A stretch of 32,668 nt of DNA from Desulfurococcaceae archaeon. Its GTDB lineage: Archaea > Thermoproteota > Thermoprotei_A > Sulfolobales > NBVN01. The DNA lies in contig JAJHQR010000013.1 in assembly GCA_020833255.1 (NCBI GenBank), positions 1-32,668 of the forward strand. The letters are read 5' to 3'. Shown piece by piece: positions 1 to 32,668 of the stretch. The notes beneath the pieces were generated by a model, which searched no databases, was not told the DNA's origin, and saw only the letters and a list, made by a program, of their open reading frames with translations. A program made the translations under genes and the position numbers. The stretch's first letter is position 1, and the number at the start of each line of letters is the position of its first letter.

Positions 1-122
1 TTAGGGTAAGTAATGAACCAGCGATTAGATTATATGAGAAACTAGGCTTCAGGAAGGTTCAGAGGATAAGATTCTACTATCTTGACGGTGAAGACGCTTG
101 GCTGATGGCTAAGGAGGTTTGA
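1..122 (+). CDS. GNAT-family N-acetyltransferase, C-terminal end only
   Basis: Only the last 39 codons lie in the window, read in frame 3 and ending with TGA at 120-122. The visible stretch has Asn-Glu-Pro-Ala followed by LYEKLGF, the usual C-terminal signature of the GNAT fold (RimI and related N-acetyltransferases, which move acetyl from acetyl-CoA to an amine). It then runs through a Tyr-rich strand ending DAWLMAKEV. The acetyl-CoA loop lies upstream of the window, so the substrate cannot be judged. A RimI/Ard1-like protein acetyltransferase is the commonest archaeal member with this ending. The gene converges with the minus-strand gene ending at 157. Confidence 0.75.
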   Translation, partial: RVSNEPAIRLYEKLGFRKVQRIRFYYLDGEDAWLMAKEV

Positions 123-156
123 ATTCCCTCGACCTAGGAACAACCGCGGTTCAAGA

Positions 157-711
157 TCAAGGAATGAATTTCAGGTCTAGGAACGAGGTATTCTTGCTAA
201 TCGAGTGAATCTCCGTCTCGTTACGGCGTGTGACGCAATCAATGCCGCTTAAGCTGACGAAGACGTACGGTTTAAAGTCGTCTATGAGGTTCCTGAGTTC
301 CGGTAGTCCAGACCTAACACCTAGTTCAGGTATGGAGTCGCACAAGCCGTGAGCGGGGAAATATGAGAAGAGTAAAACTCTCTTCCCTTGGTGGTTTCTT
401 AATAACTCACGTAGTCTTAGGATTGAGTGCCATGGATCCACGCCCCCCACACCAGCTATTAAGTAATTTCCTAGATTAACCGCGTTAGCGTCCAGTAATA
501 TGCCTAGAGTTCTGGCCGTCTTAGTTACGTATATGTCATCACACTTACTAGTCACTATATAGAAATTTCTGAGGATTGTGCTCACGTGATAAAGGGGTAT
601 TCTAGGAGCTCCTATGAAGATGTAAGCGTTAACGTCTTCACGTAAGTAGGAGAGAAGCTCTCTCGAGTGCTTAAGTAACGCCCCGTTCATTACCCTGAAT
701 AACGTAAGCAC
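157..711 (-). CDS. Metallophosphoesterase-fold protein lacking metal ligands (probable pseudo-enzyme)
   Basis: The 184 residues follow the layout of small archaeal Icc-type phosphoesterases: helix, beta strand at 28-34, CDD near 57-59, an S-x-x-P turn at 116-119, and a C-terminal beta pair. Every metal motif is altered. The N-terminal DxH strand is absent, GD becomes GAP (34-36), GNCD becomes TSKCDD (54-59), the SH-x-PP His becomes Tyr (SYFPAHG, 116-122), and GHxH becomes SLSGID (153-158). I infer a non-catalytic protein, perhaps binding a nucleotide. The GTG start at 711 overlaps the upstream CitG-like gene by 41 nt; ATG at 690 is an alternative. It is the last gene of a minus-strand group. 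The fold call rests on motif order only. Confidence 0.5.
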   Translation of the reverse strand: MLTLFRVMNGALLKHSRELLSYLREDVNAYIFIGAPRIPLYHVSTILRNFYIVTSKCDDIYVTKTARTLGILLDANAVNLGNYLIAGVGGVDPWHSILRLRELLRNHQGKRVLLFSYFPAHGLCDSIPELGVRSGLPELRNLIDDFKPYVFVSLSGIDCVTRRNETEIHSISKNTSFLDLKFIP

Positions 712-1579
712 TCACCTGGTATAGTGCTAAGCCGGCAGCAACTATATCCGATGTTGTGCCAGGATTTAACTCGTTTTCTCTAACGTATTCGTCTAAGAGA
801 TTCCAGACCTCTACCTCAACACTAGCTCTCAACATAGACAGGTGTTTGAGGAGTAGAGCGTTGTTTAAGTTCTTACTTTTGAGGACTAAGGTATCCAAGT
901 TTCTTGAGAGTGTTTTCGTGTGTGCTGACGTGATAGACTCTAATAAGCTTCTTAAACTAGGTTTTTCTTTAAGTAGCTCATCATGAATTTCTAAAACTCT
1001 CTTGAAGCCTGATATCACTTCATGACTAACCAGGTCTAAATACATAGATTCCTTTAAAGCTTCCCATAAACTGAAGCTCTCCAGTATTGAATCAACGCCT
1101 ACGTTGACTGAAGGTATCCTACCGAAATATTCGCCTAGGTGACTCACGGAAGCCTTCCTCAGAGCTAAGTAGAAATTCTTTATAGTTTCTTTCTTAAGTC
1201 CCTCGATAATCAGGTCGTGGTATTCGGTAACCACTCTACCCACGGTGGTTGTTAAGTCACTGTCGCTCACTAAAGCCTTGGTCAGCATGTAGAGGAGGGG
1301 GGATGCAAGCATTAAGTATCCGAAAGCGGTATTGGTTTTTACGAGCGGGTGTGTAGTGACTTTATTGACGTATTCTAGTAGGTACGTGCCCAGCTTGAAG
1401 TCCTCGCCCGCTAACGCGTCCTTAACAGTCTCCTCTAGTGGGATCTTAAGGATGTTAGGGGTGTAGGCGAAGTGTATTATGTTTAAATTCTTCACGTTCT
1501 TATACCCGCTAACAGTGCTTAGTTTTGAGGGTGCTAGAGCTTCTAGAAGTATTGACGTCGAGAATATGTCTATTGCCAC
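671..1579 (-). CDS. CitG/MdcB-like (triphosphoribosyl-dephospho-CoA synthase family, COG1767) protein
   Basis: This 302-residue, mostly helical protein carries the family marks: an early E-A-L-A-P segment, a KTNTAFG block near residues 81-87 followed by LASPLLY, and near the C-terminus the motif NPGTTSDIVAAGLAL. Bacterial members join ATP and dephospho-CoA to make the prosthetic-group precursor of citrate or malonate lyase. Archaeal members are widespread without a lyase and their substrate is unknown. The usual Pro-Lys-Pro-Gly near the N-terminus reads PSKLST here, a possible sign of drift. GTG at 1579 is the first possible start after an in-frame stop. It lies 74 nt after the regulator gene and overlaps the phosphoesterase-like gene, so co-transcription is likely. 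Confidence 0.7.
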   Translation of the reverse strand: MAIDIFSTSILLEALAPSKLSTVSGYKNVKNLNIIHFAYTPNILKIPLEETVKDALAGEDFKLGTYLLEYVNKVTTHPLVKTNTAFGYLMLASPLLYMLTKALVSDSDLTTTVGRVVTEYHDLIIEGLKKETIKNFYLALRKASVSHLGEYFGRIPSVNVGVDSILESFSLWEALKESMYLDLVSHEVISGFKRVLEIHDELLKEKPSLRSLLESITSAHTKTLSRNLDTLVLKSKNLNNALLLKHLSMLRASVEVEVWNLLDEYVRENELNPGTTSDIVAAGLALYQVSAYVIQGNERGVT

Positions 1580-1653
1580 ACTAACTTTAGTGGGGAGCGC
1601 GGGTTGCGTGACTCGAACTACCCCCTTAAATGGCTCTTCAAGGTCTGGATGTT

Positions 1654-2361
1654 TTACCTACCTAGCTTCAACGCGACGTATATCTTGTCTATTTCGTTTT
1701 CCAGTAATTCACGCCATTTCTCGCCTATAGCTACTATCGAGAACAGCCCTACGGGTGTGGCCCCGCTCATACGTATTAGCTTCACTAGAGCGGACGAGGT
1801 TCTCCCACTATTGAGTAGGTCGTCAACAATTAAGACCCTGTCACCTACTTTCAGAGAATCTGATGCCATGAACAGGGTGATCACCGCCGGCGGATCTCTC
1901 GCTATGTAACTCACTTGGTTGTAGTTCTTTACCCCTACCTCAGGTCTCTTCCTGACTATGACTAGCTTGGACTCAAGAGTGTCCGCTATCATAACACCTA
2001 AAGGTATCCCGTCAACCTCGACTGTGACCACCGCGTTCACATTATAGCGATGGAATTCCTTGTATGCCACGTAAGAAAGTATCTTCAGGATAGGTACCTC
2101 GTATATTATGGGGGAGAGGTTGATTATATTATCACCTACCTCCACCAACTTATTTCTGAGTATTTCCTCAACCACGCGTTGATTAGTTAGTAACTCGAAT
2201 AACTCGAGCGATCTCTCCTTAGTAGGTCTTATACGTTTATTGATATACCTCCAAAGACCTGGTGCTGAGAGCCCGGTAAGTTCTTCTAGCTCCTTATACT
2301 TAAGGATTTTCTTGTAAGCTCTAAGTAACTCAACAGCCATTAAACGTACGTCGGTAGGCAA
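1654..2361 (-). CDS. HTH-phosphoribosyltransferase transcriptional regulator (COG0856, GfcR-like)
   Basis: The N-terminal 60 residues form a helix-turn-helix (a LTGLSAPGLWRYI stretch). The rest is a type I phosphoribosyltransferase domain with the PRPP-binding loop VLIVDDLLNSGRTS. This architecture defines archaeal PyrE-like regulators such as haloarchaeal GfcR, which controls sugar-degradation genes; here the PRTase domain probably senses a phosphoribosyl or nucleotide ligand. A frame-open TTG exists at 2385, but a near-perfect ribosome site, GAGGAGGTG, lies inside that extension 6 nt before TTG at 2361, so I chose 2361 (235 aa). The gene leads the minus-strand group with the CitG-like gene, which may be under its control. 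That link is inference. Confidence 0.75.
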   Translation of the reverse strand: MPTDVRLMAVELLRAYKKILKYKELEELTGLSAPGLWRYINKRIRPTKERSLELFELLTNQRVVEEILRNKLVEVGDNIINLSPIIYEVPILKILSYVAYKEFHRYNVNAVVTVEVDGIPLGVMIADTLESKLVIVRKRPEVGVKNYNQVSYIARDPPAVITLFMASDSLKVGDRVLIVDDLLNSGRTSSALVKLIRMSGATPVGLFSIVAIGEKWRELLENEIDKIYVALKLGR

Positions 2362-2499
2362 TTTACACACCTCCTCAACTTTCAATAGTCATATTAATAA
2401 CAACCTTAATAAATTAAGAGTTGTCTAATACTTATTAATTGATGTGTTGAAATAACGCTCTCGTTGAGTTAATTCTGGGATCTCCTCGAAGAAAGATTA

Positions 2500-2790
2500 C
2501 TATTCATCTTCTTTCTTAGCTCCTACAACAGCTCTATCTAGGAAGTTCGGGTCACTTAAGTCATTAGCTAATCCTCTAGTTATGGCCTTCATTATGTTTG
2601 TAAAACTTTCGTTTAGATTGATGATCTCGTCATTCACTATCAGCTTAGGTTGTTCGTTAGTCGCTACAACAACTAACGAGACGTTGATACCTATCTCTTC
2701 CCTTATGTAGTTTTTGATCTTAAGTAATTTCCTCATATAGATCTCGCTCATCCGAGGAGGTATCTCAGCTACTAAAGTCAGAGACCTCAT
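2500..2790 (-). CDS. Small hypothetical protein, possible thioredoxin-like half-fold
   Basis: A 96-residue protein of unknown function. The predicted order is beta, long helix (about 15-32), beta (SLVVVAT), beta (PKLIVNDEII) and helix (SFTNIMKAITRGL), resembling the C-terminal half of a thioredoxin-like domain but with no CxxC and no cysteines at all. ATG at 2790 follows a GGTGG ribosome site. A TATA-like GTCTTTAAAAGC on the minus strand around 2824-2835 would place the transcript start near 2804, so this gene probably has its own promoter. The protein at 3689-4087 shows the same strand/helix pattern. Confidence 0.6.
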   Translation of the reverse strand: MRSLTLVAEIPPRMSEIYMRKLLKIKNYIREEIGINVSLVVVATNEQPKLIVNDEIINLNESFTNIMKAITRGLANDLSDPNFLDRAVVGAKKEDE

Positions 2791-2952
2791 CTAGACCACC
2801 ACAATATATCTGCTCAAATACCTTGCTTTTAAAGACTCACACACCCTGCAGGTAATTGATTGCTTGGTAATACTGACATTCTTTAACGGCGTTAATATTA
2901 TTTAGAGTTTGATTTATATGTAACGAGTTATTATTTATATTGGGGTGAGATA

Positions 2953-3402
2953 ATGGGAGAAGTTAACACATTTAAAGACGTTAAGAAGAAACCGAAGGTT
3001 ATTTACGAAGACGAGGAAGTAACGGTTATGAGAGCTCCTAGCGATGAAGAACTTGAAGAGATAGTGCTCTCAATCATCGAGAGTAAGGGTAGGCCACTAA
3101 CCTGGAAAGAATTAAGGAAGGAGTTAAGCGGTCTCGTAGGGGAGGATAGGTTAAGGAAAGCCTTACTAAAACTAATAGATAAGGACCTAGTCGTCGAGAT
3201 GATAGACGGCACTTTCGGTCTTAAAGATATGGAGGCAACCTACATACCTAGAAGAATGAAGAAAAGAGTGAGACCCTTATCACCTAAGAAGTTCAGAGTG
3301 AAATGGGGGCCTTTAATAGAGGCTAGAGGGAGTATCTCCGCGGCAATACAGTACTTGAAGGAAGCGAGGAGCAAGAAACTCTCAAGCACTTCAGTAAATT
3401 AA
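2953..3402 (+). CDS. Winged-helix-like hypothetical protein
   Basis: This 149-residue protein has a charged N-terminus, a winged-helix-like core (about residues 30-90: helix EELEEIVLSIIES, then LTWKELRKEL, then a recognition-like helix RLRKALLKLIDKDLV and a short wing ending in GTFGLKD), and a very basic tail with RRMKKRVRPLSPKK. That suggests nucleic-acid binding, but no characterised family is recognised. The start is well supported: TTTATATG at 2913-2920 is about 26 nt before the predicted transcript start, and GGGGTGAG precedes ATG at 2953. It is a single-gene unit transcribed away from the minus-strand group. Confidence 0.65.
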   Translation: MGEVNTFKDVKKKPKVIYEDEEVTVMRAPSDEELEEIVLSIIESKGRPLTWKELRKELSGLVGEDRLRKALLKLIDKDLVVEMIDGTFGLKDMEATYIPRRMKKRVRPLSPKKFRVKWGPLIEARGSISAAIQYLKEARSKKLSSTSVN

Positions 3403-3644
3403 AAGTCTTCTAAAAACTAACTTGGTTCCCGTCGCTCAAAATAACTACCCACTATTTTTAATTAATATAAGATTCAAAGCCCTGAACGCTAGATTCCTTA
3501 ATGTTGCGGTAAGAGTCTTGCACATTAATGATGGAGCTTGGAGAGACCGTTGAAAGGTAGCTTAAACTTCACCACAATTTAACCCCCGACAAATCAAATA
3601 GATTTTCCTCAAAATCTTACGAAAACCTAGTTAACTAAACCTAT

Positions 3645-3659
3645 CTCTCGAATCGAGAG
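3645..3659. repeat. Perfect 7-bp inverted repeat (CTCTCGA-A-TCGAGAG), possible operator
   Basis: This palindrome lies in the 286-bp gap 3403-3688, 30 nt upstream of the ATG at 3689. The arms are perfect with a single-base spacer, suiting a dimeric regulator. No T-run follows, so it does not look like a terminator. The rest of the gap shows no supportable gene or RNA. Confidence 0.35.
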
Positions 3660-3688
3660 CCCCTCTAAAGGACGAAGAGCTGACATTA

Positions 3689-4087
3689 ATGCTGGCACTA
3701 TCTAAATTTCTGATAGGGGATGACTCTTTAAAAATCTTCGAATATGATGAGTTATTTTATGGGAGTTACTTGCCTGTAGATGTGATAGTGATTACTAACG
3801 GGTCTCCACTCGGTGAGGATTTAGTTAAGCAGGTTTGGATTACTGCTCAGAAATTATTTCACGAGTACGGCTTAGAGGTTTACGTGATACCTTACATGTC
3901 TAAGGAATCGCGGGTAGCGCTAATAATAAACAACGTTGAATTCGTGGTCTCAAGAAAGCTCACGCCCGAGGAGATTGAGGACTTAATCCTTAGCGCTTGC
4001 GAGGGTGAGGGGACTACTAAAGACTTAGCCCTGATAGGAGCGGTTTTCTACGATGAAAACGAGTTTGGGAACGCGCAAGTGATTTGA
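3689..4087 (+). CDS. Hypothetical protein, possible thioredoxin-like fold without CxxC
   Basis: A 132-residue protein. After an N-terminal helix it shows beta (VDVIVITNG), a long helix (LVKQVWITAQKLFHEYG), beta (LEVYVIPYM), beta (VALIINNVEFVVS) and a helix starting at PEEIEDLIL, the order found in thioredoxin-like domains. The Cys-x-x-Cys position reads NGSPLGE, so redox activity is not expected; the single Cys is near residue 108. No good ribosome site precedes the ATG; a palindrome lies 30 nt upstream. The protein at 2500-2790 shares the VVVxT...LIVND-like pattern. Function is unknown and the fold is inference. Confidence 0.55.
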   Translation: MLALSKFLIGDDSLKIFEYDELFYGSYLPVDVIVITNGSPLGEDLVKQVWITAQKLFHEYGLEVYVIPYMSKESRVALIINNVEFVVSRKLTPEEIEDLILSACEGEGTTKDLALIGAVFYDENEFGNAQVI

Positions 4088-4092
4088 ATGAG

Positions 4093-5103
4093 TTAAAGTC
4101 TTTTATGCGTGCTCAGAATTTTCTTGATTATGTTACATATGCTGAGTTCCTCCCATGACCCGTAGCGCCCTATGAACCTAATATTTAGTTCCCCGAGTAA
4201 CTCGTCGTAGGGGCTCCTCCCGAGCTTAAGTATCCTCCCGTATTTTTCCAGGTAAGACCTAGCGAACACGACTTCCCTTACTTTAATGCCTAGATTCTTT
4301 AACTCGGAAAAATTCTTCACGAGTATTTCGGTCTTATCAGCGCCTCTCCTCAGCGGGGTTAACACGTAGATTAACGCGTGTTCCTTCGTTACCGCGTCGA
4401 TAACGCTTTTTAAGAGTATTGCGTGTGAGGCCACATATCTTTTCCTGCCTAAAGCGTAAACAACTACCTCGTTCTCCCCGATCCTCTGATCTATTTTACC
4501 GATAATCAACGAGATGTTGTAGGGTAGGTACGCGTAATTTTCATGAATACCCTCCAAGCCCACCCCCCTCAGCCTGGACAGCAGCAAGTCTTGAGGTATG
4601 GAGCTAACTATCTCTTCATACTCTATTAATGCCCCACCCTCAAGTAGCACTGTTTTTTCCTTAGGGTCTATGCTCGTGACGTTCGCGTACAGGCGGGGGA
4701 CCTCAACGCTGTTCCTCAATAGCTTGATTATCTGACACCAGCTAAGCACTGGCTTGTAGACCTTGCTATAAGTTCTGGGGAATAAGTCGTACCAAGTATA
4801 GTCAGGGGTTTCCTCCCCCCTCAACGAGAATTTATCTTTTAAGGAAGCTTCCTCACCGATCAATACGTACTCGTAATCTATCTCGCTTGATTCAAGCCCT
4901 AAACGCCTTAAACAATCTGGTTCCTCAAGGAATATCGGCGTTCTATCGATGCACGTGTCGGCGAAGCCCCAACCATCTAAGGCGCTCGTAGATCCGGGCC
5001 AGGACAGGAATAGCGAGTTACTTAGGTCTTGAGCCGCGTAAACGTTACCGCTGAATGAGTCACCGAGTATTAATGTTTTAATCTTCCTCCTCTTCCTCAA
5101 CAC
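4093..5103 (-). CDS. FAD/NAD(P)-binding amine-oxidase or UDP-galactopyranose-mutase-like protein
   Basis: The 336 residues have the frame of the protoporphyrinogen oxidase/UDP-galactopyranose mutase group. There is an N-terminal Rossmann strand and turn LILGDSFSGN (12-21), a GF-containing segment DGWGFADTCIDR, a central region giving EYEEIVSSIP (the usual point where a strand enters the FAD domain), and a C-terminal IGRYGSWEELS segment matching the family GRxGxWxYxxM motif. The dinucleotide motif GxGxxG is weakened, since the second Gly is Ser. The substrate is unknown. The start at 5103 overlaps the acidic tail of the upstream zinc-finger gene by 26 nt, pointing to coupling. FAD binding is plausible but not assured. 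Confidence 0.55.
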   Translation of the reverse strand: MLRKRRKIKTLILGDSFSGNVYAAQDLSNSLFLSWPGSTSALDGWGFADTCIDRTPIFLEEPDCLRRLGLESSEIDYEYVLIGEEASLKDKFSLRGEETPDYTWYDLFPRTYSKVYKPVLSWCQIIKLLRNSVEVPRLYANVTSIDPKEKTVLLEGGALIEYEEIVSSIPQDLLLSRLRGVGLEGIHENYAYLPYNISLIIGKIDQRIGENEVVVYALGRKRYVASHAILLKSVIDAVTKEHALIYVLTPLRRGADKTEILVKNFSELKNLGIKVREVVFARSYLEKYGRILKLGRSPYDELLGELNIRFIGRYGSWEELSICNIIKKILSTHKRL

Positions 5104-5377
5104 TTTCTTCTTCCTCTTCTCTCCTAACTATTATGCGCTTAACTCCGCTAGGCATAGTGTGTGATCTTAAGTGATGTAGTAAGTCAGTCAAGGAAAAGAA
5201 GAGTGGTTTGTCAACCACTTGCCTCAAGGACTCACCCTCCCTAGGACATACCTCATCAATCTTAACGCATATAGGGCATAGCAAGAGATTTGTTGAGGTA
5301 TCTAAGCAAGTCTCTATTACTACCCCGTCAACGTTGAAAGATACTCGCCGCCACCTAGGCTCCCAGAAAAGAGACAT
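5078..5377 (-). CDS. Small zinc-finger-like protein with acidic tail
   Basis: A 99-residue protein. CPIC near residues 34-37, another Cys about 6 residues later, and the helix LLHHLRSH (about 66-73) suggest a C2H2-like zinc site with a long insertion. The C-terminus is almost wholly acidic (about 12 Glu/Asp in 14 residues). Crenarchaea carry several small C2H2 proteins of uncertain, probably nucleic-acid-related, role. The start is supported by GGTGAGGGA directly before ATG 5377 and a TATA-like CTTATTTTATTTT further up. The gene overlaps the flavoprotein-fold gene by 26 nt, so the two are probably made from one transcript. Confidence 0.55.
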   Translation of the reverse strand: MSLFWEPRWRRVSFNVDGVVIETCLDTSTNLLLCPICVKIDEVCPREGESLRQVVDKPLFFSLTDLLHHLRSHTMPSGVKRIIVRREEEEESVEEEEED

Positions 5378-5440
5378 TCCCTCACCACTAATAATTACTC
5401 GCTACTGAAAATAAAATAAGTGATTCTCGGATAAGGAGGA

Positions 5441-5605
5441 TCAAGTAAAGCGAGTATATCCGTGCTTGCTTAACTTCCACATAATAGCGTCACGAACTAA
5501 ATCGCTTCTATTCCGGTAAGATTTCTCGCATATTATGTCGTCGATTAAGTCTACTACGTCGTTAGGGAGTTTTACCGATATTACTTTACTACTTGGCATA
5601 CTCAT
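5441..5605 (-). CDS. Ribbon-helix-helix (CopG-like) DNA-binding protein, 54 aa
   Basis: A short gene read from ATG 5605 to TGA 5441. The product starts MSMPSSKVISVKLPNDVVD, the classic RHH beta strand with alternating residues, followed by helix 1 (VVDLIDDIICEK), a turn and helix 2 (RNRSDLVRDAIMWKL). RHH dimers bind operators through the strand pair. TATA-like GTATTTAAATTG (about 5630-5641) lies about 26 nt upstream of a predicted transcript start near 5609, giving a nearly leaderless message. No toxin gene follows, so it is more likely a stand-alone repressor, perhaps of its neighbours. The family call is firm, the target unknown. Confidence 0.8.
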   Translation of the reverse strand: MSMPSSKVISVKLPNDVVDLIDDIICEKSYRNRSDLVRDAIMWKLSKHGYTRFT

Positions 5606-5756
5606 CCTTATTTATAAAATAATACCTTCAATTTAAATACGTTCCTTAATTATCGATTATAGAATAATTTAATTGATTCAAGCAGGATAAGCCGAGTTAG
5701 TTACGTAAAACTGAAATTCATTTAATTACTTAATCGTTTATATTGTAGGTGAGTGC

Positions 5757-6173
5757 TTGGAAGACCCCGTAATCGCTCTAGTCAGGTTCTTAGTAATTAA
5801 GAGATTAGCAGGTAACTCCTCCATGTTGATGGCCGTTAAGGAATACTTTGTTGACGGGGTCTCCCCTAGCTCCATAAGCTATAAGTATAAGGTCTCTAAG
5901 TTCAGGGTTAGGGGATACATACAGAGAGTTACGGAGAAAACCAGGAATTCATACCTAGCCTCATCAATCATAAAACAGGTTTTCCCGCTAATACTTGAGA
6001 TAGAGCCGGCAGTGATCAAGGTTAACGAAAAATACGTATGCCTACTTTGCGATCAATCCTTTAACAACGAGATTACGGTGGAGAATCATCTCAGGAGAAA
6101 ACATGAAGAACACATAAACAAGGCTATTAAAGAAGTTCTAGAAAGCGTTAAGGAACTTTCAACAAGTAGCTAA
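5757..6173 (+). CDS. HTH plus C2H2 zinc-finger protein
   Basis: The 138-residue product has a helix-turn-helix-like region (GVSPSSISYKYKVSKFRVRGYI, about 34-56, interrupted here by naming only) and a clear C2H2 finger: YVCLLCDQSF, then NHLRRKHEEH near 100-122 (Cys-x2-Cys, His-x4-His). The combination implies sequence-specific DNA binding. TTG at 5757 is preceded by AGGTGAG (5748-5754) and by a TATA-like CATTTAAT 26 nt before that site. It is divergent from the RHH gene at 5441-5605, so the 151-bp gap holds promoters for both. The target is not known. Confidence 0.65.
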   Translation: MEDPVIALVRFLVIKRLAGNSSMLMAVKEYFVDGVSPSSISYKYKVSKFRVRGYIQRVTEKTRNSYLASSIIKQVFPLILEIEPAVIKVNEKYVCLLCDQSFNNEITVENHLRRKHEEHINKAIKEVLESVKELSTSS

Positions 6174-6267
6174 CCACAATTGAATACCCTATCCCTTAAC
6201 GTAAGTTATTCAGAAACCGATTGATAGAGTCAGATTTACAACTGAAAGCCCGTCATTTACGGCAAGG

Positions 6268-6576
6268 ATGAAGAGATCGGAAAATATAAGTAATGAAGTG
6301 TTTAGAATATGGGTGTTTAGGATAGTGTGGTTCGCGTTCGTTAACTCACCGTTAGGGACTAACTTGAGGGTTCTAAAGAAATTCTTAATAGCTAGTACTC
6401 ATGACGAGAAAGAGCTTGAAACATTGAACGCTAAAGTTTCAGGATTTCTAGGGATAAGAGTCGTCGACGCTGATAATAGTCTAGACACAATCTACGAGAT
6501 AATATCAGTAGATCCTGACACAGCCGATTTAATTAAGCTAGGAATAAAGACCTTCTTAATAGCTGAACTAATCTGA
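6268..6576 (+). CDS. Hypothetical protein, 102 aa
   Basis: No family is recognised. The protein is one compact alpha/beta unit with an aromatic N-terminal helix (VFRIWVFRIVWFAFVN), a charged middle helix (DEKELETLNAKVSGFLG) and a C-terminal helix, and no cysteines. ATG 6268 follows AAGG with no strong ribosome site; ATTTACAA (about 6230-6237) could be a weak TATA element. It lies downstream of the zinc-finger gene on the same strand with a 94-bp gap. Confidence 0.45.
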   Translation: MKRSENISNEVFRIWVFRIVWFAFVNSPLGTNLRVLKKFLIASTHDEKELETLNAKVSGFLGIRVVDADNSLDTIYEIISVDPDTADLIKLGIKTFLIAELI

Positions 6577-6803
6577 GCGAGCTAACTGTTTCTCGGTAGG
6601 TGATGGAGGTTAAATAAATGAACCACCTGCTTCTCGACGGCACGGCTTGCTTATCCGTCACCTTCAAATAAGGGCTAGAGACGTGAGGCACTGCTCTCAA
6701 AAGATGAGCCCGTCGCTAGGAGATTCGCATCAAAAACATAGGATAATACAAGTAATCGTGAAAACAGAAACGGTTTAGGGAATCACTATTGCGTGCTGAA
6801 AAT

Positions 6804-6839
6804 ACTTAAAAGTCTTATAAGATCATTAAACATGGTGAG
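6804..6839 (+). promoter_or_regulatory. Hsp20 promoter, ribosome site and possible 5-codon upstream ORF
   Basis: ACTTAAAAG (6804-6812) fits a TATA box with a start near 6834; TTATAAGA (6815-6822) would instead give a start at the Hsp20 ATG. GGTGAG at 6834-6839 is the ribosome site. ATG 6832 opens a 5-codon frame whose TGA overlaps the Hsp20 ATG (ATGA), which could matter only if transcription starts above 6832. The rest of the 269-bp gap 6577-6803 holds partly self-complementary stretches (GACGG...CCGTC around 6635-6659) but no gene I can support. Confidence 0.45.
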
Positions 6840-6845
6840 AGACTC

Positions 6846-7382
6846 ATGAGTTATAGGAGGAAGAGGAGATCGCTATTCGATATATTTGATGAGTGGATTA
6901 GAGAGATGGAGGAGGAAATGCGTGAGTTCATTGAAGAAAGCGAGAAGTTATTTAGGATGAGTCCTGAGGAGCTGGATGAGTTGCGTAAGAGAGGTTTGGG
7001 ACCTTACGTCTACGGTTACAGAATATACATAGGTCCTGACGGCAAGGTAAAGATAGATGAGTTCGGTAACGTTAGAAGAGAAGGAATGAAGCCGAGAATC
7101 ACTGAGGAAGCAGAGCCTTTAGCAGACATCATAGATGAAGGAGATAAAGTTAGGGTAATTGTTGAGATGCCCGGCGTTGAGAAAGACAAGATAAAGCTTA
7201 AGGTGTCAGGCAAGGAACTGTTAATTCAAGCTAGCAATGGGAGAAAATACTTTAAGAAACTCGCACTACCTGACGAAGTAGACGTGAAAAGTGCTAAAGC
7301 GAACTATAAGAACGGGATACTAGAGATAGAATTCAAGAAAATGAAGGGAAGTATGGGGGAGTATGAGATAAAGGTAGAGTGA
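6846..7382 (+). CDS. hsp20: Small heat shock protein, Hsp20 family
   Basis: A 178-residue ATP-independent holdase. A charged N-terminal arm (EEEMREFIEESEKLF) is followed by the stretch GYRIYIGPDGKVKIDEFGN, typical of archaeal Hsp20s. The alpha-crystallin domain (about 88-170) contains ADIIDEGDKVRVIVEMPGV, KDKIKLKVSGKELLI and the conserved KNGILEIEF block before strand 9. The C-terminus ends EIKVE, in which IKV can serve as the I-x-I/V motif that links dimers in oligomers. Single gene with its own promoter, convergent with the unknown gene ending at 7416. Confidence 0.93.
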   Translation: MSYRRKRRSLFDIFDEWIREMEEEMREFIEESEKLFRMSPEELDELRKRGLGPYVYGYRIYIGPDGKVKIDEFGNVRREGMKPRITEEAEPLADIIDEGDKVRVIVEMPGVEKDKIKLKVSGKELLIQASNGRKYFKKLALPDEVDVKSAKANYKNGILEIEFKKMKGSMGEYEIKVE

Positions 7383-7415
7383 GTTCCTGTTTGATGCGCT
7401 TTTCAAGTCCTTGAA

Positions 7416-8129
7416 TTATTGTTTTGTTTGCGTTGTTTGCACTGTTGTTAAGTGTTGGTATAATTTTAGGAAACCTAGTACGTTAAAGCTTGAAGACTCT
7501 ATCTTGACGTTATCGTAGTATATCTCTATGCCGCCGTAGACATTCCCTTTCCTCTTGATGACTAGCCTTAAACTATGATTTTTAAGTATTTCCATGATGT
7601 CTTCATACTTGATTAAATCGTGGAGTATTGCGTCGTTAAGTAAAGCTAGTGTTTCAGGATATAGTGATTCGCATCTACGTTCGTCAAGCACTGTTTTTAC
7701 GTAATGCTTAATTAGCGAGGGCCACGCGCCAAAGTAATTCTCGTTCTTTAATGTTTGGAGTTCGTCACACTCAAGGCCTTTAATTAACTCAATAATTAGG
7801 TTCTCAGAAACCGCGTCTAGCGACGTGTTAATCAAGTTTCTTATGAGCATTATTGGAGCGAAGCTAGGCTTAAAATAATTGAGGTACTTAACCCAGTCAA
7901 CGTTGTAACACTCAGTTTTACATACTTCCCTCAATATTCGCGCTAACTTACTATGACCTGAAACGTTGTCCTCGAGTATTAAGCTGATCGCGAAGAAAAA
8001 CTTGGTTGTCTTCCTGGAATTACGTAACTCACTTATTCCTTGCCTCACTAACTCAGTGAGTTCTTTCTCGTCGAGTGAGTGAACGTGGTTGAAGATCTTA
8101 GCTAACGATATCTTTCTTTTGAAGAGCAG
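7416..8129 (-). CDS. Unknown protein; likely non-canonical CTG start
   Basis: A helical protein with no recognised family and a Thr/Gln-rich C-terminus (TTVQTTQTKQ). The first standard start is GTG 8048 (210 aa), but the frame stays open upstream to a TAG beyond 8150 and that stretch has no ATG, GTG or TTG. It encodes a plausible basic N-terminus (LLFKRKISLAKIFNHV). CTG at 8129 follows AGGTGGGGG at an ideal distance, and a TATA element at 8163-8171 puts the transcript start near 8141. GTG 8048 has no ribosome site. I therefore favour CTG 8129 (237 aa). It is divergent from the dehydrogenase-like gene at 8194. Confidence 0.55.
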   Translation of the reverse strand: MLFKRKISLAKIFNHVHSLDEKELTELVRQGISELRNSRKTTKFFFAISLILEDNVSGHSKLARILREVCKTECYNVDWVKYLNYFKPSFAPIMLIRNLINTSLDAVSENLIIELIKGLECDELQTLKNENYFGAWPSLIKHYVKTVLDERRCESLYPETLALLNDAILHDLIKYEDIMEILKNHSLRLVIKRKGNVYGGIEIYYDNVKIESSSFNVLGFLKLYQHLTTVQTTQTKQ

Positions 8130-8162
8130 TCTTCCCCCACCTAAATTCTTCTATTAATCAAT

Positions 8163-8171
8163 TCTTTAAAA
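8163..8171. promoter_or_regulatory. Shared TATA element between divergent genes
   Basis: CTTTAAAAA reads as a TATA box on both strands. Its centre is about 26 nt from GTG 8194 on the plus strand, making that message leaderless, and about 26 nt from 8141 on the minus strand, just above the AGGTGGGGG ribosome site. Few other candidates exist in the 64-bp gap. Confidence 0.45.
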
Positions 8172-8193
8172 ACCTAAAAGTTAAACTCATAAG

Positions 8194-9075
8194 GTGGGTG
8201 CTCTGAAGAGCGTTAAGTGGTATGAGGGTGGGGTAGTTTTAGAAGAGACTGCTGTACCCCCGATACCCCCCAAACACGTCTTAGCTAAGGTCTTAAGCGT
8301 CCTTATCTACTCCCCACATAAAAACAAGAATGTCTTTAGGAATACGGTGCCGGGTAGGACTCTAGGAGGTTTTGGCTTGGTAAGAGTTATAGAACCTGGG
8401 GTAGGGGCTGAGGTAATGCCTGGTGAGGTATTCTTCGTGAAGCCTTACACGACTCACGGTATCTTAGGACTCGACATAGACGGTCTAGCATCTGAATACG
8501 CGGTCATACCTAGAGAAGCCTTGGTAAGCCTTAAGGGGGCAGAACTCGAGAGGATCTCGCCCCTACACGTAGAGTTTGGGTACATTCACGAACTCGTTAA
8601 ATTAATGAAGATCTCTGAGAGGGGACTTATAGTAGGGTGCGGACTCGCAGCATACATACTAGGTCTTGCTGCTAGGGACTACAGAAACGTGGAGATACTG
8701 TGCTCGAACACCGACTACCTCAAGAGTTTGAGAGACTTAGGGCTTTCACTGAAGAGGGGTTTGGAAGACTTGAAAGACAGGGTGGATCTACTAATCCTGA
8801 CGGAGGAAGCCGACATAGATCTTAAGAACGTGTTGAGAGAGAACGCGTGGGTTTACGTAGCCCCAGGAGTCTTCACGCTGAGTCTACACTACCGTGGGAT
8901 TCCTTCTAAGATTATGTTAGCAAGACCTAAAACCTTCAAACCCGAGTATTCGATGAGATACTTAGGAAGGGTGAGCCCGCATATATTGGAATCCCAGGTT
9001 AAGACGGTGAGTGAGTTAAGTCAAGCGGTCGAGGCGTTAAGTTTATTTGAGAGAGTGATAATAGACTTTAAATAA
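8194..9075 (+). CDS. Zinc-less medium-chain dehydrogenase/reductase-like protein
   Basis: The 293 residues follow MDR order: KSVKWYEGG opening strand, a GroES-like domain to about 115 (PGRTLGGFGLVRVIEPG, then PGEVFFV), and a Rossmann domain beginning GLIVGCGLAAYI (about 149-160). Catalytic Cys of the usual CGSD segment is gone (SVLIYSPHK), GHE is GRT, and the structural four-Cys lobe is absent, so no zinc site remains; the third Gly of GxGxxG is Ala. It is shorter than the usual 340-350. I infer a diverged, perhaps non-catalytic MDR. GTG 8194 is leaderless relative to the TATA at 8163; CTG 8203, after AAGGTG, would give a more typical MDR N-terminus. Confidence 0.6.
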   Translation: MGALKSVKWYEGGVVLEETAVPPIPPKHVLAKVLSVLIYSPHKNKNVFRNTVPGRTLGGFGLVRVIEPGVGAEVMPGEVFFVKPYTTHGILGLDIDGLASEYAVIPREALVSLKGAELERISPLHVEFGYIHELVKLMKISERGLIVGCGLAAYILGLAARDYRNVEILCSNTDYLKSLRDLGLSLKRGLEDLKDRVDLLILTEEADIDLKNVLRENAWVYVAPGVFTLSLHYRGIPSKIMLARPKTFKPEYSMRYLGRVSPHILESQVKTVSELSQAVEALSLFERVIIDFK

Positions 9076-9120
9076 TGATCTCTTCCCGAGCTACAGGACC
9101 TTAGTTAAGGACACCAATTA

Positions 9121-10359
9121 TTACATCGTGTAGAAGCTTTCCGGAGTTATCGGCCCCTTAGGCTCCTTAATCTTCTCCTTAGCTAAGCTCCCTAAGATTT
9201 TGATTCCTTCAGCTATTTTATCGGGTGGTGGGAAGCTGAAGTTAAGCCTCATTGAATTCCAGCCGCCGCCGTTAGCGAAGAATGAAGCTCCCGGCACGTA
9301 AGCTACGCCCCTAGCCAACGCTTCAGGAAGCATCTTCCTAGTGTCTACGTCAAGTGATGGGAGGAACACCATGACGAATAACCCGCCGACCGGTCTAGGC
9401 CACCAAGTCTTCTCAGGCATGTAATCAGTTAATGCGTCAAGCATTACGTCTCTCTTGATTTTGTAGACTTGCTTAGCTTTCTCTATAGTCTTATCTACTA
9501 ATCCCCGCCTTATCGACTCAAGCGCTATGTACTGTGTTAGGGTGGGTGTGTGTAGGTCTGCTGTCTGCTTAGCTCTCTCAAGCACGTCGATGACGTAGTG
9601 ATTGCCTAAAACCCAACCGATTCTAAGTCCTGGCGAGAGTATCTTACTTAGGGTGCCTAAGTAGACCACCCTACCCTCATCATCTAGGGTTTTAAGAGGA
9701 GTTACGTCTACACCGCTCTCGTAAACGAAATACGAGTACGGGTCGTCTTCAATGACTACTATATCATACTTTGACGCAAGCTCTAAGAGATACTTCTTCC
9801 TCTCGATACTGAGGGTGACTCCCGCAGGGTTATGAGCTACCGGTATCGTATAAATAAACTTCACGCTCTTTCCCTCACCGTATATCCTCTTAAGTTCCTT
9901 CTCCAGGATGTCAACCCTCATACCGTTCTCGTCTACAGGAACCCCGACTATCTGCGGGTGGGATAGAGTGAAGGCGTTGAGCGCTGCCAAATAAGTAGGT
10001 AACTCAACCACTATCACGTCCTCCCGCTCTATGAACACCCTACTTATTAAGTCTAGAGCTTGCTGAGAACCTGTAGTCACTATTACCGAGTCATCGCCCC
10101 TAACTTTAACGTCTTTCCTCTGAAGAAAACTCATTAACTCTTTCCTAAACTCACTTACTCCGGCTGTAGGTGCGTACTGAAGTGATGCGTCACCTCGCTC
10201 ACCAATCACCTCCTTAGCTATCTCAGCTAACTCTTTCTTAGGGAATGTTTCCGGGTCGGGCATGCCGCCCGCTAAACTTATTATTTTCTTGCCTTCAGTA
10301 AGCTTCAGTAACTCCCTAACGTCTGAAGCTTTAAATAGCTCTGATCTTTTAGCAAGCAA
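9121..10359 (-). CDS. PLP-dependent aminotransferase, class I (LysN/aromatic aminotransferase-like)
   Basis: A 412-residue fold-type I aminotransferase. Visible marks are the substrate-side ISLAGGMPDPETFP, the cofactor pocket TTGSQQALDL, NPAGVTL (Asn contacting PLP O3'), EDDPYSYF (Asp to the pyridine N) and the Schiff-base lysine in LGTLSKILSPGLRIGW. The SLAGG-PDP start is typical of the 2-aminoadipate/kynurenine/aromatic group, so a role in lysine (alpha-aminoadipate) or aromatic amino acid metabolism is likely. Substrate cannot be fixed from sequence. TTG 10359 is the start; TATA-like elements around 10390 and 10412 suggest its own promoter. It is 81 nt after the DUF35 gene and convergent with the MDR-like gene. 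Confidence 0.88.
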   Translation of the reverse strand: MLAKRSELFKASDVRELLKLTEGKKIISLAGGMPDPETFPKKELAEIAKEVIGERGDASLQYAPTAGVSEFRKELMSFLQRKDVKVRGDDSVIVTTGSQQALDLISRVFIEREDVIVVELPTYLAALNAFTLSHPQIVGVPVDENGMRVDILEKELKRIYGEGKSVKFIYTIPVAHNPAGVTLSIERKKYLLELASKYDIVVIEDDPYSYFVYESGVDVTPLKTLDDEGRVVYLGTLSKILSPGLRIGWVLGNHYVIDVLERAKQTADLHTPTLTQYIALESIRRGLVDKTIEKAKQVYKIKRDVMLDALTDYMPEKTWWPRPVGGLFVMVFLPSLDVDTRKMLPEALARGVAYVPGASFFANGGGWNSMRLNFSFPPPDKIAEGIKILGSLAKEKIKEPKGPITPESFYTM

Positions 10360-10440
10360 TTTTAGATAGTCGACCGTGTTAAATCCCTATAAAATACTTA
10401 TTTAATGTTTTTAAACTTTACCTCGTGTTTTGTTCACGCG

Positions 10441-10845
10441 CTATTTCTTTATTACAGGTATAAACTTCAGGCCGTAGTATATTAATCCGTTAGGGTCTTC
10501 GCTAGAGTACTTCCTTAAAACGGCTTCAACGCGGGTACCGATAGAGAGTTCGTTGAGGTCTACATCAGTTATCTCCCCGATTATTACAGGGCCTTCATCA
10601 AGTTTTACGAGACCTACCACCCTAGGTAAGTATTGTTCGCTGCCTTCAGTCCTGTAGTAAGATACCGTGTAATTAATCAACTCACCGAAGCCTCTAGACT
10701 CGATGTGTTCCACGTTTCGTGACCCGCAGTAAGGGCATTTAAGACGTTTAAGCGGCGCAACCCTACCGCAGTCCCCACACTTAGTTACGTATATCTTGTA
10801 GTGATTGTCTTTTAAGCGCCAGAAGATAGATATGGAGTGCTTCAT
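10441..10845 (-). CDS. DUF35 zinc-ribbon/OB-fold protein of the thiolase-HMGCS complex
   Basis: An N-terminal helix (HSISIFWRLKDNHYKIY) leads to a rubredoxin-like zinc ribbon CGDCG...CPYCG, then an OB-fold (about 60-130) with the LPRVVGLVKLDEG and GEITDVD strands. In methanogens the equivalent protein bridges acetoacetyl-CoA thiolase and HMG-CoA synthase and helps form a shared CoA site. A longer frame begins at 10875, but ATG 10845 overlaps the thiolase-like gene's TAA as TAATG and follows GGGTGG, so I take 10845 (134 aa). Position after HMGCS and thiolase genes is the conserved archaeal order and supports the role. Confidence 0.88.
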   Translation of the reverse strand: MKHSISIFWRLKDNHYKIYVTKCGDCGRVAPLKRLKCPYCGSRNVEHIESRGFGELINYTVSYYRTEGSEQYLPRVVGLVKLDEGPVIIGEITDVDLNELSIGTRVEAVLRKYSSEDPNGLIYYGLKFIPVIKK

Positions 10846-11975
10846 TAGACCCACCCCCTCAACAAAATTAGCCATGCGTTATTGTCAGGTCCCGACATCG
10901 CGTGAGCTAACGATATATCGCCGTCGTATTTTATCCAGCTAGTACCGCTCATCAACTCACGTAGTTCGTGAACCTGGTAGAGAGGAGTTGCCCCTACCGG
11001 GTGTCCCCTCGCCTTAAGACCTCCCCCGACGTTCAGATACGGCATCTCATCCACGCACTTCACGGCCTCACCTCTCGCGCAAATCTCTAAAGCCTCAATC
11101 GTTAGTAGCCCGTATATATCGTACGTGTCATACACGTTAACCGCTGTATTCGTCGTTAACTTAACCCCGTTCCTGCTGGAGAGTCTCTTGTAAGCAGCCG
11201 CTGTAGCGCTGAAATACGTCAGGTCATCACGTAAGTAGATAGGTAGGTTTACTGAGGACTCAACATCAACTAACTCGATGGGCGTCGTGCCAGCCTTCTT
11301 AGCAACCGATTCGTTAACCAGTAATAACGCGGCGGCGCCGTCGCTTGTCGGGTGGGAGTCCAGCATAGTCAGAGGTTCCGAAATCCTTAAAGCCTTGCTC
11401 AGAGAATCCGCTGATATAGTGAATTGGAGTTGGGCGTGAGGAGTCTTAACAGCGTTCTCATGCATTTTAATAGACCACTTAATTATGCTCTCTCTTGAAA
11501 CCCCGTACCTCCTCATATAATCGTTCATTATCAACGCCGCGTAATCAGACGGCGCCACGTTCTTAATCCCCTCAACCTCGTATTCAAGTATTTTCGCGTA
11601 GACTCTGTTAATGACCCAAGAAGGGTACTCACTCATTTTCTCAAACCCTACCACAAGCACCCTACTCGCTTTCCCAGACCTTATCAAAGCGTGGGCGTAG
11701 TCTAGAGCAACCGCGCCTGAAACCTCACCACTACTCACCGTCAACGCCTTAACGTTCCTAAACCCCAGGTTTTGAGCGATGTATGTTGACGGGTCGGCTT
11801 GATTAAGTATTGATTCAGAGAACGCCGTGGAGACTACGAGATACTCTATATCTGAGGCGTCAAGCCCTGAGTTAGCGAGCGTCTTACCCACCGCTTCATC
11901 TATTAAGACTAGGTAGTTCTTGTCGTAATGCCTGTCAACCTTAGTAACTCCACTACCTACCACGTAGGTCTTCAT
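10845..11975 (-). CDS. Thiolase-superfamily protein of the HMGCS operon, nucleophilic Cys replaced
   Basis: The 376 residues align with archaeal acetoacetyl-CoA thiolases: VLVVGFEKMSEYP, HENAVKTPHAQ, LTMLDSHPTSDGAAALL and NVGGGLKARGHPVGATP are all in place. The active loop that normally reads V-E-A-A-C-A-S-G reads VSSGEVSG, with Glu84 at the Cys position. The HDxF segment is YDTY, and the C-terminal GG-x-G/Cys region reads SGPDNN. The GHP catalytic His remains. Thiolysis or condensation by the usual ping-pong route therefore looks impossible; a scaffold or decarboxylating role is conceivable (inference). ATG follows GGTGATG 6 nt after the HMGCS stop, and DUF35 follows by TAATG overlap. Confidence 0.82.
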   Translation of the reverse strand: MKTYVVGSGVTKVDRHYDKNYLVLIDEAVGKTLANSGLDASDIEYLVVSTAFSESILNQADPSTYIAQNLGFRNVKALTVSSGEVSGAVALDYAHALIRSGKASRVLVVGFEKMSEYPSWVINRVYAKILEYEVEGIKNVAPSDYAALIMNDYMRRYGVSRESIIKWSIKMHENAVKTPHAQLQFTISADSLSKALRISEPLTMLDSHPTSDGAAALLLVNESVAKKAGTTPIELVDVESSVNLPIYLRDDLTYFSATAAAYKRLSSRNGVKLTTNTAVNVYDTYDIYGLLTIEALEICARGEAVKCVDEMPYLNVGGGLKARGHPVGATPLYQVHELRELMSGTSWIKYDGDISLAHAMSGPDNNAWLILLRGWV

Positions 11976-11981
11976 TCCACA

Positions 11982-13046
11982 TCACCATAAATTCCTGTGT
12001 ATGAGGTTTCTGAACTTAGCGTACTCCGCGTAAGATATGTATTTCTTACGAGCTATGAGCTCCTCCACTGTAGGCGCCTTACCCACCCTCTCTAAGACCT
12101 TATCCGTTACTAAGACGCTGATAGCGTCGGCTCCAGCGCCTGAGCCGAACGGAGCTACCAGGATCCTCTGGCCAGGCTTGGAATTCTCGAGGATCTTAGC
12201 TAAGCCTAAGAGAGCTGACGCGTTATACGTGTTACCGATCCACGGAGTCACTATACCTGGCAAGACCTTCTCTCTCGGAAACCCGAGCATCCTCCCCACC
12301 TGTAGGGGGAACTTACCGTTAGGTTGGTGGAAAACCGCGTAATCAAAATCACTTGGTTTAAGCCCTGACTCATTCATCAGCATCTTGACTGCGGACACTA
12401 TATGATGGAAGTATGCTGGCTCCCCGGTAAAGCCCTCGCCGTGTGCGGGATACCTGGAACCGTCCCTCCTCCAAAAATCTGGGGTGTCGGTAACGTAGGT
12501 AACTAAGCTCTCGAAGACCGCTACCGACTCGTCAGCAGGCCCAACCAAGTAAGCTGCGGCACCAGACGAGGCCGTCAGCTCTAGCACGTCCCCGGGGTTA
12601 GCTTGAGCGGTATCCGAGCCTATGGCCAGCCCGTACCTCACAGCACCGCTCTCAACGAGGGAGACAGATATTCTAATACCCTCACTCCCGGCTCTGCAAG
12701 CAAATTCCAGGTCTGTCGACAGCTTCTTCGCAGATATTCCTAGAGCGTCAGCTATTATTGTTGACGAGGGCTTAACAGCGTAAGGCTTTGACTCCGTGCC
12801 AACGAACACAGCACCGATATCTCCCGGGTTCACGCCAGCCCTCAATAACGCGGACCTAGCCGCGTACCAACCCATAGTAACCGTGTCCTCGTCAGCTCCT
12901 GCAACAGCTTTCTCCTCAATCCATATAGAGTCGGTGACTCGGTCGTCGAACCCCCACTGCCTCGCTATCTCCTTAGCTTTAATCCTGTAGACAGGTATGT
13001 ACGCACCCCAACCAACAATACCTACCCTAAACCTCGAGGATGTCAA
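11982..13046 (-). CDS. mvaS: Hydroxymethylglutaryl-CoA synthase (archaeal type)
   Basis: Condenses acetyl-CoA with acetoacetyl-CoA to HMG-CoA, the step before HMG-CoA reductase on the route to archaeal isoprenoid lipids. The 354 residues keep the catalytic set: Glu85 (GTESKPYA), nucleophile Cys117 (DLEFACRAGSEG) and His240 (FHQPNGKFP), plus the IGNTYNAS and GSGAGADA segments. It is the length of the short archaeal enzymes. TTG 13046 is the start. TATA-like AATAAAAGC on the minus strand (13077-13085) precedes it, so it heads a three-gene operon with the thiolase-like and DUF35 genes. Confidence 0.95.
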   Translation of the reverse strand: MTSSRFRVGIVGWGAYIPVYRIKAKEIARQWGFDDRVTDSIWIEEKAVAGADEDTVTMGWYAARSALLRAGVNPGDIGAVFVGTESKPYAVKPSSTIIADALGISAKKLSTDLEFACRAGSEGIRISVSLVESGAVRYGLAIGSDTAQANPGDVLELTASSGAAAYLVGPADESVAVFESLVTYVTDTPDFWRRDGSRYPAHGEGFTGEPAYFHHIVSAVKMLMNESGLKPSDFDYAVFHQPNGKFPLQVGRMLGFPREKVLPGIVTPWIGNTYNASALLGLAKILENSKPGQRILVAPFGSGAGADAISVLVTDKVLERVGKAPTVEELIARKKYISYAEYAKFRNLIHRNLW

Positions 13047-13064
13047 GGGATTGACCCTTTAATG

Positions 13065-13071
13065 AAAAAAA
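13065..13071 (-). terminator. Oligo-T terminator after the ABC transporter operon
   Basis: Seven consecutive Ts on the minus strand, 25 nt past the oppF-like stop, fit an archaeal U-rich terminator. The same stretch lies just above the HMG-CoA synthase start, separating the two units. Confidence 0.4.
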
Positions 13072-13096
13072 GGAAAGCTTTTATTGTTGAGTTGTG

Positions 13097-14167
13097 TTAG
13101 GAGGGGGCTGACTCCTTCGTATGTAGCCAACAAGCGACTTGATGCCCGGGTTCTACCTCTATCATCGGGGGTTCCTTAACCTTACATATGTCCATGGCGT
13201 AGGGGCATCGCGGGTGTAGTCTACACCCGCTAGGTATTGCGGCCGCGCTAGGTATCTCACCCTTTATAGGGACCTCCCTAATCTTGGTGCGGTTTGAGGG
13301 GTCTGGCTCAGGAACTGCCGAGACTAACGCGATCGTGTATGGGTGTTTGGGGTTGTTGATGACCTTGTCCGAGGGCCCTAACTCCACGATCTTGCCTAAG
13401 TACATTACCGCGATCCTCCCGCATATGTAGTTAGCTACTGCTAGATCGTGTGTTATGAATATGTAGGAGAGATTCCTCAAAGCTTTTAAGTCTAGCATTA
13501 GCTGAAGTATCTCAGCTCTTATGGAGACGTCAAGCATGCTGACAGGCTCGTCAGCAACGACCAGGGAGGGATTCAGTATCATCGCTCTCGCGATAGCCAC
13601 CCTCTGTCTCTGACCGCCTGAAATCATGTGCGGGTATCTCTCCACGAATTCTTCAGGCGGGTTGAGCTTAACCTCGCTTAAAGCTCTGTAGATTATTTCC
13701 TGTCTCTCTTCTTTAGTACTCCCTATCGAGTGGATTATTAGCGGCTCCTCCAATATGCTCCCTATAGTCATTCTAGGATTTAAGGAGCCGTAAGGGTCTT
13801 GAAAGATGATCTGTATATCAAGTCTTAAAGCTTTATCAACGCTTCCTGGAAGCTTACCTAAGAGATTTACGTAGTCCCCGTTAACAAGTAATCCCTCAGG
13901 TATCATCTCCTTAACATTCTTTGATACTCTATACATGGCTTTACCGCCAGTCGCTTCTATTAGTCTAGCTATCAACCTGCCCGCAGTAGTCTTGCCGCAA
14001 CCGGACTCGCCGACGAGACAGAATATCTCCCCATCAATGACCTCAAAACTTATCCCGTCAACAGCTCTGACATACCTAGGCGGCTTACCGCTCAGTACCT
14101 CTGTTAAGCCTCTCCTAATAGGGAAGTACTTCCTCAAATCATTAACTTCGAGCTTAACGTTACTCAC
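13097..14167 (-). CDS. Peptide-type ABC importer ATPase (OppF/DppF-like)
   Basis: Powers uptake by a Dpp/Opp-type importer at the cytoplasmic membrane face. Walker A is GESGCGKTT, the signature ISGGQRQRV, Walker [13 protein letters not shown] and the H-loop ITHDLA. The C-terminal oligopeptide extension keeps the Cys pattern (CRLHPRCP...C...GHQVACW) that in some family members holds an iron-sulfur centre. A GTG at 14176 overlaps the DppC stop as GTGA, but the sequence from 14171 to 14180 is a perfect GGAGGTGATT ribosome site, better placed for GTG 14167; I chose the latter. Last gene of the DppB-DppC-OppF operon. Substrate unknown (peptides or oligosaccharides). Confidence 0.93.
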
Positions 14168-14172
14168 CGGAA

Positions 14173-15651
14173 TCACCTCCTCAGCTTAGGTTCAACAACC
14201 TTCTCTAGAGCTAGACCTAATAACACGAAGGTGAGTGAGACTATAGCTATCAAGAATCCTGGCGGCAATATCCACCACCACTGAGAGATAGTCCCGTTCT
14301 GTCTGGCCTCAGACAATATATTACCCCACGTCGGGTAGCCGTGTCTTATACCTAGAACGGAGAGTCCTGCCTCAGTGAGTATTGCGTTAGGGGTTGAGTA
14401 AACCAGTGACGCCGCTATGTAGGGGACTATTTGCGGCAGTATGTGCTTAGATATTATCCTCAAGTTGCTAGCGCCCACGGCCTTAGCGGCCTCAACGTAT
14501 AGCTCGCTCTTAATGCTTAAGGTCATGGACCTTATTATTATCGCAAGACCACCCCAACTAAAGGCTATGAGTACGGCGAATATAGCGGTCAGCATCACTA
14601 TAGGTTTATCCTCCCCGGTATATGTCTTAGCTATTGATTGAGCTATGAGTATCAGGATAGGCAGTAAGGGTATGGAACCCATCACGTCAACAGTCCTCTG
14701 TATCAACTCATCTATGAAGCCGCCGTAATACCCGCTGACAAGCCCGGCAACAACGCCTATCGCTGTGGAAGCCAGAGCTACTAAGAGTCCTATAGCGAGA
14801 GCTATCGGGAATCCGTAGAAAAGCCCTTCAGCTAAATCCCTACCCTTATAGTCTGTGCCCATCAACCCGTAACACGTTCCTTTAATCAGCAAGGAAAACT
14901 CTTTTGATTTCTCCACAGCCCTTAAGATTTCTTGAGGCTGTACGTTAAAGACTCTAAAACTAAAATCGATTACGAACATATATCTCCCGGGCAACGGGGT
15001 GGTTTCTACCTTCTTTAGGGTTTCCGAGTAGCTTAAGTTTCCGAAAATGTACTTCATCGGGAATATACTGATTTCCTCCACACTCAAAAACTTCACTAAA
15101 TCTCTGTAAGCGCTCATGACCGCCGTGACTATGCCTTCCGGTTTGTCTAGGTTTAAGTCTATGAGGGAGGTGTTAGTTAGGTCAACGTAGGTGTCTATGA
15201 TAGCTGGGAGTCTGGCCCCGTCAGGCTTGATGATGTCCACGCGTATCCTAGCGTTCCTCACTCCTTGAGGAACCACGATATTAGCCCTGATTCTTAGTCC
15301 TTGAGGGTAGTCTCTAGCACTTAAGTCGTAGGTAATGTTATACGTGAACACTACCCTACCCGAGACCTCGCTCACGCCGGGTTTCACAGTTCTCAAGTCA
15401 TAGAAGGTTTGGGGGACGCATACATAGCCTAGGTAGGAAGCCCACTCAGGTGGGGCGTTGTAAGGATTATCCACCCACTTAGAACCAACGTCCCAGTATT
15501 TAGCGTAATCAGGCGGCATGAGGATTGCTGCGTAAACGGAGACAACTATTAAGGCAATTAATAGCACGAAAGCTACCTTACCGCTTACCTGAGACAAGAT
15601 CTCCTTCCTTATCCAAGACCAAGACTCATACATCTTAGATAGCAAACTCAT
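14173..15651 (-). CDS. ABC importer permease (DppC-like) with large extracytoplasmic insert
   Basis: One of the two membrane subunits. It is 492 residues against about 300 for bacterial DppC. After TM1 (about 26-45) there is an extra region of about 230 residues, largely beta-rich (REIRANIVV-like strands), outside the membrane, before the core that starts [15 protein letters not shown]. The coupling EAA motif is [12 protein letters not shown], followed by ISKHILPQI. The insert may dock the equally enlarged binding protein (inference). ATG 15651 overlaps the DppB stop (ATGA) after GGTGAG, and its own stop lies inside the next gene's ribosome site, so translation is coupled. Confidence 0.92.
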
Positions 15652-16748
15652 AATCTCACCCTCGGGTCTAGGATTATGTAAAGAACTTCTAAGATGAAAC
15701 GAGCTATCACGTAGACTAGGGTGAATATGTATGTGAGGGCTAGTATTGTCTGCGCGTCCCCGCTAGTAACCGCTGCGTAGTATAAAGTCCCCATACCGGG
15801 CCAGTCAAACACGGACTCAGTTATTATGTACCCGCCTAAAGTGCCTGCCAAGCCTAGGAGAACGTTGGTTACTATAGGTGATGCTGCAGGCCTTATTATG
15901 TATCTCCTCAATATCTGCTTCTCAGGAAGTCCCCTAGCTATCGCGGCAGTGACGAAGTCTTCCTTAACTATCCTTATCAGCATCGCCCTAACACCGTAAA
16001 TCCAGGGTCCTGAAAGAACTATAACTATCGTCACTATAGGGAGCCAGACGTAGTTCAACACACCGATCAACGCGTTAAGATCTCCTAATAGTAACGCGTT
16101 GATATAGGTTACCACAGGTCTGAATTGCTTGGGCGCAACCCCTAAATCGTAACTAAACACGAGCAACATAACTAACGCAACCCACCAGATAGGGAAGGCG
16201 TTCATCAACGCGGCGTAAGCCACTATGAATCTATCGATGAAGGAGCCAATCCTGTAGACTATGAAGGGCCCTACAGCTAAGGCTATCAGTATTGTTATTG
16301 CCTCGGCTAAAGTTATCATAAATATAGTTCTGGGAAGGCATGCCGCTATCACATCACTAACTAATGAGTTAGGCTGCAACCCGGCAACGTTAGTTACCTC
16401 AGGACTCGGCGATCTCCCCAAGTTGAGTATAAACGTGTTAATGACCATCGGTATTATCCTAGCTTGCCAAGGCTTGTCCATCCCCCAATAAGCTATTAAC
16501 TCTTGCCTACGTTGCGCGACCAGTTTCTCTATTTCCTCAGCCGGAGGTTTTTGAGGAGATGAGGTCAGTGCTTGCCTGTAGGCTCTGACCTCCTCGTTTA
16601 TTATACTATTTATTATAGTGTCTATATAGCCCGTAGCCCCCAATATAAACCCTGTCAAAAACACCGCAATAAGCAAAGCTAGAGCCAAGAACACTGCCCT
16701 CCGCGCTAACACAGTAGCTACGCCCACTAAACACACCCATACAAACAC
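15648..16748 (-). CDS. ABC importer permease (DppB-like)
   Basis: Membrane subunit, partner of the DppC-like protein. TM1 is LALALLIAVFLTGFILG. A polar extracytoplasmic stretch (EEIEKLVAQRRQELIAYW) precedes the core of about five helices. The coupling segment is FVTAAIARGLPEKQILRRYI, and the C-terminal block FDWPGMGTLYYAAV is diagnostic of DppB. The frame opens at GTG 16748, but a TATA-like TTTTTTAAGG around 16759-16768 predicts initiation near 16738, so leaderless GTG 16736, or a later GTG before LARRAVF, is also possible. This implies a promoter separate from the binding-protein gene 218 bp upstream. Confidence 0.92.
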   Translation of the reverse strand: MFVWVCLVGVATVLARRAVFLALALLIAVFLTGFILGATGYIDTIINSIINEEVRAYRQALTSSPQKPPAEEIEKLVAQRRQELIAYWGMDKPWQARIIPMVINTFILNLGRSPSPEVTNVAGLQPNSLVSDVIAACLPRTIFMITLAEAITILIALAVGPFIVYRIGSFIDRFIVAYAALMNAFPIWWVALVMLLVFSYDLGVAPKQFRPVVTYINALLLGDLNALIGVLNYVWLPIVTIVIVLSGPWIYGVRAMLIRIVKEDFVTAAIARGLPEKQILRRYIIRPAASPIVTNVLLGLAGTLGGYIITESVFDWPGMGTLYYAAVTSGDAQTILALTYIFTLVYVIARFILEVLYIILDPRVRL

Positions 16749-16906
16749 TTTCTCTAACCTTAAAAAATTTTAGAAAACCCCACAGTAGCTGAGTTAGGAG
16801 ATTTAACTATGTTAGCGTAGGGAAATTCCTTTTAAGATAGAGGACAATCTAGTGTCTAGGTTGTATTGCAGGATAATCTGTATAAGACAATGAAATAAAG
16901 TGTTAA

Positions 16907-16929
16907 AAGCGGTTTTCGTTAGAAAAACG
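16907..16929 (-). terminator. Possible terminator after the binding-protein gene
   Basis: On the minus strand, CGTTTTTCTAACGAAAACCGCTTTT combines a small inverted repeat (GTTTT/AAAAC) with two T-runs about 40 nt past the stop at 16967. It would let the binding protein be made in excess of the permeases. The remaining gap to 16749 shows only the DppB promoter. Confidence 0.3.
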
Positions 16930-16966
16930 AGACCAGTTTTATGGCTTAAATTTTTTGTTCTGCCCT

Positions 16967-19915
16967 TTATTTCTTTCTCACGAAAGGTAATGCAATACTC
17001 ACTATCAAGTTGATTATTGATATGGCTAGGACTGCCGTCACGTAAGTTGAGAGTGAGCCTATAGCGTTACTCACGTCTTTCTGACCGCTACTTAAGTCAT
17101 CTACTTTAGTGTTGACGGTGGAAATCCTGCTTAACGCATCGTCCACCTTAGATGATACAGTATTGAACTGGTTGTTCATGCTGGTGAGGAGTGCTGATGA
17201 GGTAGTGTTGAGTAGATAGGTAAACCTGTTATTCATGTCAGTTAGTGTTGAGATCAATGTATCACCTATAGCTCCCAGAGCTTGCGAGAACGACTGCCTT
17301 AAAGCCTCTAGCTGTTCTCGCGTCTGTCTCGAAACCTCGTCTATAGCACCTCTTAAAGATTTCTCTAACTCAACTATGGAAGGAGGTATGGATTCGAACG
17401 TAATTGTCGTTGTATCGATTACCGCAACCGCCTCGCTGCTGGCTATCAGTATTAGTTCATAATAGTAGAAGGGTTTAAACTGTGAGGTCATGTCACTCCC
17501 TATGAATATCTCGAAGGTGCCGGGTTCTACTTCATTAGCTTCACCTATGGCCATTATCTCGTTAGTTCCTCTCTCCCTCAATATGTACTTGACGCTGAAA
17601 GGCCCTATACCGAGTACGGAGAATGAGATCGTTTGATTACTGCCTATCTCTATAGACCCAGGAACTACGATGTTAGATATTCTCGGAGGTACTATACTGC
17701 CTAGGTTCCAGAAGTCGGGAGTGAACGGGTATGTCGGGTCTCTGAAAGCTTTGATAGTGGCTTGCTGAGCACTCCTATCGAAAGTGTCTAGGTAGTAGGG
17801 TCCTTGCGAGATCCACGCGTGGTTGTGAGTCCCTATCCAAGACGATAACGCGCTTAACCTACCGCTCCACTCACTCTCATCCATTAATTTAGTGCCGTCA
17901 GGTAACGTGAAGTATTTGCTTGGGAAGTAACCGCTCGCGACCCACCCGTCAGCCACGGTCTTTATTGACGCGGCATGCGCCGGGAACGGGACAGGGTTCA
18001 GTACCTCTAATCCTGTCGCTCTACTCAGAGTAGTTGAGAACGTGTAGTTCTTGGAGTCGAAGACTAGGTAATTCTCAACCACCAATAACTCGACGGGGTT
18101 AACGGGAGTCAACGTTGCGTAAGACGCTATGTAGGCAGGCTCGAAGTGCCAGTAATCTACGTAGACCTCCAAGGTATTGCCCACTATCCTCAAGGCCTTA
18201 ACGGTGTCGAAGAATACTTTGTTAGGTCCTGAGATCGAGGTCTCGTAGCTTGCTTTAGTCTCGTTGTAGCATATATCTAGCCACAGAGCCCAGTTAGCTA
18301 GTATGTCAGCCCAAGTAATTGTCTGACCGTGATGCCATTTAGTACCCAGATATTTGGACATATCGAACTTAACGACGCTTGTTGCGTTAGTTCTGCCCAA
18401 CGTGTTCGCGTAAACCCACTCACCTTGAGAAGCGTCCCACCAGATAGCGTCGGAAGGTACCGGTAGTTTCCCGTCAGGACCTGCGGTAACGACTTCGTAA
18501 TCTGACCTAATAGGTATTGGGAGACCGTTATGCGGGTGTGACCACATCATAGCATCGTAGGTAGCTCTCTCGATATCAACGCTGTAAACATCCGTGAAAC
18601 CACCGTATATGTTCCATATAGTTCTTGCAGTGTAAACCCATAGAACACCGAAAGTTAGGTCAGGCTTGTCTGGAACTGAAACTCCTTTAGTGTTGAAGGG
18701 TGATCTCATCCCAGCGCCTAAGTCTGTGGTTATACCTCTCATCGTCTTCACTACTGGGTGGATATCCATTCTCGTAGCCAACCATATTCTTATTGAGTCT
18801 TCTATACATGCTTGCGTCACGGTCCTGTAGAGCCAGTCTCTCTCCTCACGACTCTTGAAGAGTCCTTGATATATCTTCATACCGTACTCGTCTATAAGGT
18901 CATTCCTATACCACCACCACCCCTCAGTCTGCCATCCAGGCATGTAGCCAACCCAGGGAGCACACATCTGGTTAATCGTGCCTGAATCGTACTTATCAGG
19001 CGCTGACTTACCCCAGCCCTCCGTGTAGAGATGCCACTGAAACTCGGCTGGGTCGGTATCATATACTATGCCTAAAGCAACATCAAACGTAGTTATGAGT
19101 TTGTCGACTGTGAAGCCCAGGAATTCTAGGTCTTTAGAAAATTCCTCCCCTATATCTCGTCTCTCATCCTCCTGCCTTATTATGAACTTCAGTACTACCG
19201 GGCTACCGCCATAGTACCACTTATCGCCAACTAAGTAAGCCCCCGCATTACTCATCTCCTCTCTCACTATCTTCTTCGCGTAGTAGGGGTCATACCTAAA
19301 GTTATATGATAGTACTATGTCAGCTACTAACGCGTAGTCTGGATCGAAAGTCGATAAGAAGGTGTACATTGGCGACGCGAAGCCTCTGTAAAGGGTGTTT
19401 ACGATGTAGTCTCTGTTAGCTATGAAGTTTAGCGCGAACCTGATCCTCTTAATTCCTAGAGGATTAATCCTCTTCCCGTCAGCAGCTAAATCAACGAATG
19501 TCACATTCTTATCTTTGTCGTAGTAGTATTGAACGATTATGTTCTCAGGCACTCCGAGTAAGTTGGCTATCCCCTTAGCAGTCCTACCAGTTTGATCACC
19601 TGTTAGGTTAACTGTCTTGACGGGTGCTGGGTTAAGGATTATGTCTACAAGACCTCCTGGAGCGGTGACGTAAGAGATCATGTCCTCTATAGGTTTGAAA
19701 GCGTCTAGCTGTGTTGGTCTAAGACCGAATATGTATGCCTGTATCTCGCCAGATTGGAAGGCGGAAGCTATCAAATCTGGAGTGAGGGGATATCTCTTGA
19801 AGGTTATAGATTCTGACGCAGGACCTACTTGCTGTTGCGCGCTCACCACTGAGAACGCTGCTACTACAGTTAGTAAGATTAGGGAGAGTATTACTAAGGA
19901 TACATATTTCCTCAT
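16967..19915 (-). CDS. ABC importer substrate-binding protein (SBP_bac_5) with coiled-coil stalk and C-terminal anchor
   Basis: Captures the solute outside the cell for the permeases downstream. The 982 residues start with a signal peptide (about 1-27, a hydrophobic core of Leu/Ile/Val ending VVSAQQ), followed by a DppA/OppA-like domain with ALNFIANRDYIVNTLYRGF. About 840-960 forms a stalk of heptad-like helix (ELEKSLRGAIDEVSRQTREQ and onward) rich in Ser/Thr/Asn. A final transmembrane helix (LAISIINLIVSIALPFV) ends with RKK inside. This lipid-independent anchor is typical of crenarchaeal binding proteins. ATG follows GAGGTG and a TATA element at 19948-19959. Confidence 0.93.
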   Translation of the reverse strand: MRKYVSLVILSLILLTVVAAFSVVSAQQQVGPASESITFKRYPLTPDLIASAFQSGEIQAYIFGLRPTQLDAFKPIEDMISYVTAPGGLVDIILNPAPVKTVNLTGDQTGRTAKGIANLLGVPENIIVQYYYDKDKNVTFVDLAADGKRINPLGIKRIRFALNFIANRDYIVNTLYRGFASPMYTFLSTFDPDYALVADIVLSYNFRYDPYYAKKIVREEMSNAGAYLVGDKWYYGGSPVVLKFIIRQEDERRDIGEEFSKDLEFLGFTVDKLITTFDVALGIVYDTDPAEFQWHLYTEGWGKSAPDKYDSGTINQMCAPWVGYMPGWQTEGWWWYRNDLIDEYGMKIYQGLFKSREERDWLYRTVTQACIEDSIRIWLATRMDIHPVVKTMRGITTDLGAGMRSPFNTKGVSVPDKPDLTFGVLWVYTARTIWNIYGGFTDVYSVDIERATYDAMMWSHPHNGLPIPIRSDYEVVTAGPDGKLPVPSDAIWWDASQGEWVYANTLGRTNATSVVKFDMSKYLGTKWHHGQTITWADILANWALWLDICYNETKASYETSISGPNKVFFDTVKALRIVGNTLEVYVDYWHFEPAYIASYATLTPVNPVELLVVENYLVFDSKNYTFSTTLSRATGLEVLNPVPFPAHAASIKTVADGWVASGYFPSKYFTLPDGTKLMDESEWSGRLSALSSWIGTHNHAWISQGPYYLDTFDRSAQQATIKAFRDPTYPFTPDFWNLGSIVPPRISNIVVPGSIEIGSNQTISFSVLGIGPFSVKYILRERGTNEIMAIGEANEVEPGTFEIFIGSDMTSQFKPFYYYELILIASSEAVAVIDTTTITFESIPPSIVELEKSLRGAIDEVSRQTREQLEALRQSFSQALGAIGDTLISTLTDMNNRFTYLLNTTSSALLTSMNNQFNTVSSKVDDALSRISTVNTKVDDLSSGQKDVSNAIGSLSTYVTAVLAISIINLIVSIALPFVRKK

Positions 19916-19947
19916 GCAGACACCTCACTATAAATCTATGATGCAAC

Positions 19948-19959
19948 CTTTATAAACTT
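19948..19959. promoter_or_regulatory. Shared palindromic TATA box between binding-protein gene and divergent membrane gene
   Basis: CTTTATAAACTT contains TTTATAAA, which reads alike on both strands. A start 26 nt away falls near 19927 on the minus strand (12 nt before the binding protein ATG, carrying GAGGTG) and near 19979 on the plus strand (15 nt before ATG 19994). Confidence 0.5.
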
Positions 19960-19993
19960 TATGCGCTATGCTATTCATGACGGTTGTCTCGGG

Positions 19994-20497
19994 ATGAGGG
20001 TGGGGGTATTAATTGCTGGTGCGTTACTCTTAATACTCTCCTTAGTCTTAAGTTTCATGATGGCAGTGCCTGAAGTAAGTGTTTTTAGGGATTGCCGGGA
20101 ACGTTCGGTGAAAGCTCTTGATATCTTATTCGTTTATTGGGGTAACTACACGGTTTCCGGGGGTATGGGTAACGCCTCTCTAAGTATTGTGAGTTCCGAG
20201 GAAACATTGCTTAACATAACTTACGGTATTAGTTTCGGAGAATCTAATAACGTGGTAGTTTTATCGGAGTTCAATTACTTCATAGGTAACGCCACGTATT
20301 TCTACGTGTACGTGATCCCGTACAGAGACACGAAATTACTGATTTGCTTGAACGCTTTAATAACGCGTCAAAGATCCTACCTACTGCTACCCACCCTCAT
20401 CTCCTGGGTCTCGGGAATGACTGCAACGGCGTACGCGGCATACACGTATATAGAGCGAGTCTTCAGGAAAAGTCTTAAAAAAGAGAAAAGACGGTAG
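19994..20497 (+). CDS. Hypothetical two-pass membrane protein
   Basis: No family is recognised. From ATG 19994 the product has an N-terminal membrane helix (VLIAGALLLILSLVLSFMMA), an extracytoplasmic domain of about 90 residues with three or four potential N-glycosylation sites (NYT, NAS, NIT, NAT), a second helix (LLPTLISWVSGMTATAYAAY) and a basic cytoplasmic end (KSLKKEKRR). An upstream ATG at 19961 is open but lies above the predicted transcript start near 19979, so I prefer 19994. It is followed by an ATPase gene after 49 nt. The pair sits inside the ABC locus, and a sensing role for it is only a guess. Confidence 0.6.
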   Translation: MRVGVLIAGALLLILSLVLSFMMAVPEVSVFRDCRERSVKALDILFVYWGNYTVSGGMGNASLSIVSSEETLLNITYGISFGESNNVVVLSEFNYFIGNATYFYVYVIPYRDTKLLICLNALITRQRSYLLLPTLISWVSGMTATAYAAYTYIERVFRKSLKKEKRR

Positions 20498-20513
20498 CCG
20501 AGCGTGTTTATTA

Positions 20514-20538
20514 ACTGGTGTAACAACCAGTAACTGGT
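20514..20538. promoter_or_regulatory. Triple ACTGGT/ACCAGT element, operator candidate
   Basis: ACTGGT (20514-20519), ACCAGT (20526-20531) and ACTGGT (20533-20538) alternate in orientation. The last two form the 13-bp palindrome ACCAGTAACTGGT. TTTATTA near 20506 can act as TATA, so the palindrome covers the expected transcript start, and its end merges into the GGTGGTGA ribosome site of the ATPase gene (ATG 20547). A repressor bound here would block that promoter. Confidence 0.5.
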
Positions 20539-20546
20539 GGTGAAGC

Positions 20547-21656
20547 ATGCTCTTTGATTTAGCGCCGAAGACTTCTAGGAAAGACTTGTACGATTTTAAC
20601 GAGGAACTTGAGAAGCTATACAAGGATTACGTGAATGCAAGACTAGTCGCTGTTGTAGGTCCTCGTAGGGCGGGTAAGACTAGCTTGATCCTCACCTTCT
20701 TAAACGAGTATAGGATCCCGCACGTATTCTTCGATTGCAGAACTGTCTCGCTCTCAGATTACGGGGTTACGTTTAGGAGTTTTGCTGAGGTTTTCTCCAA
20801 CGCTATTAATTCTTTTCTAGATAAGCACACGGTCTTCAAGAATAGGTTGCTGAACTTCTTGAGAGGACTTAAGGGGGTTGAGGTTGATGCGTCCCTTGCC
20901 AGAATTTACTTAAGGTGGAAGAGGGAGGATAGGTTTAGTGTCGTAGCTCTTCTTGAAAGACTCAACGCTTTCGCCGAGAGTGAGGGTATGAGACTCGCTC
21001 TAGTTCTCGACGAGCTTCAGGAACTATCACGGCTTAACCTGAATTTCTCTAAGTTACTTGCCTACGTATACGATCACCTAAAAAATATCGTTGTGTTTGT
21101 GTCTGGCTCTCAGGTAGGGCTGTTATACGATATGTTAGGGGTTGATGATCCTGAAAGCCCTCTGTACGGGAGGCTAATATCTGAGGTGAGGGTTAGGAAA
21201 CTCGCGAGAGAAGAATCAATAGATTTTCTTGAGAGAGGGTTCGGTGAGGTAGGTCTAGTAGTCGATAGACGTTTAATCGAGGAAGTCGTTGAAAGACTCA
21301 ACGGCCTTATCGGGTGGTTAACTTTCTTTGGGTGGAGCTACGTGAACGGCTTAAGAGATTTAGAGAGTGTGGTAGACGCTGCTTCCAGGCAGGAAGCTCT
21401 GGAGGTGAGGAGATTCTTATCAAGGTCTAGATCCGAGAAAAGGTTGAGGACTATGCTTAAGTTAGTTTCTCAAAAACCTATGAGGTGGGGTGAGTTGAAG
21501 AAAGCGCTGGAATTCAGTGAGGGAGTGGAAGTGGATGATCACAACTTTAACTCCTTACTGCAAAAACTTATTAAGGCAGGCCTGGTCGAGAAGCGTGGCG
21601 AGAACTACTTAGTATCGGATCCTGTAATCGCTGTGGCGATCCAGAAATATGTTTGA
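20547..21656 (+). CDS. Archaeal AAA ATPase with C-terminal winged helix
   Basis: A 369-residue member of the archaeal ATPase (STAND-like, Pfam ATPase_2/DUF234-type) group. Walker A is VGPRRAGKTS (37-46), Walker B RLALVLDELQEL (149-160), a sensor-like strand VVFVSGSQ follows, and after a helical lid the C-terminal 70 residues form a winged helix (MRWGELKKALEF, LLQKLIKAGLVEKRGENYLV). Members are common in hyperthermophiles, usually of unknown function; the DNA-binding-like end suggests nucleic-acid or regulatory action. A palindromic element covers its promoter. Together with the membrane protein gene it separates the two parts of the ABC importer locus. Confidence 0.75.
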   Translation: MLFDLAPKTSRKDLYDFNEELEKLYKDYVNARLVAVVGPRRAGKTSLILTFLNEYRIPHVFFDCRTVSLSDYGVTFRSFAEVFSNAINSFLDKHTVFKNRLLNFLRGLKGVEVDASLARIYLRWKREDRFSVVALLERLNAFAESEGMRLALVLDELQELSRLNLNFSKLLAYVYDHLKNIVVFVSGSQVGLLYDMLGVDDPESPLYGRLISEVRVRKLAREESIDFLERGFGEVGLVVDRRLIEEVVERLNGLIGWLTFFGWSYVNGLRDLESVVDAASRQEALEVRRFLSRSRSEKRLRTMLKLVSQKPMRWGELKKALEFSEGVEVDDHNFNSLLQKLIKAGLVEKRGENYLVSDPVIAVAIQKYV

Positions 21657-21688
21657 GTTCTGAAACCTAAACCTAGCTTACTTAGAGT

Positions 21689-22657
21689 TCAACTCTTCGC
21701 GTGTAACCAGCAAGAAACGTAGTGGTCTTTATTTATCTTTATCATGGGGGGTTCTTCACGCCTACATATATCCATCACGTACGGGCACCTAGGGTTAAAC
21801 CTACATCCTGCCGGAGGTCTCCTCAGGTCCGGGGGCACTCCAGGTATCCAAGTTATTTTTTCTTTAGATCTTATGCGGGGTATGCTCCTTAACAATCCTT
21901 GCGTGTACGGGTGCTTGGGCTCGTTGAATATCTCGTCTGAGGGACCTATCTCAGCTATCTTCCCGGCGTACATGATCGCCACCCTGTCCGCGATCTCAGC
22001 TATTAAGCTGAGGTCGTGAGTTATGAAAATCATTGACGATCTCTCCTCAACTTTGATCTTCTTCAGTAAGTTCATTATCTGTGCTTGGATGACGACGTCC
22101 AGAGCTGTGGTAGGCTCGTCCGCTATGACTAGCTTGGGTTTGAGTAGGAGGGCCATAGCTATCACGACCCTCTGCTTCATACCGCCGCTCAACTCATGCG
22201 GGTACCTCTTCATCAACTCTGGGTTTAGACCGACTTGCTTGAGCGCCTCAGCCACTACCTTGACGGCCTCCCTACTCGTCATCCCTTTATGAACCATGAG
22301 GACTTCGGTTAACTGCTTCTCGACAGTGTAGACCGGGTTAAGCACGTTCATCGCTCCCTGAAACACCATACTCACCTTACTCCACCTAACCTTCCTCAAC
22401 TCACCCTCACTAAGCTTGGTTAGCTCTATACCATCGATAACCACACTACCCCCCTCAATCCTGCCGGGCGGGGGAACCAAACCTAGTATAGCGTAACCTA
22501 ATGTAGACTTACCGCAACCGGACTCACCGGCTAAGCCCAGAACCTCCCCCTCACCAACACTTAAGGAAACATCATCAACAGCTCTCACAATCCCTGCCAG
22601 AGTACGGTAATAAACCTTTAAATTACTGACTTCCAACACCGTCCCCGGAGAGCTCAC
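21689..22657 (-). CDS. Peptide-type ABC importer ATPase (DppD/OppD-like)
   Basis: The second ATPase needed for a Dpp/Opp importer, which uses an OppD-OppF heterodimer. Walker A is GESGCGKSTLG, signature LSGGMKQRV, Walker B LVIADEPTTALD and the H-loop ITHDLS. The C-terminal extension has the CRFNPRCP...C...CWLH cysteine pattern also present in the OppF-like protein. It lies 1.8 kb above the binding-protein gene on the same strand, with two plus-strand genes between, so it must have its own promoter; TTTAAATATT near 22690-22700 is the candidate. GTG 22657 follows AGGTGT. That it serves the same importer is inference from the missing D subunit there. Confidence 0.92.
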   Translation of the reverse strand: MSSPGTVLEVSNLKVYYRTLAGIVRAVDDVSLSVGEGEVLGLAGESGCGKSTLGYAILGLVPPPGRIEGGSVVIDGIELTKLSEGELRKVRWSKVSMVFQGAMNVLNPVYTVEKQLTEVLMVHKGMTSREAVKVVAEALKQVGLNPELMKRYPHELSGGMKQRVVIAMALLLKPKLVIADEPTTALDVVIQAQIMNLLKKIKVEERSSMIFITHDLSLIAEIADRVAIMYAGKIAEIGPSDEIFNEPKHPYTQGLLRSIPRIRSKEKITWIPGVPPDLRRPPAGCRFNPRCPYVMDICRREEPPMIKINKDHYVSCWLHAKS

Positions 22658-22736
22658 TTCTACACACCTAGAAAAACTTATGGAAACTAATTTAAATATT
22701 CTTGAAGCTTAAATTAGTCTAAACACCTTATTCTTT

Positions 22737-22796
22737 GATGATGAGGTGGGCAGCCTAAGACTCTGTGAGGGGATGAAGACCGCAGTTCACTCTGAC
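22737..22796 (+). ncRNA. C/D box sRNA candidate (guide for 2'-O-methylation)
   Basis: Box C ATGATGA (22738-22744), box C' ATGAAGA (22773-22779) and box D CTGA (22792-22795) are present; the C'-D interval is exactly 12 nt (CCGCAGTTCACT). Box D' is less clear: CTGT at 22763-22766 gives an 18-nt first guide. The total of about 58 nt is usual for archaeal sRNAs. TATA-like GCTTAAAT (centre about 22711) lies 26 nt before box C, predicting a transcript that starts right there. It lies in the 241-bp gap between the DppD-like and tbp genes. The D guide would pair with AGTGAACTGCGG. Confidence 0.55.
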
Positions 22797-22898
22797 CATA
22801 CTTGAATCTCCTTGAGGTTAACCCGGTAAAAACTCCCCTATCTCCCCGGCGTGTTAACACATTAAATAAAAGTCTATGTTGAGCTCGGTAGGTAGTGA

Positions 22899-23468
22899 CT
22901 AGATAGTGGACGGGACGTTTCTGACGCACTTAAGTTCCTTGAGTTTATCGAATATCTTATTTACTGCAGCACTAACCTCGTCCTCGTCTTTAGCGCCCGT
23001 TATGACCATCTTACCGCTACTGAATATTAGGAGGACTACTTTCGGGTCCTCCATCCTATGGATTAAGCCGGGGAATTGTTCCGGCTCATACATCACGTTA
23101 GGGAGCATTAAAGCCGCTTTCTCTAAGTCTACCTCAACACCTAAACTAGCTGAAGCCACTATGTTCTGTATCTGTATCCTGGGTTTCCCAACTATTATTA
23201 TGCCGTGCCTGACGAAAGCCCTAATTATTTTCTTGAAACCGTCGATCAATTGATTCTTACTCTTAGCACCGGTAATCACCATCTTACCGGAATTAAATAT
23301 CAGCGCGGTAAGCCTGGGCTTACTAAGCCTGTAAATAAGTCCCGGAAACTCCTCAGGATCGTATTCAACGTTTGAGACAGTCCTAGCCACCGCGCCTAAA
23401 TCAAGGTTCTGATCAAGGGTTGCGGTAGCTACGATATTCTCGATTCTAATAATCGGCCTAATCTCCAC
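22899..23468 (-). CDS. tbp: TATA-binding protein (TBP)
   Basis: General transcription factor that binds the TATA box and recruits TFB. Two imperfect direct repeats form the saddle: [18 protein letters not shown]...[10 protein letters not shown]...[17 protein letters not shown], and [18 protein letters not shown]...[10 protein letters not shown]...[17 protein letters not shown] (quoted here only as fragments). The C-terminal tail is short and not acidic. A TTG at 23483 is open, but TTTATAAA at 23504-23511 predicts transcription from about 23481, leaving GGGGTG as ribosome site for GTG 23468, which I chose (189 aa). Only one copy is in this window. Confidence 0.95.
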
Positions 23469-23503
23469 TTTTAAGCACCCCAAATTAAAAACGCTATTTA
23501 AGC

Positions 23504-23511
23504 TTTATAAA
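23504..23511 (-). promoter_or_regulatory. TATA box of tbp
   Basis: TTTATAAA is 26-27 nt before a predicted start near 23481, giving a 13-nt leader with GGGGTG before GTG 23468. ATTTAAG just downstream (about 23495-23502) is a weaker alternative. Confidence 0.5.
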
Positions 23512-23578
23512 CTGAAAGCCTCACTGTTCACGGTGGGGTGGCGGGAGAGATTTTTAACCCACTACTGAGTTATGTCTT

Positions 23579-23745
23579 GGGATGTTCTCTTCGCGGAAGG
23601 GAGTTCGTGCATAAGCATAGCCCGCAAGGTGATGAGTTCTGCGGGATGGGGGAGTCGCGAGTCCCCAAACCAGCAAATAAGGCTGGAAGCACAAAACCCC
23701 AGCTAAACGCTGGAAACCCAACCCTTTAGAACAGGGTGGCTCACA
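23579..23745 (+). ncRNA. Multi-hairpin region: orphan structured RNA or relic of a TnpB-type element's 3' end
   Basis: At least five small hairpins follow one another. They are CTTC-GCG-GAAG (about 23589-23600), CCCGCA/TGCGGG (23621-23645) with GTGATGA, a kink-turn/box C-like sequence, in its loop, GGGGA/TCCCC (about 23649-23666), CCAGC/GCTGG (23670-23686), a second CCAGC/GCTGG (23699-23713), and ACCCT/AGGGT (23721-23737). ATTTTTAAC (about 23549-23557) could be a TATA box with a start near 23579. An overlapping frame ending at 23729 is Pro/Gly/Asn-rich and unlike a folded protein; such tails occur where tnpB overlaps its guide RNA scaffold. No transposase core is present. Identity is uncertain. 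Confidence 0.35.
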
Positions 23746-23796
23746 AGCTCTAAGCACAGCCAGCTGATTAAGGTCGCCTGGTGAGGTATCGCGGGT

Positions 23797-24552
23797 TTAG
23801 TAGATGTATTCGGCAAGGTCTTTAAGCGGCGGTAACTCGAAAATACCTATCTCCTCATCAACTATCACCGGTTTTATGTTAGGTATTGAAGCACTCTCCT
23901 TTAGTATCGGCGATATGTAGGTTTCTTTATCTAGGGTTATCCTAGATCCTGTTTGGTAAGCCCCGGTAGCTGGTAACGTGATGAAGACCTTGCCTAAGCT
24001 ACTTATCTCACCGACCAAGAAGCAGGGGAACTTCCCTAACCTACCGACACTATCCCTCAACGTTATGCTGGGATGCTCGTGTCCTAAGATGAGGTATTCC
24101 CACGAACCACCCACATCCTCGGGAACCGGCTTATGCCCGTGAACGATCAAGTACTCACCTAAAACAAGGTATTCCACAAACTTAAACTCAAACCTCTTCT
24201 TCAGTAACGGGAGGTAATTATCGTGATTCCCTCTAACAATAATGAGTTCCTCCACCCTAGGCACCGCATACGAGAAAAACCTCATTAACTCCCTCCTCTC
24301 AGCAACACCTATACCGCTAAAACTGTGTTTGAGATCCCCAGCCACTATTAACTTACTCGTCGGGAAATCCTCAAGAAGCTTCTCAAGAAGCTCCATAAAC
24401 TTCCTCAACTGAAAACGAGGTATGAAAACACCTTTCGAAGCTAGCTCATCCTCGTAACCTATGTGTGCGTCAGCCACGACTAACGCCTTATATCTTCTTA
24501 AGTAGAGTGCCGGGGACACACCGGCTACCTCAACTCCAGGAACTAACTCCAT
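23797..24552 (-). CDS. Metallophosphoesterase, COG1407 (ICC-like) family
   Basis: An intact calcineurin-like phosphoesterase of 251 residues. All five metal-site motifs are visible: DAHIG (28-32), GDLKH, GNHDN, HGH (HGHKPVP) and GHEHP. Family members hydrolyse phosphoesters with two Mn/Fe/Ni-type ions, and archaeal COG1407 proteins have no settled substrate (nucleic acids or nucleotides proposed). The ATG is preceded by TTAGGTGGC, a reasonable ribosome site. It lies between the multi-hairpin region and a C/D sRNA on the opposite strand. Contrast this with the degenerate relative at 157-711. Confidence 0.88.
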   Translation of the reverse strand: MELVPGVEVAGVSPALYLRRYKALVVADAHIGYEDELASKGVFIPRFQLRKFMELLEKLLEDFPTSKLIVAGDLKHSFSGIGVAERRELMRFFSYAVPRVEELIIVRGNHDNYLPLLKKRFEFKFVEYLVLGEYLIVHGHKPVPEDVGGSWEYLILGHEHPSITLRDSVGRLGKFPCFLVGEISSLGKVFITLPATGAYQTGSRITLDKETYISPILKESASIPNIKPVIVDEEIGIFELPPLKDLAEYIY

Positions 24553-24666
24553 ACCCGAGCCACCTAACCACGCTTACCCCAACTACCGCGTCAACACTAC
24601 CTAACCAGAGATTCCAACACTAAAAGAGCTTACGAGACATTTAAGTCGTGAGTGGGATATATTATA

Positions 24667-24720
24667 TGATGATGAGGCTTACAAGGGTTGAGTAGGTGAT
24701 GTGAGAACCCGCGTCTGATC
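24667..24720 (+). ncRNA. C/D box sRNA, dual-guide type
   Basis: The full canonical layout is present: box C ATGATGA (24669-24675), 12-nt guide GGCTTACAAGGG, box D' TTGA (24688-24691), 4-nt linker, box C' GTGATGT (24696-24702), 12-nt guide GAGAACCCGCGT and box D CTGA (24715-24718). CATTTAAG (24638-24645) sits 26-27 nt before box C as a TATA box. The 3' end touches the stop codon of the convergent SDR-like gene. By the N+5 rule the guides would direct 2'-O-methylation in targets containing CCCTTGTAAGCC and ACGCGGGTTCTC. Targets (rRNA or tRNA) cannot be checked here. Confidence 0.72.
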
Positions 24721-25436
24721 TACGCAGTCTTCTCACGACGACTTAAAACTATTAAAGTCCCGGAAGGATATCTTGAGGCTCCGTCCAGTAATTCCCTCAT
24801 AAATCTCGCCACTTCCTCCACACTCATAGCTACTGAGGTAGCTTCCGGCGGCAACTTCTTAGAAGGCACTTTAACCCAGTCTAGAGCCACCCCAACCACC
24901 TTAACGTTGCGGGGTATGTAGTTAGGTAATTCCTTAATCATCGTGTGGAGCGCTGCTGAGGAAGCTACTGTAGGCAGGGAGGGGTTTAACCCTTCGTAAA
25001 CTCTGGAACCTTTAAGCGGGGTTAGGTCCACTAAAACGACAATCACTGAAGGCTCGCCGATCATGAAGGGGGTCAGAACCCTAATCAAGGTTATCGGGAC
25101 CACCAAATTTAGGTAAACCACTCTCTTAACTAACTCCTCCCGCATGCCGTTAAAGCTGGTTTGGTCGAATACTGGCTCGATAATTATGGAAGCGTCTAAC
25201 CTGCTCGTCAGCGACCTCAGCTTACTGAACAAGCTCTCAACTCCTTCTTCCATGAAATCATGTCTTATCAAGTGAATACTTAGGTTGCCGGAACCCCCCT
25301 CAGCTAAGGTTAAGAACTTTCTGAGCTCCTCACACATCTTATTGCACTGCAGGAAGAGCTCGTAGTCCCTAATTAGCGAGAACGCTATATGCCTGACTAG
25401 CTTCCCTGAAGCCCCCATGATGAATAGCTTCCTCAA
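24720..25436 (-). CDS. Short-chain dehydrogenase-fold protein without the catalytic triad
   Basis: A 238-residue SDR-like Rossmann protein. The nucleotide loop is GASGKLVRHIA (8-18, GxxGxxx form), a DF acidic turn occurs near 60, helix NLVVPITLIRVL (110-121) matches the NxxG helix, and VVGVALDWVKVP matches the usual vnaVaPGwV-P strand. The active segment YSASKAAL reads TVASSAAL (156-163): Tyr is Thr156 and Lys is Ser160. The catalytic Ser strand reads VVLVDLT, and NAG is absent. NAD(P) binding may persist but ordinary oxidoreduction is unlikely. TTG 25436 follows the SIS-like gene closely, and that gene follows MTA phosphorylase, suggesting one operon. Confidence 0.6.
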   Translation of the reverse strand: MRKLFIMGASGKLVRHIAFSLIRDYELFLQCNKMCEELRKFLTLAEGGSGNLSIHLIRHDFMEEGVESLFSKLRSLTSRLDASIIIEPVFDQTSFNGMREELVKRVVYLNLVVPITLIRVLTPFMIGEPSVIVVLVDLTPLKGSRVYEGLNPSLPTVASSAALHTMIKELPNYIPRNVKVVGVALDWVKVPSKKLPPEATSVAMSVEEVARFMRELLDGASRYPSGTLIVLSRREKTA

Positions 25437-25446
25437 CCCAGGTACC

Positions 25447-26346
25447 TCATAAGAACTCTATAAGTAATAACCCGTAAATAGGTGATGTGAGAGGGTCTGT
25501 CCTGACGTTTAAGGAGAATACCTCGACACCTTGGGTTATTGATAAGCCCCTGACGGATTTAAGAGAGTACTCCTCAACATCCGTGGATATTATTAAGACC
25601 CTCCTCACCTTAGAGACGTGTCTGGGGACTGCTTCAGGACGGACTAAGTACGTGTTAAACGAGCGCTTATACACTACCTCTTCAGCGACCCCCCACATCG
25701 AGGGGCTGGCGGTGGTTATGAAGGGCTCCGCGACGAATTTCCTCAACTCCCTCAAAACATTATCGTAGGCTTGAAGTAAGTCCTCCAACAACTTAGCGTC
25801 CAGGGAATTCAACTCCTTCACTATCCTAGCCTTACGTAAAGACTCGCTAGGAGCTAATTCCCCGGCAGCAAGCGACGTGATTATGTGGGTGTGTAGTAAC
25901 CACTCGTCGGTATCGAGGTTTACTACCACGTTACCGCTTAACCTATACTCAAGATCCTCCCCTAACTTACTCTGAGTGACTACCAGCACCCTATGATTAG
26001 TCCACGTCAACTGATCGGTGAGTAACCTGAGGTTATGTAGTCCTTCACTAGACGAGTAAATTATGACGCTGGATTCCCTGCTCTCGTCATACGGCGCTAT
26101 GTAATACATTAAGTCCTCTGAATCCACGTACCTTACGTCTTTATCGGTTATAGAGGAGAAGATTATTGAAGCGTACCTAGCCGGCGACTCATAAAAATCT
26201 GAGGTAGTGGTTATTACCTTACTAGAGCTTTTAATAAAATCAGCTATCGAGAGCGACTTACTCCTTAACTCATCGATTCTATCCTTACTTAATTTACGTG
26301 ATAAGACCTCTATCAGATCAGCGCGTCTCTCAAGCTCTTCTCGCAC
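25447..26346 (-). CDS. SIS-domain-like protein (double SIS, possible sugar-phosphate isomerase relative)
   Basis: About 300 residues that look like two SIS modules. In the first, [17 protein letters not shown] and [16 protein letters not shown] mirror the GxGxS and SQSGET-type phosphosugar loops. A second begins [20 protein letters not shown], and the protein ends [15 protein letters not shown], like the LaPIvyaiPLQLLAYY end of GlmS-type isomerases. The size matches archaeal double-SIS PGI/PMI proteins, but the phosphate-binding Ser/Thr pattern is imperfect. GTG 26352 is open; GTG 26346 fits GGTGGGG better. It overlaps the MTA phosphorylase gene, so a role with its product methylthioribose-1-phosphate is an appealing guess, no more. 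Confidence 0.45.
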
Positions 26347-27140
26347 CAGCACCCCACCGCTTCCTCAGGTTTAGGTATCTTAGGTATGAGGCTTGCGAGA
26401 ATCTTCTTAGCTTTCTCAACGTTCTCGGACATAACCTTAGCTACTTCCTCAGCGGTCACGGGCTTCTCAGCCCAGACGTCGTAGTCCGTGACTAGGGCTA
26501 TGGTAGCGTAGTGCATCTCAGCTTCTCTCGCTAAGTTAACCTCAGGGACTAGGGTCATGCCGACGACGTCCGCTTTAAACACTTCCTTCCACACCCTAGA
26601 CTCAGCCCTGGTAGAGAACCTGGGTCCCTCAATACACACGTAAGTACCTCTGGGATGAATCTTTATGTTTAGTGAAGCACCTACATCTAAGATCAGCTTC
26701 CTCAGTGTGGGGCAGAACGGGTCGGCCATGCTTACATGCCCTACCAAGGAACCGTCGAAGAAGCTGTAGTCCCTCTTCTTAGTCATGTCTATGAATTGAT
26801 CAGGAACTACTAAGTCGCCGGGCATGTAGTCCTCGCGCAAGGAACCCACAGCTGAAACAGCGACAACCCACTTAACACCCAGAGACTTAAGCGCCCAAAT
26901 ATTAGCGCGGTAATTGATTTTATGTGGAGGTATCTTATGACCTCTGCCGTGCCTGGGGATGAACGCGACCGCCCTACCCGAATAAGAACCTACTAAGACG
27001 TTATCGGAAGGAGGCCCGTAAGGGGTGTAAACCTTGAACTCCTTAACTTCCTCAAACATCCCTGGATCATACAACCCACTCCCACCAATAACTCCTATCT
27101 CAGCCTTAACAGGGGGTTTAACCAACACTTTAAACACCAC
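26313..27140 (-). CDS. mtnP: S-methyl-5'-thioadenosine phosphorylase
   Basis: Splits methylthioadenosine with phosphate into adenine and methylthioribose-1-phosphate, salvaging the polyamine/SAM by-product. Family II nucleoside phosphorylase marks are present: [67 protein letters not shown] and TDYDVW. The C-terminus has CWC, the CXC disulfide-related motif of hyperthermophilic archaeal enzymes. A longer frame (to 27230) runs into tRNA-Leu and is rejected. GTG 27140 lies 26 nt from TATA CGTTTTAAG (27162-27170), giving a leaderless 275-residue product, the normal length. Confidence 0.93.
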
Positions 27141-27161
27141 AAAAATATATTCAGTCCTAAG

Positions 27162-27170
27162 CTTAAAACG
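27162..27170 (-). promoter_or_regulatory. TATA box of mtnP
   Basis: CGTTTTAAG on the minus strand is centred 26 nt upstream of GTG 27140 and lies between tRNA-Leu and the gene, so mtnP has its own leaderless promoter. AATATATT nearer the gene is badly spaced. Confidence 0.45.
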
Positions 27171-27202
27171 TCTAAGGATCCTCCCGACCTGCTTAGGAGG
27201 TT

Positions 27203-27290
27203 TGGTGCGGGGGGTGGGATTTGAACCCACGCAGGCCTACGCCATCAGGGCCTAAGCCTGACCCCTTTGACCTGGCTCGGGCACCCCCGC
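27203..27290 (-). tRNA. tRNA-Leu (anticodon UAG), CCA encoded
   Basis: The acceptor arm GCGGGGG pairs with CCCCCGC; discriminator A is followed by an encoded CCA (27203-27205). The anticodon stem-loop TCAGG-CTTAGGC-CCTGA gives anticodon TAG (27252-27254). A long variable arm (class II), T arm GTGGG-TTCAAAT-CCCAC, and no intron are seen. The 85-nt body and long variable arm fit leucine. Confidence 0.95.
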
Positions 27291-27362
27291 CAATAATTAT
27301 AAGTGGTTGACTCGTTAATAAGAATTTACGCGTCACCCCCCAACGCACTACATAAGGAGCAA

Positions 27363-28244
27363 TCATAAACTAAGAACTATGCCGAGGACTGATAGGGAGA
27401 GCAGGTTAAGCAACGTGAGTACTGCTGTTATAGCGGAAACTAACTCAGGACTCCACCCATGTTTTTGAGACATTATGATGTTTATTAGCGCTGGAGGCAT
27501 TGACGAGACCATGATTAATTGGAGTCCTCTAAACCACGGGATTCCGAAGATTAAGACGAACAACAAGCTTATTAGCGGGCTCACCACAAACCTGAAAGTC
27601 CCTACGAGTAGCGCTTCCATCAAATATTTCTTAAGCACGCTGAGTCTCACGGGCAGTCTCAAACCTAGTATTACCGCAGATGAGTAACTCATGAGAGGGC
27701 CTGCCCAGAAGAGAACGTTGGATACTGAGGCAACGTATTCTCTAAACCCGTAATGTAGGGTAAGCCCGGTTAGGAACCCTATAGTTACCGGGTGCTTCAG
27801 AAACCTACCTACAGTAAACCTCTCTGAGTGCATGAAGTCCGGGACGATAACGTTTAGCGTAACTGTAAAGAACCCGTAGATAGAGGCCATTTCTAGAGTA
27901 CCGAAGAAAGCCATGCTTACGGGGAACCCCAGGAATACCGCGTTAGGGAAAACGGAAGCTAGGAAAACCGCCTCCCTCACGCCACCCTCGTAGTGCCGTA
28001 ATTTATACACGAAAACAAACACCACGAACATGAATGTCAGGAAGGAAGCTAAGACCCATAAATCCGAAACGTTTAACCCCCTCTCACCGAAGGTCTTGAA
28101 AAAAGTTAGAGGTATTAAGACCCAGTAAACCACGTTAGTTAAGGTATTGACTAGGGGTTCATAGAAAGCTTTCCCGTTGTATAGGTAGTTAACGAGTAAC
28201 GCGAGGAGTATTAAGCCAGACATTACCGATATCTCAGTCACCAT
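27363..28244 (-). CDS. Auxin efflux carrier (AEC) family transporter
   Basis: A 293-residue membrane protein with about ten hydrophobic helices. FPNAVFLGFPVSMAFFG matches the AEC-family N-x-x-F-L-G-x-P motif in the first half, and MPPALINIIMSQKHG matches the second broken helix (P-x-A-x-N). Family members export or exchange auxins, malate or other carboxylates by secondary transport; the substrate here is unknown. The ATG start is 18 nt after the sulfite-exporter-like gene's stop, so the two are probably co-transcribed. The 72-bp gap to tRNA-Leu holds no gene. Confidence 0.85.
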   Translation of the reverse strand: MVTEISVMSGLILLALLVNYLYNGKAFYEPLVNTLTNVVYWVLIPLTFFKTFGERGLNVSDLWVLASFLTFMFVVFVFVYKLRHYEGGVREAVFLASVFPNAVFLGFPVSMAFFGTLEMASIYGFFTVTLNVIVPDFMHSERFTVGRFLKHPVTIGFLTGLTLHYGFREYVASVSNVLFWAGPLMSYSSAVILGLRLPVRLSVLKKYLMEALLVGTFRFVVSPLISLLFVLIFGIPWFRGLQLIMVSSMPPALINIIMSQKHGWSPELVSAITAVLTLLNLLSLSVLGIVLSL

Positions 28245-28262
28245 TTACTGAAGACCTCGATA

Positions 28263-29033
28263 CTAAGGTATGTTGAAGCCGAGACCCTTGAGAATCATTC
28301 TCGCGGCGATGAACCATAAAACCAGCGCGAAACCTCTCCTCAAGGTTATTGATCTAGTCCTCTTAGCTATTGAAGCACCTACCTGAGCACCTATTATTAG
28401 TGTTGGAGCTAAAGAAATCAGCAATCCCGGATCCACGTTCCCTAGAGAGTAATGAGTTAAAGCTGACGTAACTGAAGTTATTGTGATAGCCATCGAAGAA
28501 GTTGCTACGGCGTAATGTATTAAGAAGCCTAAGGACGTTAGGAGAGGCACGTTCACTACCCCGCCACCCACGCCGAGAAGCCCTGCTACCAAACCCGCCA
28601 AGCAGCCCCCCAACACTAACAGGACATAGTTTTTCACACACCACTCTACCGAAGAGTTCCCAGACCCCTTACCATTATCGCTAGTAGCTATTATCCTTAA
28701 GCCAACGAGAATCAAGACAACCCCGAAGATCGTCTTAAGTAAATCAGGGTTTAACACCTTAGTAAGTTGCGCGCCGAAATACGCTGTCACTGCAGCACTC
28801 ACTGACAGTAGAATGCCGGCTCTATAAACCACGTACCTATACCTAGAGTACGCGATAGTTGAGGAGAGCATGTTGAAGAATATCGCGCTCGCGGAAGTCC
28901 CTACAGCAACCCTTATGTCAACCCCCATAATATTCAGGAGGGGGACCATTAGGAAACCCCCTCCGAGACCAAACATAGAACCCAGTATTCCCGCGCCAAG
29001 ACCTATTAGGGAAGCCACCAAGTAAACCAGCAC
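28263..29033 (-). CDS. TSUP (TauE/SafE, DUF81) family membrane transporter
   Basis: A 256-residue protein with about eight helices in two inverted halves. Each half opens with the family's glycine motif: GLGAGILGSMFGLGGGFLM at the N-terminus and GLVAGLLGVGGGVVNVPLL in the middle. Members move sulfite, sulfoacetate, taurine-derived or other organic sulfur anions. GTG 29033 lies 15 nt after the aminotransferase stop, so the aminotransferase, this gene and the AEC gene form a likely operon. In a sulfur-metabolising thermophile, export of sulfur or carboxylate products of amino acid catabolism would make sense, but that is inference. Confidence 0.88.
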   Translation of the reverse strand: MLVYLVASLIGLGAGILGSMFGLGGGFLMVPLLNIMGVDIRVAVGTSASAIFFNMLSSTIAYSRYRYVVYRAGILLSVSAAVTAYFGAQLTKVLNPDLLKTIFGVVLILVGLRIIATSDNGKGSGNSSVEWCVKNYVLLVLGGCLAGLVAGLLGVGGGVVNVPLLTSLGFLIHYAVATSSMAITITSVTSALTHYSLGNVDPGLLISLAPTLIIGAQVGASIAKRTRSITLRRGFALVLWFIAARMILKGLGFNIP

Positions 29034-29048
29034 GGCACGTCCCCTAAC

Positions 29049-30254
29049 CTACCACGAGGTTTTCTCACGTATTCCCTCTAAGCCGTTAACCAAGGTTCGC
29101 AGACTATCCCTAAACTGCGTGGGTTGCTGGCCTAGGCCTACCCTGAGGTATCCAGGTATCTCGAAACATTCGCCCGGGTTAACCAACACGCCGTACTCTC
29201 TGAAAAGCTCGTGTGCGATCATTAACGTGTCGTCACTCCAGGGAATCCTAGCTAGAAAATATGCTCCAGCACTCGGCCACACAACCTCGAAGAGATCTCC
29301 AGCTTCGGAGTAAGCCCCCTCAAGAATCTCTAAATTACCCCTCACGATGCTCTTAGCCCTCTCCCTAAGTCTCTTAACGTTATCTCGCTCAAGCATTACT
29401 GAAGCGATGTGATCGCTGAGTATTGAGGGAGCTATAGTGGTATAATCCTTTAAACTCCATAACCTGCTAATTAGCTTCTCGGAACCCGCCACCCACCCAA
29501 CACGCAGGCCGGGCAACCCGTAAACCTTAGATAAGCCGGAGACAGAGACGGCTTGACCTGACGAAGCAATCTCGAGAACGCTCGGCCTAGGCTCCTGCAA
29601 CTCAGAACCCCAGTAAACCTCGTCGAAAACCAGTGTCGTACCCGTTTTCTCAGCTTCATAAGAAAGTTCCTCAAGCTCTCTCCCAGTCATATAGGTGCCT
29701 GTAGGGTTGTTAGGGTCGTTCACGAACATAGCTTTAGGTTTGTGCTGCCTCATTAAGGAAATTGCGTCATCTATCGGGAAACTCCAGTCCGGCGGATTCC
29801 TCCTCAAGAATATCACGCGAGCCCCTAACCACTTAAGCAACCCGGGTATTTGCATGTAGTTCGGGACATCAACCAACACTAAATCGCTCGACCTCACCAA
29901 ACCAAGAACAGTTAATAAGTTAGCTTCGGCGGAACCGTTAGTCACGAGAACGTTTTCTGGACCCACACTACCCCCATAAATCTCCGAAATTCTCTCCCTA
30001 AGCTTAGGGGAACCTTTAGTCCACCCATACCCTAACTCAACCCTAGATAATTGATCCAGGCTTAAGCCGTAATCAGATAACTCAGCAATCGATAGCGGGT
30101 GAACACCGCTATCACTAAGCAACACCCTAGCACTAGTTTCATGAAGACTCTGCCATCTCTCAAGACAGAATACTGGAAGCCCGCTCAAGACCTCACCAAA
30201 CAAAATCTGACGCAACGCCTCTGGAAGTGAAGGCTCAGACACATCACACACCAA
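29049..30254 (-). CDS. PLP-dependent aminotransferase, class I/II
   Basis: A 401-residue fold-type I aminotransferase. TNGSAEANLL binds the cofactor phosphate, NDPNNPTGTYM holds the Asn, FDEVYWGSE holds the Asp and Tyr, and the Schiff-base lysine is in SGLSKVYGLPGLRVGW; a C-terminal Arg region is LRVGLG. The RWQSLHE...SGVHPLS N-terminus recalls the archaeal aspartate-aminotransferase-like/capreomycidine-synthase-related group. The amino acid is not predictable. TTG 30254 lies about 26 nt from a TATA-like CTTATATT (about 30279-30286), implying a nearly leaderless message. It heads the group with the TSUP and AEC transporters. Confidence 0.87.
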   Translation of the reverse strand: MVCDVSEPSLPEALRQILFGEVLSGLPVFCLERWQSLHETSARVLLSDSGVHPLSIAELSDYGLSLDQLSRVELGYGWTKGSPKLRERISEIYGGSVGPENVLVTNGSAEANLLTVLGLVRSSDLVLVDVPNYMQIPGLLKWLGARVIFLRRNPPDWSFPIDDAISLMRQHKPKAMFVNDPNNPTGTYMTGRELEELSYEAEKTGTTLVFDEVYWGSELQEPRPSVLEIASSGQAVSVSGLSKVYGLPGLRVGWVAGSEKLISRLWSLKDYTTIAPSILSDHIASVMLERDNVKRLRERAKSIVRGNLEILEGAYSEAGDLFEVVWPSAGAYFLARIPWSDDTLMIAHELFREYGVLVNPGECFEIPGYLRVGLGQQPTQFRDSLRTLVNGLEGIREKTSW

Positions 30255-30316
30255 ACCAAATATAGTTTAAGGAATATAAGGGTTCGGGAATAGAGTATTC
30301 TTTAATCACCGAGTGA

Positions 30317-30919
30317 TTAGTCGGACCTCAAGATATTGAGGAGGCACGTATTCCTAGTTAATCCCGAAGCGATCAAGTCCGCTAATCTGAGAGGTTCCGG
30401 TATCGTGGAGACATGCTGAAGTGATGACATCAGCTTGGATGCCTCGCTTAAGCCTAGCCCGTAAAGAGAAACTCTTAAATTCTTCTTACGCGTCACCACC
30501 TCCTGCACCCTCCTATAATTACGTTCTATGACGTCATACCTTTCTCTCCAATCGGTGAAGTGCTTTATTAAGGCTGCCCTCACCCTATCCAACTTCAGCT
30601 TAGTCTTAAACAATACTACCACCGGAATCCCTGTCCGTACGTTAATTTCTTCCGGGTCCACGAAGTTGAAGCCCGCTACCGTGACCCCGTCTAGGAAGAC
30701 GGCTCTGATATCTGCTGCGGAGCCCCTCCTTAAGTCGTTGATGATTTCCAGAGTTCTGGAGGTTCCGTCGGAGCCGTCCACGACTACGGTAGTTATTCTT
30801 ATACTTTCCGGTTTCTTACCCAAGCATAAAACGCCTACTAAGAGGGTCTTAAGCCTTAATTCCTTAAATTCTTGAGTGAAGTAGCCGTCATCTACCCCGA
30901 TAGTTAGTGGGTCGCTCAT
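30317..30919 (-). CDS. DUF99 (COG1628) protein, endonuclease V-related fold
   Basis: A 200-residue archaeal protein. Characteristic DUF99 blocks are IGVDDGYF near the N-terminus, TTVVVDGSDGT, DIRAVFLDGVTVAGFNFVDPEE and GIPVVVLFKTK. DUF99 proteins are predicted relatives of endonuclease V (RNase H-like fold); the conserved acidic residues Asp in VDDG and LDGVT could be metal ligands. No activity is established. It begins 25 nt after the orc1/cdc6 stop on the same strand, so a shared transcript and a DNA-related role are likely. A 6-bp inverted repeat (AATCAC-CGA-GTGATT, 30304-30318) touches its stop codon. Confidence 0.85.
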   Translation of the reverse strand: MSDPLTIGVDDGYFTQEFKELRLKTLLVGVLCLGKKPESIRITTVVVDGSDGTSRTLEIINDLRRGSAADIRAVFLDGVTVAGFNFVDPEEINVRTGIPVVVLFKTKLKLDRVRAALIKHFTDWRERYDVIERNYRRVQEVVTRKKNLRVSLYGLGLSEASKLMSSLQHVSTIPEPLRLADLIASGLTRNTCLLNILRSD

Positions 30920-30944
30920 CCCTTAATCATCTAGTTAAAGAGGG

Positions 30945-32141
30945 CTACCTGCTCAACGCTCTCGCGTCTTCTTTCAATGCCTTAAGTATTATGTTGCGGT
31001 CAACGGCTAACTCTATCTCCTTAGTTTTCCCGTACCTACCCCTGCTGACCACTTTAGCTATGACTAGGCCCGCCATCTCCAACTCACTCACTATGTCCGA
31101 GACCCTACGCTGTGTTACTGGTTCAAGACCTAACGACTTAGCTATCTCACGATACTTCACGTACAAGTCCCCAGTACTGCTGAACCTCCCCCCTGCTAAG
31201 GCAGTAGCTAGTAAGACTAGCTTACTGTGTTGCGGTAGTGTCTGAACCACTGCTGAAACCATGTCGTTCTCTAATTCCTCCCTAGCTATCTTGACGTGCT
31301 CTATCCTAACTTGCTCCTCACCCAACCTCTCAGCTACCTCACCGGCTATCCTGAGTAAGTCGAGAGCTCTCCTAGCATCCCCGTGTTCCTTAGCAGCGAT
31401 AGAAGCACAGTACTCGATCACCCCCTCAGTAATGGCGCCTTGCTTAAACGCTTTCGAGGCTCTGTCCCTCAATATGTCTGAGAGCTGTATCGCGTCGTAA
31501 GGAGGGAACAGTATCTCCTCTTCGCTCAAGCTAGACCTGACCCTAGGGTCGAGGTTATCCCTGAAGCGGACGTCATTAGTTATCCCGATTACGGAGACCC
31601 TCCCCCTCTCAAGCTCTTCGTTAATCCTGGTCAGCCTGTAGAGGATTTCGTCACCGACCCTCTTAACTAACGCGTCCACCTCGTCGAGAACTATAACCAC
31701 TATCTTACCGGCCGTACCTATCTTGACCTTCAACCTACGGAAGACCTCCGCAGTAGAAAGCCCTGTGAAGGGAACCTTACCACCCAAAGACTCAACAAGG
31801 GTTGACAAAACCCTGTACGTCGTGTTCTCGTGCCTGCAGTTTATGTAGACCGGGACGAACTTATCGTTGCCTGTCTTCCTAGCGTAGTCACCGATCTTCT
31901 TCAAAACATACTTAACCACGGCCGTCTTACCAGTCCCTGTCAAACCGTAAATAAATACGTTACTAGGCCTCTCACCCCTTAGCAGAGGCGAGAGTACCTC
32001 AGTCAACTTCCTTATCTGCTCCTCCCTGTGCGGCAAGTACTCCGGCACGTAATCAGATCTAAGAACCTCTCTATTCATGAAAACAGTCTTCTCAGACTTG
32101 ACCAAAGTCTCAGTCACTATATCCCTCGCACCGCTACTCAA
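30945..32141 (-). CDS. orc1: Orc1/Cdc6 replication initiator
   Basis: Binds origin recognition boxes and loads MCM. The AAA+ part has LPHREEQIRKLTEVL at the start, Walker A YGLTGTGKTAVVKY, Walker B IVVIVLDEVDAL, sensor 1 VIGITND and the sensor 2 arm HGDARRALDLLR. The last 90 residues form the winged helix (LEPVTQRRVSDIVSELEMAG). At 398 residues it is full length. TTG 32141 follows GGAGTGA. That ribosome site overlaps an ORB-like sequence, which allows self-regulation. DUF99 is downstream. Archaea often carry several Orc1 paralogues, and the subtype cannot be set without comparison. Confidence 0.94.
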   Translation of the reverse strand: MSSGARDIVTETLVKSEKTVFMNREVLRSDYVPEYLPHREEQIRKLTEVLSPLLRGERPSNVFIYGLTGTGKTAVVKYVLKKIGDYARKTGNDKFVPVYINCRHENTTYRVLSTLVESLGGKVPFTGLSTAEVFRRLKVKIGTAGKIVVIVLDEVDALVKRVGDEILYRLTRINEELERGRVSVIGITNDVRFRDNLDPRVRSSLSEEEILFPPYDAIQLSDILRDRASKAFKQGAITEGVIEYCASIAAKEHGDARRALDLLRIAGEVAERLGEEQVRIEHVKIAREELENDMVSAVVQTLPQHSKLVLLATALAGGRFSSTGDLYVKYREIAKSLGLEPVTQRRVSDIVSELEMAGLVIAKVVSRGRYGKTKEIELAVDRNIILKALKEDARALSR

Positions 32142-32150
32142 CTCTACTCA

Positions 32151-32174
32151 CTCCATAGGAAGTAGTGGTCCCCC
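32151..32174. other. ORB-like origin element candidate upstream of orc1
   Basis: CTCCATAGGAAGTAGTGGT followed by CCCCC resembles crenarchaeal origin recognition boxes (CCA-x-x-GGAAAC then a G/C-rich run). TGGTC (32166-32170) and GACCA (32182-32186) form an inverted repeat around it, and AT-rich DNA follows to 32215. Only one copy is visible in this 65-bp gap, so it may be an autoregulatory Orc1 site rather than an origin. Confidence 0.3.
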
Positions 32175-32206
32175 AAATAGTGACCAATACAAGTTAATAA
32201 GCGTAA

Positions 32207-32668
32207 CTAATAAATGAATCTCTCGTTAATTATGACCCTAATTATGAAAGGCACGATAATAGAGGATAATACCACCACAACTACGATGCTTTGGAAAAGA
32301 CCCGCACTTAACAAACCGTTAATGTATGCTGTCAGAACAAGCGCTGACTCGATAGACCCTCTAGAATTCATTATTAAACCCCCTAGAATAGATTCGCCTA
32401 AACCGAATCTACTAAATATGCGCGCGTAAATAAAGAAGCCGAGGAACTTACCTAAGAAAGCTGCAAGCAATAACGTCAGCGCTGTGATGTCGAGGAACGC
32501 GGTAATACTTGAGAGCGTTCCTAAGATGACGAAGAAGAGGGGGTAAACGAAGAACCTCATGTAGGTGGTTATGTGCTCTAACAGATTGAAGAGCTTAGTT
32601 GAGTAACTTAGTGTTGGGTCTCTCCTCAGCCTAAGAACGCTTAAACTCAATCCCGCGACGTAAACACC
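32207..32668 (-). CDS. Cation/proton antiporter (CPA2, KefB/NapA-like), C-terminal part
   Basis: The frame is open to the window edge, so the N-terminus is missing; 153 residues remain. They begin GVYVAGLSLS, matching the GAFLAGLLLS helix of CPA2 exchangers. MRFFVYPLFFVILGTLSS (FFxPLFFxxxG motif), a long hydrophobic pair, and LIMNSRGSIESALVLTAY (the conserved R-G helix) follow. It ends with a last helix IVVVVVLSSIIVPFII and a short cytoplasmic tail without a TrkA-N domain. Such proteins exchange Na+ or K+ for protons. Head-to-tail with orc1, 65 bp above it. Confidence 0.82.
   Translation of the reverse strand, partial: GVYVAGLSLSVLRLRRDPTLSYSTKLFNLLEHITTYMRFFVYPLFFVILGTLSSITAFLDITALTLLLAAFLGKFLGFFIYARIFSRFGLGESILGGLIMNSRGSIESALVLTAYINGLLSAGLFQSIVVVVVLSSIIVPFIIRVIINERFIY

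Follow-up and report, generated by a model that had tools for sequence, protein, structure and literature searches.

A conserved thiolase-like subunit without the nucleophilic cysteine beside HMG-CoA synthase in an archaeal operon

Introduction

The complex of thiolase, HMG-CoA synthase (HMGCS) and a DUF35 protein is a textbook case of substrate channelling, and it performs the first step of archaeal membrane-lipid synthesis. The window analyzed here, a stretch of 32,668 nucleotides from a Desulfurococcaceae archaeon, carries the three genes side by side, and a sequence-only reading had noticed that its thiolase-like gene has glutamate where the nucleophilic cysteine is expected. Can this gene product still make acetoacetyl-CoA, and if it cannot, which gene does? 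If it is inactive, most hot-spring archaea of the group have a conserved subunit in place of the working enzyme at the entry to membrane-lipid synthesis. The annotation "acetyl-CoA acetyltransferase" would then be wrong, and the true enzyme would be a different gene. If most of the group carries a non-working operon thiolase, the channelling model fails there.

Results and discussion

The window operon and its partners

The window contig belongs to a draft genome that totals 1.33 Mb in 77 contigs and is estimated to be 99% complete. All three genes lie on the minus strand. The most upstream is HMGCS (P0002, 354 aa, 11982..13046), which scored 551 bits against the NCBIfam equivalog PRK04262 and, by residue check, has the catalytic Glu, Cys, His and Asn. 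The thiolase-like gene (P0001, 376 aa, 10845..11975), recognized by its Thiolase_N and Thiolase_C_1 domains and Cys-less by alignment, starts with ATG at 11975 and ends with TAA at 10845. The third gene (P0003, 10441..10845) codes for a ChsH2-type DUF35 protein with a zinc-ribbon and an OB-fold (Pfam zf-ChsH2 and OB_ChsH2_C); its probable start at 10845 was taken from a relative, L008, and the open frame reaches 10875. P0003 keeps the four zinc-ribbon cysteines, and its best solved match is chain E of 6esq. HMGCS and DUF35 are intact in sequence, as the earlier reading had stated. Because the gap between HMGCS and P0001 is 6 nt, and the stop of P0001 overlaps the probable start of DUF35 by 1 nt, we read the three genes as one transcription unit. 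The operon is flanked by genes for an oligopeptide ABC transporter and an aminotransferase.

The same HMGCS-thiolase-DUF35 set was kept in most loci of f1, f4, f5, f6 and f11 (f1 to f40 are family codes used for genome groups). The relatives with names in public records are an uncultured Sulfolobales MAG (80% identical) and Zestosphaera tikiterensis (57%).

Glutamate occupies the nucleophile position of P0001

Sequence homology assigned P0001 to the thiolase fold, with PF00108 and PF22691 above cut-off and a match to 7yvy at E 2.6e-40. The best NCBIfam model, PRK06064, gave 244 bits against a cut-off of 420, and AcCoTHIOL_METTL gave 177 of 600; these curated cut-offs discriminate weakly here, as the cysteine-containing thiolase P0005 described below also fell short of PRK06064 (411.8 of 420).

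When P0001 was aligned to 7yvy and 6esq by phmmer, and to 6esq by MAFFT, Glu84 (codon GAG, 11724..11726, minus strand) was placed at the nucleophilic cysteine of "EAACASG", within the loop G83-E84-V-S-G. In the alignments to 6ESQ and 7YVY, Tyr282 (TAT, 11130..11132, minus strand) stands where "VHDCF" has histidine. The second catalytic histidine, His325 of the GHP motif (CAC, 11001..11003, minus strand), is kept in "KARGHPVGAT". Both replacements had been named in the sequence-only reading, and the alignment that it proposed, with the solved complex 6esq, confirmed glutamate rather than cysteine at the active position. It had also described the C-terminal Gly/Cys loop as altered. The glycine pattern did change, from G-G-T-G-S-N in 7yvy to S-G-P-D-N-N in P0001 (residues 361-366, 10878..10895, minus strand), but a loop without cysteine was also seen in Cys-type relatives.

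No substitute cysteine of P0001 was conserved, even among the four closest relatives aligned, and another cysteine nearby was rejected as the nucleophile on this ground. An AlphaFold model of P0001 made from three sequences had a pLDDT of 37 and was discarded, and structure searches found no solved structure near an acid-type member.

Loss of the cysteine is the rule across the order

HMGCS loci were collected by searching 147 genomes of the order and 161 of the phylum, and the thiolases adjoining HMGCS were aligned for the loci fetched, which gave a counting set of 95 loci. Cysteine was absent in 77 of them. The nucleophile position was occupied by Glu in 36 loci, Asp in 31, Cys in 18, Gly in 6, and Ser, Thr, Gln and Leu in one each, so that the replacement was acidic in 67 cases and one of G/S/T/Q/L in 10. 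Acid types dominate f1, f4, f5, f6, f11, f19 and f27. Cysteine is kept in most of f7, in 2/3 f10 loci and in some f18 loci, and also in the loci read from f14, f16, f17, f21, f24, f30, f31 and f38. Every aligned HMGCS-adjacent relative from the window family has glutamate, except a second, foreign-looking operon copy, and two contigs with names of their own, CALIBI010000009.1 and NBVN01000004.1, have it as well. Replacement of the HDxF histidine by tyrosine is nearly limited to the window genus and its sister, with a few others, and most relatives keep the histidine. The earlier reading implied that the gene is peculiar, but loss of the cysteine is usual across the order and is seen again in other families of the phylum. 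The literature searched, which covered few subscription journals, gave no account of archaeal operon thiolases that lack the cysteine.

A quick maximum-likelihood tree, built without the two catalytic columns, placed 37 acid-type and three other (f8) sequences in one group with a weakly supported base. Apparent separate losses of cysteine were seen in G018 (Leu) and in a clade of f18, f22, f33 and f35 (Gly, Ser, Thr, Glu).

An origin of Glu84 in a sequencing or assembly error, or in a decaying pseudogene, is conceivable in a draft genome of 77 contigs. We rejected it as extremely improbable, because the same residue occurs in many genomes, the frame has full length and dN/dS is about 0.1. Pairwise values for the thiolase-like gene within the genus were ~0.08-0.12 after pairs with saturated dS were set aside; between the window and its closest relative, dN was 0.10 and dS 1.3. 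These values indicate that the gene is under purifying selection and is not decaying. Of the HMGCS genes, 136/136 have the catalytic Cys, His and Asn, and 134/136 have the Glu.

An operon of HMGCS, a cysteine-containing thiolase and DUF35, either extra or replacing, was observed at L039, L040 and L085, in two genomes of the window genus and one of f9. Its HMGCS is about 55% identical to that of the window, and the operon looks horizontally acquired.

Conserved residues of the acid-type subunits

In thiolases, the histidine of the GHP motif activates the nucleophile. All 22 Cys-type sequences have this histidine, whereas it was lost in 31 of the 68 acid-type sequences, where the position is H in 37, Y in 20, N in 10 and F in one. 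Loss of the nucleophile together with frequent loss of its activating histidine argues against thiolase chemistry. We therefore consider it very improbable that P0001 still works as an acetoacetyl-CoA thiolase, be it with another nucleophile or by a Cys-free mechanism. The f8 genomes, in which no Cys thiolase was found, hint that a Cys-free route may exist there, but P0001 has no conserved cysteine and, f8 aside, nearly every genome has a Cys thiolase at another place.

The pocket itself is well conserved. N315, K321, D283 and H172 are invariant among the 68 acid-type sequences, W167, M171 and Y333 are near-fixed residues of their own, and the HDxF histidine is kept in 56 of the 68. With the pocket retained, these proteins may still bind a ligand or catalyze another reaction. 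The strongest alternative to our main reading is a repurposed active site, in which the acidic residue and the retained pocket would run an aldol or retro-aldol, hydrolytic or decarboxylative step on an acyl-CoA. The preference for E/D among the 77 Cys-less cases fits such a catalyst, as do at least one further acidic replacement in another group of thiolases (G010, below), the frequent retention of the HDxF histidine, and the invariance of N315 and K321. The window genus has the motif Y282-D-T-Y, which fits YDx(F/Y) and resembles the YDxF/Y catalytic motif of the aldolases Ltp2 and Sal (PMC12329534). However, apart from a few other cases the tyrosine occurs only in the window genus and its sister, and most relatives have histidine; 10 operons have Gly, Gln, Leu, Ser or Thr at the nucleophile position; and no neighbor suggests a substrate or pathway, the partner being HMGCS. 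We consider a repurposed catalyst unlikely on balance. The proposal of different chemistry by analogy with Cys-to-Gln ketosynthases is in keeping with the acidic bias and the invariant pocket residues, but has no direct support.

Cysteine thiolases elsewhere in the genomes

A search for a second thiolase, suggested by the sequence-only reading, found two in the window genome. One, P0005, lies on contig C11 (16590-17744) and has all catalytic motifs (VEGACGSGG, HDAYT and GHPVG); the other Cys thiolase is on C30. Among the scored genomes, a separate Cys thiolase was present in 68 of 73 with a Cys-less operon thiolase, compared with 4 of 16 with a Cys-containing one. Fisher's test gave p 4e-8 for this association, a figure that ignores shared ancestry. 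The ancestry-aware test of independent pairs had only three pairs, which were uninformative or in the expected direction, and gave no significance. Three f1 genomes (G084, G105 and G109) were scored by homology to relatives whose cysteine was read; in most of the remaining f1 and classical cases, the cysteine had been read directly, either in the same genome or in close relatives.

The type of the separate enzyme differs among families. Among the f4, f5, f6 and f11 genomes with an operon thiolase that was read and scored, all have a classical thiolase, and the 20 aligned sequences from the search for classical thiolases all had cysteine. In f18, f22, f33 and f35, a further SCP2-type Cys thiolase is present in the genomes examined. 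Genomes with a Cys-containing operon thiolase mostly have no other Cys thiolase. G018, the one f7 genome with a Cys-less operon thiolase, has a classical thiolase that is absent in most of its f7 relatives. No Cys thiolase was found in the five f8 genomes, which are all five exceptions among the 73. In their loci (L077-L081, L208-L210, L249 and L255), the operon thiolase has Gly, Gln or Glu, and a second thiolase is of a Ser type similar to PDB 4YZO.

In some families, HMGCS stands without an adjacent thiolase. The f9 loci (L082-L098 except L085) have HMGCS and DUF35, the f2 (L047-L052) and f3 (L028, L035 and L036) loci have HMGCS alone, and in all three families a C11-type Cys thiolase lies elsewhere in the genome. 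This indicates that HMGCS is not always in need of a thiolase next to it.

A mirror-image operon at the C11 locus

At C11 of the window genome, a probable HMGCS relic (P0004, 257 aa), the Cys thiolase and its own DUF35 are arranged in a row in this order (L004:5836-8147, plus strand). P0004 had no Pfam or NCBIfam match above cut-off. Proteins encoded at the corresponding position of three f1 genomes (L176-178) matched HMGCS (hhalign E 1e-24; profile hits to E 3e-12) and also the P0004 group (E 3e-11, reverse 1e-16). The P0004 group alone did not match HMGCS by hhalign or profile, and the link runs through the g5/g8 relatives. P0004 is, on these matches, likely homologous to HMGCS. In a joint alignment, all 14 relatives lack the catalytic Cys, His and Asn of HMGCS. 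For the three pairs whose dS could be measured, dN/dS of the P0004-type gene was ~0.07-0.12.

At one locus, 14 f1 genomes thus pair a live-looking thiolase with a probable HMGCS relative that is catalytically dead. As far as catalytic residues tell, the window operon mirrors the C11 locus, as its HMGCS is intact and its thiolase lacks the cysteine. The two versions of the operon that probably exist in f1 would complement each other in what they lost: thiolase catalysis in one, HMGCS catalysis in the other.

In genus g3, profiles recognized no HMGCS relationship for the upstream ORFs (L179/L180, 222 aa). The genes upstream of the Cys thiolases in L214 and L222 were on sight enoyl-CoA hydratase-like, not HMGCS. 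The C11-like operon thiolase of G010 (L037:2484-3704, plus strand) has Asp at the cysteine position; it falls within the C11-like group with modest support, and its Cys-to-acid change was apparently independent. In G152, a DUF35 domain is fused N-terminally to an HMGCS-like protein of 511 aa (L164:2562-4094, plus strand), and other distant HMGCS matches are open frames of similar length. Contig C48 of the window genome codes for a ketoacyl-synthase-III-like protein with a "SCAN" cysteine motif (L007:74-1063, plus strand), beside a gene that looks like a CoA-transferase.

A probable non-thiolase subunit with a separate supplier

We consider it reasonably probable that P0001 belongs to the HMGCS-DUF35 complex as a conserved subunit without thiolase function, and that acetoacetyl-CoA comes from a separate thiolase. 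P0001 would be unable to form the acetyl-cysteine intermediate. A separate Cys thiolase, in this genome most likely P0005 at C11, would make acetoacetyl-CoA, and the window HMGCS would use the product. Through DUF35, the Cys-less subunit might give structural support to HMGCS, help to form the shared CoA-binding interface or act in regulation. We infer the inactivity of P0001, its assembly with HMGCS and the role of P0005 as supplier from sequence comparison. The earlier suggestion of a scaffold, with the real thiolase elsewhere, agrees well with the Cys thiolases on C11 and C30 and with the association across genomes.

Several points do not sit easily with this reading. The acidic bias and the invariant N315, K321, D283 and H172 exceed the needs of a bare scaffold, and the source of acetoacetyl-CoA in f8 is unexplained by a separate supplier. 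HMGCS also does without an adjacent thiolase in f9, f2 and f3, and the association across genomes depends in part on shared ancestry. A possible, though not favored, extension is that the acid-type subunits form a distinct repurposed or regulatory family, and that the mirror operons of f1 cooperate, each with one ancestral activity. The products of the two operons might even co-assemble into a mixed complex, with inactive and active subunits paired like the dimers of ketosynthase and chain-length factor. Both operons keep thiolase-like, HMGCS-like and DUF35 genes in the 14 f1 genomes, but such a complex would not be general, since f4, f5, f6 and f11 have a classical thiolase as the separate enzyme, and there the DUF35 arrangement is absent. 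We regard a mixed complex as improbable. With P0001 as a non-thiolase subunit supplied from elsewhere, the two operons would offer a clean example of a duplication followed by complementary losses.

Comparison with known systems

A thiolase fold without the cysteine is also seen in the putative acyl-CoA acyltransferase PDB 4YZO (TSGSGG). That protein, however, is of a Ser type on a separate branch of the tree, and the f8 members of this branch were not beside HMGCS in the loci examined. The steroid aldolases Ltp2-ChsH2(DUF35) and Sal-Shy(DUF35) (PDB 6OK1; PMC12329534) share with P0001 a thiolase fold with a changed active site, a DUF35 partner and the YDxF/Y motif. They differ in acting on steroid thioesters and in having hydratase neighbors, whereas P0001 lies near HMGCS, an ABC transporter and an aminotransferase, and most relatives of P0001 have His, not Tyr, in the motif.

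The solved thiolase/HMGCS/DUF35 complex has the same three genes, each window chain has it among the closest solved structures, and the DUF35 and HMGCS residues are kept. The nucleophile of its thiolase is Cys85 (PMC6392133). This residue is Glu in P0001, and the HDxF histidine is Tyr; the first reaction of the channelled pair should therefore be missing in the window operon.

We found no precedent in the literature searched for an intact HMGCS with a Cys-less thiolase. A three-subunit plan with one catalytically dead partner is known from PhlABC (PpATase) of Pseudomonas protegens (PDB 5M3K), in which the HMGCS-like PhlA lacks the catalytic residues and the thiolase-like PhlC is active (PMC6392133). 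The C11 locus, with a probable dead HMGCS relative, a Cys thiolase and DUF35, shows the same pattern. The window operon reverses it: HMGCS is intact, and the thiolase-like subunit is the one without the cysteine.
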